Shown: positions 1 through 64,000 of the stretch, one piece after another
How positions within the stretch are numbered: position 1 is the stretch's first letter
How the letters are laid out: each line of letters begins with the position of its first letter
Origin: Ignavibacteriota bacterium
GTDB lineage: Bacteria; Bacteroidota; Ignavibacteria; Tepidaquicellales; Tepidaquicellaceae
Direction: 5' to 3'
DNA length: 64,000 bases
NCBI GenBank assembly: GCA_026390735.1
Contig: JAPLFJ010000013.1
Location: forward strand, 1-64,000
Made by a program: the position numbers and the translations under genes
The notes under the pieces: generated by a model
The model's database searches: none
Told to the model about the DNA's origin: nothing
Seen by the model: only the letters and a program-made list of their open reading frames with translations

Positions 1-169
1 AAATTTTAAGTTCATTGACTGAATATAAAACTTATTAGAACTTTTTAAATTCAAATCGATCCTGGCATAAATCTTCATAACGCACATATATTATTATAAG
101 TTAAAACTTTAACTACTTTTTAAACGGGACAGTAGTGAAACTTATTAATTAAAAAAGGGGAAAATTACA

Positions 170-403
170 ATGGACGAACAAAACACACAACCAACAGGTC
201 AGAAAGACTGGATGACAACTTTATTAATCTGCCTCTTTGCAGGTGGTTTAGGGATACATAGATTTTATACCGGTCACACTGGAATTGGTGTTATACAGTT
301 ATTAACTCTCGGCGGCTGTGGAATCTGGAGTTTAATAGATTTAATAACAATCATTACAGGTTCTTACAAAGATTCAAACGGAAACCCGTTATTAAAGAAA
401 TAA
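170..403 (+). CDS. TM2 domain membrane protein
   Basis: A 77-residue inner-membrane protein. After a short polar N-terminus, residues 15-60 form two hydrophobic segments joined by a short turn, with the TM2 signature of G-rich helix one followed by HRFY (F[17 protein letters not shown]). The family (Pfam TM2) has no firm biochemical role. A purine-rich stretch (GGGGAAAA) lies just upstream of the ATG. The next gene starts directly after this stop codon, so the two are very probably co-transcribed. TM2 and DUF2752 proteins are often neighbours in Bacteroidota, which fits here. Confidence 0.9.
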
Positions 404-757
404 TTGGTAAACCAAATTACACATTTTAAGTCCTCAGTCTGGTATGCCGTATTAAGACTGGGGACTTTTTTATTTCTGCCTCTTGTTTTCTACGTCGTCC
501 CGATTTCTTTTCAGGATAAATTTGGCAGTATATGCCTTATTAAAAGAGTAACCGGTATGGAATGCTGGGGCTGCGGAACACGTCATGCATTTTATTCAAT
601 AATGAATCTTGATTTCCTTCAGGCATGGCATCACAATAAATTGAGCTTTATAGTCTTCCCGGTTTTAGTGTATCTCTGGTTCAAATATGTAATCAGGGAA
701 TACAAAAATGTAAGCTCTTTCTTTGGTCAAAAACGTAACCATCCTCAGGCAATATAA
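404..757 (+). CDS. DUF2752 family membrane protein
   Basis: A 117-residue membrane protein of the DUF2752 family, recognised by the motif C-x-G-C-G-T-R-H-A-F near residue 55, followed by a short loop and a hydrophobic helix. The only start that keeps the first membrane segment is TTG directly after the TM2 stop codon, so translational coupling is likely. A second member of the family lies at 4646-5017. Function of the family is unknown; the conserved cysteines suggest metal or disulfide chemistry, but that is inference. Confidence 0.8.
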   Translation: MVNQITHFKSSVWYAVLRLGTFLFLPLVFYVVPISFQDKFGSICLIKRVTGMECWGCGTRHAFYSIMNLDFLQAWHHNKLSFIVFPVLVYLWFKYVIREYKNVSSFFGQKRNHPQAI

Positions 758-873
758 ACTACTTCTTCCTTCTTCCCATTTCTTAAACTTTGAAAATATT
801 TAAGTTGGGAAAAATACTATACTTTAATATTAATTAAAAATCTGATAACTTACAGAATATTAACTGGTTGACT

Positions 874-1941
874 ATGCTAAAAAAATTTGGCGCAGATCTT
901 ATTAAGATAAGAGAGTCAAAGAAAATTACGATAAACGATATTTCCGCAAAGACCCGTGTCCATAAGTCTATTCTTGAAAAGATGGAAGGTGGTGACTTTT
1001 CTTTTTTCACTACTACACACATCCGTGCATTTCTTAAGCAGTATGCCAAAGTAGTAGGTATCGACGGTGACGAACTTTTGTTCAATTATGAAATGGCAAA
1101 GAATGGAAAATATACTTCCATGGTTAAGGATATTGAGGATAAGGAAAGAGAAAAAGATCTTGAAGCACAAAAAGTTAAATACGTCGAAGAACCTGCAGCA
1201 CCTGAAGAAATAATTATATCCGGGAAAAACAAGAGTGAAAATCTGGACGATATTTTTGAAATTCCTAAAAACGCAGAAAAGCAGGGATTGGCATCAGAAC
1301 CAGTCAAGTTAAATAATATAATAGAACCTCAAAATCAATCCGAGAGAAAGAAATTTTCCAAATCCAAACGCATTAAAATTGAGAATGATAAAGGAGATTT
1401 CGACGGTAATTACTACAAGGATAGTGGTTTTAGAATATCGTCTTCATTCTTTAAAAATGCAGGTATATTTCTGCTTGTCATTGCACTCCTTGCAGGTGTT
1501 TATTTTCTGGTTGACGTAATATTTCTGAAAAAGAATTCTTCCAAAACTGATATTATAAGACAGAACTTTGATGACGTTGTAAAGGAGACTGAGAAAAAAA
1601 TTCTTGGAAAGAGGTCTGATGAAGAGATTCAGGATTCTGTGAACAGAGCAATTGTCAGGGCTGATTCACTTAAACAAATTGAAACAGATTCCATTTCTCT
1701 GAAGATAGTTGGACTTAACAAAGGTTCTCTTACTGTTGTTATAGATACTCTTCTTGAGGATAACAAGTATAAGGAGTATTTTAAAGAAGGTGAAAAAGGC
1801 GAATGGAAAGCAAAGAATCTTTTTTATATTTCGTCAGATAATACTGAGGCATTCGATGTTTTTCTGAACGGCAGGAAAATAAAGATTGATGATAAGAAAA
1901 TCAGACGCCTTAAAGTCTCAAAACATGGTATTGTTAAATAA
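874..1941 (+). CDS. RodZ-like HTH transmembrane protein
   Basis: About 355 residues. The N-terminal 70 residues form an HTH_25 (Xre/RodZ-type) domain. An acidic and basic linker follows, then one transmembrane helix near residue 210 and a C-terminal periplasmic DUF4115-like domain ending in a basic tail. This order matches RodZ, which in rod-shaped bacteria links MreB to the membrane. Two starts are possible, TTG at 868 and ATG at 874; I prefer the ATG because both give the same domain. It lies 27 bp before ligA on the same strand and may share its transcript. It could instead be a generic HTH membrane protein. Confidence 0.8.
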   Translation: MLKKFGADLIKIRESKKITINDISAKTRVHKSILEKMEGGDFSFFTTTHIRAFLKQYAKVVGIDGDELLFNYEMAKNGKYTSMVKDIEDKEREKDLEAQKVKYVEEPAAPEEIIISGKNKSENLDDIFEIPKNAEKQGLASEPVKLNNIIEPQNQSERKKFSKSKRIKIENDKGDFDGNYYKDSGFRISSSFFKNAGIFLLVIALLAGVYFLVDVIFLKKNSSKTDIIRQNFDDVVKETEKKILGKRSDEEIQDSVNRAIVRADSLKQIETDSISLKIVGLNKGSLTVVIDTLLEDNKYKEYFKEGEKGEWKAKNLFYISSDNTEAFDVFLNGRKIKIDDKKIRRLKVSKHGIVK

Positions 1942-1964
1942 GTTGTCCCAACCCTTATCTTTAG

Positions 1965-3974
<2,010 letters not shown>

Positions 3975-4027
3975 TTATGAACTTTCTATAAAGCGCTAAT
4001 ATTTCTTTTTTATTGTAGTATTATAAC

Positions 4028-4326
4028 TCTGAAGCATTTAAATTTTTAGAGATAGGAAAAGATTAAAATCACGTACGGTTATTAGTTCAATCAGTTCTGT
4101 TGTTTAGTCCCAAAAAGATAATCCAAATGATGAAAAGTATAATCGCGAGAGAAATAATTCGTCGTAGACCAGAAGTCAAAGAATAATTATAGGGTTGGAA
4201 ATTCTGGTGTGATGGATATTATGTAAGTACATTAGGAAACATGCGAATGAACTAGTAATAACTAATAATGTAAAAGATCAGGGGAAGATTCAGAATATAA
4301 AAGGTTATATAAAATTAAACAATTAA
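4028..4326 (+). pseudogene. tnpA: Decayed IS200/IS605-type transposase (tnpA remnant)
   Basis: There is no open frame, but reading one frame through stops recovers FKFLEIGKD*NHVRLLVQS, then SPKKIIQMMKSIIAREIIRR, then PEVKE*L*GWKFWCDGYYV. This is the core and C-terminus of the IS200-type Y1 transposase (family pattern: FLEIG...DHVHLLVQS...SPKK...KSI.ARE...GYYV.T.G). After about 4240 a frameshift is needed to continue with NELVITNNVKDQGKIQ, the usual tail. At least three in-frame stops and one frameshift show that it is dead. The HUH pair is eroded (HVR instead of HVH). The catalytic tyrosine region, GYYV, is still readable. Confidence 0.75.
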
Positions 4327-4353
4327 CGTTATTTTAGAAGGTTACAAAATATC

Positions 4354-4373
4354 CCCCGCAGCGTACTGCGGGG
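4354..4373. repeat. GC-rich hairpin at the transposase remnant end
   Basis: A perfect 8-bp inverted repeat, CCCCGCAG-cgta-CTGCGGGG, sits 27 bp after the tnpA remnant in otherwise AT-rich DNA. IS200/IS605 elements carry subterminal hairpins recognised by the transposase, so this may be the old right end. It could also act as a terminator for the minus-strand genes that follow. Confidence 0.5.
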
Positions 4374-4415
4374 AGAATGCATTAAAAATTAAGGTTTCTT
4401 TTATTGAGTAATAAT

Positions 4416-4664
4416 TTAAACAACCCCTGCACCCATAATTAACCTAATAGTTCCTATTAAAACTGCTAATGCACAACATATTATACCCGCAATTGCCATA
4501 CCCTTTTTATCTTCCTTTGTTGTCACTAATGTTACAATGCTAAATATTAAACCCAAAAATGATACTGGAATATTTATCCAGTTTAATGAACCAAAACAAG
4601 GTAGAAGACCTATAAAAAGTCCAACAATTGATAAAATGCCCCATATTAAGCTTGCAATTTGCAT
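4416..4664 (-). CDS. Small membrane protein, DUF4190-like
   Basis: An 82-residue protein made of two or three hydrophobic helices (residues 5-24, 30-48, 56-76) with a short charged turn (TTKEDKKG) between the second and third. The pattern resembles DUF4190-type membrane proteins. It overlaps the start of the preceding DUF2752 gene's 3' end by 19 bp, so the minus-strand set from 5972 down to 4416 looks like one transcription unit. No enzymatic residues are visible and no function is assigned. Confidence 0.65.
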   Translation of the reverse strand: MQIASLIWGILSIVGLFIGLLPCFGSLNWINIPVSFLGLIFSIVTLVTTKEDKKGMAIAGIICCALAVLIGTIRLIMGAGVV

Positions 4665-5017
4665 AAAATAACCTTTCTTTTTATAAAAATTAATAAATAA
4701 ATTAAAAAATATATTTCATTTAGTAAAAGTAAAGAAAATAAATACAAACTTCCTTTATTAAATTCATATGCTTTTGAAAAATCGCCTTTAGAAATTGAAT
4801 AGAACCCATGAGACATTCCACATGTGATACATGGTCGCCCATACAATCTTTTCCACTCACATTCTGGTAATATTCTATAAATAATAGGAGCAGGTATGAT
4901 GTAAGGTGTTAAAATCATAAATGCTCCCGAAATCGAAATAATAAACCAAAAAATTTTAAATGCACAAACAAAATTGCTTTTATTGCAAAGAAAATGATAT
5001 AAAAAATTATGCCGCAA
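4646..5017 (-). CDS. DUF2752 family membrane protein
   Basis: A 123-residue paralogue of the protein at 404-757. The family motif appears as C-I-T-C-G-M-S-H-G-F near residue 67, followed by a short hydrophilic loop (KGDFSKAYEFNKGS) and a hydrophobic C-terminal helix. It overlaps both neighbours (11 bp with the upstream gene, 19 bp with the downstream one), which implies translational coupling. Function unknown. Confidence 0.75.
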   Translation of the reverse strand: MRHNFLYHFLCNKSNFVCAFKIFWFIISISGAFMILTPYIIPAPIIYRILPECEWKRLYGRPCITCGMSHGFYSISKGDFSKAYEFNKGSLYLFSLLLLNEIYFLIYLLIFIKRKVILCKLQA

Positions 5018-5567
5018 TTGATGATTTATATTCTACAATTTTAGCAGTTGCGTCAATAAGTTGTTTTAAAAATAGAGCACGAAATATTTCGGCAGCAATG
5101 AAAATTAAAGGTATTATAAACCCACCAATTCCTGCTGTTGCTAATATAATAATAAAACTTAAAGGTATGCCTGCAAGAGTAATTATATACCATGTTAGGG
5201 CATATGTTTCATTAATAGGTGTAATTTGTATATTCTTTTCAACACAATATTTGTTATAGTTTTTACATAATTCCACATTTGCTACATACATCCAATAGAA
5301 ATTATAAAATGGGATTAATGAAAACCAAACAGCTTTATCTGGCGTTACATCAATATTCATATCTTGTATTAATAGCCAAAATTTATATAAAAGGATAAAA
5401 TAAAAGACTATTCCTCCTAAAATCAAAGGTATTCCAAAAAAGAATCCGCAAAATGGAATTAGAGATATGAAATGCCCAGAACCTACTCCAATAACAAAAA
5501 ATAACCAAAAATTATTTAGAGTTTTTGATTCAAATTGTAATAAATCTAACTTATTAAGATCGTTCAT
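5007..5567 (-). CDS. Multi-pass membrane protein of unknown function
   Basis: A 186-residue protein with four or five hydrophobic segments and a conserved-looking loop containing PDKAVWFSLIPFYNFYWMYV. I do not recognise a named family with certainty; the loop resembles small DUF4328-like membrane proteins. It lies between a DUF4870-like and a DUF2752 gene in the same orientation and probably shares their transcript. Confidence 0.6.
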   Translation of the reverse strand: MNDLNKLDLLQFESKTLNNFWLFFVIGVGSGHFISLIPFCGFFFGIPLILGGIVFYFILLYKFWLLIQDMNIDVTPDKAVWFSLIPFYNFYWMYVANVELCKNYNKYCVEKNIQITPINETYALTWYIITLAGIPLSFIIILATAGIGGFIIPLIFIAAEIFRALFLKQLIDATAKIVEYKSSIAA

Positions 5568-5600
5568 GTTATTAAGTTTTTAATTTTTGGAAATAAAAAT

Positions 5601-5972
5601 TTATTTAACTAAATTAAATTTTTCCCCGAATTGGCCAACAATAGGTAATTGGACAATTTTTCCATTGAATGCATTTATAATCCCAATAATTAAAAATACA
5701 AATGGAACAAAATATAAGATAGATAAAATTAAACCAAATCCCATGGTAATAAATGATATAATGGTAACAAAAATAGACACAACAATAACCCAAATTACCC
5801 AAAAAATTGCAAGTACTATTGATTGCTCTGTATGGTACATTACAAATTTGTTCTTCTTGTATTCATCCATTAAAAGAGGAATAAAGAAAATTAGATAGGC
5901 AACAAATGCCATTGTTTTTCCTGATTCGATTTCTTCAGGTGTGATATTAAGATTCCTTGTAGATTCTGCCAT
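5601..5972 (-). CDS. DUF4870-like membrane protein
   Basis: A 123-residue protein with three hydrophobic helices. The segment FIPLL...KNKFVMYHTEQS is the hallmark of the DUF4870/Tic20-like group, in which a conserved HxxQ-type motif begins the second helix. It is the first gene of the minus-strand membrane protein set. A purine-rich stretch just upstream of the ATG fits a ribosome binding site. Biochemical role unknown. Confidence 0.65.
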   Translation of the reverse strand: MAESTRNLNITPEEIESGKTMAFVAYLIFFIPLLMDEYKKNKFVMYHTEQSIVLAIFWVIWVIVVSIFVTIISFITMGFGLILSILYFVPFVFLIIGIINAFNGKIVQLPIVGQFGEKFNLVK

Positions 5973-6016
5973 TCTATCTCCCTTTTATTATTTAAAAAAT
6001 GTTTTTAAAAAACTTT

Positions 6017-6427
6017 TTATCTGAAGATTGCTTTTATGCTACCCCAGGTATTTTTTATACCGGAAACAGTATGAACTACAGTAATCGAATTAGTGTACGA
6101 ATAACTTCCGTTTGGGGTAATACATTTCAGTCTGTAATAATACACAAACCCTGATTTACCCTGGAAGTCTACTCCGTTGTCCTGAAACGAATAATATGAA
6201 TTACTGCCGTTTGCGGTTATTGATTTTACAAATATAAAACTGTTAGGTGTGGATGCACTTCTTTCTATTTCAAACTTAACAGTTCCACTTTCATCGCCGG
6301 TCTTCCACTCGACTAATATCCCATCGCCATTTGTTTTAGCCGTGAGAAACTCGAATGTTAAACCCGCGTACGCAACACTGACCGTAATTAACATTAAAAA
6401 CAGTATTTTTGTTACTCTATTTATCAT
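6017..6427 (-). CDS. Secreted fibronectin type III-like protein
   Basis: A 136-residue protein with a signal peptide (residues 1-21, ending near AYA) and one beta-sandwich domain of the fibronectin III type often seen in Bacteroidota surface proteins (VEWKTGDESGTVKFEIERS ... YYYRLKCITPNGSYSYTNSITV). It lacks an obvious T9SS sorting domain. It may be a truncated stand-alone copy of a domain normally attached to larger exported proteins. Confidence 0.6.
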   Translation of the reverse strand: MINRVTKILFLMLITVSVAYAGLTFEFLTAKTNGDGILVEWKTGDESGTVKFEIERSASTPNSFIFVKSITANGSNSYYSFQDNGVDFQGKSGFVYYYRLKCITPNGSYSYTNSITVVHTVSGIKNTWGSIKAIFR

Positions 6428-6656
6428 AACTTTAATTGCCTAAAGATAAAAGCATTTTACAATTAAAGCAAGTGAAATTATTTAATCCATTAGTTAAATT
6501 TTAACCCATGTTTTAACAGAATCTTTATATTTAAGTCATACTCATTATTAAGTGACCCCATAAATTATAATATTAATGCCGCAATTTTATATCTATTCCT
6601 AAAATTTCTCTTTAAATCAATTTCAAGTTTTTAAGATTTTATATAACTTGAACCCT

Positions 6657-7571
6657 ATGAATGACAAATTTTATATAGGAATAGACTCAGGTGGTACAAA
6701 TTGTAGAGTATCAATCTATAATGAAAAAGATGGTCTGACAAAATCCGGTGTCTTCAACTCTGTTCACTATTCTGCCGTCGGTGCTAAAAGCTTTTCCGCT
6801 CATACAGCAGATGTTATAAAGGGATTTTTGAATTCAAAAGGTCTGTTCCTTACAGAATGTTCGGGTATATGCGCAGGTGTTGCAGGTGCCAGACTGAAAT
6901 CGAATAAAGATGAAATCAGAAAACATCTTTCCGAAGAATTGTCATTCTCAAACATCATAATAGAATCCGATACAGCTGTAGCTTTCGAAGATGTGTTCGG
7001 CTCGGATGACGGACTGATACTCATCTGCGGAACGGGCTCTGTTCTCTTTGGCAGGCTCAACGGCGAATTCGTCAGACTTGGCGGTTGGGGAAAACTTCTC
7101 GGCGATGATGGTAGCAGTTATTTCATCGGACTTAATTTCCTTAAAAGTCTTGTTAAGCATTTTGATAAATCTAACGATAGGTATGAAACTGAAATTCTTT
7201 TGAATGAGTTATACTCATTAAATCGTGGCAATATAATCGATAAAGTGTACCACAAGAAATTCAATGTTGCATCTCTTGCACCCTTCGTAGTCGAACAGGC
7301 TGGGAAAGGTGACTCCATCTGTCGCGATGTTGTAGAAAAAGAAATTGACGGTGTTTATGATTTGTTCGAAACGTTTAAATCAAAGTATGGAATGAATAAT
7401 AACTACAAGGTTGCTTTCACAGGCACTCTTATCGAATCTGATAATTATTTCTCCCGTTTGCTTAAAGAACGACTCAGAAAGAATTTCGAAAACCACTTTA
7501 TATTTCTTGATACTATAGTAAACCCTGTTAATGGTTCTTTTAAAATTGCGTTAAAAAACTTTAAACAATAA
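6657..7571 (+). CDS. BadF/BadG-family ATPase, N-acetylglucosamine kinase-like
   Basis: A 304-residue ASKHA-fold kinase. The phosphate-1 motif IGIDSGGTNCRVSI is at the N-terminus, and the phosphate-2/adenosine region ICGTGSV...LGGWGKLLGDDGSSYFIG lies mid-protein. This arrangement is that of BadF/BadG/BcrA/BcrD proteins and of N-acetylglucosamine kinases. The GGWG..LGDDGS segment favours a sugar kinase over a benzoyl-CoA reductase activator. ATG at 6657 is preferred over TTG at 6648. The stop codon abuts the guaA start, so the genes are probably co-transcribed. Confidence 0.8.
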   Translation: MNDKFYIGIDSGGTNCRVSIYNEKDGLTKSGVFNSVHYSAVGAKSFSAHTADVIKGFLNSKGLFLTECSGICAGVAGARLKSNKDEIRKHLSEELSFSNIIIESDTAVAFEDVFGSDDGLILICGTGSVLFGRLNGEFVRLGGWGKLLGDDGSSYFIGLNFLKSLVKHFDKSNDRYETEILLNELYSLNRGNIIDKVYHKKFNVASLAPFVVEQAGKGDSICRDVVEKEIDGVYDLFETFKSKYGMNNNYKVAFTGTLIESDNYFSRLLKERLRKNFENHFIFLDTIVNPVNGSFKIALKNFKQ

Positions 7572-9143
7572 ATGAAAACTGATATAATATTAATTCTTGA
7601 TTTTGGCTCACAGTACACACAGCTTATTGCACGCCGCTTACGTGAACTGAATGTCTATTGCGAGATTCAGCCGTTCAGTGTGAACATTAAGCAATACCTC
7701 AGCACTAAAAATAATTATACTGTTAAAGGTGTCGTTCTGTCAGGTGGTCCGGCAAGCGTTCTTGAAAAAGATTCTCCTGATATTAATGACGAAAACTTTG
7801 CTAACCTGAAAAGTCTCAACGTTCCCATTCTCGGCGTCTGTTACGGTCTCCAGCTTCTCGCTAAAAAAGCCGGCGGAAAAATACATAAGTCAAAAGTCCG
7901 CGAATATGGTCATACAAGGATTAAAACATCGAACTCAGTTATCTATAAAGATTGTCCAAAGTCATTAAACGTCTGGATGAGCCACGGCGACTCTGTTGAT
8001 GTTCTTCCCAAAGGATTTAAAGTTACTGCAAAGAGTTCAAACGGTCATATCAGCAGTTATGAAAACGCTAAAGAAGGTATATATGCCTTACAGTTCCATC
8101 CCGAAGTTAACCACACTGAAAACGGATTAAACATCTTAAAGAATTTTGTATTCGGCGTCTGCAAGGTTAAGAATCTCTTTAAAGCGGGTTCATTCATTCA
8201 GCAGAAAACTTCTGAGATTAAAAAGTTAGTCGGAAATGATTTTGTCATCTGTGCATTGAGCGGGGGAGTTGATTCTTCAGTAGCCGCAGTTCTCGTTCAG
8301 AAGGCAATCGGGAAAAAGTTAATATGTGTTCATATAGACAACGGTCTGATGAGGAAGAACGAAAGCAAAGTTATCGTTGAATTATTCCGCAAACACTTTA
8401 AGTTTAACCTTATATTTGTCGATGCATCGGAATTATTCGTCAAAAGATTAAAGGGTGTTATCGACCCTGAAAAGAAAAGAAAGATTATCGGCAAAACATT
8501 CATAGACGTATTCGATTCCGAAGCAAAGAAACTCAGAAAGAAAAACATTAACATAAAGTATCTCGTGCAGGGTACGCTTTATCCCGACGTGATTGAATCA
8601 GTTTCTTTTAAAGGACCTTCAGTCACAATCAAGTCGCACCACAACGTCGGCGGACTTCCAGCAAAGATGAAACTTAAACTTATCGAACCTTTCCGCGAAC
8701 TCTTCAAGGACGAAGTAAGGAACATCGGTTATAAACTTGGACTGCCGAAGCAGTTCATAAGCCGCCATCCTTTCCCGGGTCCCGGACTCGCTGTAAGAGT
8801 CTTAAGCGATTTAACAAAGACCAAACTCGACCTTCTCCGCGAAGTAGACGACGTCTTCATAAAAGAACTTTATAACTTTAAACTCTACGATAAAATCTGG
8901 CAGGCATTCGCAGTACTGCTTCCCGTTCAGTCTGTCGGAGTAATGGGTGACGAAAGAAGTTACGAAAACGTAGTAGGTCTCCGTGCAGTAACATCCACAG
9001 ACGGAATGACAGCCGACTTCTACCAGTTCGAAAAAGATTTCCTTACTACAGTATCGAATAAAATCATAAATTCCGTAAAAGGTGTCAACCGCGTCGTATA
9101 TGACATCAGTTCAAAACCTCCTGCAACGATAGAGTGGGAGTGA
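7572..9143 (+). CDS. guaA: GMP synthase (glutamine-hydrolysing)
   Basis: A 523-residue two-domain enzyme that converts XMP to GMP using glutamine and ATP. The N-terminal class I glutamine amidotransferase domain has its nucleophile in GVCYG (Cys90) and the catalytic His in QFHPEVNHTE. The PP-loop ATP pyrophosphatase motif SGGVDSS follows near residue 230. The C-terminal dimerisation domain ends in KPPATIEWE. The last 281 bp recur at 9991-10271 with only silent changes, so the functional 3' end may have been supplied by an inserting element. Confidence 0.97.
   Translation: MKTDIILILDFGSQYTQLIARRLRELNVYCEIQPFSVNIKQYLSTKNNYTVKGVVLSGGPASVLEKDSPDINDENFANLKSLNVPILGVCYGLQLLAKKAGGKIHKSKVREYGHTRIKTSNSVIYKDCPKSLNVWMSHGDSVDVLPKGFKVTAKSSNGHISSYENAKEGIYALQFHPEVNHTENGLNILKNFVFGVCKVKNLFKAGSFIQQKTSEIKKLVGNDFVICALSGGVDSSVAAVLVQKAIGKKLICVHIDNGLMRKNESKVIVELFRKHFKFNLIFVDASELFVKRLKGVIDPEKKRKIIGKTFIDVFDSEAKKLRKKNINIKYLVQGTLYPDVIESVSFKGPSVTIKSHHNVGGLPAKMKLKLIEPFRELFKDEVRNIGYKLGLPKQFISRHPFPGPGLAVRVLSDLTKTKLDLLREVDDVFIKELYNFKLYDKIWQAFAVLLPVQSVGVMGDERSYENVVGLRAVTSTDGMTADFYQFEKDFLTTVSNKIINSVKGVNRVVYDISSKPPATIEWE
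8863..9143 (+). repeat. guaA 3'-end direct repeat, proximal copy
   Basis: The last 281 bp of guaA form a long direct repeat with 9991-10271. By eye there are 14 substitutions and no gaps. Thirteen are synonymous third-position changes and one changes the stop codon (TGA here, TAA in the distal copy). The toxin-antitoxin cassette lies between the two copies. Confidence 0.93.
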
Positions 9144-9278
9144 TAATGGTTTGGGCTTCACATTGGTGGGGTTTAGATTTACTTATGTTTAATTTTAGCA
9201 AAAGTAGATTAGAAATTAAAATGACTAAATACCGATCTGACACATCTTGCTTAAAACCGATGTTAGGAGTTCATTTTG

Positions 9279-9563
9279 TTATGCAGTTAATGGTTCTATG
9301 TGTATTTGACCTCCAATAGCTTTCAAAACCTTCATTACAGTTGAAAATTGGGGCTTAGCTCCTTCTGATAATGCTTTGTATAAACTTGGTCGGCTCATTC
9401 CCGTTTCTTCTGCTATTTTTGTCATACCGATAGCTTTTGCTACGTGTCCTATTGCTGTTATAATTTCAGTTTCATCTCCTTCCTCTAAAACTGAATTAAG
9501 ATATTCAGCAATCATTTCGTTACTGTCTAAATAATCTGCTATATCAAATTTTGTTGTTTTCAT
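9279..9563 (-). CDS. HTH antitoxin, addiction module antidote (HigA2-like)
   Basis: A 94-residue protein of the COG3636/TIGR02684 antidote group. The N-terminus (FDIADYLDSNEMIAEYLN) is typical of the family, and residues 45-90 form an Xre-type helix-turn-helix (GMTKIAEETGMSRPSLYKAL) with the family-typical end LKAIGGQIHIEP. It would neutralise the adjacent toxin and repress the operon. It overlaps the toxin gene by 20 bp. The toxin-first order is usual for this group. Confidence 0.88.
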   Translation of the reverse strand: MKTTKFDIADYLDSNEMIAEYLNSVLEEGDETEIITAIGHVAKAIGMTKIAEETGMSRPSLYKALSEGAKPQFSTVMKVLKAIGGQIHIEPLTA

Positions 9564-9867
9564 TTTGTTGTCTTTTTAATTCTTTCCAGATTTCTTTTGC
9601 TTTTTTGATGTCCTTTTGTTGAGTTGACTTATCTCCTCCGATAAGTAGAATAATTATTTTTCCATTAATTTCTTTGAAATAAACTCTGTAACCTTTTGCA
9701 TAGTTAATCTTCAATTCTCTTATTCCTTCACCCACAGGTTCACAGTTTCCAAAGTGATCCTCTTTTTCTAACTTTTGAAGTCGAACTAAAATTTTTGCTT
9801 TTGCTCTAAGGTCATTAAGCTTCTTAAACCATTTATCAAAATCTTCTGTCTTTTCAATAAAGTACAT
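9544..9867 (-). CDS. RelE/ParE-superfamily toxin (addiction module killer protein)
   Basis: A 107-residue toxin of the TIGR02683/COG3657 group. The N-terminus (TEDFDKWFKKLNDLRAKAKILVRL) and the core (GEGIRELKINYAKGYRVYFKE ... ILLIGGDKSTQQKDIKKAKE) match the family signature of G-I-x-E-L-R/K-I and L-L-x-G-G-x-K-x-x-Q. Members are presumed ribosome-dependent mRNA interferases. A Bacteroidota-style promoter and a partial palindrome lie directly upstream. Confidence 0.88.
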   Translation of the reverse strand: MYFIEKTEDFDKWFKKLNDLRAKAKILVRLQKLEKEDHFGNCEPVGEGIRELKINYAKGYRVYFKEINGKIIILLIGGDKSTQQKDIKKAKEIWKELKRQQNENNKI

Positions 9868-9877
9868 CTTTTATACT

Positions 9878-9893
9878 GTATTCACTTGGATAC
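9878..9893 (-). promoter_or_regulatory. Candidate antitoxin operator
   Basis: The near-palindrome GTATTC-actt-GGATAC (five of six pairs match) overlaps the expected transcription start, 10 bp before the toxin start codon. HTH antitoxins commonly autorepress from such a site. Inference only. Confidence 0.4.
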
Positions 9894-9923
9894 AAATATA
9901 TAAACAATAATAAAAACTAACAA
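9893..9923 (-). promoter_or_regulatory. Bacteroidota-type promoter for the toxin-antitoxin operon
   Basis: On the minus strand TTG is followed after 20 bp by TATATTTG, matching the lineage -33 TTG / -7 TAnnTTTG consensus. Transcription would start about 20 bp upstream of the toxin ATG. Confidence 0.6.
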
Positions 9924-9990
9924 TACTTAAACATTAGGACAAAAGAATGCTGCATATCGATACTATATTGCTATTCTGTCGCGGAATTAT

Positions 9991-10271
9991 AAGAACTATA
10001 CAACTTTAAACTCTACGATAAAATCTGGCAGGCATTCGCAGTACTGCTTCCCGTTCAGTCTGTCGGAGTAATGGGCGACGAAAGAAGTTACGAGAACGTA
10101 GTGGGTCTCCGTGCAGTAACATCCACAGACGGAATGACAGCCGACTTCTACCAGTTCGAAAAAGATTTCCTTACGACAGTATCGAATAAAATCATAAACT
10201 CAGTAAAGGGCGTCAACCGCGTCGTTTATGACATCAGTTCAAAACCCCCTGCAACAATAGAGTGGGAGTAA
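9991..10271 (+). pseudogene. Duplicated guaA 3' end (distal copy)
   Basis: An in-frame copy of the final 93 codons of guaA without its 5' part. The reading frame is intact from the left boundary ([12 protein letters not shown]) to EWE and stop, and the protein it would give is identical to the guaA C-terminus. Because all differences from 8863-9143 are silent, both copies evolved under purifying selection in full-length genes. One is the resident end and the other came in with the inserted DNA. Confidence 0.93.
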
Positions 10272-10295
10272 GTATTTTATGATACTGAAATCCTG

Positions 10296-10345
10296 TAGTT
10301 CCGAACCCGCGAAGCGGCTCGCTTTATACATTCATGTCGGAAACA
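10296..10345 (+). repeat. Dispersed TTCCGACA-type palindromic repeat, interrupted
   Basis: GTAGTTCCGA at the start and TGTCGGAAACA at the end correspond to the compact hairpin at 40115-40141. Here the two arms are separated by an extra GC-rich stretch (CCGCGAAGCGG). This looks like two small repeats nested in each other. Confidence 0.45.
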
Positions 10346-10539
10346 ATAATAAAGTTCTTAAAAGATTCCACCTACTTAGAAGGGTGTCCGAAGTGCGGAG
10401 TGGGTAAGAATATCGAATTATAATTCTAAATATCACTTCTCATAGTTCTTTGGTAAGGAGATAGAAAGAAAACATCTTAACATTCCGACAGGTCTGTATA
10501 AACTACTGACATATAGGTTATTAGGTAAAGGTTTGTATA

Positions 10540-10612
10540 GCGAGTTGTGAGATGGTTGGTAGAATGTCAGCTTCCCAATCTGAAAGGTGCGGGGAAAATG
10601 GGAAGACAAAAA
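10540..10612 (+). pseudogene. Decayed tRNA-Gly(CCC)-like sequence
   Basis: From the D-loop to the T-stem the sequence closely follows a bacterial glycine tRNA: GGTTGGTAGA, then TCAGC-TTCCCAA-TCTGA as anticodon arm with anticodon CCC, then GCGGG. The D-stem, the T-loop (no TTCRA) and the acceptor pairing are lost. I read it as a tRNA pseudogene; tRNA genes are common landing sites of integrating elements. Confidence 0.4.
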
Positions 10613-10633
10613 TCGCTAGCTTACTAACGTTAT

Positions 10634-12235
10634 TCAAAATGCTTTAATAATCACCATTAAACCAACATTTAGTTCATAATTAGAATATTTTTTGAATATC
10701 CAGCTTCCATCTGCTTGATTATTTATAAAGCAAATATCAAATCTAAAATTATCCCTACCAAATCTTAAGCCCAATCCAAATGAGTAGGAAAAATAACTTC
10801 CACTTTTAATTTCTGTTCCTTCGGTTGTATAACCACCATAATTCGGAAGATACCTCTGAAATGAAAGGCGATCGATACTATAAAAATTGTAGTTTGTTTT
10901 TAATAAAACGTAAGGATTAACTACTCCATTAAAGTATCCAAGTTTGGTAAATAAACTAAGAGAGTTTTTAGTCATTTGTGCATCGCCACTAATATTAGAG
11001 ACATTCACAGTATCAATATTGAAATTAATAAGCATTGTGGTCAAATCTGAACAGGAAATGAATTTAGCCGAATAACCGATTCCAAAGCTAAAAAACGGTA
11101 AAACCTTATAACCAGCCGACAAATCAAAGCCTATTCCATTCTTGAATAAACTTTGATAATTCGATTCAGATTTGTTATTGAAGTCCGCAGCAAGTGATAC
11201 TTTAATTTCTAATTTATATTTTGCGTCTTCAATGTCTTTTTCGCGGCTCTTGTCATTTTCTATTTTCTCATTTAACTTGGTTATTTTATCTTGAACAGTT
11301 TTATTATTATGATTTTTGATAGAATTTTTATACGCCTCTAAAGCGCTTAATAAGTCCCCCTTTAACTTATAGGTATCGCCTTCTAATGCATATAGTCCTG
11401 CTATTTTAACACTTACCTCTTCTTTCTTACCTGTAGAAAAGTCATATTTTAATACTTCATTTAGTTTACTTATAGCTTCAGGATATTTATTGTTACTTTT
11501 ATATTCATCAGAAGATTTTTCGAAAGTTGATATTAGTTTCATTTCGATAGATTTATCTGATGGGTTTAAACGCAAAGCTTTTTTGTATAAGTTTTCAGAT
11601 TCTAAAAATTTATTATTATTAAATTTTTCGTCAGCGAGTTTTATGGTTGCGTCAAGTAACTTAGGATTTAAAGTATATTCTAAACTTTTATCTTTACTAA
11701 TACAATATTTTAATGTTTCAATTGCTTCTTCATAGTTATTTTGAGAGATTAGTTCGTCAGCAAGTTCAATCTTTTGATTTAATAGTTCTTTTTCTGAATA
11801 TATTTTTGAATAACGAATATCCATTTTTAACTCTTTTGCGGTATATTCTGTGATTTCACCTTTTCTCTTATCACCCACTGAAACAAGAATCAATTCATTA
11901 TCTATCAATTCAAATATATCCCAATTTTCTTCATAAGTTTTAGGTGTTACAGACGGACTGAGTAGTAATTTCAACTTGTTATCTGCTAATATCTCCCATG
12001 TTCCGATGTCTTTCCCAACACCTTTATAATTTCCATTCTCATAAATTATTAATTTAGTATTTGACTCGTGTGCATCTATACCTATAACTAGTCTTACAGT
12101 TTCTTTCCATGTACCGACGTAATCACTTTTATCCTGGGAAAAAGATACAACAGAGGATAATTGAATAATAATTGTACTTAGTAATAATAACCCAAAATAA
12201 ATCTTTCTTTCAATAATCGACTTTTTTAATTTCAT
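10634..12235 (-). CDS. Exported TPR protein with C-terminal outer-membrane barrel
   Basis: About 533 residues from the ATG of MKLKKSIIERK; an ATG nine codons upstream is possible. A signal peptide ends near SQD. Residues 35-140 form a lipocalin-like segment (YVGTWKETV...). Tetratricopeptide repeats follow (EEAIETLKYCI, ESENLYKKALRLNPSDKS, PEAISKLNEVL, LSALEAYKNSI). The C-terminal 200 residues are glycine- and aromatic-rich strands ending in phenylalanine, as in outer-membrane beta-barrels. Role unknown; it is the first of several accessory genes. Confidence 0.6.
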   Translation of the reverse strand: MKLKKSIIERKIYFGLLLLSTIIIQLSSVVSFSQDKSDYVGTWKETVRLVIGIDAHESNTKLIIYENGNYKGVGKDIGTWEILADNKLKLLLSPSVTPKTYEENWDIFELIDNELILVSVGDKRKGEITEYTAKELKMDIRYSKIYSEKELLNQKIELADELISQNNYEEAIETLKYCISKDKSLEYTLNPKLLDATIKLADEKFNNNKFLESENLYKKALRLNPSDKSIEMKLISTFEKSSDEYKSNNKYPEAISKLNEVLKYDFSTGKKEEVSVKIAGLYALEGDTYKLKGDLLSALEAYKNSIKNHNNKTVQDKITKLNEKIENDKSREKDIEDAKYKLEIKVSLAADFNNKSESNYQSLFKNGIGFDLSAGYKVLPFFSFGIGYSAKFISCSDLTTMLINFNIDTVNVSNISGDAQMTKNSLSLFTKLGYFNGVVNPYVLLKTNYNFYSIDRLSFQRYLPNYGGYTTEGTEIKSGSYFSYSFGLGLRFGRDNFRFDICFINNQADGSWIFKKYSNYELNVGLMVIIKAF

Positions 12236-12332
12236 ATTAATTAATTCTTTTCGGAAATACAATTTCTGTTTTCCTGGTTTATACTATGCCTATATAATTT
12301 ATGTTACATCTTTAACGACATTTATAATTACC

Positions 12333-12833
12333 TTATTTGTCTAATTTTACAATTCCAGACTTCTTTCCGGTAAAATTATAATACCCATGTTTTACTAATA
12401 CAGGATAATCACCTTTGTTTATCCTAACTACTGCACCATCATTATGATTTTCTTCTACTTCTCTCTCTAACTTGCGTCCATTATGCTCGAAAGTTACTAT
12501 ATCTCCCTTCTCTGCTTTTTTATTTCTATCATATTTGTTATGCTTGAAATCTTTATCGTAATCGTAACTGAATGTATAATACCAATCACCTGTTTTGGTA
12601 TTCTCGGTTAAATATCCCTTTTCGTCTTTATGAACAATCTTATACGTTTGGTTGCCTTTCAGAATATTATCACCAATATTCAGTTCATGATGATATTTTT
12701 TAGTACCATCATTTAAACTAACCATTTTTTCGTTTGGAGAATCGTCTTTCGCTACTTTTGTAGGTTCTAATTTTTTGTTTTCCCCAAAAGGAATTCCATG
12801 CAATAACCAATCATTTATTAGTTTAGAATTCAT
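12333..12833 (-). CDS. Hypothetical protein with SH3/KOW-like features
   Basis: A 166-residue soluble protein rich in lysine, aspartate and tyrosine. The central part (ELNIGDNILKGNQTYKIVHKDEKGYL) and the C-terminal part (KGDIVTFEHNGRKLEREVEE) look like small beta-barrel modules. No signal peptide and no family that I recognise. It lies 11 bp after the gene at 12845-13159 in the same direction, so the two form a pair. Confidence 0.55.
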   Translation of the reverse strand: MNSKLINDWLLHGIPFGENKKLEPTKVAKDDSPNEKMVSLNDGTKKYHHELNIGDNILKGNQTYKIVHKDEKGYLTENTKTGDWYYTFSYDYDKDFKHNKYDRNKKAEKGDIVTFEHNGRKLEREVEENHNDGAVVRINKGDYPVLVKHGYYNFTGKKSGIVKLDK

Positions 12834-12844
12834 TTGTTCAAAAA

Positions 12845-13159
12845 TTAAGGGTTGTTAAATATATTATCACCGTTTTCAACAGGACGCTTAGCAAATTCAA
12901 TTTTTATAGAATCTAAAGGAAGATCAACAGATTCAAAATGATTATCCTCGTTTTTATATGTAAACTGAATTGTATTCTCGTTTATTATTTTTATTAATAT
13001 TGCTGTGAACGATAAATTGTTAATGTTTGATTTAACATGTGCAATAATTTCTTCGTCGTTGTTAATATTAGTTAAAATAAGTTTTTCGGCCTCAATGATG
13101 CTATTTATAGCTACAACTTTCGCATATACTGTTGAGTATTCTATTATACTATTTTTCAT
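12845..13159 (-). CDS. Hypothetical protein
   Basis: A 104-residue soluble protein of mixed alpha/beta character (AKVVAINSIIEAEKLILTNI ... TAILIKIINENTIQFTYKN). I do not recognise it. It is followed after 11 bp by the hypothetical gene at 12333-12833, and the pair sits between an exported TPR protein and a restriction-modification system, which suggests accessory DNA. Confidence 0.5.
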   Translation of the reverse strand: MKNSIIEYSTVYAKVVAINSIIEAEKLILTNINNDEEIIAHVKSNINNLSFTAILIKIINENTIQFTYKNEDNHFESVDLPLDSIKIEFAKRPVENGDNIFNNP

Positions 13160-13415
13160 AAATATAATTTAAATTTTTGAAAGGTCATTGCCATTGCCTT
13201 TGGGTTGGATTATGCAACTTAATTATAAAAATGTTTAATTTTATATGTAAAGTACATAAACGAAAGAGAATATAATATTCAAAATTACAAGCGTTACTTA
13301 ATAAATATTGTAGGGATAGAAAATTTATTTCCTTAATAAATAAATATATCAATAAAAGAAAGATTTATCTTTAAATTAAAATACCAAGTGTAAACCTCTC
13401 AAAAGAATAATTTTG

Positions 13416-14360
13416 TCACAAATGCGGACCGATGAATTTGTCGCCGTTGAAGTGGATCATGTGGTCGGGGACGTCCATTAGCCAGACTTCGGTTTCCCAG
13501 GCGATGTTTGCAGAGTGTCTTTTGAATTCTGACATATCGGGGAATGCGCTTACATAGATTTTTCCAAGGTTGCAATTTTTTAATAATTCTTCGAGCTCCA
13601 TCATTCTTTTGGGAGAGACGGGTCCGTGTGATGTGACTGCTTCGATTAAGAAGAGCCACTTTTTGGGTTTTACGTATATGATTACGTCGGGGAGTTTGCT
13701 GTGCTGAGTGATAGGGATTCCAAGCTTCTTTAATAGAACTTCATCCATATATAGATTTTTGTTTGCAGTATCGCCTAAGTAAATTAGTGCGCCGTCGTTT
13801 GCAAATCTTGATGCAAACTGTGTGACTATTGCTGCCTGTACTTCGTTGTGTTTGCCGGGTGAAAGTTCTATGATACTCCCATCTGCAAGTTTTAATGGAA
13901 TTTGGTGTTTAATTCTTTCTTTTTGATATAAATCTGAAAGTTTCCCAACTGACTTAATAAAATCTGCTATAGAATTTTTCCAATTTCTGGTTTTGTATTT
14001 TCTGATTACTTCAAGTGCTTCATTTGAAATTGCATAACCTGCTTTTGGGCTATTGACAGGTCTTTTGGGATCGTCTAGATTATAATTAACGATTCTTGCC
14101 TGAGTAAATTGATGCAAGACTTGTCTTCTGAATGTTTCTCTTGTGTTTGGTGCGTAAGGTTTCTTCTTCTTATATTCTTTATTTACGAATAACATTATTC
14201 CTTTTGATACACCCAAGTTAATACTTTTTGCGTCTTTCCATTTATCAGTTTCTTTAATCTGACATAAAGCTAAAAGGGTTAGTGCTGACATTTCGTTGTA
14301 TTGAGCTGCCGGCAGACCGAATGCTTTCAAGATTTCCTGTGCTTCTAATAATTTACTCAT
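13416..14360 (-). CDS. BsuBI/PstI-family restriction endonuclease
   Basis: A 314-residue type II restriction enzyme. The N-terminal 120 residues (AQEILKAFGLPAAQYNEMSALTLLAL ... NTRETFRRQVLHQF) form the BsuBI/PstI helical domain. The C-terminal PD-(D/E)xK-like core includes GDTANK (197-202), LPDVIIY (Asp225) and FLIEAVTSHGPVS (Glu240). Characterised relatives cut CTGCAG. Its start overlaps the methyltransferase stop by 4 bp (ATGA), so modification is translated first. Confidence 0.93.
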   Translation of the reverse strand: MSKLLEAQEILKAFGLPAAQYNEMSALTLLALCQIKETDKWKDAKSINLGVSKGIMLFVNKEYKKKKPYAPNTRETFRRQVLHQFTQARIVNYNLDDPKRPVNSPKAGYAISNEALEVIRKYKTRNWKNSIADFIKSVGKLSDLYQKERIKHQIPLKLADGSIIELSPGKHNEVQAAIVTQFASRFANDGALIYLGDTANKNLYMDEVLLKKLGIPITQHSKLPDVIIYVKPKKWLFLIEAVTSHGPVSPKRMMELEELLKNCNLGKIYVSAFPDMSEFKRHSANIAWETEVWLMDVPDHMIHFNGDKFIGPHL

Positions 14361-15940
14361 GCTAATTTTGTTAGGATGTTTTCTAATTTGAAAATACTAT
14401 TAATAATATTGTTTACATTATTCATTGAATAGTCGTTAGACAGAATTACTAAATTGCCAATGTTTAAGATTGTGTCTAACGGAGGAAATTTCATTTCTCT
14501 TAGTTCGGTGGCGCTGACATTGATGTTTCCGTTTATCATTTTAAAGTATGTATCGAAGAGTTCGCTGTTTAACAATGCACACAAACCGACAACTTCTTTT
14601 CTATTAAGATGCCCGTTGATTTTGTATAAATAATTAACTTTGTTCTCAACACCGATATGAGACGAGGAATAATAATTGCAAAAATAAGGTGCGGCGATTA
14701 AACGGCTTTTATCGTCTTTGGTGCTGAAACGTCTGAGGAAAATATAATTCAAATTTGGAACTAACAGAGATAATGAGGCCGGTTCGTTTCGGATATACTG
14801 ACCTTTGTTTGCAAGAGGCAGAGGCCATTGCAGAGACATTTTATCTACATTATTAATCCAAAAGAGCGGAGACAAAAGAGTGTTTCCGTTTTCAAAATTA
14901 TCCTGTATGTATTCTGTGGCACGAAAGGCAACAACTTTTCCTGTTGAAATTTGAATGTTAAAATCTATCAGTTTATTCTGCCAGGCAGAGACCAAAGAAA
15001 GGATTTCAACTTCAGACGAATTTATTGGAAGATGTAATATCTTTTCCTTTGAATTGAAATCGATTAACTGATTTATAGAAAAGGTCTTGTGAATACCGTT
15101 AGAAATATCGGTTGAACCGTTTGAAGATGAAATGTTGACGCCATAGCCCGTTTGATTCTCGAGTTTTGATGCTTTAACAATAATGGTTTCCTGCAGAACG
15201 CTATCACGTTTAAAAGCTTCTTTTCGGGAATGGAACAGATGAATATGGTCTAATCTTACAGAGCGGAAAAAGAATTTTCTAAAAGCGTTGAAATAATTCC
15301 CGGAGGCAAAACTTCTTGGAGTTATAAATATGAGCTCACCATTTTTGTTCAGCAGTTTCGAAGCAATACCTAAGAAAATTGAGTAGATATTGGGTTGCCC
15401 ACTGATTAACATTTTTGCTAACGGAATTCTTTTATCAAGATTGTTGAGTTTAAAATATGGCGGGTTTGAAATTATGATGTCGTATGTTTCGTTTTTAAAG
15501 AATGAATCGGATAAGGAGTTTGCATTATCAATAATAAAATCACTTATAAGTAATTTATATTCGAAATTAATCCCTAACTGTTTAAGCCATTTATTCAGAT
15601 AATTTAAAACCTGATGGGTGATTAATGTTAAATCTAAATCAATTTCATAGACGACTAATTCAATTAAATTAATATTGCTGTTTTGTTTCACAATGTGCTC
15701 AATCAATGAACAAGAAAGAATAGCCGAGCCGCAACCAGGGTCAAGAATACTAACTTTATTACTTTTGGTTGAAGATAAAGAAGCCATTAAATGGGCGATG
15801 CTCAAGGGCGTAAAATATTGTCCCATTACTTTTTTATGGTCTTTAGAAACACTTTCGATATAATGCACACCAAGTCTATCAGCATAATTGCTTGGGAGTT
15901 CGTTTACATAGGGTTCAATATTTTTGTTAACAGTAATCAT
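14357..15940 (-). CDS. Adenine-specific DNA methyltransferase of the restriction pair
   Basis: A 527-residue N6-adenine methyltransferase. Motif X is GQYFTP (40-45), motif I is the SAM-binding ILDPGCGSAIL (65-75), and catalytic motif IV is NPPYF (159-163). The C-terminal half would be the target recognition domain. The motif order and neighbour match M.PstI/M.BsuBI-type partners, which methylate adenine in CTGCAG; specificity here is inferred from the partner nuclease. Confidence 0.92.
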   Translation of the reverse strand: MITVNKNIEPYVNELPSNYADRLGVHYIESVSKDHKKVMGQYFTPLSIAHLMASLSSTKSNKVSILDPGCGSAILSCSLIEHIVKQNSNINLIELVVYEIDLDLTLITHQVLNYLNKWLKQLGINFEYKLLISDFIIDNANSLSDSFFKNETYDIIISNPPYFKLNNLDKRIPLAKMLISGQPNIYSIFLGIASKLLNKNGELIFITPRSFASGNYFNAFRKFFFRSVRLDHIHLFHSRKEAFKRDSVLQETIIVKASKLENQTGYGVNISSSNGSTDISNGIHKTFSINQLIDFNSKEKILHLPINSSEVEILSLVSAWQNKLIDFNIQISTGKVVAFRATEYIQDNFENGNTLLSPLFWINNVDKMSLQWPLPLANKGQYIRNEPASLSLLVPNLNYIFLRRFSTKDDKSRLIAAPYFCNYYSSSHIGVENKVNYLYKINGHLNRKEVVGLCALLNSELFDTYFKMINGNINVSATELREMKFPPLDTILNIGNLVILSNDYSMNNVNNIINSIFKLENILTKLA

Positions 15941-16048
15941 TTACAATAATAATATAGAAAAATTGAATTTGAAATAGTATTTAGTTTTTAATATTTTAAA
16001 ATCTATACTTAATCTTTAGTATAAAATACAATCATTAAACGAATGAAC

Positions 16049-16067
16049 ATTATCATTTGATGATAAT
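16049..16067. repeat. Perfect palindrome upstream of the methyltransferase
   Basis: ATTATCAT-ttg-ATGATAAT is a perfect 8-bp inverted repeat about 110 bp upstream of the methyltransferase start. It could be an operator controlling the restriction-modification genes, but no controller gene is visible. Confidence 0.35.
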
Positions 16068-16119
16068 ATTCTATCCTGTGAGATCTTAAAAATTTTCAAA
16101 AAAGATATTGTGTTTTGTC

Positions 16120-16148
16120 TTGACAAATAAAACTTATTTGTGTATATT
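16120..16148 (+). promoter_or_regulatory. TTGACA-N17-TATATT promoter-like sequence
   Basis: A strong sigma-70-like -35 and -10 pair with 17-bp spacing, reading toward the DUF6266-like gene at 16435 and upstream of its 11-bp array. It does not match the Bacteroidota TAnnTTTG form, so confidence is modest. Confidence 0.4.
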
Positions 16149-16246
16149 ATTTATATAAGGTTATTTAGGATTAATTTTTATGGTTCTTTCCTAATAATCC
16201 GTAAATGCCCTTAAATATCTGATAAAACAGATTTCATATAAAAAGC

Positions 16247-16389
16247 CCACTACAGACACACTACAAGTACACTATTAGTACACTTTTCACGCACTATTCT
16301 TATATTCTCCTTATATTTCACTTATATTCTCCTTATATTCATTGCATATACAATCTATATTAAAGTTATATAGAGACTATACGTAAATA
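16247..16389 (+). repeat. 11-bp-period array, 13 units, core AYAYT
   Basis: Thirteen consecutive 11-bp units with no gaps. Each unit begins with A-Y-A-Y and usually T, followed by six variable bases: for example ACACTATTAGT (16269), ATATTCTCCTT (16302 and 16324), ATATTAAAGTT (16357). The core drifts from ACACT in the upstream units to ATATT in the downstream units. The period is close to one helical turn. The array ends 45 bp before the start of the DUF6266-like gene. Confidence 0.8.
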
Positions 16390-16434
16390 GTATTCCTTAA
16401 TTTTGAACCTTTTTTTAAAAAAATGGAGCAATAA

Positions 16435-17223
16435 ATGGCAAGAATTGTTAATAGTCATCTTGGTATTCCCATAGGGAAAATGGGTGATATTGTTTTTAAA
16501 AGGAGAAATAAGAAGATATTCTCACAGTTTGCTGCTGAAAAATATAAGGAAACCACATCCGAAAGAGTGATTAAAAACCGTGGTTTATTCGGTGAAGTGA
16601 TGGTGTTCTCAAATTTCATTAACCGCTCCCCCGTAATAAAATATATCTGGAGAAAGCGAAAAGATATGCCGGGTAAAGCCACGAATATGAGAATATTTAA
16701 GCAAAATCATCCACACATAAAATCTAAAGGTATTTCATCGCGATGTAGAATTCTTCCTTACAATTTACAAATCTATGAAGCAGCTATAGGTCTCACTGTG
16801 GACTCATTAACATTTTCGTTTAAGAACAGTCATAAAGGTGTTGTTCCCGAATCCTACAACGATTTCAAATCGCCTTTTCTTTTTATTGCCATTATTCATA
16901 TGGAAGAGCCTGTGAATGAAAAAGTAAAGCATAAAATGATGAACATAAAACTTGAGGAAATGCTCTTATCGGGTAAACTTTCTGACTCGGGCTTTACACA
17001 TTTCACTTTTAATACAGCGAAGAAAACTTTTAAGATAATTAAAGATTATAATAAGATTATTGTTTATCCTGCTGTTATTTCGTTTGACGAGTATAAACAG
17101 CCTTACAAATGGGCTGAATGCGGTGGCTTATACGTGAAAGGTGCTGACCGTGTTAATGATCCTCCGCCAAAACCTGACCCTGTTCAAGAGGCAGGTGTGA
17201 GTATTGAGATTGAGTGTAGGTGA
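16435..17223 (+). CDS. DUF6266-like protein
   Basis: A 262-residue protein. The N-terminus (MARIVNSHLGIPIGKMGDIVFKRR, shown here as MARI...LGIPIGKMGDIVF) follows the DUF6266-family pattern of G-x-x-G-K-x-G-x-x-V plus a basic stretch, and then a conserved region of the type T-S-E-R-x-x-x-N. The C-terminal half is beta-rich and ends with a proline-rich linker (DPPPKPDP). No signal peptide and no catalytic motif. A paralogue lies at 48744-49502. Both are preceded by 11-bp-period arrays. Function unknown; family assignment is from pattern memory. Confidence 0.65.
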   Translation: MARIVNSHLGIPIGKMGDIVFKRRNKKIFSQFAAEKYKETTSERVIKNRGLFGEVMVFSNFINRSPVIKYIWRKRKDMPGKATNMRIFKQNHPHIKSKGISSRCRILPYNLQIYEAAIGLTVDSLTFSFKNSHKGVVPESYNDFKSPFLFIAIIHMEEPVNEKVKHKMMNIKLEEMLLSGKLSDSGFTHFTFNTAKKTFKIIKDYNKIIVYPAVISFDEYKQPYKWAECGGLYVKGADRVNDPPPKPDPVQEAGVSIEIECR

Positions 17224-17317
17224 GGGAAGATAAAGATTGAGTGCAGATGTAGTAATATAAAATATAATCACGTATTGATTACATATCAGTAGGTAAGCAC
17301 ACACAATATTTACAATG

Positions 17318-17366
17318 CCGTCAGGTATTGCATATCAAATCTATTGATACATATAATACCTGACGG
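17318..17366. terminator. Long hairpin between convergent genes
   Basis: A perfect 12-bp inverted repeat, CCGTCAGGTATT and AATACCTGACGG, encloses an inner TATCAA-atcta-TTGATA stem. It lies between the plus-strand DUF6266-like gene and the minus-strand T9SS gene and probably terminates both. Confidence 0.65.
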
Positions 17367-17377
17367 TTGTTGTCAAA

Positions 17378-18604
17378 TTATTTCAACATCAACATCTTTC
17401 TTGTCTCAGTGTACTTCTCTGAACTTAATGTATAAAAATAAACCCCGCTCGGATAGTGTGAACCACTGAACGATGCTTCGTATGTCCCTGCCTGTTGCGT
17501 CTCGTTCACGAGTGTTTCTACCTCGCGACCGAGTGCATCGAAGACAACGAGTTTTACCATTCCGTTTTTTGGAATTGAATATCGAATGTTCGTCGTTGGG
17601 TTAAACGGGTTTGGATAATTCTGTGACAATGAAAACTTTTCCGGTATTTCCATGCTTATGTTTTCAACTGAAATAATATCCGACAGCAATCGCCGCCAGA
17701 CGGACTGCCCGTTGCACCCAAGATATATATAATTACCGTTAACGAATAAAGACAAAGCACTTACATTAGTTCCCAACCCCTCACTTTTCTGAAACCAGCT
17801 TAAACCATTATTCTTTGAAAGATATACTTTCCCACCCGCAGCCGCAAAAAGATTGTTACCACTTACAGCAAGGGAAGTTACTACTTTATTAACCAATGAA
17901 AACTGTGTCCACGTATTTCCCGTATCATTAGACACAAAAACACCTGTATCTGTCCCCATAAATAAATTCATACCAATCGACGTAATCGCTCTAACATTCT
18001 TCCCGCCTATACCAACGGGACCGGGACCACCGTACCAGTTTGCCCCGCCACCTCTGGAAGTATACATGCCGTAGCTCAACGATCCTCCAAAAAATAAACT
18101 ACTCACAGAATAGTATATATAACCAAAACAAACCACTTTTTTACCTGTCAAATCGCTTAATGTCCAGTTCGAACCGTTATTAGTAGAACGAAACACTCCA
18201 TACGTAGTTGCACTGGAATACGTTCCTGCTAAAATTGTATTCCCGCTGATGCCAAGACTAATAATGTCCTGACCTGTTAATGTACCAGTCCAATTAGCGC
18301 CATTATTGGATGTTATAAAAAGGCCTCCATTAGTACCCACAATCAGATTCGAACCCTGAGCCGCAATACAATTTACTACACTAAACAATGCATTCATCTC
18401 AGACCAATTCGTACCTGCGTTCGAAGAGACATATATCCTACCTGTTCCGTTGGAACTTCCGTTTGCTCCTGCGTATATATTACTTCCTATAGAAGCAAAA
18501 GAATAAACGAGCGAATCTTTTATCATGCCGCTTGATGACTTTGACCATTGTGCGCTTGCATTCATTGCAGCGAGCATTGCTAATACTACAATTAATTTTT
18601 TCAT
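17378..18604 (-). CDS. T9SS-secreted beta-propeller protein
   Basis: About 408 residues from the ATG of MKKLIVVLAML; an upstream ATG gives 11 more residues that precede a normal signal peptide, so I chose the later one. The body contains repeated BNR/sortilin-like blades (NNGANWTGTL, NNGSNWTLSDL, NDTGNTWTQF, KNNGLSWFQ). The last 85 residues are the type A T9SS sorting domain (QNYPNPFNPTTNIRYSIP ... GVYFYTL ... TETRKMLMLK). It is expected to be exported to the cell surface. The propeller ligand is unknown. Confidence 0.85.
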   Translation of the reverse strand: MKKLIVVLAMLAAMNASAQWSKSSSGMIKDSLVYSFASIGSNIYAGANGSSNGTGRIYVSSNAGTNWSEMNALFSVVNCIAAQGSNLIVGTNGGLFITSNNGANWTGTLTGQDIISLGISGNTILAGTYSSATTYGVFRSTNNGSNWTLSDLTGKKVVCFGYIYYSVSSLFFGGSLSYGMYTSRGGGANWYGGPGPVGIGGKNVRAITSIGMNLFMGTDTGVFVSNDTGNTWTQFSLVNKVVTSLAVSGNNLFAAAGGKVYLSKNNGLSWFQKSEGLGTNVSALSLFVNGNYIYLGCNGQSVWRRLLSDIISVENISMEIPEKFSLSQNYPNPFNPTTNIRYSIPKNGMVKLVVFDALGREVETLVNETQQAGTYEASFSGSHYPSGVYFYTLSSEKYTETRKMLMLK

Positions 18605-18640
18605 ATTAATTATTTTAAATTTATTTTCTTTCTTCACCTA

Positions 18641-18689
18641 CCGCCGGTCGAAGACCTGCTGTGGAGGGTTGGGCGGATCATATCCGCCC
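18641..18689. repeat. Palindromic intergenic repeat
   Basis: Contains CCGCCGGTCGAAGACCTGC followed by a perfect hairpin GGGCGGAT-cat-ATCCGCCC (18671-18689). The GTCGAAGA element recurs inside the coding region at about 42601. It lies between two minus-strand T9SS genes and could terminate the upstream one. Confidence 0.55.
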
Positions 18690-18711
18690 TTAACTCTCTT
18701 TAGCCTTAATA

Positions 18712-20934
18712 TTATTTTAGAATAATCATTTTTTTAACGTTGCTGAAATTGCCCGATTCAAGTTTATAAAAATACATGCCGCTTGAAAGTTTGGAAGCAT
18801 TGAAATTTATTGAATAATTTCCTGCATCCTTTGTTTCATTTACGAGTGTTGCAACTTCTTTGCCTAGTATATCATAAACTTTTAAAGTAACTAAGCCGAG
18901 TTTTTGTATTGTATAGTTTATCGTTGTTGCTGGATTAAACGGATTCGGATAGTTCTGAGCAAGTTCGAACTTAAACGGAATATTAGTTTCATTCCCAGTG
19001 CCTGTTACTGACATAATTTTAATTCCCCAGCCGTTAACATATCCGATGTCACCAGGTACCGGATCAGTAAATTTCATTTTCCACCATCCTGATCTTACAG
19101 TTCCGATGAATGGTGTAAATGGATTTGTGGGCTTCACCTTCGGACTGTATGGGGATAATGCTAAGTTAGAAAATCCGTATGTAGAATCTGCCGCTGAAGT
19201 GAATATTGTCATAAGGTCGTTAGCAGCGCTATTTCCAGATGCAGGTGTAAGCATTACAGATACACCTGAAGGACTTGTTAAAGTAAGAAGAATATCGCTA
19301 ACCCAGGTTTGATTAATTAATACAAATGCTGTGATGTCTGTAACTATTCCGCCTGCATTTATATAAACTGAATCTGTGATACCTGCTGCTGAACCGTCAG
19401 GAATGAAAAATCTTTTTGTACTGAATGAATTATCACTCGTGTTGTAGTAGCCAAGCTCATTAGCAGAAAGCATTGGTGACGAAAGTTCATTGTTTAAACC
19501 TCTATGTTCAGAAGTAATTTTTGCAGAACCATTAAACATAAGCGGTGCACCAACATAATAACCGTTACCAGACCCATGGCCCGCGTTTGTATAAGAATCA
19601 AATGTATATTCAACGCATGGCAGTGCACCATCCGGAGTTACGCTTCTGTACATATTTCCTTTAATCTGTGCTCTTGTCCTTGCAACATTTTTCCAGATTC
19701 TAACACCGTCAATCTGTCCTTTAAATTTGCTTGCAAAATAAGCAGTTGCGCTGATTCCGCCTATACACAGACTATCGGGATTGTTGTTAATGGCGATACT
19801 TCCGATTACATTTCCGGAGACGGAATCACCATTAACATATATAGTCATTGCACCGGTTGTTTGTGCATAAGTTACTGCTAAGTGGTACCAGCGTGCTAAT
19901 GAAACTAAACCGTTCGGGGTTGTTATAAAATTAAGACCGTCGTTTAATCCAAAGGAAACAGAGCCGTCTGAATTTACCCACAATCCATAATCATACCTGT
20001 TTGCACCTCCGCTTTTATTTACAACATTGCCGTTTGACGCTTGTGTACCTGTTGTATCTCTTTTAACCCACGCCTCTAATGTTATTCCTGTTGTTGCATT
20101 ATAATCTGAAACATTACCTCCTGCTAAATACGCTGTGAGGCCGTCAAAACTAACATTGTTATTATAGTCATAAAATACAGTAATTTTTTGTGATAAATCC
20201 AAAATACTCATAGTTCTTGCATACGCTGTATTGTTTACAGACCCTGACCAGTCAACTGTTTGAGGGTCGCTTATGTAAGGATAGCTTGCAAGTAACCCTG
20301 TGTATAAACCTGATGGAAAATGCATCGTTAAAGGAATGTACATATCCCTCATAATGTCTGCCTGCGGTCTTGCAGTGCTCCAGATACGAACACCTGTAAT
20401 GTTGCCGCTGAAGAAATAAGCAGGAAAAGTGGCCGCCCTATCGCAGCCAATATAAACAGAATCTGTGTTTACTGCTATAGGACCTGAAACCTGTGCTGAT
20501 GATGTATCATAAAAACCATTCAAATAAAACCATGTAGCTGTTCCGTTATAAGTAACAGCAATGTGTGACCATTTATTTAATGGAAGGGGAGTTTTTCCAA
20601 CAATAAAAACACCTGAGCCTCCTCCACTTGGATAGAATATTAATCTTCTTGCTAATGGACTTGAAGGCTGATACATCCCTAAACTATAACTGCTTGAAAA
20701 GTTCTTGCCGATAATTACCTCTGGAAATGCAGAAGTTGTAGCTGTCGGATAAACCCATGCTTCTAATGTTATTGCTGCTGTGGGATTCAATTCGGCATTA
20801 TTTGGTATAGCAAGGTAACTGCTAGTTCCATTAAATACACCTGCCGAATTTGTGTACATTTGTGAAAATCCGTTTTGTGTCATTACAATCAACACAATAC
20901 AGATTATCGCTGATAACTGTATTACTCTTTTCAT
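18712..20934 (-). CDS. T9SS-secreted protein with two LamG domains and a P-domain
   Basis: A 740-residue exported protein with a signal peptide (1-24). Two concanavalin A-like/LamG domains follow (roughly 30-225 and 250-450; each with TLEAWVYP or TLEAWVKRD, WYHLAVTY and IDGVRIW-type strands). Near 500-640 is a proprotein convertase P-domain (ITDITAFVLINQTWVSDILLTLTSPSG ... RSGWWKMKFTD, shortened here). A T9SS type A sorting domain ends the protein. LamG domains usually bind glycans, so a surface adhesion or polysaccharide role is inferred. Confidence 0.85.
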   Translation of the reverse strand: MKRVIQLSAIICIVLIVMTQNGFSQMYTNSAGVFNGTSSYLAIPNNAELNPTAAITLEAWVYPTATTSAFPEVIIGKNFSSSYSLGMYQPSSPLARRLIFYPSGGGSGVFIVGKTPLPLNKWSHIAVTYNGTATWFYLNGFYDTSSAQVSGPIAVNTDSVYIGCDRAATFPAYFFSGNITGVRIWSTARPQADIMRDMYIPLTMHFPSGLYTGLLASYPYISDPQTVDWSGSVNNTAYARTMSILDLSQKITVFYDYNNNVSFDGLTAYLAGGNVSDYNATTGITLEAWVKRDTTGTQASNGNVVNKSGGANRYDYGLWVNSDGSVSFGLNDGLNFITTPNGLVSLARWYHLAVTYAQTTGAMTIYVNGDSVSGNVIGSIAINNNPDSLCIGGISATAYFASKFKGQIDGVRIWKNVARTRAQIKGNMYRSVTPDGALPCVEYTFDSYTNAGHGSGNGYYVGAPLMFNGSAKITSEHRGLNNELSSPMLSANELGYYNTSDNSFSTKRFFIPDGSAAGITDSVYINAGGIVTDITAFVLINQTWVSDILLTLTSPSGVSVMLTPASGNSAANDLMTIFTSAADSTYGFSNLALSPYSPKVKPTNPFTPFIGTVRSGWWKMKFTDPVPGDIGYVNGWGIKIMSVTGTGNETNIPFKFELAQNYPNPFNPATTINYTIQKLGLVTLKVYDILGKEVATLVNETKDAGNYSINFNASKLSSGMYFYKLESGNFSNVKKMIILK

Positions 20935-20973
20935 TTGTTTCTCCTCTTATTTTTTATTTGAATTAATTAATAA

Positions 20974-23541
20974 TCATTTAAGTAATATCATTTTCTTTAC
21001 ATCTGTAAATTTAGAAGTTGTTAATCTATAGAAATATACGCCTGATGAAATTCCATTTCCATTGAACTGAACAGAATAGTGTCCTGCCGTGTATTTTTGG
21101 TTAGTCAGAATATTTACAGACCTTCCGGTAATATCAAAGACTTCAATTTTTACATTATCGTTTGAAGATATAGTGAAATTTATATTTGTTACAGGATTAA
21201 AAGGATTCGGATAGTTTTGTGATAATTCATACCTCATTATTTGTGAATTACCATTTATGATACCCACAGGATCATCACCCGAAGCTTCGCGAAGCATGAT
21301 TCCTCTTCCATAAGTACCTGCAACTACATAAAATCTTCCTGTTGTAGAGGAACTGTCTATAGTGCCAAGATTCTTTACTATAACTGTTCTTGGCATTCCG
21401 TTCATCCACCTAACCCATGTTACTGTTGAATCTACAGTTGTACCTTTCAGCATTCCGAACTCGGTAGCTGCATAATAAATGCCCTCGTTAGTAGGATGCG
21501 CAGTCAAATCATTAATATATATGTGAGGAATATTTCCTGTTATATTAATCCAGTTAATCCCGCGGTTTGTGGTTTTAAATACTCTTTGTGTAAGTGTCGT
21601 GCTGTTCATAATTGTAAAAGCAACCTGAGGGTTTGTAGGATGAACCGAGATTTTTCTTATATTCTCAACAGGTAATGAATTTGTTCTGTTTGTAAAAACT
21701 ATACCGTTATCAACTACTGCAAGCATATCATTGCTGGTATGTGTTGCAGTCTGGTTTATCACATAAACTGCAGTGCCGTTAATATAAGACCAGGAAGAAG
21801 CATTCATTTTTGTGGCATTAAATGGTAATGTAGTACCGTATTGCGACCAGTTACCTCCATAATTCGTGGACTTGTATACTTTATCAGTGTATGCAGTATA
21901 AAGAATTACAGGGGTTAATTTATCATCTCTCAAAGTTGTGCAGTCCTGAAAAACTCCGCCACCCGTTCCGTCAATCCAGGTTGTTCCGCCGTTTGTTGTT
22001 CTATTTACGTAACCATTGTAATTTACTACCATGTTATTTGGGTTTCCCTTGTCTATAGAGGCAGCATAGCCATCACCGACTAATTCATCGTACCAGGTTC
22101 CTAAAGAATGTAAAGTAGCATTATGTGTTACAGAGATATTATTATCCTGCATACCTCCGACACTATGAATTAAACCATTACTTGCCATAACATCGAAATC
22201 AATATACTGAAGAGTAGGGAGAATATTAAGATTAGCAGTAAATGTTGTACCTGCATCAGTTGAAGCATAAACTCCGCCGTCGTTTCCGAGATACAAAGTT
22301 GTACCATTACTGTGCCATTTAGCAACATGCTGGTCAGTATGCATATCGGATATTATTGACCAGTTTAAACCATCATTAGTTGTTTTATAAATACCGACTC
22401 CACCTGCTACAACTATGTTCGGATTAACAGGATTGACAGCTACACATAAATCATACATTCCTTGTCCAAATGCTCCATTGGATGTAAAGTCAATATCTGT
22501 TCCTGAACCGTCTTTTATATTTCTCATTTGCCATGAAGTTCCCCCGTCAGTAGTTCTTATTATTCCATAAGTATGTCCAGCCGTATTTGATATTGCAATA
22601 TAAAATATATTTGGATTGGATTTTGACATCGAAATACAACCTCTTCCCAAATTGCTGCCTGTAACAGGAAATGTGCTGCTCTTAACGAAATTAAACCCAC
22701 CATCTGTTGATTTATACAAACCATCCATCCCACGAACTGCATAAACAATACTACTGTCAGTAGGATGAACTTCAATATCAGTTATAGGACCATTTAATAC
22801 TTTTCTCCAGGATGCTCCTGCATCATAGGACATGTAATAACCATTATCATTTGCATAATAGACAAAATCATTACGTACAGGAGAAAATTTAATCTTATAG
22901 GAAACAGGCCCAAACCCACTTGCTCCTATATTTAACGAATCCCATGTAATTCCGCCATTTGTTGTCCGCCATAGTCCATTACCTTTATTTCCGCCACCCA
23001 TCCATTCACCTGGTTCCCCGGTTCCTACAATAACTAAATTTGAATCATTCGGTTTGGTAGCCATAGCACCTATAGTTGTACAGCCTATATTATCTCCCAT
23101 TGGAACCGGGAAAACAACAATTCCCGCAACTGAATATTTCCATACTCCACCAGTTGCAGATGCAACTCTAAGAGACGGCAGACCTTCAAATTCAAGGTCA
23201 GTTACCCTGCCGCTTCTTTTGCTTGTAGAACCTACGTTTAAACCATACGGACCAATACTCGTCCATAAATTTACTATGTTTACCGATTCATTCTTTTCCG
23301 ATTCCATTCCCAGAAACTGTCCGAGAGCGATGTTCTTATCTTCCACTGTTCGTTTATCTTTCTCTAATCCTGACAATTCATTTTGCCTGGACTCTCCGTC
23401 CATTTCTTCACAGGATTCATTTTTAATCCCTTCGGATTTTTTCTGTAAAGAAATTCTGTTACTCAGGAAATAAGCAAGAAAAAATCCCGGGATAACAATA
23501 ATAAATAAAATGGCTAGCGTAGTAATCTGTTTTTTTCTCAT
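20974..23541 (-). CDS. T9SS-secreted sortilin/BNR-repeat propeller protein
   Basis: An 855-residue protein with an N-terminal hydrophobic segment (residues 7-27) that may be a signal anchor, a charged region, and then many BNR/Vps10-type repeats (NGGITWDSLN, DAGASWRKVL, DGGTSWQMRN, NDGLNWSII, NRGINWINI). It ends with a T9SS sorting domain (QNYPNPFNPVTNINFTIS ... KKMILLK). Its start overlaps the stop of the upstream single-domain response regulator by 4 bp (ATGA), an unusual coupling of a regulator with a surface protein. Confidence 0.85.
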   Translation of the reverse strand: MRKKQITTLAILFIIVIPGFFLAYFLSNRISLQKKSEGIKNESCEEMDGESRQNELSGLEKDKRTVEDKNIALGQFLGMESEKNESVNIVNLWTSIGPYGLNVGSTSKRSGRVTDLEFEGLPSLRVASATGGVWKYSVAGIVVFPVPMGDNIGCTTIGAMATKPNDSNLVIVGTGEPGEWMGGGNKGNGLWRTTNGGITWDSLNIGASGFGPVSYKIKFSPVRNDFVYYANDNGYYMSYDAGASWRKVLNGPITDIEVHPTDSSIVYAVRGMDGLYKSTDGGFNFVKSSTFPVTGSNLGRGCISMSKSNPNIFYIAISNTAGHTYGIIRTTDGGTSWQMRNIKDGSGTDIDFTSNGAFGQGMYDLCVAVNPVNPNIVVAGGVGIYKTTNDGLNWSIISDMHTDQHVAKWHSNGTTLYLGNDGGVYASTDAGTTFTANLNILPTLQYIDFDVMASNGLIHSVGGMQDNNISVTHNATLHSLGTWYDELVGDGYAASIDKGNPNNMVVNYNGYVNRTTNGGTTWIDGTGGGVFQDCTTLRDDKLTPVILYTAYTDKVYKSTNYGGNWSQYGTTLPFNATKMNASSWSYINGTAVYVINQTATHTSNDMLAVVDNGIVFTNRTNSLPVENIRKISVHPTNPQVAFTIMNSTTLTQRVFKTTNRGINWINITGNIPHIYINDLTAHPTNEGIYYAATEFGMLKGTTVDSTVTWVRWMNGMPRTVIVKNLGTIDSSSTTGRFYVVAGTYGRGIMLREASGDDPVGIINGNSQIMRYELSQNYPNPFNPVTNINFTISSNDNVKIEVFDITGRSVNILTNQKYTAGHYSVQFNGNGISSGVYFYRLTTSKFTDVKKMILLK

Positions 23542-23894
23542 TTATGTTCCGGTTTAATATTTAATAGATTAAAAATACTCATTAAGTCTTCCTTTACAAC
23601 ATAAGCCGTTGCCCCTGCCTTAAGAGCTTTTTGCTTTAATTTATTGTTGTCATAATCTGTCAGGATTATAATTTTTGCAAGTGGAAATTTTGAAATGATA
23701 TTTTCGGTCGCTTCTATACCGTCAACCTTTTCCATTTTAATATCCATAAAAACCCAATCGGGTTTGTTTTTCTTATAGATCTCAAACGAATAAAAACCGT
23801 CGTTGCATTCGAAGGTCTCTGTGAAAGTATCTTCGAATGTAATCTTAATAAAATCCCGCATACTTGTGTTATCGTCAACTATTAATAATTTCAT
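23538..23894 (-). CDS. Single-domain response regulator
   Basis: A 118-residue CheY-like receiver domain with the acidic pair DD (7-8), phosphoacceptor Asp51 (WVFMDIKM) and the conserved lysine in YVVKED. It has no output domain and would act by protein contact or phosphotransfer. It overlaps the T9SS propeller gene by 4 bp and lies downstream of a LuxR-type regulator and a propeller histidine kinase, so all four may form one signalling locus. Confidence 0.9.
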   Translation of the reverse strand: MKLLIVDDNTSMRDFIKITFEDTFTETFECNDGFYSFEIYKKNKPDWVFMDIKMEKVDGIEATENIISKFPLAKIIILTDYDNNKLKQKALKAGATAYVVKEDLMSIFNLLNIKPEHK

Positions 23895-23962
23895 TTTAAT
23901 TTCTTTTATGCAAGATGGGTATTATGGACGGGATTTGTAATAAGAGGTATTACGAAAAATTT

Positions 23963-23980
23963 ATACGTAGTAGTACGTAT
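23963..23980. promoter_or_regulatory. Inverted repeat upstream of the receiver gene
   Basis: ATACGTA-gtag-TACGTAT is a perfect 7-bp inverted repeat about 70 bp upstream of the receiver-domain gene. It is a plausible dimeric regulator site, perhaps for the adjacent LuxR-type protein; not proven. Confidence 0.35.
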
Positions 23981-24006
23981 GGATAAAAAGAGTTTTTATA
24001 GAGAGC

Positions 24007-24660
24007 TTATAGGAATGATTTATTTTCTATTGCAAATTTTGTAAGGCTAAGGTTTCCGTGGATATCCAGTTTTTTACCGATGTTCTCTCTGTGTTTATCG
24101 ACTGTGCGGGAGCTTACAAATAATTCATTAGAAATATCTTTACTTGATTTTGACTGGGAAATAAGCTTAAGAACTTTCCGTTCCATATCAGTGAGAGAGT
24201 TTATATCCTTAAAGTTTTCTTCAAATTCCTTTTGCTTTTTACTTCTGCTTATAAGAAAAGTAGAAAGTGCAGGACTGATGAAGTAATTTCCCAGAGAAAC
24301 GGATTCAACACAACCAATAATGTCTTCGACTGCACTGTCTTTCAGAACGTAAGCATACGCGCCTTTATCGAATGCTTTGTTGAACATTTTTTCTTCCTTA
24401 TACATTGTAAGCATAATAATTTTCGTATCAGTTTTTAGTGCTTTCAGTTTTTCGAGAACTTCAAGTCCGTTAAGAACGGGCATATCAAGGTCTAAGACAG
24501 CAACATCGGGTTTCAGGTTTACTATAAGATTAAGTGCTTCTTCTCCGTTACTGGCTTCACCTAAAAATTTTATTTTCTCGTTAGTGAGCAATATTTGCTT
24601 TAATCCGTTCCTGAAGATAGGATGGTCATCGGCGATAATAATTGATTTAATGTTTTCCAT
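24007..24660 (-). CDS. NarL/LuxR-family response regulator
   Basis: About 217 residues. The receiver domain has phosphoacceptor Asp57 (VLDLDMPVLNG) and the conserved K in VLKDS. The C-terminal LuxR helix-turn-helix carries LTDMERKVLKLISQSKSSKDI and SSRTVDKHRENI-type helices. ATG at 24660 is preferred; a TTG at 24669 would overlap the kinase stop. The kinase immediately upstream is the obvious partner. Output genes probably include nearby secreted proteins, by inference. Confidence 0.93.
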   Translation of the reverse strand: MENIKSIIIADDHPIFRNGLKQILLTNEKIKFLGEASNGEEALNLIVNLKPDVAVLDLDMPVLNGLEVLEKLKALKTDTKIIMLTMYKEEKMFNKAFDKGAYAYVLKDSAVEDIIGCVESVSLGNYFISPALSTFLISRSKKQKEFEENFKDINSLTDMERKVLKLISQSKSSKDISNELFVSSRTVDKHRENIGKKLDIHGNLSLTKFAIENKSFL

Positions 24661-24665
24661 AGACG

Positions 24666-27600
24666 TCAATAAGGTATTTTAATTAATATTTCTGTTCCTT
24701 TGCCCGGGTTTGAAGAAATAGCAAATAGCCCTTTCATCATCTTGGTTCTTTCATCAATGCTCCTGATTCCTGAACCTTTTGATAATTTATCTGAATCATA
24801 CCCTTTACCATTATCCGAAACTGTTAAGGTTACTATTTTAGGTTCTTTTTTAATCATAAAGTTAATTTTATCTGCACCTGAATGTTTTATAATATTATTC
24901 AATATTTCCTGTACGATCCTGTATATATTAATTTCGAAATTACTTTCAAATATATTATCTATGTTTTCAATCACGTAGTCTGCCTTAATTAGAGTTGCTA
25001 AAGATATATTTTCTATTAAAGAATTCAGTGCTTCTGTTATTCCCAGTCTGTCAATTTCATAAGGTCTTAAGTTATAGGAGATTGAACGGACTTCACTTAA
25101 GGATTGAGAAGTAAGCTCGGATATTTCTTCTATTTTCTCTCTGGAGGTTTCATCAAGATCTTTTGATTTAACGGCAAGTATTGCTTTGTTCTTGATTATC
25201 AATAGATTCTGTCCAAGACTATCATGCAGTTCAGAAGCAATTCTCTTCCTTTCGTTTTCCTGAGAATCGATAAGTTGTCTTGTAAAATCTTCCTGCTCGA
25301 GTTTGTCTTTGTTAATCCTTGAGATTTTTCTTTTTATAACGATCAGAATAAAACTTACAATTATCAAAAACACTAAGGTCCGAAACCACCATATTTTCCA
25401 GAAGGGCGGACTAATTATAAAAGTAAGGGTTGCAGGTTTCTCATTCATAACCCCGTCATTGTTGCTTCCTTTTACGTAGAAAGTATATTTACCTGGATCA
25501 AGGTTTGTATAAACGGCATTTCTTTTAATGCCAGCGCTGATCCAGTTTTTATCGAATCCCTCGAGTTTATAAGAATAATTACAGCGTTTTTCATTGAAGA
25601 AATTTAATGTGATGTAATTTATATTGATTGAATTCTCCAGATAAGTCAGGTTAACAGGTTCAATAGCATTATTATTCTTCAATAGTTTTACCTCTTTATC
25701 AAAGACCGAAAATGAAGTTATTTCAGTATTGGGTACATACTTGTTTCTTTGAATAGATTCGGGAGTAAACAAATCAACATAACCATCATAACCAATTAGA
25801 AATTCACCTCCAGGCAAAACATTGAAAACTGAAGAGTAATTTTCATGTAAACCGTTTTTAGAATTAAGACTAAGAAAAGCATTTAAATCTTGCTTATAAA
25901 CCGAAATACCGTTACTTGTTATAGCCCACACTCTGTTAAGTTTATCTATAAAGACAGAATAGATAATGGAATTCATAAGTCCATCTTTTGTAGAATAATT
26001 TTTAAAAACCTTGCTCACAGGGTTAAAGGCAGTTAAGCCATTACTGCTTCCAACCCATAACATTCCATTATTATCTTCAGTAATGCACATAACCTGATTT
26101 GAAGGAACAGAATTAGAATCTTCAGGATTATGTTTGTAGTTTTTAAAATTTTTCTTTTCATTATCAAGTTTAAACAGCCCCTGATTGTTTGTGCATACCC
26201 ATATGTCACCATTTTTAGATGAGAATAATTTGTTAACTCTGTAATCATTAAGTCCGCTATTGGATTTTGTATAAACACTAACGAGTTTATTAACGGGATT
26301 ATAACTGATTAAGCCCTTAGAAGCAGATATCCATAAAACTCCAGAATTATCTTTTATAATATCAAATATATGAGAGTCCAAAATTGAATCATAATCTGTA
26401 CTTCCTAAATCAGGTCTTTGAAGAGAGTTATTTCCCGGATTATAAATCTCAATTCCTTTCGAATGCCCTACCCAGAGTTTGCCATCGTCATTCCTGAATA
26501 TACAATTAACCCAATTATTTTTTAATTCTGTTTTAGGAATAATCTTTTTAAATGTATTATTACTTCTATTCCATTTAAACAAACCTTCTCCCCAGCATGT
26601 CAGCCAGACAGAATTTTCTGTATCGTTAATGTATGATACTGCACCATTGAATTGAAACCTGTTTTTATCATTAATTTCTTCAGCAAGCTTAATACACTTA
26701 AATCTGTTTTCCAGAGAGCTGTACCTGAACAATCCATATCCTGATGCAAACCACAAATTTCCCTGTTTGTCATCAGCAACGTATCTAATTGATTTTGTAG
26801 GAAGGCTTTTATATTTATTTAGGTTTGTTTCTGTAATATAAAATTTTTCTTTTGCTGCATCGAAAATAGCAATCCCTAATCCTTCTCCCACAACCCAAAG
26901 AGTTGATTCTTCGCCGCTATCCTTTTCTTCATAAATAAAGTTAACTATATTTGTGGAACCTATGTCAGTTTCTTTAACATTATTATCAAAGAGGTATGGC
27001 TTATATTCTCCCGTTTCTCTGTTAAATTTATTTAAACCGCCTCCCCAGGTTCCTACCCAGAAATTATTCTTTGAATCTTCTAATAAGCAAGTAACATATT
27101 TAATAGAATTTAATTTGTTATCGTTCGAAGTTTTAAAATAATTAATAAACTCGCCCGTATTCTTGTTAAATTTAAGCAAACCTGCAAACGTTGCGACCCA
27201 GAAATTATTTTTAGAATCTTCATATATACAATTTAAAGGTTCCCACCTTAAATTATTACCTGTCCTGATTTCATACTTTTTGAGAGTCTTATTCAATGGA
27301 TTATAAACATTCAGTCCCTCATTGTTACCGAACCAGATATTGTTTTCTTTGTCTTCATACAAACAAAATATCCATTTATAATCAGATTCAAGTGTGTCGT
27401 TAATTGAGTTGCTGATTTTAACAAACTTTCCATTATTGTAATCGTAATAACACAGTCCATTGTTGGTTCCAATCCATATTATTCCTTTGCTGTCACAGAT
27501 CAAACATCCAATTGAATTTCCTATAACCGAATTTGAGTCTGAAGGGTCATTTCTGAAAACTTTAAAATTAATTCCATCATATCTGTTTAGTCCGTCATAC

Positions 27601-27812
27601 GTACCAACCCATAAAAAACCAAGTTTGTCGGTTACAATGCATCTGGAATTATCAAAAGAAAGGCCATCGTCGATAGTATATTTATCAAACTTAGCATATT
27701 TTATTGAATTGATATCTTCTGCATAGCAATTTATGCCAGCAAGAAAAACAATTAATACAAATATGTATAGAGACGGTAAAATTGCTTTTTTATTCTTTAC
27801 CAAATTTTTCAA
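24666..27812 (-). CDS. Two-component propeller sensor histidine kinase
   Basis: A 1048-residue sensor. After a signal peptide (about 1-31) come some fourteen Reg_prop repeats forming two periplasmic beta-propellers (motifs such as LWVGTYDGLNRYD, NIWFGNNEGLNVYNP, LWVGSSNGLTAFNP). A Y_Y_Y domain (KYTFYVKGSNNDG) and one transmembrane helix near residue 815 follow. The cytoplasmic HisKA_3 domain has phosphoacceptor His863 (ELHDSLGQ), and HATPase_c has N and G boxes (QEILNNIIKHS, DNGKGYD). It lacks the receiver and AraC domains found in hybrid versions; the separate LuxR regulator serves that role. Confidence 0.93.
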   Translation of the reverse strand: MKNLVKNKKAILPSLYIFVLIVFLAGINCYAEDINSIKYAKFDKYTIDDGLSFDNSRCIVTDKLGFLWVGTYDGLNRYDGINFKVFRNDPSDSNSVIGNSIGCLICDSKGIIWIGTNNGLCYYDYNNGKFVKISNSINDTLESDYKWIFCLYEDKENNIWFGNNEGLNVYNPLNKTLKKYEIRTGNNLRWEPLNCIYEDSKNNFWVATFAGLLKFNKNTGEFINYFKTSNDNKLNSIKYVTCLLEDSKNNFWVGTWGGGLNKFNRETGEYKPYLFDNNVKETDIGSTNIVNFIYEEKDSGEESTLWVVGEGLGIAIFDAAKEKFYITETNLNKYKSLPTKSIRYVADDKQGNLWFASGYGLFRYSSLENRFKCIKLAEEINDKNRFQFNGAVSYINDTENSVWLTCWGEGLFKWNRSNNTFKKIIPKTELKNNWVNCIFRNDDGKLWVGHSKGIEIYNPGNNSLQRPDLGSTDYDSILDSHIFDIIKDNSGVLWISASKGLISYNPVNKLVSVYTKSNSGLNDYRVNKLFSSKNGDIWVCTNNQGLFKLDNEKKNFKNYKHNPEDSNSVPSNQVMCITEDNNGMLWVGSSNGLTAFNPVSKVFKNYSTKDGLMNSIIYSVFIDKLNRVWAITSNGISVYKQDLNAFLSLNSKNGLHENYSSVFNVLPGGEFLIGYDGYVDLFTPESIQRNKYVPNTEITSFSVFDKEVKLLKNNNAIEPVNLTYLENSININYITLNFFNEKRCNYSYKLEGFDKNWISAGIKRNAVYTNLDPGKYTFYVKGSNNDGVMNEKPATLTFIISPPFWKIWWFRTLVFLIIVSFILIVIKRKISRINKDKLEQEDFTRQLIDSQENERKRIASELHDSLGQNLLIIKNKAILAVKSKDLDETSREKIEEISELTSQSLSEVRSISYNLRPYEIDRLGITEALNSLIENISLATLIKADYVIENIDNIFESNFEINIYRIVQEILNNIIKHSGADKINFMIKKEPKIVTLTVSDNGKGYDSDKLSKGSGIRSIDERTKMMKGLFAISSNPGKGTEILIKIPY

Positions 27813-27934
27813 TTAGCAATTAATCAATAAGTTTTAAGATATTATAAATACATTAATAAAAGTATATGAAAAGGAAAAATATTACTGTTTTGAAGAATTA
27901 TGCGGAGCGTAAAAGAAATGCTGTAATGATAAAA

Positions 27935-27966
27935 AAATATCCCTCAACCAAGGTAGAGGGATATTT
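27935..27966 (-). terminator. Rho-independent terminator
   Basis: AAATATCCCTC and GAGGGATATTT form a perfect 11-bp stem with a 10-nt loop. On the minus strand it is followed by a run of seven T. It sits 24 bp past the stop codon of the T9SS-tail remnant at 27990 and probably belonged to that lost gene, now serving the three-gene cassette. Confidence 0.8.
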
Positions 27967-27989
27967 AAAGTAACGAATATTTCTTTTAT

Positions 27990-28028
27990 TCACTTCGGCA
28001 TCAGCTTCTTCTTTGTCTCTGCATACTT
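27990..28028 (-). pseudogene. 3' remnant of a T9SS-secreted protein gene
   Basis: The minus strand reads KYAETKKKLMPK then stop, the typical last residues of a type A T9SS sorting domain (compare TETKKMLLIK and TETRKMLMLK in this window). The frame is closed immediately upstream. A terminator follows. It is likely the 3' scar of the gene whose 5' end remains at 29895-30086. Confidence 0.65.
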
Positions 28029-28062
28029 TTACATTACTTCCTCAAATGCTCAGCTTGATTTA

Positions 28063-28707
28063 TTACAGGTTGTTATAGTTTTGCTGACTGAAATCAGCCT
28101 GCCTTCTGTCAAAAAACATGTCAAGTTTGGTTACTGTTATATCCTCGTTTAATTTATCCACAACGGAGTGCATTGCCCCAAAAAATGCAATGCCGATTTC
28201 ATCCTCTTCCAATGTGGCATTAATTGTCTTTGCTATGTGATTATCCCTTTTGTCCAGTATCTCATTCGCCATTTCTTTGTATATCAACTGAGCCTTGATT
28301 TGATTTTCCTCTGTCGTTGAATTTATTATGTCTTTTACAAGATTGTATTCCTGAATAAGGATGTCTCTGTTCTCTGCTGTTACTATCTGCGCTCCGTTTG
28401 ATATTAATTTGTCAATTATTTTGTAATTCTTACTGCCTTTGTTGACAAGTTCCTGAATAATCTTTAATCCAATTTCGCCGTCTACAGGTAATCCGTCCTG
28501 ATAAATCTTGATTTTATTATAAGTCATTTCCCCGAGTAATCTGAAAATTTCGGCTTCAACTCTGTCCCAGGAATTCTCAACATCCTGCAAATGAGTCTCC
28601 CAATTTGTTGAACCATATTTCTTCTCGCCTTCGGCTGATAGTTCCGAACCTAACGAACCTAAATCCGTTTGGTTATGTATAACCGGGAAGTATAATAGTT
28701 TTTTCAT
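28063..28707 (-). CDS. Cassette protein C, unknown function
   Basis: A 214-residue soluble protein. It begins KKLLYFPVIHNQTDLGSLG and contains KIYQDGLPVDG near residue 70, a G-A-Q-I-V-x-A-E-N stretch near 110, and GIAFFGAMHSV near 177. The last motif resembles the glycine-histidine motif of TraB/ChaN-like proteins. I recall similar stand-alone proteins in many bacteria but no function. It is the third gene of a tightly packed minus-strand cassette (2-bp gap to the gene before it). Confidence 0.6.
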   Translation of the reverse strand: MKKLLYFPVIHNQTDLGSLGSELSAEGEKKYGSTNWETHLQDVENSWDRVEAEIFRLLGEMTYNKIKIYQDGLPVDGEIGLKIIQELVNKGSKNYKIIDKLISNGAQIVTAENRDILIQEYNLVKDIINSTTEENQIKAQLIYKEMANEILDKRDNHIAKTINATLEEDEIGIAFFGAMHSVVDKLNEDITVTKLDMFFDRRQADFSQQNYNNL

Positions 28708-28708
28708 G

Positions 28709-29089
28709 TTAAAATGATTGTTTAAAATTTAGAAAGCGTTCAATGTTCTTTGGATTTTTGAACGGTGGAATTGTTATGTTTGTTTTCCCGTATATCTGTT
28801 CTATGTTGTTTATGAAGTTCGTTAACTCGTTTATGTAACGAAGTTTATTCTCTCTGTTATCAATTTTATTTATTAAATCCTGTATATGTTTGATGTATGT
28901 ATAATTGCTTACGGCATTGTTATCATAGTATTCTGAATCGATGAGGTCCTTTAAAACCGAACACTTTTCATATTCCTCGTTTTTGATGAACCCCTCTAAA
29001 GCAATTTCCAGGTCCTGTCTGCATAACTTACTGTACTTTGTTAAAGTATACAGGAATTCAGCTATAGCAATATTATCTGCCTTTATCAT
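28709..29089 (-). CDS. Cassette protein B, small helical protein
   Basis: A 126-residue, almost entirely helical and charged protein. One stretch (EIALEGFIKNEEYEKCSVLKDLI) resembles a UVR-type helical hairpin, though this may be chance. No signal peptide. Its start overlaps the stop of cassette gene A by 4 bp (ATGA), and cassette gene C follows after 2 bp, so the three are translationally coupled. Confidence 0.55.
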   Translation of the reverse strand: MIKADNIAIAEFLYTLTKYSKLCRQDLEIALEGFIKNEEYEKCSVLKDLIDSEYYDNNAVSNYTYIKHIQDLINKIDNRENKLRYINELTNFINNIEQIYGKTNITIPPFKNPKNIERFLNFKQSF

Positions 29090-29706
29090 AACTTATTGTA
29101 AGATATAATTACTGTGTTATTTCTCAGCTCTGCTTTCATTGTTGAGGCATTAAATGTATCTGATAATTCAGGTATGTATAGCTCATCGTAAAATAACTGG
29201 TTTATACTCCTTACCGGTATACCGTTCGCTGGTGTTAATACTACCTCAAATTCAAAAATGTCATATGTCGTTGTTATAAAAAGATGACCTGGTTTATTTT
29301 CATAATTCACTTTGATGTAATAACTGTCATCTGATTTAACACTTTTGGAAAAGGTATCGTTTGAAAATTCCAGACCTTTGAAATGCAGAAATATGCCATA
29401 ATCACCTTGTTCATTGTAATTATTCATTCTTTCGTTGTGGCATTCTATTGTTGATTTGAATTCCTTCGGCTTTGAAGTCTTTACTGCATTTCCTTTGTTT
29501 GTGTTGTACTCAGGAACCTGCCAGTTGTTTTCTTCTCGCTTGTTTTGCGACATGTATCTGCCCAAAGAAATATTTGCCAGACCTGACAGCTTTGCATTTG
29601 GATTCCTTACAATGCTGCCAATTGCCCTCATAGGTGGAATACTTCTTAACCCTTTTGTTACCCTCATAAGATATACAATTATAATTATTAAAAAATATTT
29701 GTACAT
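29086..29706 (-). CDS. Cassette protein A, membrane-anchored unknown
   Basis: Up to 232 residues from an ATG at 29784, or about 206 from the ATG at 29706, which I prefer because it starts just before the single hydrophobic segment (YFLIIIIVYL). A basic region (RAIGSIVRNPNAK) and a beta-rich C-terminal domain follow. I do not recognise it. First gene of the three-gene cassette that lies between two remnants of a sugar dehydrogenase-like gene. Confidence 0.5.
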   Translation of the reverse strand: MYKYFLIIIIVYLMRVTKGLRSIPPMRAIGSIVRNPNAKLSGLANISLGRYMSQNKREENNWQVPEYNTNKGNAVKTSKPKEFKSTIECHNERMNNYNEQGDYGIFLHFKGLEFSNDTFSKSVKSDDSYYIKVNYENKPGHLFITTTYDIFEFEVVLTPANGIPVRSINQLFYDELYIPELSDTFNASTMKAELRNNTVIISYNKL

Positions 29707-29894
29707 AAAGCTATCACTCTTTACCCCTCTTATTAATACATTGTTGTATTTATGTTTGTGTATAAATACATTTCTTATTAACAAAGTTTTGTAACTTCCA
29801 TATAATGAACTCCACTTACAATCTTTTATATACTAAAGACGGAACAGTCCAACTATAGACAAATACAAGATGTAAGCGACAACTAATATTACCC

Positions 29895-30086
29895 TTAATT
29901 ATCATGCAGTATAATCTGAATTACAAATATTCTGTTTGTCCCATCACCGCTGTGAGTTAAATTCAGCGCACTCGTGAAAGTAAGGTCCGGAAATGCATCC
30001 GTAAGTGTGATGTTCGGGTTTTGCGCATAAGCAAAACTAATCAGTAATAATAATATTACAGTAAAAATTGTTCTTTTCGTTTTCAT
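29895..30086 (-). pseudogene. 5' remnant of a PQQ-dependent sugar dehydrogenase gene
   Basis: It encodes a signal peptide (MKTKRTIFTVILLLLISFAYAQ) and then TDAFPDLTFTSALNLTHSGDGTNRIFVIQ (each quoted in part from the reading), the N-terminus of glucose/sorbosone dehydrogenase-type enzymes, whose usual form is AFPNLxFxxPVDLQxAGDGTNRLFVVEQ. The frame ends nine codons later. An intact gene would exceed 1.2 kb, so this is a truncated end left after insertion or deletion. Confidence 0.75.
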
Positions 30087-30186
30087 AGTTATCGTTTTGT
30101 TTAATAACATAAGTTTCCCTCACAAAATTCATTGAATATAACATCCTTGTCTAAAAACGTACTTCACTTTCTTATCTGCTTTCTCA

Positions 30187-30256
30187 TCTCTTTGCCTGAG
30201 AAAATCCTTTCTCCGTGTTCTCTGTGACTTCTACGTGTTCTCTGTGAACCTAATCC
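30187..30256 (+). repeat. CTCTGTG-type intergenic repeat, solo copy
   Basis: Reads CTCTTTGCCTGAGAAAATCC, then TCCGTGTTCTCTGTGACTTC, then TACGTGTTCTCTGTGAACCT. It is the first of a family seen at 32647, 33080-33294, 34855, 36827-37031 and 38838. It lies in the gene-free region upstream of nuoC. Confidence 0.85.
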
Positions 30257-30347
30257 TGCAAATAATACCCTTTTATTGAATTTTCCTTCCCCGCTTTTTG
30301 TTATTTTTATTAGTGCCGCTATTTTTTATTTTCAACAAATTTATTAT

Positions 30348-30824
30348 ATGGACAGACTTACTTTATTTCAGGAGAAACTGAAAGATTTCTCTGTTGAGTT
30401 TTATGACGTTAACGGAACGCCCGGTATTATCACAACACCCGAAAAGGTTCTGGATGTTTGTAATTTGCTGAAGAATGATGCGGACCTTTCTTTTGAAATG
30501 TGCCGTGATGCAGTCGGCGTCGACAGGTTTCAGAAGAAAAACAGGTTTGAAGTTATTTACAGTCTCTATTCGCTAAAGTTTAAAGACAGGTTATTCGTTA
30601 AGGTACTGCTCGATACGAAGAACCCCGAAACACCAACATTAACAGTCATCTGGACTGGTACGAACTGGTTTGAAAGGGAAGCGTACGATATGTTCGGAAT
30701 TAAGTTTAAAGACCATCCTGATTTAAGAAGAATTTATATGCCCGAAGAGTTTGAATACCATCCGCTGAGAAAAGATTTTCCGCTTATGGGAATTCCGGGT
30801 TCATTATATTTACCAAAGAAATAA
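30348..30824 (+). CDS. nuoC: NADH-quinone oxidoreductase subunit C
   Basis: A 158-residue subunit of the peripheral arm of complex I. The 30-kDa family signature is present at the C-terminus (DMFGIKFKDHPDLRRIYMPE, then HPLRKDFPLMG). ATG at 30348 is chosen because the upstream in-frame extension reads hydrophobic and is not family-like. It is followed after 15 bp by nuoD. nuoA and nuoB are not upstream, so this is a partial cluster. Confidence 0.95.
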   Translation: MDRLTLFQEKLKDFSVEFYDVNGTPGIITTPEKVLDVCNLLKNDADLSFEMCRDAVGVDRFQKKNRFEVIYSLYSLKFKDRLFVKVLLDTKNPETPTLTVIWTGTNWFEREAYDMFGIKFKDHPDLRRIYMPEEFEYHPLRKDFPLMGIPGSLYLPKK

Positions 30825-30839
30825 TATTATTTATTATAT

Positions 30840-32117
30840 ATGTCGCAATCAGTTTTCGAAAAAATGAAAGAGAAAGATTCTGATATCCCGAAGTCGAAAA
30901 TTCTTGACGCTCTGGAAAATCAGGATTTAAGCATCGAGTTTGATGATGTTCTTGAGAATGAAATGGTTCTGAATATGGGTCCTCAGCACCCTGCTACTCA
31001 CGGTGTGTTAAGGCTTCTTATTACTCTCGATGGTGAAACCATAAGACGCATAGTTCCTGACCTTGGCTATCTTCACAGAGGATATGAAAAACTTGCAGAG
31101 AATATGTCCTATCACGAGTTTATTCCGCATACTGACAGACTCGATTATCTTCAGCCGATTGCAAATAATGTTGCATACGCTCTTGCAGTCGAGAAACTTA
31201 TAAAACTTGAAGTTCCTGAAAGAGCCACATACATAAGAACTATCTGTTCCGAACTCGGAAGAATTCAGTCGCACCTAATTGCTTACGGAACAACAACGAT
31301 GGACAGCGGTGGTCTCACACCATTCCTCTGGTGTATGCGTGAACGCGAAAAGATTCTTGATATATACGATATGTTTGTCGGTGTACGTTTTACAACATCG
31401 TACTCGCGTATCGGCGGAGTAGCTAATGATATTTCCGATGAAGCATTAGCAGCTATCAGAAAATTTATAGATGAGTTTCCGGGGTACCTGAAAGAAATGC
31501 GTGATATTATAGAACGGAATAAAATATTTATTAACCGTCTCGAAGGTATCGGATATATGTCAAAAGAAGATATTATTGACTATGGTATAAACGGGCCGAT
31601 ACTTCGTGCTGCAGGTGTTGCCAGTGATTTAAGAAGAGATGAGCCTTATTTAGTCTATGATAAAATGGACTTTGATGTTGTAACTGCTACAGACAGTGAC
31701 TGTCTCGCACGTTTCTGGGTACGTTTTCAGGAAATGTATGAGTCGGTAAAAATTATACGTCAGTGTCTTGATAACCTTCCCGGCGGACTTGTAAACGCAT
31801 TGTCTCCGAAAAAAGCTCTTCCGAGAAAAGATAAGATATACACTAAGATGGAAGAACTCATTCACGATTTTATGTTAGTAAACTTTGGACAGAATCCTCC
31901 TGTTGGTGAATCGTATTCGGCAATCGAATCTTCCAAAGGTGAACTTGGTTTTTATATAATCAGCGATGGCAGCGGGCATCCTTTCAGGATGAAAATCCGT
32001 TCTCCGTCATTTACTAACCTTCAGGGAATACCTGTAATGCTGAAAGATGCATTCATTTCGGATTCAGTTGTTATCATTGGCGGACTTGACCCTGTTATGG
32101 GTGAAGCAGATAAGTAA
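30840..32117 (+). CDS. nuoD: NADH-quinone oxidoreductase subunit D
   Basis: A 425-residue 49-kDa-type subunit that helps form the quinone-binding site of complex I. Family motifs are MGPQHPATHGVLR near residue 42, DLGYLHRGYEKL near 80, and ESSKGELGFYI with SDGSGHPFRMKIRSPSF-type residues near the end. An acidic N-terminal extension of about 35 residues precedes the core. It lies between nuoC and nuoE. Confidence 0.97.
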   Translation: MSQSVFEKMKEKDSDIPKSKILDALENQDLSIEFDDVLENEMVLNMGPQHPATHGVLRLLITLDGETIRRIVPDLGYLHRGYEKLAENMSYHEFIPHTDRLDYLQPIANNVAYALAVEKLIKLEVPERATYIRTICSELGRIQSHLIAYGTTTMDSGGLTPFLWCMREREKILDIYDMFVGVRFTTSYSRIGGVANDISDEALAAIRKFIDEFPGYLKEMRDIIERNKIFINRLEGIGYMSKEDIIDYGINGPILRAAGVASDLRRDEPYLVYDKMDFDVVTATDSDCLARFWVRFQEMYESVKIIRQCLDNLPGGLVNALSPKKALPRKDKIYTKMEELIHDFMLVNFGQNPPVGESYSAIESSKGELGFYIISDGSGHPFRMKIRSPSFTNLQGIPVMLKDAFISDSVVIIGGLDPVMGEADK

Positions 32118-32136
32118 ATTAAAATTTTATAATAAG

Positions 32137-32619
32137 ATGTCATTATTTAACGAAGAAGAATTAAAGAAAGTAGAAGAGATTAAGTCGCATTATCCTCAGT
32201 CGCAGGCAGCACTGCTTCCTGTGTTATGGATGGTGCAGGAAAAAGAAGGATGGATATCCGAAGACTCAATGAAGTACGTTGGCGATTTGCTGAAAGTATC
32301 GTACGAACACATTCTCGGTGTCGTAACGTTCTACACAATGTTCAACAAGCAGCCTAGAGGTAAGTTTCATCTTCAGATATGCACCAACGTTTCCTGCATG
32401 CTCCGCGGAGGTTATGATTTGTATAAGTACGCATCGGAAAAACTTGGCATCAATAACAACGAAACAACAAAAGACGGACTCTTCACGATTGAAGAAGTGG
32501 AGTGTCTCGGTTCCTGCGGAACTGCACCGATGATTCAGGTAAACAACAAAGAGTATTATGAAAACCTCACTGTGGAAAGTTTCGGCAAACTGATCGAGGA
32601 TTTTAAAAACTCTCATTAA
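32137..32619 (+). CDS. nuoE: NADH-quinone oxidoreductase subunit E
   Basis: A 160-residue thioredoxin-like [2Fe-2S] subunit of the NADH-oxidising module. The four cysteine ligands are visible as CTNVSC and CLGSCG with family spacing. ATG at 32137 is chosen over an upstream in-frame ATG that lies inside nuoD. Normally nuoF follows directly, but here a GxxExxY gene and repeats intervene. Confidence 0.96.
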   Translation: MSLFNEEELKKVEEIKSHYPQSQAALLPVLWMVQEKEGWISEDSMKYVGDLLKVSYEHILGVVTFYTMFNKQPRGKFHLQICTNVSCMLRGGYDLYKYASEKLGINNNETTKDGLFTIEEVECLGSCGTAPMIQVNNKEYYENLTVESFGKLIEDFKNSH

Positions 32620-32646
32620 ATATAAGAGATATAGTTCTTTAATAGC

Positions 32647-32687
32647 ATCACAGAGTTCACGGAGAAGTCACAGAGCTCACAGAGTTT
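32647..32687 (-). repeat. CTCTGTG-type repeat, inverted copy left of the GxxExxY gene
   Basis: Reads ATCACAGAGTTCACGGAGAA then GTCACAGAGCTCACAGAGTT on the plus strand, that is, the reverse orientation of all other copies in the window. It lies 16 bp before the GxxExxY start and forms, with the copies at 33126-33294, an inverted flank. Confidence 0.85.
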
Positions 32688-32702
32688 AAAATATCTTGTA
32701 AT

Positions 32703-33074
32703 ATGGATAATAATTTATTAACCGAAAGTATTATAGGTTGTGCAATCGATGTTCATAAACAACTTGGCCCAGGTTTATTAGAGTCTGTTTATGAAAATTG
32801 TTTAATGTATGAACTTAAGCAAAAGGGCTTTTCTGTTGAAAATCAGGTAGCAGTTCCTTTGGTATACAAGGAAATTCATCTGGACTGTGGTTACAGATTA
32901 GATTTATTGGTAAATAATACAGTAATTATTGAAATTAAATCTATAGATAGTTTATTGCCTGTGCATACTTCTCAGGTTTTAACATATATGAGGTTTGCCG
33001 AAAAGAAAATAGGGCTCTTAATGAATTTCAATGTTAAGAGATTTATGGATGGTTTTCACAGATATGTCTTATAA
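32703..33074 (+). CDS. GxxExxY protein, PD-(D/E)xK nuclease fold
   Basis: A 123-residue protein of the TIGR04256/PDDEXK_3 family. The name motif appears as GPGLLESVYENCL near residue 23. A nuclease-like core follows: Asp in CGYRLDLLV, then IIEIKSID (E-x-K), then QVLTYMRF and KIGLLMNF. The family is common, often multicopy, and of unknown role. Here it splits nuoE from nuoF and is bracketed by oppositely oriented CTCTGTG repeats, so it behaves like cargo of a mobile unit. Confidence 0.9.
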   Translation: MDNNLLTESIIGCAIDVHKQLGPGLLESVYENCLMYELKQKGFSVENQVAVPLVYKEIHLDCGYRLDLLVNNTVIIEIKSIDSLLPVHTSQVLTYMRFAEKKIGLLMNFNVKRFMDGFHRYVL

Positions 33075-33079
33075 AGCAT

Positions 33080-33294
33080 TTCTCTGTGAATTATAAAGAT
33101 GATTTTAAAATAATAAATAATATAAAGTTTTTCTCTGTGTTCTCCGTGACTACTCAGTGGTCTCTGTGAACCGGAATAATTGATGAAGTTTTTCTCTGTG
33201 AACTCTGTTAAATATAAAATGAATATAAATAATATATATAATAAAGTTTTTCTCTGTGTTCTCTGTGACTACTCTGTGGTCTCTGTGAACCTAA
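33080..33294 (+). repeat. CTCTGTG-type repeats, cluster right of the GxxExxY gene
   Basis: Two full copies (33126-33174 and 33246-33294) and two partial ones (about 33080-33090 and 33187-33209), each introduced by AAAGTTTTTCTCTGTG-type sequence and ending TGGTCTCTGTGAACC. All are in plus orientation, opposite to the copy at 32647. They occupy the whole gap before nuoF. Confidence 0.88.
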
Positions 33295-33310
33295 CAAAGT
33301 TGATAAAAGT

Positions 33311-34597
33311 ATGACTAAAATAATTTTAAAGGATATACCCGATTTACACAAGATTGATGTTTACGAAGCAAACGGCGGATATCAGTCAATTCGTAAAGCC
33401 ATAAAGGAAATGAGCCCCGACGATGTAACAAACGTCGTGAAGAGTTCTAACCTTCGCGGACGCGGCGGTGCCTGCTTTCCGACTGGTCTGAAATGGACAT
33501 TTATGCCCAAGCAAACAGAGAAGCCAAAATATCTCTGCTGCAACGGTGACGAATCCGAACCGGGAAGTTTCAAGGACAGGGAAATCTTCGAAAAGAATCC
33601 GCATCAGTTTATTGAGGGTACTCTGCTTGCATGTTATGCAATGGGTATTAAAGCGGCTTACGTTTACATTCGCGGTGAATATTTCAAATGGATAAATCTT
33701 CTGCAGGATGCTCTGGACGATGCTTATAAAAAAGGTTATGTAGGTAAGAATATTCTTGGTTCTGATTTCTCTACTGATATTTATATTCACAGAGGTGCAG
33801 GTGCATACATCTGCGGTGAAGAATCAGCTCTTATGAATTCCGTTGAAGGCAAACGCGGGTATCCGAGGGTTAAACCTCCTTTCCCTGCTGCAAATGGATT
33901 ATGGGGCTGCCCTACGACTATCAACAATATAGAAACATTAGCCACGGTACCTGAGATTATAAAGAACGGTGCAGAATGGTTCACACAAATCGGTGCACCA
34001 AAACATCCGGGTACATTACTTTTTGGTGTGAGCGGACACGTGAATAAACCAGGGGTGTATGAACTTCCTACGGGTACACCTTTGATGACAATCATCAACG
34101 ATGTATGCGGCGGTGTTCTAGGCGGTAAGAAAATTAAAATGGTTATACCCGGCGGTTCATCAATGCCACCTTTAACTCCTGAGGAATGCCTGACTGCAAA
34201 AATGGATAATGAAAGTCTTAAGGAATTCGGTTCATCAATCGGTACGGCAGGTGTTATGGTTATGAATGAAGATACTGATTTACTAAAAGTATTAATTCGT
34301 ATAGCAAAATTCTATTACCACGAATCCTGCGGACAGTGTACTCCTTGCCGCGAAGGTACAGGATGGCTTTTAAGAATACTTAAAAGAATCGATGCAGGAC
34401 ACGGAAGAATCAGTGATTTGGATTTATTAACTTCAGTTGCCCTTAATATTGAAGGCAACACAATTTGTGCTCTCGGCGACGCAGCAGCATGGCCTGTTAA
34501 ATGGACTATTAAGAAATTCCGTGCCGACTTCGAGGCATGCGTTTCAAAAGATGATGTTGATGTCCCTGTTTTGAACAAGGTTCACTCAATGAGATAA
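33311..34597 (+). CDS. nuoF: NADH-quinone oxidoreductase subunit F
   Basis: A 428-residue flavoprotein that binds NADH and FMN in complex I. The glycine-rich FMN/NADH region is GRGGACFPTGLKW (51-63), with a second at GAGAYICGEESALMNS. The N3 [4Fe-4S] ligands are in SCGQCTPCREG and a distal Cys in TICALGDAAAWP. Complete and of normal length. No nuoG follows, so the remaining subunits must be elsewhere. Confidence 0.97.
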   Translation: MTKIILKDIPDLHKIDVYEANGGYQSIRKAIKEMSPDDVTNVVKSSNLRGRGGACFPTGLKWTFMPKQTEKPKYLCCNGDESEPGSFKDREIFEKNPHQFIEGTLLACYAMGIKAAYVYIRGEYFKWINLLQDALDDAYKKGYVGKNILGSDFSTDIYIHRGAGAYICGEESALMNSVEGKRGYPRVKPPFPAANGLWGCPTTINNIETLATVPEIIKNGAEWFTQIGAPKHPGTLLFGVSGHVNKPGVYELPTGTPLMTIINDVCGGVLGGKKIKMVIPGGSSMPPLTPEECLTAKMDNESLKEFGSSIGTAGVMVMNEDTDLLKVLIRIAKFYYHESCGQCTPCREGTGWLLRILKRIDAGHGRISDLDLLTSVALNIEGNTICALGDAAAWPVKWTIKKFRADFEACVSKDDVDVPVLNKVHSMR

Positions 34598-34628
34598 ATT
34601 AATTTAATATTTGTTCAATAAGTTTAAA

Positions 34629-34826
34629 ATGAAAAATTGTAACGGACAAACTATTCATCCGGATTTTGACGGTCATCTTGAAAAACCAGTCTCAAAAATG
34701 ACCGTAGATGAAAAACTTGATTATTTATGGATGGCTATGGAATTTCATTATTCGATTCGAAATGCAGTTAATCTTGGAAAATTAAAAGACGTAGATTCTG
34801 AACTATACAAAAAAGCCCTTGAGTAA
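34629..34826 (+). CDS. Small hypothetical protein after nuoF
   Basis: A 65-residue soluble protein from the ATG at 34629 (a TTG at 34611 is possible). It is acidic with a helical C-terminal half (MTVDEKLDYLWMAMEFHYSI). No family recognised. Its stop codon lies in the loop of a strong terminator hairpin, a compact ending that supports it as the last gene of the nuoCDEF transcript. Confidence 0.55.
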   Translation: MKNCNGQTIHPDFDGHLEKPVSKMTVDEKLDYLWMAMEFHYSIRNAVNLGKLKDVDSELYKKALE

Positions 34827-34834
34827 GGGCTTTT
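34811..34834 (+). terminator. Rho-independent terminator of the nuo transcript
   Basis: AAAAGCCCTT-gagt-AAGGGCTTTT is a perfect 10-bp stem with a 4-nt loop ending in TTTT. It overlaps the last codons of the gene at 34629. Confidence 0.88.
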
Positions 34835-34854
34835 CTATATCTGTTAATTCTTAT

Positions 34855-34941
34855 CTCTTTGCCTAAAAAAACCTCTGTGTACTCTGTGACTTCTCTGTGT
34901 TCTCTGTGAACCTATCCTAAAAATCATTGTGAACCTATCCC
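34855..34941 (+). repeat. CTCTGTG-type intergenic repeat
   Basis: Starts with CTTTGCCTAAAAAAACCT, then CTGTGTACTCTGTGACTTCT and CTGTGTTCTCTGTGAACCTA, followed by a partial extra TTGTGAACCTATCC. It fills the gap between the nuo terminator and the end of the peptidase gene. Confidence 0.85.
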
Positions 34942-34947
34942 AAAAAA

Positions 34948-36789
34948 TCACTTCGTTCCCAGCAATACTTTCACTTTTATTTCTTCCGTTCCTCTTTTTA
35001 CAACTACTTCCACTTCCTGTCCCGGTTTATAATTACCAAGTGCCGCCGTGTAGTCATAAAGATTATTAATAATTGCATCTCCGAATTTTATCATTATATC
35101 TGCTGCAAGTATTCCTGCTTTCTCTGCCGGACTTCCTGCCTGAACGCCTGATATCTTGTAACCTGCATCAGTGTAACTGAAATCAGGTACTGTGCCTACA
35201 TATACTCTTACTGATTTTCTCTCACCTTTATTGTCATCCTGCTTTGCTGCTACCTTTGTAAATTCAGGTTTAGTTGCTCTCGTACCTAAGTCCATAGTCA
35301 TTTCATATACCAGTTTTAAAACTTTCACTTCACCTTCAGTATTTATCTTGTCGTATGTATCAGCAGGTTTGTGATAGTCTGAATGCAAATCTGTGAAGAA
35401 CATCAGCACAGGTAAATCTTTTCCATAGAATGATGAATGGTCTGAAGGTCCGAATCCGTCAGGACTGTATGACGCTTTGAAGTTATATGTCTTGTTCAAT
35501 GCTTCAAACTCAGGTACCCAGTATGGCGATGTACCTGTCCCGTTTAAGATTAACTTATCGTCTTTAAGTCTTCCTACCATATCCATATTAATCATCGCAA
35601 CTATGTTGTACTTTTTGAACTCTTCTGATTTTACGAAGTATGATGAACCAATCAATCCTTCTTCTTCACCCGTGAAGCAGAGGAATAAGAAACTTCTTTT
35701 AAGTTTGCCTTTTTCTGAAGCAAGTTTCTGTGCAACTTCCATAACGCCTGCTGTACCTGAAGCATTATCATCAGCTCCGTAATGAATAAGTTTATCTTTG
35801 CCTCTGTACATTGAGTTTGGTCCGCCGTAACCTAAATGGTCAAAGTGTCCGCCTACAACTATCACTTCATTCTTCAGCACAGGGTCGTTTCCTTCCAGAT
35901 ACCCAATCACGTTACCAGTCTTGGCAATATCTTTTTCAAGGTCAACATCAAACTCGACAGTCAGACCTTTTAATTCAAAACAATTTGGTTTAATACTGCT
36001 GTTGATATCGTTCTGAATCTTGTTTAAATCGTATCCGCCTTCTTTCAGGAAAGTCTCTATCACACCGCGTTTAATGTTGATTACGGGCAGTCCTGCGTTT
36101 TGAGTAACATAATCAAAGCCAACATCCATCAAAATATCCTGATTGCTCGATGTTGAATTTATCGGCGGGGTTATAATAATCACACCTGCAGGTTTCAAAT
36201 CTTTAAACGATGCAATCTTTGTTCTTAATTCTTCGAACTTTGCAAACTTATCATCTGAGAGATTCGTAGTAGTAGGGGAGTAACGCATTATCACAATAAC
36301 TTTTCCCTCTACGTTTACCATATTACCGTTTGCATCTTTGAAGTCGCTGTAATCCAGCATCGGTGCATTAATTCCGTATCCTGCAAACACAACCCCGCCC
36401 TTTGCTTTACCCGTTGCAGAAATCCCAAGCGGAGTAAAGTCAGTTGCCATAATGTCTATGGTTCCCTTATCGTTATAGAATCTTGTTACGTTTGCTTTAC
36501 CCTTCTTCACGCCGTTATTCATATCGAACCTTTGTATGTATGCACTGTCGCCTTTAGGAATTAGACCGTACTTCGCAAATTCACTGCTGATGTAATGTCT
36601 TGCAAGCACGTCACCCTGCGTTCCCGGAAATCTACCTTCAAGTTTATCCGATGCAAGATACTTTATGTGTTCACCTACTTCTTCTTTTGTAATTTCATTA
36701 CTGCGAACTTTATCAATGTTATTCTGCGATAATACTATGTTTGTACTAAATAGTACAACTAATATTATTACTAAATTCTTTATTCTCAT
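34948..36789 (-). CDS. Secreted M28-family zinc aminopeptidase with PDZ domain
   Basis: A 613-residue exported peptidase with a signal peptide (1-21). A PA-like insert covers roughly 130-260. The M28 core carries the zinc ligands in GGHFDHLG, GADDNASG, TGEEEGLIGS, NMDMVGRL and DLHSDYHKPAD. A C-terminal PDZ domain (GVQAGSPAEKAGILAADIM) follows. It likely digests peptides in the periplasm. It stands alone between repeat clusters. Confidence 0.93.
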   Translation of the reverse strand: MRIKNLVIILVVLFSTNIVLSQNNIDKVRSNEITKEEVGEHIKYLASDKLEGRFPGTQGDVLARHYISSEFAKYGLIPKGDSAYIQRFDMNNGVKKGKANVTRFYNDKGTIDIMATDFTPLGISATGKAKGGVVFAGYGINAPMLDYSDFKDANGNMVNVEGKVIVIMRYSPTTTNLSDDKFAKFEELRTKIASFKDLKPAGVIIITPPINSTSSNQDILMDVGFDYVTQNAGLPVINIKRGVIETFLKEGGYDLNKIQNDINSSIKPNCFELKGLTVEFDVDLEKDIAKTGNVIGYLEGNDPVLKNEVIVVGGHFDHLGYGGPNSMYRGKDKLIHYGADDNASGTAGVMEVAQKLASEKGKLKRSFLFLCFTGEEEGLIGSSYFVKSEEFKKYNIVAMINMDMVGRLKDDKLILNGTGTSPYWVPEFEALNKTYNFKASYSPDGFGPSDHSSFYGKDLPVLMFFTDLHSDYHKPADTYDKINTEGEVKVLKLVYEMTMDLGTRATKPEFTKVAAKQDDNKGERKSVRVYVGTVPDFSYTDAGYKISGVQAGSPAEKAGILAADIMIKFGDAIINNLYDYTAALGNYKPGQEVEVVVKRGTEEIKVKVLLGTK

Positions 36790-36826
36790 TGCTATACTAT
36801 TATAGTTTTATAATTTTAATCTCTTA

Positions 36827-37031
36827 TCTCTTTGCCTAAAAAATCTCCGTGTTCTCTGTGACTCCTCTGTGGTCTCTGTGCACCTACTCCCAAAATTCTC
36901 TTTGCCTAAAAAAATCTCCGTGTTCTCTGTGGCTTCTCTGTGGTCTCTGTGAACCTCCTACCAAAAATTCTCTTTGCCTAAAAAATCTCTGTGTTCTCTG
37001 TGAAACCTCTGTGGTCTCTGTGCACCTACCC
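36827..37031 (+). repeat. Three tandem CTCTGTG-type repeats
   Basis: Three head-to-tail copies of about 70 bp, starting at 36827, 36897 and 36969. Each reads CTCTTTGCCTAAAAAATCT, CYGTGTTCTCTGTG, then CCTCTGTGGTCTCTGTG and ends CACCTA or AACCTC. The spacing is so regular that tandem duplication of a unit, not separate insertions, is likely. Confidence 0.9.
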
Positions 37032-37037
37032 AGAAAT

Positions 37038-37889
37038 CTACTTCCCCGGTGTATTCCCGCTCAGTACACTATGCGGAATACTGAAAATTATCAGTGTCAC
37101 AAGTGCCGCTCCAAGTACCCATCTACCCGGATTCTTCGAACGGAAACACGCAACTGCTGCCACTACCCAAGCTATCCAGGCAATCAGTGTCTTGTTGTCT
37201 GTAAGGTCTATTCCGAAAGGTATCCCTGTCCATAATTCTCCAAACGCATATTTCTGAACTATTGGTCCCATCACCATTCCGCCCAATGTCATTATCCCAA
37301 GAGTCCAGAAGGCAAACTTCTTGAAGTTAGCTTCCTTATTTATAAATTCAAATCCTGCCCTCGTTGAAACAAGCATCGCCGAGAAAATCACAAGTATATG
37401 AATCAGGAGAATAAACAATGGAACATCTCCCTTATATCTTAATACGACAGGCTGCGGAGGAAGTTCTGTTTTTTGATCGTCTTTCACGAGTAATACGTGG
37501 TATTCAAACTTCTGTGCTGGAATTCTGTAGTACCTGTCTTTTTCGGTAGGAAATTCAGCAGACATAATACCATTATCGTTCTTCATCTCTACGAGTGTCT
37601 TATCGTCATTGGTCTTATACCTTTTATACTCTATAAAACCTTTTATCGTCGGGTCAATGTTCTCGAGCTTTACCGTTACATTCTTCGATGTGTCACAACT
37701 CCTGTCGAGTTTGTACTTAATATCTTTTCCCTGAAACGACGTAGTACCGCTTTTCGGATACGTCGGGCCGGTAATCCTCTGATAATAAGCAGAACCTGCA
37801 GTTATCAGGAATGCTATTACCCAGAACATTATAATCTTAAAGGACCATCCCTTTTTCTTTACTTCACCTGTAATTGTATTGTCTTCCAT
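37038..37889 (-). CDS. Membrane protein of unknown function
   Basis: A 283-residue protein with an N-terminal transmembrane helix (residues 18-36), a periplasmic beta-rich domain of about 120 residues (FQGKDIKYKLDRSCD ... EYHVLLVKDD) and four C-terminal helices (from about 155). The two-part plan suggests a domain facing the periplasm anchored by a helical bundle. I do not recognise the family. It has its own promoter region and is divergent from the gene at 38053. Confidence 0.6.
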   Translation of the reverse strand: MEDNTITGEVKKKGWSFKIIMFWVIAFLITAGSAYYQRITGPTYPKSGTTSFQGKDIKYKLDRSCDTSKNVTVKLENIDPTIKGFIEYKRYKTNDDKTLVEMKNDNGIMSAEFPTEKDRYYRIPAQKFEYHVLLVKDDQKTELPPQPVVLRYKGDVPLFILLIHILVIFSAMLVSTRAGFEFINKEANFKKFAFWTLGIMTLGGMVMGPIVQKYAFGELWTGIPFGIDLTDNKTLIAWIAWVVAAVACFRSKNPGRWVLGAALVTLIIFSIPHSVLSGNTPGK

Positions 37890-38052
37890 ATACTTTTAAA
37901 ATTATGAACAAACATAACAATTGTACTGATTTAATTCTATGCTTAAGTACAGTCAGTCTTTTGACAAATTTATGACAAATCATTTACATTCTTATGACAA
38001 ACAGAAAATGGCGAAATACGAATTTGCATTAAATAAAACAAAGGAGTATATT

Positions 38053-38571
38053 ATGTCAGCCCCGAAAATGTTATTTAAAGTAATTATTCTATCTCTGATT
38101 GTGTTCGCATCAGGAATGAATTCCTATTCGCAGACGAAAGTCCGAGTCGGAACTTACGACTCGCGGTTAATTGCAGTCGCTTATTACAACTCAAAGTTGT
38201 TTAAAATTCCTTCGGAAGTCCGCGAGAAAATGAAAGTTGCCCAGGAGAAGAACGATACTGTGACTATCTCAGCGATTACCAAAGAAATGCCTCTCCGCCA
38301 GAGATATATGCACGAGCAGGCATTCGGGAAAGCATCAGTTTGTTATTTGATAGAGGAAATAAAAGATAAGGTCGCAGAGTATGTTAAGAAAGAGAAACTT
38401 GATTTTATAGTATCCAAATGGGAAATGAGTTTTATAAACCCTAACTATGAAGTCGTTGACATTACTCTTAGCCTCGCAAACTTATTCGAGCCCTCGATGG
38501 ATATGGGAAAAATGATGACAGACCTTAACAGCAACGAACCGGTAAAAGACGCATTTCTCATCGACGATTAA
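38053..38571 (+). CDS. Exported protein of unknown function, OmpH/Skp-like in size
   Basis: About 172 residues from the ATG at 38053, chosen because AAGGAG lies 7 bp upstream and a signal peptide (FKVIILSLIVFASGMNSYSQ) follows. The longer frame from 37939 has no ribosome site. The mature part (VRVGTYDSRLIAVAYYNSK ... EIKDKVAEYVKKEKLDFIVSKWE) begins like OmpH/Skp chaperones, but the family match is uncertain. It ends at a strong terminator. Confidence 0.6.
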   Translation: MSAPKMLFKVIILSLIVFASGMNSYSQTKVRVGTYDSRLIAVAYYNSKLFKIPSEVREKMKVAQEKNDTVTISAITKEMPLRQRYMHEQAFGKASVCYLIEEIKDKVAEYVKKEKLDFIVSKWEMSFINPNYEVVDITLSLANLFEPSMDMGKMMTDLNSNEPVKDAFLIDD

Positions 38572-38586
38572 TTTATAATCTTTATT

Positions 38587-38612
38587 GCCTTCCCTAAAAA
38601 AATAGGGAAGGC
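38587..38612 (+). terminator. Rho-independent terminator
   Basis: GCCTTCCCTA-aaaaaa-TAGGGAAGGC followed by ATTTTC, 16 bp after the stop codon of the exported protein gene. Confidence 0.88.
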
Positions 38613-38646
38613 ATTTTCTTATATTTTAGCATTTAAATTCTTTTTG

Positions 38647-38947
38647 CTCTTTGCCTGAATTCCATCCGTGCAAATCCGCTCAATCCGTTCTTATCTGCGT
38701 TCAATTTTCTGAACTCAAAAAGAACTACCCCGTCTTCGTCCACTTTGTGGACGAAGCCACCCCTTCAAAGAAGGGGAATCAAAAACTTTTTACCGGAAAA
38801 ACTCTTCACGCCCTCTGCGATAAAATCTGTTTAAGTTCTTTGCCTGAAAAATCTCTGTGAACTCTGTGTACTCTGTGGTGGATAATCTTTTAATTTATTC
38901 TCTGTGTGCTCCGTGATTTCTCCGTGGTCTCTGTGAACCTATTCTGA
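38647..38947. repeat. Composite intergenic repeat block
   Basis: A mixture of several small dispersed repeats. From left to right: CTCTTTGCCTGAATTCCATC and an ATCCGTTCTTATCTGCGTTC-type repeat (to 38704); the hairpin CTTCGTCCA-ctttg-TGGACGAAG (38734-38756); the hairpin CCCCTTC-aaa-GAAGGGG (38760-38776); and CTCTGTG-type copies from 38838 to 38947. No gene is visible between 38572 and 39018. Confidence 0.7.
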
Positions 38948-39018
38948 AATATTAAATCCTTTTCTATTGATACCTTAATTCAAGTTTCATAACTTTCGTA
39001 AATGTTAAACTATTATCA

Positions 39019-39906
39019 ATGCGAGTTTTAATCACAGGCGGAAGCGGACTCCTCGGACAGTATCTGAACGATAAACTTTCAAGGAACAATGAGATTCTTT
39101 CTCTGTACTACGAAAACGAAGGCAATTGCCGGCGCTACAATGCCATACGTACAGATATACGCGACTGGGGAAGAATGTCTATGCTCTTCAATAACTTCCG
39201 TCCCGATGCCGTTGTGCACACTGCGTGCTTCTCGCGTCCCGAAATCTGCGCAGGACTCAGCCGCGACGAAGTTTACCGGCTGAATGTCGATGCCACGGAA
39301 ATGATTGCACAACTCTCGAACGATTTTAACTCACGCCTGATTTACACATCTACCGATCTGGTTTACGACGGCGAACAGCAAGGTATGCTTCGCGAAGATG
39401 CAGACCTGAACCCGCTTACGCTCTATGCCGAATCGAAACTTATGGGCGAACTTTCCATACAGAAGTATTCTAACAATTACATAATACTCCGTACCGCACT
39501 GCTAATCGGCTTCGGCAGAACACATACGAGAAACAACTTTCATTACACATACGAAAAATTAAAAGACGGCAGCGAAGTAAACCTTTTCAAAGACCAGTTC
39601 CGCACGCCTCTTTCGCTTTTCGAAGCCGCTGAATACATCGGCAAACTTATTCCGATGGGCGTTTCGAATGAAGTGATAAATTTTGGCGGGGCGGAAAAAG
39701 TTTCCCGTTATGAAATCGGCAAAGCACTCTGCGACGTCTGCGGGTTCGATAATGGCCTGATAAAAGAAATCTCCTGCCGCGAAGTGCAGGGCGTTCCGCA
39801 GGTCCCCGATGTTTCTATGAACACAGAAAAGCTCCGTGCCCTCGGACTGGAGCAAAAGTCACTCCGCGAAAACATACATCACATCTGTGAAAAGGGAATC
39901 CTCTAA
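39019..39906 (+). CDS. RmlD-like dTDP-4-dehydrorhamnose reductase family protein
   Basis: A 295-residue short-chain dehydrogenase of the extended/RmlD type. The Rossmann motif is GGSGLLGQYL (7-16), the active-site strand TSTDLVYDG starts at Thr110, and the catalytic pair is YAESK (Tyr136, Lys140). RmlD reduces dTDP-4-keto-rhamnose, but similar proteins act as MAT2B-like or other sugar reductases; no other rml genes are near. The gene is visibly richer in G+C than its neighbours. Confidence 0.85.
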   Translation: MRVLITGGSGLLGQYLNDKLSRNNEILSLYYENEGNCRRYNAIRTDIRDWGRMSMLFNNFRPDAVVHTACFSRPEICAGLSRDEVYRLNVDATEMIAQLSNDFNSRLIYTSTDLVYDGEQQGMLREDADLNPLTLYAESKLMGELSIQKYSNNYIILRTALLIGFGRTHTRNNFHYTYEKLKDGSEVNLFKDQFRTPLSLFEAAEYIGKLIPMGVSNEVINFGGAEKVSRYEIGKALCDVCGFDNGLIKEISCREVQGVPQVPDVSMNTEKLRALGLEQKSLRENIHHICEKGIL

Positions 39907-39909
39907 GAG

Positions 39910-40104
39910 ATGGAAGGCACAGACAGAAACAACATCAAAATCGGACAGACCGTCTCCATAGTATTAAAGGAGCATCAGAGAACGGGCGAGCTCACAGAAG
40001 GCATCGTCTCCCGAATCCTCACAAACAGCAAGTTCCATCCCCACGGCATCAAAGTCCGCCTCGAAACGGGCGAAGTGGGAAGAGTAAAGCATATAATAGA
40101 GTAG
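39910..40104 (+). CDS. ywbE: YwbE family protein
   Basis: A 64-residue protein of the YwbE/DUF2196 family, nearly all of it matching the family pattern: IKIGQTVSIVLKEHQRTGEL, then GIVSRILTNS, HPHGIKVRLE and GEVGRVKHI. It starts 3 bp after the reductase stop codon and shares its higher G+C content, so the two probably travelled together. Function unknown; a small SH3-like fold is expected. Confidence 0.92.
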   Translation: MEGTDRNNIKIGQTVSIVLKEHQRTGELTEGIVSRILTNSKFHPHGIKVRLETGEVGRVKHIIE

Positions 40105-40400
40105 ATAAAAACACGTAGTTCCGACATTCTTGTCGGAAACAAATCATCTTTTAAATTCCCCTTTTGGAAGGGGTGGACGTCCGCATAAGCGGACGGACGG
40201 GGTAGGTTAAACATAAACCTGTAGTTCAAACAGCGCGTTCATTAGTCCCTATATATCGGGATTTGAAACAATATCATCCACAGTTCTCCTTGCTCAAGCT
40301 CCTCCCTGCATAATTTAAGCAGGGATAAGGATGGCATTAATTAAAATCTCTATATGCCGTAGGCATTATATATGCTAGCACTTGAAATTGCACAATCACA
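40105..40400. other. Gene-free block of short hairpins and dispersed repeats
   Basis: Contains TTCCGACA-ttct-TGTCGGAA (40119-40138), a CCCCTTTTGGAAGGGG-type repeat with GTCCGCATAAGCGGAC (about 40157-40205), TCCCTGC-ataattta-GCAGGGA (about 40302-40324) and TATATGCC-gta-GGCATTATATA (about 40353-40372). The last may act as a terminator for the minus-strand HEPN gene. No ORF is convincing here. Confidence 0.65.
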
Positions 40401-40868
40401 CTACCCTTCAGGAATGCTCTCCAAGTAATTCTGAACTTTTGTTTTAATATTTGCATAAACCGATTCGATAGAATCCGCAGCGGGTTTTAATATTTTCCAA
40501 TCTATATTAAAACTGTATCCATGGATAAAATAATGCCGGGCTTTCCTTAAAATAGTTAATTTAGGTGAAATTTCATTATCGAATAAAACAGGAAGATTTT
40601 CGTATGGCGGATCGCAGAACCTTTTGAATAATTCCGAATGCCATTCTATAGTACCGGGGAGAGGAATATCATTATACTTTGAAGTGCGTTTCATTATGTT
40701 TTCAATACCGGAATAAAATTGTGCAACGAATGTACTCATAGCCGATATTTGGACAATATCAGGAGTTTTGTTTCCAATGATATTTACTAAAGAGGAGATT
40801 TCAAATATCAGCTGGTCAATATTTCTAAGTTCAAAATTTACTTCCTGCTTATATTTATCTGGATTCAT
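40401..40868 (-). CDS. HEPN-domain toxin (HepT-like)
   Basis: A 155-residue all-helical protein with the HEPN ribonuclease motif R-x4-H in ARHYFIHGY (Arg111, His116). The preceding gene encodes a minimal nucleotidyltransferase and overlaps it by 14 bp, the standard order for a HEPN/MNT (type VII) toxin-antitoxin pair. The HEPN part would cut RNA unless modified by the MNT partner. It is longer than the commonest HepT proteins, so it may be a divergent subgroup. Confidence 0.8.
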   Translation of the reverse strand: MNPDKYKQEVNFELRNIDQLIFEISSLVNIIGNKTPDIVQISAMSTFVAQFYSGIENIMKRTSKYNDIPLPGTIEWHSELFKRFCDPPYENLPVLFDNEISPKLTILRKARHYFIHGYSFNIDWKILKPAADSIESVYANIKTKVQNYLESIPEG

Positions 40869-41124
40869 AAATCAACTTTAAATCCGGTTTTATAATCTCA
40901 TTGAATTCATTCTCTACACCAATGTCAACTATATCAACATTCAGGAAAATTTCATTCTCAATCTCACCGGCAAAAAGCAATAAATCAGTTCCTTTAATTC
41001 CTTCAGTAGCAATATCTATATCCCTGAAATTATTGCCTGTAGCAGCACTGCCGAACAAATAAACTTTCTTTGCCCGGAATTCCTTTGCTTTCTTAAGTAT
41101 TATATTTAAAATTTTTTCTGACAT
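40855..41124 (-). CDS. MNT nucleotidyltransferase antitoxin
   Basis: An 89-residue minimal nucleotidyltransferase. The catalytic signature is VYLFGSAATGNNFRDIDIA, with G25-S26 and metal-binding Asp35 and Asp37. In studied HEPN/MNT pairs this protein adds AMP units to the HEPN toxin and silences it. It is translationally coupled to the downstream HEPN gene. Confidence 0.87.
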   Translation of the reverse strand: MSEKILNIILKKAKEFRAKKVYLFGSAATGNNFRDIDIATEGIKGTDLLLFAGEIENEIFLNVDIVDIGVENEFNEIIKPDLKLIYESR

Positions 41125-41206
41125 CGTATTTAATATAGTAATATAAATTTGTGCAAAAAAGGTAAACTATACTGTGTTAATCTTGTTTCCTTCAGACAAC
41201 ATACAG

Positions 41207-41227
41207 TCCCGATAAAGAGAATCGGGA
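41207..41227. terminator. Hairpin between the toxin-antitoxin pair and the T9SS block
   Basis: TCCCGAT-aaagaga-ATCGGGA followed by TTTTA on the plus strand. It lies just past the 3' end of the minus-strand T9SS gene at 41254 and upstream of the antitoxin gene. Confidence 0.5.
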
Positions 41228-41253
41228 TTTTATAAAAAACTCTCAACTGACAA

Positions 41254-42486
41254 CTACTTTATCAACAACATCTTCTTTGTCTCAGTAAAATTGCCCGTCA
41301 CCAGTTTGTAGAAATACACTCCGCTGTTTAGTGTTGAACCGTCGAACGCGGCTTCGTACGTGCCGGGCTTGAGCGATTCGTTTACGAGTGTCTGGACTTC
41401 GCGCCCCTGAATATCATACACTACAAGTTTAACATCCCCCGAATTTACGATTGAGAATTTAATGTTTGTTGTTGGGTTGAACGGGTTCGGATAGTTTTGC
41501 GACAGTGAATATTTTGATGGTGTTTCTGTTGATATTGGATTTACAAACGTAGCCCCACTCGATGCAGTAAAGAGTAATTTAGTATTTCCGCCAACTACCC
41601 AACCGATACTATCATTTTGAAACCAAAGAGACCTTAGCCAACCAATATTAGATGTATTAACATACTGAAAACTCCATGTTGCTCCGCCGTTGGTTGATTT
41701 GAATATTTCGCCAAATGTTCCAACAACCCAACCTGTCTGTAAACTTGAAAATTTGCAAGAATATGGTTGGTCTGCACCAGTTACGTAACCTAAGCTGTCC
41801 CAGGTGTCTCCGTAATTAGTGCTCTTATAAACTCTTTTCCCGTCTTCAACTACAAAACAATATTGATTATTTATTACAGATACTTTTCTAAAATCACCGT
41901 AATTATTCGGTGGTAGGTAAATACTATTCCAAATTGTTCCTCCATTTATTGTTTTATAAACAGAGCCACCGCCGCCAACAATTAGCCCTGTATTTGAATC
42001 CTTAAAATGTATATCCTTGAAATCACCTAAGACATAAACTGAGTCAAATGTTAATCCACCATTGGTTGTTTTGTGGATGTAATTACCTGTCCCAGCATAC
42101 CAACCAGTGTTCGCATTTACGAAAAATACTCCGTTATAACTATGTCCTTGACCAACAGTTCCATTCTTTATTGCAATCCAGTTTGTTCCACCGTTAGTTG
42201 TTTTTAAAACTGTCTCAAACCAACCAACACAAAAGACTATATTTGAATCCACAGGATGAATACTAAATAAATTTTTATCAGGAGCTGGGTGAATTTGTTG
42301 TACCCAGTTAACCCCCATATTTGTAGTCTTCAATATAATACCGTCACCACAAATCCAGCCTGTGTTATTATTAATAAACTCTATATCGCGTAGTCCTACA
42401 CCTGCCGTATATGGATATTGAGTTACCCACTGCCCACTGGCATTCATTGCTACGAGCATTACTAAGATAACTAAAAGTTTTTTCAT
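41254..42486 (-). CDS. Ycf48-like T9SS-secreted propeller, copy 4 of tandem set
   Basis: A 410-residue exported protein with a signal peptide (MKKLLVILVMLVAMNASG). It has about seven Ycf48-type blades, marked by NTGWICG, NTGWYAG, QTGWVVG, SIGWVVG and TNGGTNW-type loops. The C-terminal T9SS sorting domain reads NYPNPFNPTTNIKFSIV ... TETKKMLLIK. It is the last gene of a four-gene tandem array on the minus strand. Ligand unknown. Confidence 0.85.
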   Translation of the reverse strand: MKKLLVILVMLVAMNASGQWVTQYPYTAGVGLRDIEFINNNTGWICGDGIILKTTNMGVNWVQQIHPAPDKNLFSIHPVDSNIVFCVGWFETVLKTTNGGTNWIAIKNGTVGQGHSYNGVFFVNANTGWYAGTGNYIHKTTNGGLTFDSVYVLGDFKDIHFKDSNTGLIVGGGGSVYKTINGGTIWNSIYLPPNNYGDFRKVSVINNQYCFVVEDGKRVYKSTNYGDTWDSLGYVTGADQPYSCKFSSLQTGWVVGTFGEIFKSTNGGATWSFQYVNTSNIGWLRSLWFQNDSIGWVVGGNTKLLFTASSGATFVNPISTETPSKYSLSQNYPNPFNPTTNIKFSIVNSGDVKLVVYDIQGREVQTLVNESLKPGTYEAAFDGSTLNSGVYFYKLVTGNFTETKKMLLIK

Positions 42487-42540
42487 ACACTGATAATAAA
42501 ATTATTTAATGAGCAGTCCACCAAAAAGATGGCGGATTTC

Positions 42541-42568
42541 TGATAAAGTGATTATCATCACTTTATCA
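42541..42568. terminator. Palindrome at the end of the third T9SS propeller gene
   Basis: TGATAAAGTGAT-tatc-ATCACTTTATCA is a perfect 12-bp stem with a 4-nt loop. It includes the stop codon of the gene at 42558-43868. Likely a transcript end or a stabilising hairpin. Confidence 0.55.
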
Positions 42569-43868
42569 AAAGCATCTTCTTTGTCTCAGTAAAACTCCCC
42601 GTCGAAGATCCGCCGTGGCGGACCACCAGTTTGTAGAAATACACTCCGCTGTTTAGTGCCGAGCCGTCGAACGCGGCTTCGTACGTGCCGGGCTTGAGCG
42701 ATTCGTTTACGAGTGTCTGGACTTCGCGCCCCTGAATATCATACACAACAAGTTTAACATCGCCCGAATTTACGATTGAGAATTTTATGTTTGTTGTTGG
42801 GTTGAACGGGTTCGGATAGTTTTGCGACAGTGAATATTTTGATGGTGTTTCTGTGCCTATATTGTTCACAAAAGTTGTTCCTCCTGTAGTAGTTTTTAGT
42901 ACTAATCCTGAATCACCGACTACCCAACCGGTATTCTCATTCAAAAAGAATACATCAGATGTATAAATGTTCGTGTTGGATGTTTGTCTTACCCAGTTAA
43001 TACCTGCATCCGTTGTCTTTATAATATAACCACCCTTAATAACATTATATTGAGTACTGCTACCTATAGCGAATCCAGTTTTAGCATTTACAAATTCCAA
43101 ATCTCTGGCAATATAAGGAGTATCAATTGAAAATGTTTCTATAAAATCTAAACCTTTGTTGACAGAACGATAAATCTTATTACCTCCAATGAACATTGTG
43201 TCAAAACTAGGACAACTGTACTTTGTTCTGTAACCTGTTCCTAAGTTGCTTGTAGAAAACCAGTTACTGCCCTGATTAGTTGATTTATATAAAGATATAT
43301 TTGTTAAACCATAAATACTATCTGCATTTTGATATTTCATCGAAATAAAATATCCTAATCCAATACCATAATTGATTTCGCTCCAGTTTGTACCACTGTT
43401 AGTTGTTCTAAAAATTCTTCCGTAATAATTTGAGGAATCGAATTCTACCCATACAGAAATGCCGGTATTGACGTTTAGCCACTCCATATTTTCCGCATTT
43501 ATTAGTGTGTGATTTGGGTAAAAAGTTTTATTAATCCAAGTGTTGCCTCCATCACTTGTCCTTATAATTAATCCATTTGTCCAAACCGGATAGCAACATT
43601 GACCCATTATAGCAATATTATACTCATCAAATACTTTGAATGATGTAAATACAGCAGTTCCTGCTCCGGTATTTTTGCTAATCCAATTCAATCCGCCATT
43701 AGTAGTTTTGAATAGTGAGTCATAACTTAATATAAAACCTGTATTATTATTTAAGAAATGAACACCAACCAATGGACGATTTCCAAGTTTAGTTTTTACC
43801 CATCCCGATTCTGAATAAGAAACCGAACTTATGCAAAACACAAATAAGAAGATTAATAATTTTTTCAT
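42558..43868 (-). CDS. Ycf48-like T9SS-secreted propeller, copy 3 of tandem set
   Basis: A 436-residue member of the tandem set, with signal peptide, Ycf48 blades (NTGFILS, KTGFAIG, NTGWVVG, TNGGLNW) and a T9SS sorting domain almost identical to its neighbours. Near the C-terminus it carries an extra stretch, VRHGGSSTGS, absent from the siblings. This comes from a small palindromic repeat inserted in frame at about 42596-42623 (GTCGAAGATCCGCCGTGGCG). Confidence 0.85.
   Translation of the reverse strand: MKKLLIFLFVFCISSVSYSESGWVKTKLGNRPLVGVHFLNNNTGFILSYDSLFKTTNGGLNWISKNTGAGTAVFTSFKVFDEYNIAIMGQCCYPVWTNGLIIRTSDGGNTWINKTFYPNHTLINAENMEWLNVNTGISVWVEFDSSNYYGRIFRTTNSGTNWSEINYGIGLGYFISMKYQNADSIYGLTNISLYKSTNQGSNWFSTSNLGTGYRTKYSCPSFDTMFIGGNKIYRSVNKGLDFIETFSIDTPYIARDLEFVNAKTGFAIGSSTQYNVIKGGYIIKTTDAGINWVRQTSNTNIYTSDVFFLNENTGWVVGDSGLVLKTTTGGTTFVNNIGTETPSKYSLSQNYPNPFNPTTNIKFSIVNSGDVKLVVYDIQGREVQTLVNESLKPGTYEAAFDGSALNSGVYFYKLVVRHGGSSTGSFTETKKMLLIK
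42596..42623. repeat. Small palindromic repeat inserted in a coding region
   Basis: Compared with the sibling gene at 41254, the sequence between TCTCAGTAAAA and CACCAGTTTG is about 21 bp longer and contains the palindrome TCCGCCGTGGCGGA. The insertion keeps the frame and adds about seven residues. A related element lies between genes at 18641-18667. Confidence 0.7.
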
Positions 43869-43883
43869 AGTTTGATGATAATA

Positions 43884-45116
43884 TTATTTAATCAATACCA
43901 TTCTTTTTGTTTCGGTGAAGCCGTTCGTCATCAGTTTGTAGAAATACACGCCGCTGGTTAGCATTGAGCCGTCGAACGCGGCTTCGTACGTGCCGGGCTT
44001 GAGCGATTCGTTCACGAGTGTCTGGACTTCGCGCCCCTGAATATCATACACTACAAGTTTTACATCCCCCGAATTTACGATTGAGAATTTAATGTTTGTA
44101 ATTGGATTAAACGGGTTAGGATAGTTCTGCGCCAATGAATATTTTGATGGTGTTTCTGTGCTGATGTTATTGATGCCGATGATTTCGGAAAGTGGGCGGC
44201 GCCATATAGAATTATATACAGTACTTGCAAATAAATATTCATAGTTACAAGCAAACGACGTTAACGACATATTTGATAATCCTATAGATATCCAATTCGT
44301 ACCATAATTTGAAGACTTATAAACTCCGTTACCAGTGCCAGCGATAACAATATTTCCTTGAACTCTTAGTGCCATAATTGCAGAATTTACTATTCCTGCA
44401 TTTTTGGGAATCCAATTGTTTCCGTTATCTATCGAGCTAAAGACTCCGTGACTATAAGTCCCTGCATATAAAATATTATTAATTTCATCATAAGCAAGGG
44501 AAGTTATTACAGTATCAGTCAAACCATTATTAACTTTGTTCCAGTTTATACAATCTGAAGATTTGAAAACTCCATAACCACTACATAAAAACATATTTGT
44601 TCCATCTGTGACAAAACCCCCCACTCCAAAATATATATCCCATATATTACTCCACGCATTACCGTTATTAGTTGAGAAGTAAAAAGCAAAGTCAAACATA
44701 TTATTTTCTTTCAATGACCAGACAGAAGCAAAAACAGTATCACCTTTGGTAAATATATTTGAAACAAGATAATAAGGTATATTATTGCCAACATTATTCC
44801 AGGTTTGACCCAAATCAGAACTCCTGTAAATAGGAGCTATTGTACCTGAACCATAAGCACCAGCGAATAAATAATTCTTATTGCAAGCAATCGTATAGAT
44901 ATTAATACTTGTATTATTTGTTATATCAGTCCAGTTATTGCCATTATTTGATGTGTAAAATACACCTTTTCCCCAAATACCCGCATAAATATTTTCACCG
45001 ATATTCAGAATCGAACGAGAATATGTTCCTTGAGGCATTACTATATTTGTCTGAACCCATTGCGCATTAGCATTCACTGTTACGAGCATTGCTAAGAGGA
45101 CTAAGAGTTTTTTCAT
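43884..45116 (-). CDS. T9SS-secreted propeller, copy 2 of tandem set
   Basis: A 410-residue exported protein with signal peptide (MKKLLVLLAMLVTVNANA). Its blades are of the BNR/sortilin kind (NNGNNWTDI, DLGQTWNNV, NNGNAWSNI, NYGTNWISI) and differ from the Ycf48-type blades of copies 1, 3 and 4; they resemble the protein at 17378. The T9SS sorting domain is nearly identical to its neighbours, which suggests exchange of 3' ends between otherwise different genes. Confidence 0.85.
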   Translation of the reverse strand: MKKLLVLLAMLVTVNANAQWVQTNIVMPQGTYSRSILNIGENIYAGIWGKGVFYTSNNGNNWTDITNNTSINIYTIACNKNYLFAGAYGSGTIAPIYRSSDLGQTWNNVGNNIPYYLVSNIFTKGDTVFASVWSLKENNMFDFAFYFSTNNGNAWSNIWDIYFGVGGFVTDGTNMFLCSGYGVFKSSDCINWNKVNNGLTDTVITSLAYDEINNILYAGTYSHGVFSSIDNGNNWIPKNAGIVNSAIMALRVQGNIVIAGTGNGVYKSSNYGTNWISIGLSNMSLTSFACNYEYLFASTVYNSIWRRPLSEIIGINNISTETPSKYSLAQNYPNPFNPITNIKFSIVNSGDVKLVVYDIQGREVQTLVNESLKPGTYEAAFDGSMLTSGVYFYKLMTNGFTETKRMVLIK

Positions 45117-45131
45117 AATCTGATAATTATA

Positions 45132-46355
45132 TTATTTTATTAAAATCATTCTTTTTGTTTCGGTGAAGCCATTCGTTATCAGTTTGTAGAAATACACGCC
45201 GCTGTTTAGTGCCGAGCCGTCGAACGCGGCTTCGTACGTGCCGGGCTTGAGCGATTCGTTCACGAGTGTCTGAACTTCTCTTCCCATTATATCATAAACA
45301 ATAACTTTCACATCCCCCGCTTTTACAATTGAGAATTTAACATTTGTACTCGGGTTAAACGGGTTCGGATAGTTTTGGTTGAGCGAATACGCTGATGGGA
45401 CTTGTGTTGATATTTGATTGATACCGACGGAGCCACCATCAGAAGTATGCAATACCGAGGACCCTGCAATCCAACCATCCAAAGAGTTGCGCATAAATAT
45501 ATCTAAGAAATATGTATCAGGAATTTGTTGTTCGCTCCATGTCTGACCTGCATTTATTGTTTTCATAATGAAGCACCTATTTGCAGGATTTATTTTCTCA
45601 CCAATCGCCCAGCCTGTATCGTTTGATGTAAAAGTTAAGCCGGTGAAAACTCTGTTCGAATCACGATATTGTAAATTCCAGTTATTCCCGCCGTTTGTAG
45701 ATTTGAAAATCTCCCCTGCTCTACTGGTTATCCATCCTGTATTATAATCTCTAAAATGTACTGAGCTCGTCCAGTTGTTCGTAAATTGATTTTGAGACCA
45801 GTTTACTCCGCCGTTCGTTGTCTTTGCAGATGCCCCCAAACCAACTATCCAACCAGTATTTACATCAAAGAAGAATCCTCTATATACTATGAGATTATTC
45901 GTTAAAGGAGTCCAATTTAATCCTGAATTTGTAGTCTTACAAATCCTCTGGTCTCCAAAAGCATAGCCAGTGTTTTCATTCAGAAACTGCACCTGAAGAA
46001 AATCATCAGCATTACTACATTCCGGACAGTATCCAATAAACCAGTTAACACCTCCGTTCGTAGTTTTTCGTATTAATGCTGAACTACCAACAGCCCATCC
46101 TGTTAATTCATTTAAAAATTGAATATCTGTAACAGAGATGCTAAAGTTATTTGTTAACAGAGTCCAATTCAATCCCTGATTCGTTGTTTTAATAACTATA
46201 TTATTTCCTGCAGCCCAACCGGTATTATCATTAAGAAAGAATACCGCATTATAACCAGAACCCGAAAATGGTACACTTTGTACATACCAGCCTGTTTGTG
46301 AGTAAGAAATTGTACTCATCAGAATTGCTAAAACGAGGAAACTTAACTTTTTCAT
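45132..46355 (-). CDS. Ycf48-like T9SS-secreted propeller, copy 1 of tandem set
   Basis: A 407-residue exported protein with signal peptide (MKKLSFLVLAILMSTISYSQ). Ycf48-type blades are marked by NTGWAAG, LTGWAVG, NTGYAFG, NTGWIVG, DTGWAIG and TNGGVNW. The T9SS sorting domain (NYPNPFNPSTNVKFSIV ... TETKRMILIK) is less identical to the others in its first half. First gene of the tandem set. Confidence 0.85.
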   Translation of the reverse strand: MKKLSFLVLAILMSTISYSQTGWYVQSVPFSGSGYNAVFFLNDNTGWAAGNNIVIKTTNQGLNWTLLTNNFSISVTDIQFLNELTGWAVGSSALIRKTTNGGVNWFIGYCPECSNADDFLQVQFLNENTGYAFGDQRICKTTNSGLNWTPLTNNLIVYRGFFFDVNTGWIVGLGASAKTTNGGVNWSQNQFTNNWTSSVHFRDYNTGWITSRAGEIFKSTNGGNNWNLQYRDSNRVFTGLTFTSNDTGWAIGEKINPANRCFIMKTINAGQTWSEQQIPDTYFLDIFMRNSLDGWIAGSSVLHTSDGGSVGINQISTQVPSAYSLNQNYPNPFNPSTNVKFSIVKAGDVKVIVYDIMGREVQTLVNESLKPGTYEAAFDGSALNSGVYFYKLITNGFTETKRMILIK

Positions 46356-46549
46356 AATCTTTTAATTTTTAAATTAATCAATGAATTTCTCGGATAATAA
46401 TAATTATTTACTTAATTTCCAAACTTTTTTTCAGACCTATTTTACCACCATATAATATTTTTTACATTTTTCTTACTTCTGTAAATATGTGTTATTATAA
46501 TGCATTATACATGTGCTTTGTAATTATCTTTTTACCTTATCTTTATTAT

Positions 46550-48064
46550 TTATCTTTTTGCCTTTTCTGTGTTTTTCATTCTTTCTTCTATCTTATTCAA
46601 TATCCATTTACGCATTGCAAATCTTCTGTCGGATAGTATTTTCTTATTTAGTATTGCATATTCTGTTATGTCTTTTTCTGACGAATAAATTTTCTCTGCA
46701 TTGTTCAGCATCCTGAAATAATCAAGCATTAAGTTGTAACTTTCTTTGTCGTTCTTTGTAAACAATTCCTCCTTCTGTATTATATCTCTGTAATTGTGAA
46801 GCACTTTTTCCATTGCCTCATAGTTCTTCGTTTCAAAGTATATTTTCAGTTCAAGGTTCAGTATATCATATTTGTAAATAAATTTTGTATTACCTAATGT
46901 GATTATATTCTTCATCGCTTTTCTGTAATCCCGGTTAAGGAAATTGTAGAATGCATTTCCATATTCCTGCATTTCCTTCCTGTGCGACGGATGTATGAAT
47001 TTTATCTGTTCCTCTGTAAATTTTCTCAGAAGTCTTTTCTTTTCGGGTGTGGTACAGGTTATTACAAAGTTCCTGAAATTTAAAGGCAGAAGATACTTCT
47101 TTGTCTCGCTCGTGTACATCTTGTTTACTATGTATTCATAAATAAGTTTATGACCTTCTTCAGTGTATTTATTAGTTTTATCGTTTAGTCTTTGTCTCAG
47201 ATTACAGTAATTATGCAGTACAGATAAATGTGTCTTTGTAAAATCTGTGTTGAATAGTTTTCTTACGCTGTAAAAATACTTCTTGTATTCGCCGTAAGCT
47301 TTGTCATTATTAAGGTCATTGAATAATATGTAAAGCCTTTTGTAAGTTCCTATAAGTGCCTGTTGGTGTTTATCAAATGTTTTAAGTTCTTTGCTGCCTA
47401 CAGCGTCAAATAAATTCTTCATCTCAAGTGGAAACAGCATCGGGAACTTGTAACTCGAGTCTATACTCTGGGTAATGGAATTTATATAGTTAAATGTAAC
47501 CTGTGCAAGTGTGAATATGTACAAGTCCTTTGCCGAATCAAGTGTGTGATTATGCTGGTCTATTGAACATTCATCACCTCTTACTTTAGAATTCGTATCA
47601 ATTGATGTGCAGTAACTTGCATAGTCATAATGGTAATAGTCCAGATATTTTGTTTCGTCATTTTCTTCTTTTTCCTTCTGTATCAGTTTACTATAATCAA
47701 TTATGTGCTTTTTCATTAATGAAAAGTATCCCTTTGAAAGCAGATATTTATTATACAGATTCTCTGAATTAAGTTTATCAGCTTCAATCGCCTTAACCTT
47801 CATATAATTAATAGCAATATCACCTAGGTTCGATATCAGCTTTCTTGTAGTACCTTCCGAACATTTCTGCGAACTCATAATTCTGTCCTTCAGCAGTGAA
47901 TATTGCTTCTTAGTAATAAGGTTTTTGTTCTTCCTGATAACCGAGAATATCTCTACATAGGATTGTAAATTATTATAATAAGGCGACTTCAAAAACTTCT
48001 CAAACTGCGTGTAGTCCTCCGAAGAAAAGTATTCAAGATGGTGAAACAACTCAGGTATTTTCAT
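46550..48064 (-). CDS. Large helical protein of unknown function
   Basis: A 504-residue soluble protein made almost entirely of helices, rich in Lys, Tyr and Asn, with an N-terminus (FHHLEYFSSEDYTQFEKFLKSPYYN) that I have seen in Ignavibacteria and Bacteroidota hypotheticals. The repeated helix pairs suggest a TPR- or HEAT-like solenoid, but no clear motif repeats. No signal peptide. It is divergent from the DUF6266-like gene across a 680-bp gap. Confidence 0.65.
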   Translation of the reverse strand: MKIPELFHHLEYFSSEDYTQFEKFLKSPYYNNLQSYVEIFSVIRKNKNLITKKQYSLLKDRIMSSQKCSEGTTRKLISNLGDIAINYMKVKAIEADKLNSENLYNKYLLSKGYFSLMKKHIIDYSKLIQKEKEENDETKYLDYYHYDYASYCTSIDTNSKVRGDECSIDQHNHTLDSAKDLYIFTLAQVTFNYINSITQSIDSSYKFPMLFPLEMKNLFDAVGSKELKTFDKHQQALIGTYKRLYILFNDLNNDKAYGEYKKYFYSVRKLFNTDFTKTHLSVLHNYCNLRQRLNDKTNKYTEEGHKLIYEYIVNKMYTSETKKYLLPLNFRNFVITCTTPEKKRLLRKFTEEQIKFIHPSHRKEMQEYGNAFYNFLNRDYRKAMKNIITLGNTKFIYKYDILNLELKIYFETKNYEAMEKVLHNYRDIIQKEELFTKNDKESYNLMLDYFRMLNNAEKIYSSEKDITEYAILNKKILSDRRFAMRKWILNKIEERMKNTEKAKR

Positions 48065-48743
48065 AAATAAGGTAAATTATTTATTTTTCTTATGGAAATA
48101 TATTAAATAATCTTTCAACAAAAAATATAAAAAGAAAATAGGATGAGTTCGGTTATATAATTTTAGAAAAATGTATTTCCAATCCCCGAAATATTGAATG
48201 TAATGTTCGTAACAGGGATGGTTTCTAAAATCAATATGGGAGTATTTCGTTTACCCTCCACCAATCTATTCATGTTTTTCAAGCTCCGTCCTCCCTCCAA
48301 ATAAGAAGCTTCCGTTACCATTTCGCAAATACAATAGTCACATAACTACTATTATATCTTAGAAATGAATAGTCGCGCCACTTTGATTTTGTTCAATAGG
48401 AATGAAGAATCATCTCTGTATACCTTCATCTATATACCTAACGCCAGTGTGGAGTATGTCTAACCTAACTTCCAATACGCTACGAATACGTTACCAATAC
48501 GTCACTAATACGCTTTTTTCTTGATTCTTTTTTTGAAAGGCTGTTTTCGGACTTTTTGGAGGAGGAGGACAGCATCTGTGTGCTCGTCAGGGTTTTCCCT
48601 CTCCGGATTTCTATGAGTACAAAGATAATAAAACATCCTTGCATTGTCAAGTCATTTTTGAAAAAATATTTTCGCTTGGCTGCATTTTTATCATTCATTC
48701 GAGAATACTAATTCGCTATTTTCACAGAAATAAACAATTTGCT
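48065..48743. other. Long divergent intergenic region
   Basis: About 680 bp between a minus-strand helical-protein gene and the plus-strand DUF6266-like gene. The only clear structure is the 11-bp-period array at 48474-48517. The stretch after it is T-rich and then has a purine-rich segment (GGAGGAGGAGGA near 48560). In-frame extensions of the DUF6266-like gene into this region are not protein-like. Confidence 0.6.
48474..48517 (+). repeat. 11-bp-period array, 4 units, core AATACG
   Basis: AATACG occurs at 48474, 48485, 48496 and 48507, exactly 11 bp apart, each followed by five variable bases (CTACG, TTACC, TCACT, CTTTT). A weaker unit may precede it. The array lies about 230 bp upstream of the DUF6266-like gene and parallels the array before its paralogue at 16435. 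Confidence 0.8.
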
Positions 48744-49502
48744 ATGGCACGTTTCGACAGCGGTGTTCTCGGATTTCTAAAAGGCAGAATCGGCACTATA
48801 GTTGCCCGTATGAGGTATGGCGAAGTTTATATCTCGCCAAAAGCCCTTAAATACAACATTAAGAGTGAAAAACTTAAATTTGCCCAGAAGGTCTTCGGAA
48901 GAAGGCAAAGACTTAATACTCAACTTCGTAAAGATAAAAAGATTCAGGAGTTCTGGAAGTCTATTGAGGTTGATGGTAAGAATGGTAATATGAAACTTAT
49001 GAAAAGAAATCAACCTTTCGTTACTTATGAACGCATCCTGCCCGGCTGCGGTTTCACTCCCCAAAGCGAAAATAAAATCATCGTTAAGGATTTGCATTTC
49101 GATGTACATGATATTGTCTTTGATTTTAAACTCGAACGTGCCAATCCCAAAAAACTCGAGCCGCCATATGAAGTCTTCAGCATTCTGATGCTCGATAGAC
49201 ATTTAGATAATACAGGAATGGGTCTTAGAAGGTATAGTACTTTTTATGGCGAGACCGTTTCCCTTACATTTGAAAATGAACAACATGATTCATTTCAGAC
49301 TTTCAGACATCTCTACATTGACTCTGTGCACAACAGAATGTACCATGCAGAAAGAGCATACATTCTCATTGCTGCAATCAAATTCAATGAACTGAAGAAT
49401 AAATACGAATGGACTGACACTTACTTCCAGGAGCTCCAAAACCACATCCCAGAAAACAAAATAATCAAATGGGACACCCGCATATACAAATTCTACGATT
49501 GA
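48744..49502 (+). CDS. DUF6266-like protein, second copy
   Basis: A 252-residue protein from the ATG of MARFDSGVLGFLKGRIGTIV; the longer frame from 48639 is rejected because it is hydrophobic nonsense. The N-terminal G-x-x-G-x-x-x-G-R/K-x-G-x-x-V pattern followed by basic residues matches the gene at 16435. The middle part has conserved-looking K-x-x-F-A-x-x-V-F-G-R-R. The C-terminal half is beta-rich. No catalytic motif, no signal peptide. Sequence identity to the first copy is low outside the N-terminus. Confidence 0.62.
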   Translation: MARFDSGVLGFLKGRIGTIVARMRYGEVYISPKALKYNIKSEKLKFAQKVFGRRQRLNTQLRKDKKIQEFWKSIEVDGKNGNMKLMKRNQPFVTYERILPGCGFTPQSENKIIVKDLHFDVHDIVFDFKLERANPKKLEPPYEVFSILMLDRHLDNTGMGLRRYSTFYGETVSLTFENEQHDSFQTFRHLYIDSVHNRMYHAERAYILIAAIKFNELKNKYEWTDTYFQELQNHIPENKIIKWDTRIYKFYD

Positions 49503-49558
49503 AAAGAGAAGGGGAGTATGCGGGACTGGAAATTATTTCCTCCTTCTCTCTTTCATTT
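49500..49558. terminator. Inverted repeat after the second DUF6266-like gene
   Basis: GAAAAGAGAAGGGGA and TCCTCCTTCTCTCTTTC can pair with a loop of about 22 nt directly after the stop codon. An imperfect but long stem, probably a terminator. Confidence 0.5.
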
Positions 49559-49804
49559 ATTTAAAATATGGTTTATATTTGTTCAAATTTAATTATAGTA
49601 TATAGATTCTTTTTCTTCCGATTTAATTGTTTTTGGGCTTTGTGAAATCACAGGTTTGTGAGTGCTACAAGAACAGTTGTCTTTATTGTAAATAGCGAAT
49701 TGCGGGGTTTTAATTAGCGGCTATTTCAACGTTTTATTTTAATGTTTATTTTAATAACTTGACAGAGTTTTATTTAACGTGGTTTATTAATCGTTTATAA
49801 ATAT
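49559..49804. other. AT-rich intergenic region before the lipoprotein operon
   Basis: No gene is visible. A TTGACA at about 49760 is followed 17-18 bp later by GTTTAT/TTTATT, a weak promoter candidate for the lipoprotein gene at 49805. The TAnnTTTG form is absent. Confidence 0.4.
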
Positions 49805-50587
49805 ATGTATAAAAGTATTAATTTTGCTCTGGTTTTAATGGTTGCGCTGATTGCTTTTTCGTGCGAGAAGAAGAGCGATTCTGTGATTGACCCGTCTTAC
49901 GATTCGCCCGTAATTTTGAGCGTGACGAAGAGTACGGATACGGTTTCGACGACTTCTGCGAGTCCTGTGATTAGTTTTGATTTGAGCGCGGTGGTTTCGG
50001 AGAATGGCGGCTCGGCGATTTCGAGTGTGAACTGTACTTTGATTGACCCGCTTAGCAATAATCTGGGGACGTTTTCGCTGGATTACGTTCAGGATTTGGG
50101 GAACGGTAAGAAGTACGGGAAGACTATCAATGCGGGGAGTGTTTCGTGTTTGCTGGTTGGGAATTACAGTGTGCAGGTGATTGCAAAGAATGAAGCTGGG
50201 CTGTTTAGCGCGCAGGTGAATTCGCCACTCTATGTGAAAAACACTGCAAACATGGCTCCTGTGATTTCGGGTTCAACTCTTCCTGACAGTGTCGTCAGAC
50301 CTGTTTCGGGGTCTTTTGATTTGACGATTTCGATAGACGTAACTGATGCCGACGGTAGATGCGACATAAAAGATGTTTATTTCGATGCGTACAGACCTTC
50401 GGGTTCATACATTGGTGTTATTCCTATGACTTACTTCAGTAATAATGAGTGGAGATTTACTAATCCTGTTCTGCCAGCTCCAGCGGATTCTTCTTACGGA
50501 TACTTCAAATATCATTTCTTTGCGGGTGACCGTTCGAATGTTACAAGTGCGGGTGTGTGGGACAGTATTAAATTTGTGAGACCTTAA
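49805..50587 (+). CDS. Lipoprotein of unknown function
   Basis: A 260-residue lipoprotein with signal peptide and lipobox LIAFSC (Cys20). The mature part consists of two immunoglobulin-like beta-sandwich segments (SPVISFDLSAVVSENGGSAI ... and GSFDLTISIDVTDADGRCDI ...). It is followed after 24 bp by the FlgD-Ig protein gene and then by two PorV-like genes, all on the plus strand. It may act in surface assembly with them; that is inference from context. Confidence 0.75.
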   Translation: MYKSINFALVLMVALIAFSCEKKSDSVIDPSYDSPVILSVTKSTDTVSTTSASPVISFDLSAVVSENGGSAISSVNCTLIDPLSNNLGTFSLDYVQDLGNGKKYGKTINAGSVSCLLVGNYSVQVIAKNEAGLFSAQVNSPLYVKNTANMAPVISGSTLPDSVVRPVSGSFDLTISIDVTDADGRCDIKDVYFDAYRPSGSYIGVIPMTYFSNNEWRFTNPVLPAPADSSYGYFKYHFFAGDRSNVTSAGVWDSIKFVRP

Positions 50588-50611
50588 TTTTAAAGAGAGA
50601 AAATTTATTAT

Positions 50612-52225
50612 ATGATAAAAAGAATTTTATTGTTGACGCTTCTGGTCTTGACGCTTGACGCTTACGGGCAGTCGATTCCGGAAAGTTTTAAACTGGGAAA
50701 CTTTAAAACTGTTGAGATAAAGAAACAGTCGGACAGGTTTGTGAGCAGTACTGTGGTAACACCGAATAACAGAAGATGCCCGATTAGTAATTTTATTACT
50801 GACATTTACAGGAGCGGTGATACGGTGTGGTTTGCGACGGGCAGCGGAATAATGCGGACGAGGGATAAGTTTAATTCCTTCGATAACTACGTAGGGCTGG
50901 CACCGTTTGGCGAAGATGACATCGCGGGGTTTTACTTAAAGGATAATGTTGTTGCGGTTTCGACTGCAATAAGCGAGCAGATTAGCAGTGAGAGTGTTGC
51001 AACGGGCACGGGAATTAAAGTATCAACGGATTTTGGCAGAAGCTGGAATTCATATCCTCAGCCGATGGACGGGCAGTACGATACAAATATAGTTTATGGA
51101 AACGATACACTGTATTCATTGCCTGTGGTTGTGAGGCAGCAGAATCTTTCTTACGATATTGCAATCACAAGAACGAAGAATGATTTAACCAACTATACAA
51201 TCTGGATAACTTCTTTTGCAGGTGGTCTGAGAAAAACAACCGACTACGGTGTAACGTGGATGCGTGTACTTCTTCCGCCTGATGATTTAGACAGTATTTC
51301 TCCTGGAAGCGGCTATACTTTTGCTTTGAACCCGAGGAATAATCTTAACCACAGAGCATTCACGGTAAAGCCTGTGAATGATTCTACACTCGTTGTGGGA
51401 ACGGCAAACGGAATAAACATTTCTACTAACTGGGGAATCAGCTGGAGGAAATATAATTTTCAGAACAGCGGTACCGGAACTAACAGAGTGGGAGGAAACT
51501 TTGTAGTAAACCTTCACGTGCAGAGATACGGCACTAAAGAAATCATCTGGGCTGCAACACGCAAGGCAGAAGATTACAACGAAGTGAATGCATTAAGCTT
51601 TTCAACCAATAAAGGTTTAACGTGGGCTTATACACTGGACGGGTATTCACCTAACGGGATTTTCTCGAAGGACTCAACCGTATACGGACTTACGGATGCG
51701 GGAATCTGGAGAGCAAGGTTCGGAACGTTTGACTGGTCGAAGCCGTCGCTGATTGCAGACCCTGTCAGTAAAGATATCTGCAGGTCAAGCAGTTTTTATG
51801 CGGGCAATTACGTCGGCGATACTTTGTACATCGGAAGTAACGACGGACTACTAAGAACACGCGAAACAGGTGTGGCATGGTCTTCGCCATGGAAGATATA
51901 CCGTGCGAGTGCGTGTCTTGATGCGGGCTCGGATTTAAAAACTTACTCAGCGCCGAATCCTTTCTCGCCTGCTACTGAAGTGACGCGTATTTACTATGTT
52001 ACAGGCAAGGCAAGTGCGAAGGTGACAATAAAGATATTTGATTTCGGGATGAATCCCGTGAGAACAGTAATTCAGAATGCAACGCGTACGGGTGCAAATG
52101 AATCGTTCTCGATATGGGACGGAAAGAATGATGCAGGATATATAATCGCGAACGGAGTTTATTTCTACAGGGTTCAGATAGATGATGATACACCGCTCTG
52201 GGGAAAAATTATTTTGATGCAATAA
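50612..52225 (+). CDS. Exported propeller-like protein with FlgD-type Ig domain
   Basis: A 537-residue exported protein with signal peptide (1-19). The body has sortilin/BNR-like blades (SGSGIMRTRDKF, STDFGRSWNSYP, TDYGVTWMRV, TNWGISWRKY, TNKGLTWAYT). The last 90 residues are a FlgD Ig-like/T9SS type A-related domain (APNPFSPATEVTRIYY ... GKNDAGYIIANGVYFYRVQ ... KIILMQ). It probably reaches the surface by T9SS. It lies 24 bp after the lipoprotein and 15 bp before the first PorV-like gene. Confidence 0.8.
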   Translation: MIKRILLLTLLVLTLDAYGQSIPESFKLGNFKTVEIKKQSDRFVSSTVVTPNNRRCPISNFITDIYRSGDTVWFATGSGIMRTRDKFNSFDNYVGLAPFGEDDIAGFYLKDNVVAVSTAISEQISSESVATGTGIKVSTDFGRSWNSYPQPMDGQYDTNIVYGNDTLYSLPVVVRQQNLSYDIAITRTKNDLTNYTIWITSFAGGLRKTTDYGVTWMRVLLPPDDLDSISPGSGYTFALNPRNNLNHRAFTVKPVNDSTLVVGTANGINISTNWGISWRKYNFQNSGTGTNRVGGNFVVNLHVQRYGTKEIIWAATRKAEDYNEVNALSFSTNKGLTWAYTLDGYSPNGIFSKDSTVYGLTDAGIWRARFGTFDWSKPSLIADPVSKDICRSSSFYAGNYVGDTLYIGSNDGLLRTRETGVAWSSPWKIYRASACLDAGSDLKTYSAPNPFSPATEVTRIYYVTGKASAKVTIKIFDFGMNPVRTVIQNATRTGANESFSIWDGKNDAGYIIANGVYFYRVQIDDDTPLWGKIILMQ

Positions 52226-52240
52226 TAATAAAATCTGATT

Positions 52241-53266
52241 ATGAGAAAATACTTAATTATAATAATAGTTTTAGTTTTTGCAGCAACGGCAAACGCACAG
52301 CTTGGGTCTTATGCGGGAGCGTTTGCGAGAATAGGTTTTGGTGCAAGAGGGCTTTCGATGGGTAATGCGATGGTATCGGATGCATTCGGAGATGTGTCAG
52401 GATATTATAACCCGTCTCTGAGTGTTTTTCAGGAGCAGGGATTAGTGAATGTGGGTTATACGTTTATGTCATTCGACAGGAAACTGAACTTCGTTTCCTT
52501 CGCAAAGCAGTTTAAACTTTCAAACGGCAAGCAGACGGCAGGCATCAGTCTTTCGTGGCTGAATGCAGGAGTAAGTGACATCGACGGCAGGGATAATGAC
52601 GGCAGGTCTCTGGGAATGCTTTCTACTTACGAGAATCAGATGATGCTGGGAATGGGATTTCAGTTATCCCCGCAGGTTTCGGCAGGTGTAGGGTTTAAGC
52701 TTTATATGGCAAAACTATACGAAGAAGTTACAACTACACAGGCAGCTCTCGATTTCGGTCTTACGTATCTTGCAACCAAAGATATAAGTATCGGCCTTGC
52801 AGTAAGGGATTTAGGCGCAAAGTACAAATGGGAAACTTCCAGTGTTTACGGAAACAACGGAACGGTAACGGAGAATAAATTCCCGACGGTAATAGATGCA
52901 GGTGCATCTTACAACCTTCCGAAAAGCCTTGGAGTTGTGTCAATCGGAGTGGGTACCTTTATAAATCCGAAGTTTGAAACCAAGGATGAATTCGGCGTAA
53001 TAACCAAAAGCGAGCAAAAGTATAATTTCACGTTAAGGTTCGGCGGTGAAGTAAACCTTAACGAATACGTAAAAGTAAGGGCGGGTGTCGACAGGATGGA
53101 TTTAAGTTCGGATGACTTCTTCGGGAACATAAAACCCGGAGCAGGTATAGGAATATCCAAGGCATTCTCGAAAGGTGTAACGCTTGGAGTTGATTACAGC
53201 TTCCAGCTTGAGCCGTATTCACAAAAGCCGATGCAAAATATAGGAATTGCATTTAAGTTCAGATAA
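52241..53266 (+). CDS. PorV/PorQ family outer-membrane protein
   Basis: A 341-residue outer-membrane beta-barrel with signal peptide (1-19). The hallmark N-terminus of the PorV/PorQ (UPF0164-like) family is clear: FARIGFGARGLSMGNAMVSD, then DVSGYYNPS. It ends in an aromatic/basic beta-signal (GIAFKFR). PorV shuttles T9SS cargo from the translocon to the attachment complex, so it fits a window full of T9SS cargo. A second copy follows after 19 bp. Confidence 0.85.
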   Translation: MRKYLIIIIVLVFAATANAQLGSYAGAFARIGFGARGLSMGNAMVSDAFGDVSGYYNPSLSVFQEQGLVNVGYTFMSFDRKLNFVSFAKQFKLSNGKQTAGISLSWLNAGVSDIDGRDNDGRSLGMLSTYENQMMLGMGFQLSPQVSAGVGFKLYMAKLYEEVTTTQAALDFGLTYLATKDISIGLAVRDLGAKYKWETSSVYGNNGTVTENKFPTVIDAGASYNLPKSLGVVSIGVGTFINPKFETKDEFGVITKSEQKYNFTLRFGGEVNLNEYVKVRAGVDRMDLSSDDFFGNIKPGAGIGISKAFSKGVTLGVDYSFQLEPYSQKPMQNIGIAFKFR

Positions 53267-53285
53267 TCATTTTATATTTTAATAC

Positions 53286-54185
53286 ATGAGAAAAATAAGT
53301 TTATTGTTATTAATGTTTGTCCTCTTTACAGGCATTTCTTACTCTCAGAATGACGGGGCAGCGAATACAGGTCTGTCATTCCTGAAACTGGGAATCGGAG
53401 CCAGGTCTATTGCGATGGGTGAAGCATTCAGTTCGCTTGTTGACGACGGGACGGCATTCATATACAATCCTGCTAGGATGAATGCATCAGAAAACGGAAA
53501 CGTTACTGCGATGTTTAACAAAACAATGCTTGATATGACTACGAATTACGTCGGTGCAAAGTTCAGGATTAAGAAATTTGGTATAGGTCTCGGGCTATTA
53601 AAGACAACGATAAGTGATATCGAAGTAAGAAACACTCCGGGTGTACCGATAGATAAATTCAATGCGGATAACTTTTCAGGCGGCATAAGTTTGAGTTATG
53701 AAGCATACCAGAATCTTTCACTTGGCGTTACTGGAAAATTAATATACGAAAAGTTGTACATAGACGAAGCATCGGGCTTTGGAATGGATTTCGGAGCAAA
53801 CTACATATATAAAAATTTATCGATAGCAGCTGTGGTATCGAACGTTGGTTCGATGAATCAGCTTAAGACAGAAGAAACTAAAATGCCTGCATCATTAAGG
53901 TTCGGTGCAAGTTATTTATACAAGAAAGACAATTTAAGCATTACGGGTGCAGTGGATGCATTTAAAGTTATTGACGGCGGAAGTTTTCACGGACACTTTG
54001 GTGCAGAGGGTGGTTACAAGGATTTTATATTCCTTCGTGCAGGTTATCAGACTGGTTATGACAATAAAGGGTTTACAGCGGGACTGGGTCTGAAGTACAG
54101 GACATTAACCCTGGATTATGCCTTACAGCCTTATTCAACAGGATTCGGCTCCGGTAACTCACTATCACTTGGTTTTAATTTTTAG
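53286..54185 (+). CDS. PorV/PorQ family protein, second copy
   Basis: A 299-residue beta-barrel paralogue of the previous protein. Signal peptide (1-20), then FLKLGIGARSIAMGEAFSSL and DGTAFIYNPARM. It ends SLGFNF, a typical outer-membrane C-terminus. Two adjacent PorV-like genes next to T9SS-type cargo suggest a dedicated export pair, but paralogues of this family also have other roles. Confidence 0.85.
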   Translation: MRKISLLLLMFVLFTGISYSQNDGAANTGLSFLKLGIGARSIAMGEAFSSLVDDGTAFIYNPARMNASENGNVTAMFNKTMLDMTTNYVGAKFRIKKFGIGLGLLKTTISDIEVRNTPGVPIDKFNADNFSGGISLSYEAYQNLSLGVTGKLIYEKLYIDEASGFGMDFGANYIYKNLSIAAVVSNVGSMNQLKTEETKMPASLRFGASYLYKKDNLSITGAVDAFKVIDGGSFHGHFGAEGGYKDFIFLRAGYQTGYDNKGFTAGLGLKYRTLTLDYALQPYSTGFGSGNSLSLGFNF

Positions 54186-54229
54186 TTTCAATATATATGT
54201 TGAATGTCTTTCCTGAAGAATAAGACTGA

Positions 54230-55897
54230 ATGATAAATATATTAAAATATTTTGACGAGAAAAAGAATATGAAGAAAATCTATCTTTTTCTCGTTGTCTT
54301 TTTAATACTGATTAAAGTCCATTCTATAGTAACAACCGATATACAGCCCTGGGACGAGGGAATGTACACAACGCGTGTGCTTTCTATTAAAGAGTCAGGG
54401 GACATCATTGACCAGAGCCAGCATTCAGTTGGGAAGTTCTATTCAGGCTCGCATCCTCCTCTGTTAATATGGATGGGTTATTTAGCAACTTCGGTTTTCG
54501 GAATGAATAACGTAGTCCTGAAAGGTCTGATATTTATATTCAGTCTTGCAGTGTTATGGCTGCTGATGAAGATAGGAGCAAATGTTTATTCGCCGAGGGC
54601 GGGGATTATTGCCGCTATAATATTCTGCAGTAATCTGATATTCAATATATTCGGGAAGAGATTCCAGTTCGACATTCCATACACATTCCTTATACTTCTT
54701 TCGTTCTTATTTTTCCTGAAATATCTTGATACGGAAGAGAAGAAATACAACTATTACAGCGGGATTGTATTCGGGTTTTGCCTGATGATTAAAATCCTTG
54801 TGGGATTCTTTATTCCGATGGCAATCTTTATATGGTATATACTTTTCAGGAATAAGACTAAGTACACATTAAAAGACCTTGTTGTGCTAAGCGTTATTGG
54901 TATTGCGATTGCAGCGCCGTGGCACGCGTATATGTTCATAAAGTACGGCTGGGAATTCTTTAATTGGTTCTTCTTCTATCACATATACGAAAGAGCGTTG
55001 ATAGGTGTTGAACACAACACTAAGGGCTCGGGGTATATTTACCATATAAATTATTTGCTTACAATACTTCCGTTTGGTGCGATAATACTGTTCGGTGCAT
55101 TTAAGAAGTTGATGAATGTTAAGTCTTTAAAAGCCAAAGAAGCGTTTATACTTGTCTGGTTTCTGATTGGGTTTATAATCATAACTCTGTTCAAGACAAA
55201 GCTTGAAGTATACATACTTCTGATTCTGACACCGGGAGTATTCATTGCAGGAGCATATCTGGAATTGATGGATACATTATCAAAGAGAGAGAAACTGATG
55301 CTGCTTGCGATAACTTCCTTCAACATATTCTGGGCGGTGTTGAATTACTTCAGGATTGAGATGTCGTATCCTGTAAATTCAGAGACGCTGCCGAAAGTAA
55401 TAATAGTATCATCTATCTGGTTTGTTATTTCGGGTGTAACAGTTTTCTTTTACATAAGGAAAGACTATTCAGTATCAAAGTTCTTTTATTCGTTTATTCT
55501 GATATTTCTGTTCTTCATCAACATTCTTTATGCAGTCAGGATTCCGTACTGGGAGAATTCATTCAGGATAACCGATGTACAGCACGAGATTGAAAACAGC
55601 GGGTACAGGAAACTGATATATGTCGGTTCAAACTACAGGCACAATCCGCAGTTCAGTTTCTACTTTGACGGGCTTGACCTTGGATGGACGAACACAAAAT
55701 ACGACTTCACATTTCTCGATACAAAAAACGGGATTGATTCTGTCAGGAAAATACTTGATAATGCAGGTGATAAAGTTAACGTAATAATAGAAAAGGATAA
55801 AATAAACCGCAGTGACTACTTTGAATCTAAACTTGTGGTTGATGATAAGTATAAATTAATCCTTAAATGCACAGGATATGAACTTTACAGAAAGTAA
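54230..55897 (+). CDS. Glycosyltransferase family 39-type membrane protein
   Basis: A 555-residue integral membrane protein with about eleven helices. The first periplasmic loop holds the ArnT/PMT-type motif with an acidic residue (DIQPWDEGMYTTR), followed by SGSHPPLLIWMGY. Such enzymes transfer sugars from polyprenyl-phosphate carriers. The start may be the ATG 13 codons later (MKKIYLFL). It heads the glycan gene run, though a repeat lies between it and the next gene. Confidence 0.85.
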   Translation: MINILKYFDEKKNMKKIYLFLVVFLILIKVHSIVTTDIQPWDEGMYTTRVLSIKESGDIIDQSQHSVGKFYSGSHPPLLIWMGYLATSVFGMNNVVLKGLIFIFSLAVLWLLMKIGANVYSPRAGIIAAIIFCSNLIFNIFGKRFQFDIPYTFLILLSFLFFLKYLDTEEKKYNYYSGIVFGFCLMIKILVGFFIPMAIFIWYILFRNKTKYTLKDLVVLSVIGIAIAAPWHAYMFIKYGWEFFNWFFFYHIYERALIGVEHNTKGSGYIYHINYLLTILPFGAIILFGAFKKLMNVKSLKAKEAFILVWFLIGFIIITLFKTKLEVYILLILTPGVFIAGAYLELMDTLSKREKLMLLAITSFNIFWAVLNYFRIEMSYPVNSETLPKVIIVSSIWFVISGVTVFFYIRKDYSVSKFFYSFILIFLFFINILYAVRIPYWENSFRITDVQHEIENSGYRKLIYVGSNYRHNPQFSFYFDGLDLGWTNTKYDFTFLDTKNGIDSVRKILDNAGDKVNVIIEKDKINRSDYFESKLVVDDKYKLILKCTGYELYRK

Positions 55898-55904
55898 GTT
55901 TTTA

Positions 55905-55949
55905 GATTCCCCTCCTTGGAGGGGTACGGCGGAGCCGGGGGTGGGTTTT
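55905..55949. repeat. Dispersed GC-rich repeat after the GT39 gene
   Basis: A CCCCTCC-tt-GGAGGGG hairpin (55909-55924) followed by ACGGCGGAGCCGGGGGTGGG. This belongs to the common Bacteroidota intergenic repeat type CCCCTCCTTGGAGGGG. A related form is at 40157. Confidence 0.7.
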
Positions 55950-55980
55950 TACAAATGCTAATAGAATATTATAAATCACA

Positions 55981-56946
55981 TTGGAAATAATTAAAACTGA
56001 CATATTTAAATCAACAGAGTGGAATGATTTCCTGAATGCAAACTATAATCTGTTTTACGACAGGAAGTTTCTTGACTACAATAATGTCTTTAATAAAGAT
56101 ATTAAGTGGCATCATTTAATGTTCAAGGATAAAAATAAGATTCATGCGATTCTGAACGGCAATGAAAGAACAGATAAGGACGGCAAAATTTATGTATCCT
56201 GTGATGGTGTCAGCTTTGGCGGGTTTATATTCAGCGAAAAGGTAAAAATCTCTGAGATGATTGAAATCCTTAAAGAATTCAAAAAGTATCTGAAGGAAAA
56301 CGGATTTGTTAAATGTATTTTGAGAAATCCTCCTAATCTTTATCAGTCAAAGTTTAATGAAGAGTATGAATATGCTATGCTGCTTGAAGGTTTTCAGGTT
56401 AACAAGTATGCGATTACAAACATAATAGATTTAAACCTCTTTGAGTTTGAAAAACTTAAGAATCCAAAGAAGCGCTCAATACAGAAATCGGCAAGGAATA
56501 TTGAAGTTGAATTAATCGATAATGCCGTTACCGAAAGCAGCCTGAAAGAATTTTATGACATACTGTTTAATAACCGTGAACTGAAGAATGTTACACCAAC
56601 ACATTCATTACAGGAACTGGTCTTTCTGAAGAATAATCTTCCTGAGAGGATAATATTATTCTCTGCGAAAATTGACCACAAAATAGTGGGTGTATGCACA
56701 TTATTCCTTGTGAAGAAAGATGTGGTTCTGAACTTCTACCTTGCGGCAGATGAAGAACATAAGAAAGACAGGGTGTCGGATTATTTGCTTTATAATTCAA
56801 TAGAGTGGTCGAAGAAGAATAAATACCGTTTGTACGATATCGGAACTTCAAACATAGGCAATGTACTGCTTCAGGGGTTGTTCGATTTCAAGAAGAAGTT
56901 TATGGCAGACGGTTTCCTGAGAAAAAGTTATTCAATTAATCTTTAA
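55981..56946 (+). CDS. FemAB/GNAT-like acyltransferase
   Basis: A 321-residue protein with the double-GNAT architecture of FemAB/CelD-like proteins (Acetyltransf_6). The C-terminal half is typical: IVGVCTLFLVKKDVVLNFYL, then SDYLLYNSIEWSKKNKYRLYDIGTS and LLQGLFDFKKKF (in parts). In glycan clusters such proteins add acyl or amino-acid groups to amino sugars. The start is TTG at 55981; no ATG fits. It stands 10 bp before the epimerase gene. Confidence 0.82.
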   Translation: MEIIKTDIFKSTEWNDFLNANYNLFYDRKFLDYNNVFNKDIKWHHLMFKDKNKIHAILNGNERTDKDGKIYVSCDGVSFGGFIFSEKVKISEMIEILKEFKKYLKENGFVKCILRNPPNLYQSKFNEEYEYAMLLEGFQVNKYAITNIIDLNLFEFEKLKNPKKRSIQKSARNIEVELIDNAVTESSLKEFYDILFNNRELKNVTPTHSLQELVFLKNNLPERIILFSAKIDHKIVGVCTLFLVKKDVVLNFYLAADEEHKKDRVSDYLLYNSIEWSKKNKYRLYDIGTSNIGNVLLQGLFDFKKKFMADGFLRKSYSINL

Positions 56947-56955
56947 TTATATAAT

Positions 56956-57924
56956 ATGAGTATTAAAAACAAAAGAATCTTACTGACAGGCGGAGGTGGT
57001 TTTATAGGCAGCAGGCTGGCGGAACTGCTTAGCAAGGATAACGAACTTTTAATCTATGATATTTTTAAACGTGATTCATTGAAGTATAAGAAAATCACAA
57101 AAGGTAATGTAAAGATTATAAACGGTGACGTAACCGACTTTGAACCTTTCAAAAAGGCAACAGAAGACTTTAAGCCGCAGGTGGCGCTTCACCTTGCCGC
57201 TATTGCGGGTGTTGATACTGTTATAAACAACCCCGTAAAGACACTTGAAGTAAACATACTCGGTACGTTTAACTTTGTAAGAGCACTCGAGAAATACAGC
57301 AGTAAGCTGGAAAGAGTTGTTAACTTTTCAACGAGTGAAGTACTCGGCGCTTATTCTTATAAGTCATCGGAGAAATCATCAACTAACCTTGCACCGGTTG
57401 GTGAAGGGCGCTGGACATATTCAATCAGCAAGGTAACGGGCGAGCATTTACTCTACAGTTATTTTAAGACAAGAGGATATCCTGCGTTGTCGATAAGACC
57501 GTTTAATATATACGGACCCGGGCAGATTGGTGAAGGAGCAATACAGATATTCATTAAGAATGCAGTTCTGAACAAGAACATAGAAATACACGGAGTAGGA
57601 GACCAGATTCGTTCGTGGTGTTACATTGATGATATGATTAACGGAACGATGCTTTGTCTGACTAATAAGAAAGCAATCGGAGAGATATTCAACATTGGTA
57701 ATCCGAGAGGAACGGTAACAATCACATCACTTGCTGAAAAGATACTTTCGCTCTGCAAGACAAAATCGAAGTTGAAATATGTACCAAAGAACTATGTAGA
57801 TGTTGAGCTCAGAATACCGAGCATTGAGAAAGCAGAAAAATTACTGGGATTTGTACCGAAGGTAAGTCTTGACGAAGGAATAATAGAAACTTTCAAATGG
57901 TATAAAAAACATTTTAACAAATGA
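56956..57924 (+). CDS. NAD-dependent sugar epimerase/dehydratase
   Basis: A 322-residue extended SDR. NAD-binding GGGGFIGSRL (12-21), the STSEVLG strand (125-131) and catalytic YSISK (Tyr155, Lys159) are all present, plus RPFNIYGPGQ and RSWCYIDD, motifs of nucleotide-sugar epimerases and 4,6-dehydratases. The substrate cannot be told from sequence. It overlaps the formyltransferase start by 4 bp (ATGA). Confidence 0.92.
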   Translation: MSIKNKRILLTGGGGFIGSRLAELLSKDNELLIYDIFKRDSLKYKKITKGNVKIINGDVTDFEPFKKATEDFKPQVALHLAAIAGVDTVINNPVKTLEVNILGTFNFVRALEKYSSKLERVVNFSTSEVLGAYSYKSSEKSSTNLAPVGEGRWTYSISKVTGEHLLYSYFKTRGYPALSIRPFNIYGPGQIGEGAIQIFIKNAVLNKNIEIHGVGDQIRSWCYIDDMINGTMLCLTNKKAIGEIFNIGNPRGTVTITSLAEKILSLCKTKSKLKYVPKNYVDVELRIPSIEKAEKLLGFVPKVSLDEGIIETFKWYKKHFNK

Positions 57925-58835
57925 AATACTTTGTACTGGCATTCGGCGAAATGAGTTTAAGGTCTGTGGGTGATTTAATCAGCATGGGCAGTGTACCTGC
58001 TTTTGTGATTACTCATAAAAGTTATTTTTATGATGAGTATAAAGAAAAGTTCTACGATAAACTTGAAGAACTATGCAGTGCAAACAACGTTGAGTTACTG
58101 AAGACCGATAAGGTAACAGAGTTAAAGGACAGAATAAAAGAAACAGAAGTAGGGATATGTGCAGGATTTATGGAAATAATAAAGAATGATGTGTTTGATG
58201 CACCGAAGTTCGGAATACTGAACCTGCATTGCGGTGAATTGCCAGAATACAGGGGACGTGCGCCGATATCGCGGACTATAATTGACGGAAGAGATTCGCT
58301 GTTTATGACGCTGCACAAAGTTGATGAGGGAGTTGACTCGGGAGATGTATTGCTCGAGAAAGCTCTGTTCATAGAAGAAGATGACGATGTTAACACATTG
58401 TATTATAAATGTTCAATCAACAGCGCATCGATAATACGTGACGGACTTGAAATGCTCAGGACAAACAAAGCAGATTCATTCAGGAAACAGGAAATATCAG
58501 AAAAGAATAAACCGCATAAGAAGATAACAGATGAAGAGAGGAAGATCGACTGGCAGGTAAGCGTAAAGCATATATTCAATAAAATCAGGGCATTGACAAT
58601 TCCGTACCCTGCGGCATTTACTCATTTAAACGGAGTGCAGTACAATTTCTTAAAAGCAAAGCCTGTGTATTCGAGTAACATATCCGATAAGTTTGGTATT
58701 ATTTATGAGGTTCATACTGATTTTATACTTATAAACTGTAAGAACGGAATACTTATGGTTTATGACATAAGAGACAAGGATATGGAAATAGCAGAAATCA
58801 AATCAACATTCAAAGAAGGAGACATTTTTAATTGA
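57921..58835 (+). CDS. Sugar N-formyltransferase (methionyl-tRNA formyltransferase-like)
   Basis: A 304-residue formyl_trans_N protein. The catalytic triad of the fold is visible: Asn101 and His103 in LNLHCGELPEYRG, and Asp139 in EGVDSGDVL. A C-terminal domain of about 90 residues follows. Given its glycan-operon setting, it probably formylates a nucleotide-linked amino sugar with N10-formyl-tetrahydrofolate, and not Met-tRNA. It overlaps its neighbours at both ends by 4 bp. Confidence 0.88.
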   Translation: MKYFVLAFGEMSLRSVGDLISMGSVPAFVITHKSYFYDEYKEKFYDKLEELCSANNVELLKTDKVTELKDRIKETEVGICAGFMEIIKNDVFDAPKFGILNLHCGELPEYRGRAPISRTIIDGRDSLFMTLHKVDEGVDSGDVLLEKALFIEEDDDVNTLYYKCSINSASIIRDGLEMLRTNKADSFRKQEISEKNKPHKKITDEERKIDWQVSVKHIFNKIRALTIPYPAAFTHLNGVQYNFLKAKPVYSSNISDKFGIIYEVHTDFILINCKNGILMVYDIRDKDMEIAEIKSTFKEGDIFN

Positions 58836-59569
58836 AAATAACAGACGGACATATACATATCGGACAATGGAGTGATGTATTTTTAAATTACAACTCAACC
58901 ATTGAAGAAGCAGTAACAGTGATGAAGGAATCGGGAGTGAGTTCTGCTATAGCGCTTCCCTGTGATACGTTTGAGAATGAGAAGTTGCTTAAGGATATAT
59001 TATCTGTAAAGGATTTTGTGTTTCACTTTGCTGCATGGATTAATCCGGGAGATAAAACACTCGATAAGTTTTTGGGAGAAAATTCAAAGCATATAAAGTG
59101 TCTTAAGTTCCATCCGTCTTTTCAGAGAAAGAATGTACTTGACGAAAGTTTCCAGAAGTACTTTGATTATGCAGAAGAACTGAAGATACCCGTAATAATT
59201 CATTGCGGAAGGTGGAAAGAGATTGCGAGTTTTGATTTCCCGATAGCACTGGCAAAGCAAAGACCCGGATTAAACATAATACTTGCGCACTTAGGCGGTG
59301 ACCAGCCATCGCTGTGTACTTCCTGTGCGACGAGTGTAAAGGAAAGCGGAGCTGATAATCTGTACCTCGGAACGGAATCAGTAAGAGAGTTTTACTTTGT
59401 TAATGAAGTAGTCAAGACAGTCGGTGCCGGGAAGGTTATATTCGGAAGCGATTATAATCTTGGCTTGCCTAAAATGTACATACCTATAGTTGAAAGTCTG
59501 AAGATATCCCAGGAAGAAAAGGAATTAATATTCTCCGGAAATGTATCGAGACTGCTGAACATTGAGTAA
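58832..59569 (+). CDS. Amidohydrolase (TatD/metal-dependent hydrolase type)
   Basis: A 245-residue TIM-barrel metal hydrolase. The first metal site is DGHIHIG (residues 4-10); LKFHPSFQ, VIIHCGRW, ILAHLGG and FGSDYNL supply later ligands. It resembles amidohydrolase_2 proteins. Start is TTG, overlapping the formyltransferase stop. Within a glycan operon it might deacylate or decarboxylate a sugar intermediate, but the substrate is not evident. Confidence 0.85.
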   Translation: MKITDGHIHIGQWSDVFLNYNSTIEEAVTVMKESGVSSAIALPCDTFENEKLLKDILSVKDFVFHFAAWINPGDKTLDKFLGENSKHIKCLKFHPSFQRKNVLDESFQKYFDYAEELKIPVIIHCGRWKEIASFDFPIALAKQRPGLNIILAHLGGDQPSLCTSCATSVKESGADNLYLGTESVREFYFVNEVVKTVGAGKVIFGSDYNLGLPKMYIPIVESLKISQEEKELIFSGNVSRLLNIE

Positions 59570-60608
59570 GAACATATTACATATTGCACCACAGAACTTT
59601 GCAGGAATGCCTTTCGACTTTATGAAGATGCAGACAGAGGCAGGTTATAAATCACGTCTGGTTACAATGTTTCAGAACACATTAAACTTCGAAGAAGACT
59701 TATCGCTTGGTTTTAAACTTCCAGTAAGCAATGCCGCGAAGAAATGGCGTGATTCAAAGATGACAGGTTTGAAATACTATGAACCTAAGAACATACTTGA
59801 GAGTACGTACTTTAAACTTCGTGATTTTAAGAACAGTCCGAAGATAAACAGTTTTATAGACGAGCATAAGTTATACGATTACGATGTTTATCACTTTGAC
59901 GGTGGGATGGACTTCTATCGTGACCTGCGGTTTGCGAAAGAACTAAAACGCAGAGGCAAAAAGATTGTGTGTTGTTATTTCGGAAGTGATTTAAGGAGCA
60001 GGGGAGTGTTTAAGGAACTTGACGAAATGAGTGACCTGAACCTTACTGTAGAATATGACCATTTACAGCTTCACAAGAAGGTACATTATCTTTTCTTCCC
60101 GTTCGATGTGAAGAAGGTGGAGTATAAGTATGCTCAGTCGGACAGAGTAAAGATAATACACTCACCTACGAACCGCTTGTACAAAGGAACGGACAAGATA
60201 CTTGCAGTTATAGATGAACTGAAGAAGTCTTATGATTTCGATTTCATACTTGCAGAACATATACCGAGAGAGAAGTTACTTGAGATGAAAAGGGAGTGCA
60301 ATCTGTCCATTGACCAGGTAGGCGGTGAGTTAGGCGGTTCAGGGTACGGTAGAAACTCAATAGAGAACCTTGCAATGGGATTGCCGACGATAACTGAGTT
60401 CTTTGGTGAGTATCTGGATTTTCTTCCCGAGAATCCTTTTATAACGTGTGATATACATAATCTTAAGGATACAATAATAAGGTTTGTGAAGAATGCTGAT
60501 ATGTTAAAAGAGTTTTCGGAGAATGGAAGAAAATGGGTTGAGAAATATCATTCATATGAGGCAGTGAACAAAAGAGTTGAAGAACTTTATACGGAGTACG
60601 GCATTTGA
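59562..60608 (+). CDS. Glycosyltransferase, GT4-like
   Basis: A 348-residue GT-B fold protein. The N-terminus (ILHIAPQNFAGMPFDFMKMQTE shortened) and the C-terminal nucleotide-sugar site (SIDQVGGELGGSGYGRNSIE, then MGLPTI) are typical of a divergent GT4-like enzyme, with E-x7-E replaced by a GYGRNSIENLAMGLP arrangement. Start is TTG, overlapping the amidohydrolase by 8 bp. It probably adds a sugar to the lipid-linked glycan exported by the next gene's product. Confidence 0.82.
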   Translation: MSKNILHIAPQNFAGMPFDFMKMQTEAGYKSRLVTMFQNTLNFEEDLSLGFKLPVSNAAKKWRDSKMTGLKYYEPKNILESTYFKLRDFKNSPKINSFIDEHKLYDYDVYHFDGGMDFYRDLRFAKELKRRGKKIVCCYFGSDLRSRGVFKELDEMSDLNLTVEYDHLQLHKKVHYLFFPFDVKKVEYKYAQSDRVKIIHSPTNRLYKGTDKILAVIDELKKSYDFDFILAEHIPREKLLEMKRECNLSIDQVGGELGGSGYGRNSIENLAMGLPTITEFFGEYLDFLPENPFITCDIHNLKDTIIRFVKNADMLKEFSENGRKWVEKYHSYEAVNKRVEELYTEYGI

Positions 60609-62074
60609 GTAACAAGCACATAAAGGATTTATTCTCGCAGACAACTATATATGGTGTAGGATTGCTTGCAAACAAAGCAATATCCTTTGTGCTGCTGCCT
60701 TTGTACACTTATTATTTCTCGCCTGCTGAATTAGGAGCGTATAATATTGTGCAGTCAATCTGGCTGTTCGTAATACTGTTCTATCTTTACGGGCAGGAGA
60801 CATCTTTCATAAAGATATTCATTGACGGAAAGAATGACGAAGATAAGGCAGAAGTTTATTCCACAACACTGATAATGTTATCTGTTACTTCGTTGCTGTT
60901 TTCCGGTTTATTTTACTTTCTTGCAGGACCGATTACAAATTTATTACACTTTGAAGACCCGGTGAAAGGTGTTAAGTACCTTAAAATACTTTCACTGTTA
61001 TTGTTCACTGATACTATGTTCCGTTTTCCTTTACTGCTGCTGCGTGCAGAGCTGAAAGCCAATAAGTATTTACTGCTTACTATATTATCTTTGTGTGTAA
61101 ACGTAGTACTGAACTTTGTACTTATTATAAATTATCATTATGGTGTAGAAGCAATATTCTACAGTTATATAGCATCAGTCGTAGTTACTTTTATCGCAGG
61201 ACTGCTGATGACCAGGAAGTACTTTGGTTTAAAGTTTTCGTTTGAAAGAGCAAAGCAGATGGTACAGTACGGCAACAAGTTTATATTTGTCGGTGCATTT
61301 ATTTTACTGATTGATGTATCGGACAGATTCTTCCTGAAATATTTCTTTAACGAGGAGGTAGTCGGAATATACAGTGCCAATTACAGACTTGCGTCTGTAA
61401 TGTCACTGCTGATAGCTGCTTTCAGGTTTTCGTGGACACCATATTTTTTAAACCTTGAGAAGAATCCAGAGAACAAGAAAATCATTTCGCAGATATTTAC
61501 GTATTTAGTCTTCACAGGATTATTCTTATTCCTTGCGTTTGCATTGTTTACTGAGCCGATAGTAAAGTTATCGTTCGGAAAGTTCTCATTGCTTGATCCG
61601 AGGTATCAGTCAGGACTGATAATCATACCTTATGTACTGCTTGCTTATTTATTTTCAGGACTGTACTCGGCATTAAGCGTTGCTTCTTTTTATGCAAATA
61701 AAACAAAAGAACTTTTTTATGTATCGGCATTAGGATTATTAATCAACACTGTTTGCAATTTTGTATTAATAACAAAATACGGAATCCTTGGAGCTTCAGT
61801 ATCTACAATGGTTACGTACTTCTTCATGATGATATACATTTATTCGCGGTCACAAAAGATTTATAAAATAGATTTTGAATTACGAAAAATATTTTCACTC
61901 TTCATATTTACGCTTATCATTTATGTACTTTCAGTCATTGTAAAACAAACAGTGAATGAAGTGTATTTTATCATAATTTCCATCATCATCCTAACATTTT
62001 TTCTTATATTCTCAAAAATAATTAAGATCTATAATATAAGTACAGTAAAATCAATACTTACAAGGCAGACCTAA
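60605..62074 (+). CDS. Polysaccharide/lipid-linked oligosaccharide flippase (Wzx-like)
   Basis: A 489-residue membrane protein with about fourteen helices and the MOP-superfamily N-terminus (TTIYGVGLLANKAISFVLLP). It would flip undecaprenyl-linked repeat units across the inner membrane. Start is TTG in a TTGA overlap with the glycosyltransferase stop. Last gene of the run; a promoter and a terminator follow at 62099 and 62180. Confidence 0.92.
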   Translation: MSNKHIKDLFSQTTIYGVGLLANKAISFVLLPLYTYYFSPAELGAYNIVQSIWLFVILFYLYGQETSFIKIFIDGKNDEDKAEVYSTTLIMLSVTSLLFSGLFYFLAGPITNLLHFEDPVKGVKYLKILSLLLFTDTMFRFPLLLLRAELKANKYLLLTILSLCVNVVLNFVLIINYHYGVEAIFYSYIASVVVTFIAGLLMTRKYFGLKFSFERAKQMVQYGNKFIFVGAFILLIDVSDRFFLKYFFNEEVVGIYSANYRLASVMSLLIAAFRFSWTPYFLNLEKNPENKKIISQIFTYLVFTGLFLFLAFALFTEPIVKLSFGKFSLLDPRYQSGLIIIPYVLLAYLFSGLYSALSVASFYANKTKELFYVSALGLLINTVCNFVLITKYGILGASVSTMVTYFFMMIYIYSRSQKIYKIDFELRKIFSLFIFTLIIYVLSVIVKQTVNEVYFIIISIIILTFFLIFSKIIKIYNISTVKSILTRQT

Positions 62075-62098
62075 AGTATAACTTTATTCATTTTTCTC

Positions 62099-62129
62099 TT
62101 GACATTTAATTATAACATAGTTATGTTTG
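62099..62129 (+). promoter_or_regulatory. Strong promoter in the post-flippase gap
   Basis: TTGACA is followed after 17 bp by TATGTT, which extends to TATGTTTG. It therefore satisfies both the sigma-70 pattern and the Bacteroidota TAnnTTTG pattern. No ORF follows before the terminator at 62180. Confidence 0.65.
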
Positions 62130-62134
62130 TAATA

Positions 62135-62217
62135 GATGGATGAGATAAAATAAGAATTACCCTTTCTTATTTAAAACCAATCCGGTTGCCGCCAAAAGCC
62201 AACCGGATTTTTTTATT
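62135..62217 (+). ncRNA. Candidate small RNA
   Basis: A strong promoter (62099-62129) and a strong terminator (62180-62216) define a transcript of about 80 nt without an ORF. The body (from about 62136) is purine-rich and then CCCTTTCTTATTT-like; the 3' end is the terminator stem. No homology can be judged. Confidence 0.45.
62180..62216 (+). terminator. Rho-independent terminator
   Basis: AATCCGGTTG and CAACCGGATT form a perfect 10-bp stem around an 11-nt loop, followed by seven T. It may end both the glycan operon and the short transcript from 62135. Confidence 0.88.
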
Positions 62218-62568
62218 CCCTAACCTAACTACATACTTAAACAATTTTGTTTAGATGTACATACCTTTTAAAAAGACATAATGCAGCGACGAAAATCCAC
62301 AGCAAATTTGAAATATCTAGTTGATGAAATCCAAAGATTAATATTTATCGATTGCAGCAAACGTAAAAATAGTTTATTATGAATATGTATGATAAACCTT
62401 CTGATAAGGCAGTATTATTCTAATAATGCACAGAGCAGTCAATCTAGGCAGCTTAATCAGGTATCCAGGTCGTTTGTAAGTAATAATAATGCTTTATATT
62501 ATATAATGGAAGTATGGACGTTAAAATCTGATATCGCGGTTAAAGGGCATTTATAGATAAGCCATATT
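62218..62568. other. Gene-free region before the third array
   Basis: About 350 bp with no supported gene. A 33-codon frame starts at an ATG at 62281 (MQRRKSTANLKYLVDEIQ...), basic at first, without a ribosome site or a recognisable family. The rest has stops in all frames. Confidence 0.5.
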
Positions 62569-62579
62569 GAAATGAAGTC

Positions 62580-62634
62580 ATAATGGAGGTATAATGGACT
62601 CATAACGGAGTCATAATGGAGTCATAATGCACTC
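62580..62634 (+). repeat. 11-bp-period array, 5 units, core ATAATG
   Basis: ATAATG or ATAACG occurs at 62580, 62591, 62602, 62613 and 62624, exactly 11 bp apart, each followed by five bases (GAGGT, GACTC, GAGTC, GAGTC, CACTC). A weaker unit precedes at 62569. No DUF6266-like gene follows; the next sequence can be read as a basic 47-codon frame without a start codon (62635-62779). Confidence 0.8.
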
Positions 62635-62740
62635 AAGAAGAAAAAAAGACCATCGATTAGGCATTTTGGGGTAAAAAGTGGATATGAAGTGGGACGCAGA
62701 ATATTAGAAAAGGAGAGCAATTATTCTGAATACCGAGAAC

Positions 62741-62818
62741 TGACAAATAATTCAATTTATTTACATATCCGTCAATAATTTCTCAAAATTGTCATTATTA
62801 TTGAAGTATTTGTCATTA
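62741..62818 (+). promoter_or_regulatory. Candidate enhancer sites for the hsp20 promoter
   Basis: TTGTCATTA occurs at 62789 and 62810, 21 bp (two helical turns) apart, and the inverted form TGACAAATAA lies at 62741. They lie 40-110 bp upstream of a sigma-54-like promoter, the expected place for binding sites of a bacterial enhancer-binding protein. Confidence 0.45.
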
Positions 62819-62854
62819 AGAAAAACAAAATAGTGCAATTATAGGCTATAATTT

Positions 62855-62871
62855 CTGGCACGGAGTTTGAT
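62855..62871 (+). promoter_or_regulatory. Sigma-54-type promoter of hsp20
   Basis: CTGGCACGGAGTTTGAT matches the -24 element (TGGCACG) fully. The -12 element reads TTGAT instead of TTGCT/A. Exactly 10 bp separate the GG from the G-x pair, as required. The hsp20 ATG lies 63 bp downstream. Confidence 0.65.
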
Positions 62872-62933
62872 AGTATAAGGAGAGTAATATTGAAAATTAA
62901 AATTAAAAAAAATTAAACATAGGAGATAAAGAA

Positions 62934-63365
62934 ATGAACTTAATCAAATTTAAAAGAGAAGGTGATATATTTAACGATGCATTCAAGTCGATACTTGATT
63001 CGCCGTTATTCAGCACAGAAGTCAGCGATAAGACTTGTTGCAAACCAAGGACAAGGATAACCGAGGACAAACAGAATTTCTACATTAATCTTGAGATGCC
63101 GGGTGTTCCGAAAGAAAACGTAAAGATTGAAGTTGAGAACAACCTGTTGTCAATAAAAGGTGAAAAGAAAGTTGAGAACAAGACTGAAGACACGAACTTA
63201 GTATTGAACGAAATCGTTTATGGTGAGTTTAGCAGGACCTTCAATCTCTCAAAAGATATTAAGGTAGATTCAATTGAAGCAGAATTTAAAGACGGTTTAC
63301 TTATAGTCAGCTTACCAAAAGTTGAAGAAGTAAAGCCGGTAGTTAAAGAAATAAAAGTTAAATAA
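62934..63365 (+). CDS. Hsp20/alpha-crystallin small heat-shock protein
   Basis: A 143-residue ATP-independent chaperone that holds unfolding proteins. The alpha-crystallin domain spans roughly 40-125 (RITEDKQNFYINLEMPGVPK ... NNLLSIKGEKK ... FSRTFNLSKDIKVD ... DGLLIVSLPK). The C-terminal tail lacks a clean I-x-I motif but has V-K-P-V-V. AGGAG lies 8 bp before the ATG. It is preceded by a sigma-54-like promoter and followed by a terminator and dnaK. Confidence 0.95.
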   Translation: MNLIKFKREGDIFNDAFKSILDSPLFSTEVSDKTCCKPRTRITEDKQNFYINLEMPGVPKENVKIEVENNLLSIKGEKKVENKTEDTNLVLNEIVYGEFSRTFNLSKDIKVDSIEAEFKDGLLIVSLPKVEEVKPVVKEIKVK

Positions 63366-63393
63366 GTTCACAAACAAACGTCTAATTAACAAG

Positions 63394-63423
63394 AAACTAC
63401 CTGCATTAGACGGCAGGTAGTTT
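63394..63423 (+). terminator. Terminator between hsp20 and dnaK
   Basis: AAACTACCTGC and GCAGGTAGTTT form a perfect 11-bp stem with an 8-nt loop, ending in TTTTATT. dnaK starts 31 bp later, so some read-through is needed or dnaK has its own weak signal inside this gap. Confidence 0.85.
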
Positions 63424-63450
63424 TATTAAAAAAAGAAAGTGAGTGTATAA

Positions 63451-64000
<550 letters not shown>

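Follow-up and report, generated by a model that had tools for sequence, protein, structure and literature searches.

Putative cognate pairs of DUF6266-like proteins and 11-bp-phased arrays in an Ignavibacteriota genome

Features of the locus

The DNA analysed was a 64,000-nucleotide stretch of an Ignavibacteriota bacterium genome (contig JAPLFJ010000013.1 of assembly GCA_026390735.1, positions 1 to 64,000), referred to here as the window, and its relevant features are collected in Table 1. The array upstream of the gene at 48744 reads AATACGctacg, AATACGttacc, AATACGtcact and AATACG, with spacings of 11, 11 and 11 bp, and is separated from the ATG by 231 bp. The original prediction, made from the letters of this stretch, had placed four AATACG words here exactly 11 bp apart, each followed by five variable bases, and had given the array of the other window paralogue the same period with a different core; both descriptions are borne out by the sequence. 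A three-unit pattern, searched with up to 3 mismatches, matched the window twice, both times inside this array, and in 100 dinucleotide shuffles of the window the mean was 0.10 matches and none reached 2. The orthologous array in a second genome (G004, locus L051) retains four units and the TACGNNAC core.

Scanning the 64-kb window at lags 7-25 returned three lag-11 segments (16246-16381, 48469-48512 and 62571-62649) and no segment at lag 10 or 12; a tandem segment of period 9 (33194-33287, score 20) was also seen. The third lag-11 segment, which the original prediction had missed, adjoins no family gene, and its core and flanking T-rich box are those of a paralogue array on contig 35 (G000:C35:154308-154994). 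An Hsp20-like gene lies approximately 285 bp downstream of it. Elsewhere, at 62098-62215, a TTGACA-17-TATGTTTG promoter precedes, by no more than approximately 100 bp, a strong terminator hairpin (AATCCGGTTG...CAACCGGATTTTTTT), and the two mark a candidate small RNA.

Upstream of the locus, positions 46550-48064 encode a 504-aa protein that starts MKIPELFHHLEYF and has no family match. A close paralogue of this protein (L232) occupies the same relative position beside the family gene of contig 28, which suggests a larger duplicated segment. For an empty-site comparison, a gene flanking the window locus was found conserved in three relatives that have no family member, and no precise junction could be drawn.

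Table 1. Coordinates of features in the window
Feature	Position	Strand	Remarks
Array of the other window paralogue	16246..16381	+	Period 11; about five units with core ACACTA, followed by TATATTC units
Second DUF6266-like paralogue	16435..17223	+	262 aa
Array upstream of the 48744 gene	48474..48512	+	Four AATACG units with 5 variable bases; period exactly 11
Conserved A-tract box adjoining the array	48513..48545	-	...CTTTCAAAAAAAGAATCAAG... on the minus strand; shared by four cis loci and four gene-less copies
Leader segment	48559..48608	-	Hairpin-forming in related loci, where differing sequences preserve the stem; weak here
Divergent promoter-like site	48622..48650	-	TTGACA-17-TATCTT; faces away from the gene, ~100 bp from the array
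Candidate gene promoter	48644..48672	+	TTGTCA-17-TATTTT; -35 overlaps the -35 of the divergent site; consensus match only
DUF6266-like protein gene	48744..49502	+	ATG start; 252 aa
Orphan array	62571..62649	-	Units T[CG]CATTATGAC on the minus strand

The protein family

The genome of the window (4.02 Mb, 69 contigs) contains 40 related genes, a second genome of the genus 25, and one genome of the same taxonomic family a single gene; the search gave no match in three other genomes of the genus or in 33 further relatives. NCBIfam yielded no match for the family, PHROGs nothing consistent and PADLOC models of known anti-phage defence systems no match to the four family members tested. The Pfam DUF6266 model (PF19781) likewise gave no match above cut-off for the window proteins or 20 paralogues, and filing of the window gene as DUF6266 by Pfam was accordingly ruled out. 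By profile comparison with hhalign, residues 1-94 of the 48744 protein are homologous to true DUF6266 (probability 98, E 8.5e-14; GxxxGKVGxxV...), whereas its C-terminal half could not be aligned. The relationship to DUF6266 seen in this comparison is confined to the N-terminal half.

An AlphaFold2 model (pLDDT 84.5) predicted an N-terminal three-stranded sheet with three helices, followed by an Ig-type beta-sandwich. The N-terminal model was not recognisable as any known DNA-binding fold, and its fold search gave no Foldseek match with E below 1 and a best Z of 2.6. A likeness to AP2 or KOW domains, considered for the N-terminal sheet, was unsupported, the best PDB sequence match being a ribosomal protein at E 0.11. 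The C-terminal half matched generic Ig/FN3 sandwiches (best Z 6.4 over 96 residues, 2.6 A) and gave no functional lead. Charge is distributed unevenly: over 61 proteins, mean net charge was +12.9 for residues 1-95 and -4.4 for the remainder, and over 80 Flavobacteriia proteins the corresponding values were +9.9 and -7.5. In an alignment of 57 sequences M1, G14, W71 and P106 are invariant and G10, G17 and F51 nearly so, with no conserved His pair or Tyr that would form a catalytic pattern.

Arrays upstream of family genes

Upstream regions from the genome of the window and two relatives were scored for lag-11 arrays, a segment being called significant when it was reached by none of 200 shuffles. 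Significant arrays were present in 45 of 62 regions, lag 11 was the best of lags 6-30 in 39, and none of ten second genes in tandem pairs had one. The arrays comprise 4-13 units, and nearly every paralogue or close paralogue group has its own core, including AATACG (the 48744 gene), TGCGGT, GCCTTCAA, ACCGTTATT, CCATCGG, TGCATTAT and GCGGGGTGA. At L046, L034, L059, L045, L061 and L053, the upstream region carries a pair of 11-bp arrays that adjoin each other and differ in core.

Among true DUF6266 genes of Flavobacteriia, which were identified independently, 68 of 79 loci had an 11-bp array upstream (p below 0.01 against mononucleotide shuffles), built on the core CCGAAG or CCGAAC plus its inverse. 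Spacings between same-strand cores were 11 (201 times), 22 (23 times) or 33 (4 times) and never 10 or 12; control regions held 15 spacings, none of them at 11. Many of these arrays have two arms, one of four inverted and one of four forward units, which lie 22 bp from each other on a single 11-bp grid, and the core is conserved across genera, not private. Between the 11-bp array and the gene, 50-110 bp upstream, lies a second array (L122-L201) of GGTCAAAACC or TGGACAANN type with a period of exactly 10 and 4-13 units, which gives the best lag in 62 Flavobacteriia loci. In Chryseobacterium the candidate gene promoter is downstream of the arrays, which form inverted pairs. Among the places read in Chryseobacterium gregarium there is one intact DUF6266 gene, and approximately ten CCGAA arrays sit beside frameshifted DUF6266 remnants, the arrays remaining regular while the genes decay. 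Blocks of 100-200 bp are repeated several times upstream of arrays in the same species (L320:1-2126, L322, L325). In the window family and in Flavobacteriia alike, most homologues thus carry an array, in keeping with the original prediction.

Core similarity was correlated with N-terminal identity (Mantel r 0.25, p 0.0005, 44 loci), so that the link between core word and protein subtype expected earlier does exist in weak form. Taken alone this correlation is weak evidence, because C-terminal identity yields an r of 0.19 as well and common descent alone could account for both. Stronger evidence for a link between core and protein is the occurrence of arrays in trans that carry the core of one particular distant paralogue.

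Gene-less arrays

In an unbiased scan covering 0.8 Mb of the genome of the window, 18 lag-11 segments were found against 1 at lag 10. Five of the 18 were near family genes and 13 were not, although a few of the latter are of low complexity and may not be real arrays. A 0.4 Mb sample of a genome of the same genus in which no family gene was found contained no lag-11 array. Thirteen orphan arrays, including that at 62571-62649, were then compared with 47 gene-linked arrays, using 60 permuted controls for each. For eight of the 13, similarity to a gene-linked core exceeded that of every one of the 60 permuted versions, the partners including L031 (twice), L050, L036, L034, L037 and L076, in part at a similarity below some of the nulls for other arrays; the other five had no clear partner among the 47. 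Gene-less copies of the TGCGCCA array, which belongs to the contig-28 gene, were found at three more places in the genome and once in a relative, and in the gene-less copies L102-L105 the promoter, hairpin, box and array are all retained. Three orphans (L241:4919, L245:11532 and L255:10309) have a common core, AGAGACCAA, to which no family gene could be assigned.

Within the scanned 0.8 Mb, 6 of 12 orphans occupy convergent spacers, at 67-156 bp from the stops, compared with a convergent share of 15% among spacers 150 bp or more in length (binomial p 0.005; orientations from simple ORF calls). One orphan, with core GCCTTCAA and behind a 471-aa gene, recurs with its core unchanged at the corresponding convergent site of a second species, and between the two genomes the array is better conserved than the sequence on either side of it. 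In three relatives that lack the family, the stretches surrounding the matched flanking genes contain no array. At another convergent site (L251:7114-7229 and L312:1352-1401), two related species have arrays of different cores, an outcome that a fixed anchoring role does not predict.

Promoters and leader hairpins

Promoter-like sites of the TTGACA-17-TATATT type lie 82-103 nt before the array, on either strand, in most loci having one. The arms of the leader stem paired better within a locus than when arms were swapped between loci (permutation p 0.0005, with search regions chosen after the stems had been seen). RNAalifold on a MAFFT alignment missed this stem owing to misalignment, and Rfam gave no match above the gathering score in 10 loci, with a few weak matches far below it. 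In six loci the last array unit overlaps the -35 of a candidate gene promoter with 17-bp spacing. Near six orphans between convergent genes promoter scores were at noise level, and some of these orphans are bordered by terminator-like hairpins.

Interpretation and alternatives

The reading we prefer, at a probability of just under 60%, is that DUF6266-like proteins and their arrays are cognate pairs of a putative DNA-binding protein and arrays of its own binding sites. The conserved basic N-terminal domain would recognise its own core of approximately 6-8 bp, one molecule per 11-bp unit, and since sites at exactly 11 bp recur about once per helical turn, the molecules would line up on one face of the DNA in a nucleoprotein assembly. 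The protein may polymerise, and the Ig-like C-terminal domain could make contacts between molecules or with partners. Binding of the cis array would let the protein control its own transcription; such autoregulation is likely, given that arrays occur in front of first genes only and reach into the -35 in six loci. Gene-less arrays with the same core would act in trans, and many of them lie between convergent genes, a position in which an ordinary promoter operator cannot function. Chromosome assembly or anchoring points, or a spreading repeat family kept by its protein, appear more likely roles. The exact spacing, the private cores in the genus of the window, the same-core copies in trans, the retention of one trans array by a second species and the charge pattern are the grounds on which we infer N-terminal core binding with one molecule per 11 bp. 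Action at the DNA level, autoregulation and a chromosomal role are likewise proposed from the sequence. The two-part system suggested originally, a protein with its cognate array, is well supported as a pattern by the arrays and the trans cores; a simple pairing of each protein with a single private array does not give the whole picture, given the trans arrays, the array-less second tandem genes and the Flavobacteriia core shared across genera.

A wider version of the cognate-pair reading would make the arrays a genome-wide code of dozens of mutually private pairs, in which each protein polymerises on its own 11-bp-phased arrays, cis arrays serve autoregulation, trans arrays between convergent genes serve as anchors or insulators, specificity diverges as paralogues multiply, and sites switch their private core between species. 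We regard this version as tentative and on balance doubtful.

Several other explanations would account for parts of the pattern. A mobile repeat family comparable to REP-RAYT, with gene plus array as the full element and orphans as non-autonomous copies that spread or were left after gene decay, would explain why same-core orphans share 60-145 bp, beyond single units, why regular arrays outlast the frameshifted genes of Chryseobacterium gregarium, and why the distribution is so patchy, from 40 copies and 25 in two genomes of the genus to none found in three. The invariant residues, however, include no conserved catalytic ones, no element ends or target duplications were noticed, and phage and plasmid collections contain no match to the family; we consider mobility of this kind rather unlikely. 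An ordinary autoregulated transcription factor with a regulon, its orphans being operators of other genes, fits the placement of arrays upstream of first genes only, the -35 overlaps and those orphans that do precede genes, such as that at 62571 (Hsp20-like gene) and L264:14097 (72 bp before a gene). It is an improbable account all the same, for convergent genes flank half of the scanned orphans, a setting that offers no promoter to act on, and the neighbours of the orphans have no common function. Neutral minisatellites lying near these genes by chance can hardly be the answer: slippage does generate short tandem repeats, but here the core and the 11-bp step persist although half of every unit is variable, lag 11 exceeds lag 10 by 18 to 1, the sampled part of a relative without the protein has no such array, and cores are shared in trans.

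The array might instead work as RNA, a promoter approximately 100 nt away producing a leader hairpin followed by 11-nt repeats, with the protein binding the word in the transcript and the gene-less copies being small RNA genes. Several gene-linked arrays suit this reading, as a strong promoter and a covarying leader hairpin precede them, and the stems kept by different sequences and the complete copies L102-L105 agree with it. A purely RNA-level reading was favoured for a time and was lowered because of the orphans that lie between convergent genes without promoters; the downstream promoter and inverted arrays of Chryseobacterium and the lack of an Rfam match in the 10 loci also weigh against it, and we now judge it unlikely. 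Type III toxin-antitoxin systems, with a repeat RNA before the toxin, were rejected, as the units are far too short and the arrays occur on either strand relative to transcription. We favour action at the DNA level, with a transcript possible at some loci, because of the helical-turn period, the inverted arrays, the arrays upstream of or overlapping promoters and the promoter-less convergent orphans.

Relation to known systems

The protein-array pairs resemble REP-RAYT repeats and ParR-parC iterons by analogy, and membership in neither is claimed. In plasmid R1, ParR-parC has 11-bp iterons. OmpR/PhoB-type and SARP regulators use 11-bp-spaced direct repeats upstream of the -35. REP-RAYT (TnpA-REP) systems are alike in that their repeats are extragenic and dispersed, form several families per genome, each associated with a protein gene of its own, and are patchily distributed within a genus (PMC3116915, PMC8266576); dispersed extragenic repeats cognate to a protein gene are present here too, as orphans with paralogue cores. 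REP sequences, however, are single palindromes of 20-40 bp (PMC3733652), in contrast to the 11-bp direct or inverted arrays described here, and the HUH motif and catalytic tyrosine of RAYT are absent from the conserved residues of the present family, whose members consist of a basic domain and an Ig-like domain. With ParR-parC the pairs share several direct repeats beside the protein gene, which in ParR-parC form the binding array, and a private protein-site specificity, ParR specificity classes being described for Clostridium perfringens (PMC9426499). Unlike ParR-parC, the present genes are chromosomal, reach 40 copies per genome and are not modelled as a small ribbon-helix-helix protein; at the loci read by eye there was no ParM-like actin-like neighbour, and the protein has no recognised fold.

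The likeness to OmpR/PhoB-type and SARP regulators lies in direct repeats one helical turn apart and in the -35 overlap in six loci, SARP heptamers being treated in PMC5930380. The present arrays differ in their 4-13 units, private cores per paralogue and gene-less occurrence between convergent genes, and no known regulator domain was found. Arrays of the TAACTGA heptamer, reported from Beggiatoaceae, Cyanobacteria and some Bacteroidetes (PMC4679880), are likewise patchily distributed sets of many intergenic short-word arrays, but they use the same heptamer in all sets, lie mostly near start codons and have no linked protein family, whereas spaced cores of many kinds occur here. DUF6266 itself is related through the homologous N-terminal 94 residues and through the arrays of its Flavobacteriia members, while the window proteins are not captured by the Pfam model and differ in their C-terminal half. 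A full-text literature search, whose coverage excluded most subscription papers, returned no paper naming DUF6266, and a search of the same coverage for similar arrays returned different systems only. A protein with iterated sites is a known principle; dozens of private pairs within one family, accompanied by gene-less trans arrays, are new as far as we could find.

If each protein does read its own core, the family would be a natural source of dozens of protein-DNA recognition pairs, each distinct from the others and all based on a single small domain, and their trans sites could be tested individually. A function would then be available for the widespread uncharacterised DUF6266, and a partner for a class of intergenic arrays in Bacteroidota. 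The arrays between convergent genes would in that case bear on whether bacteria use many site-specific chromosome anchors.
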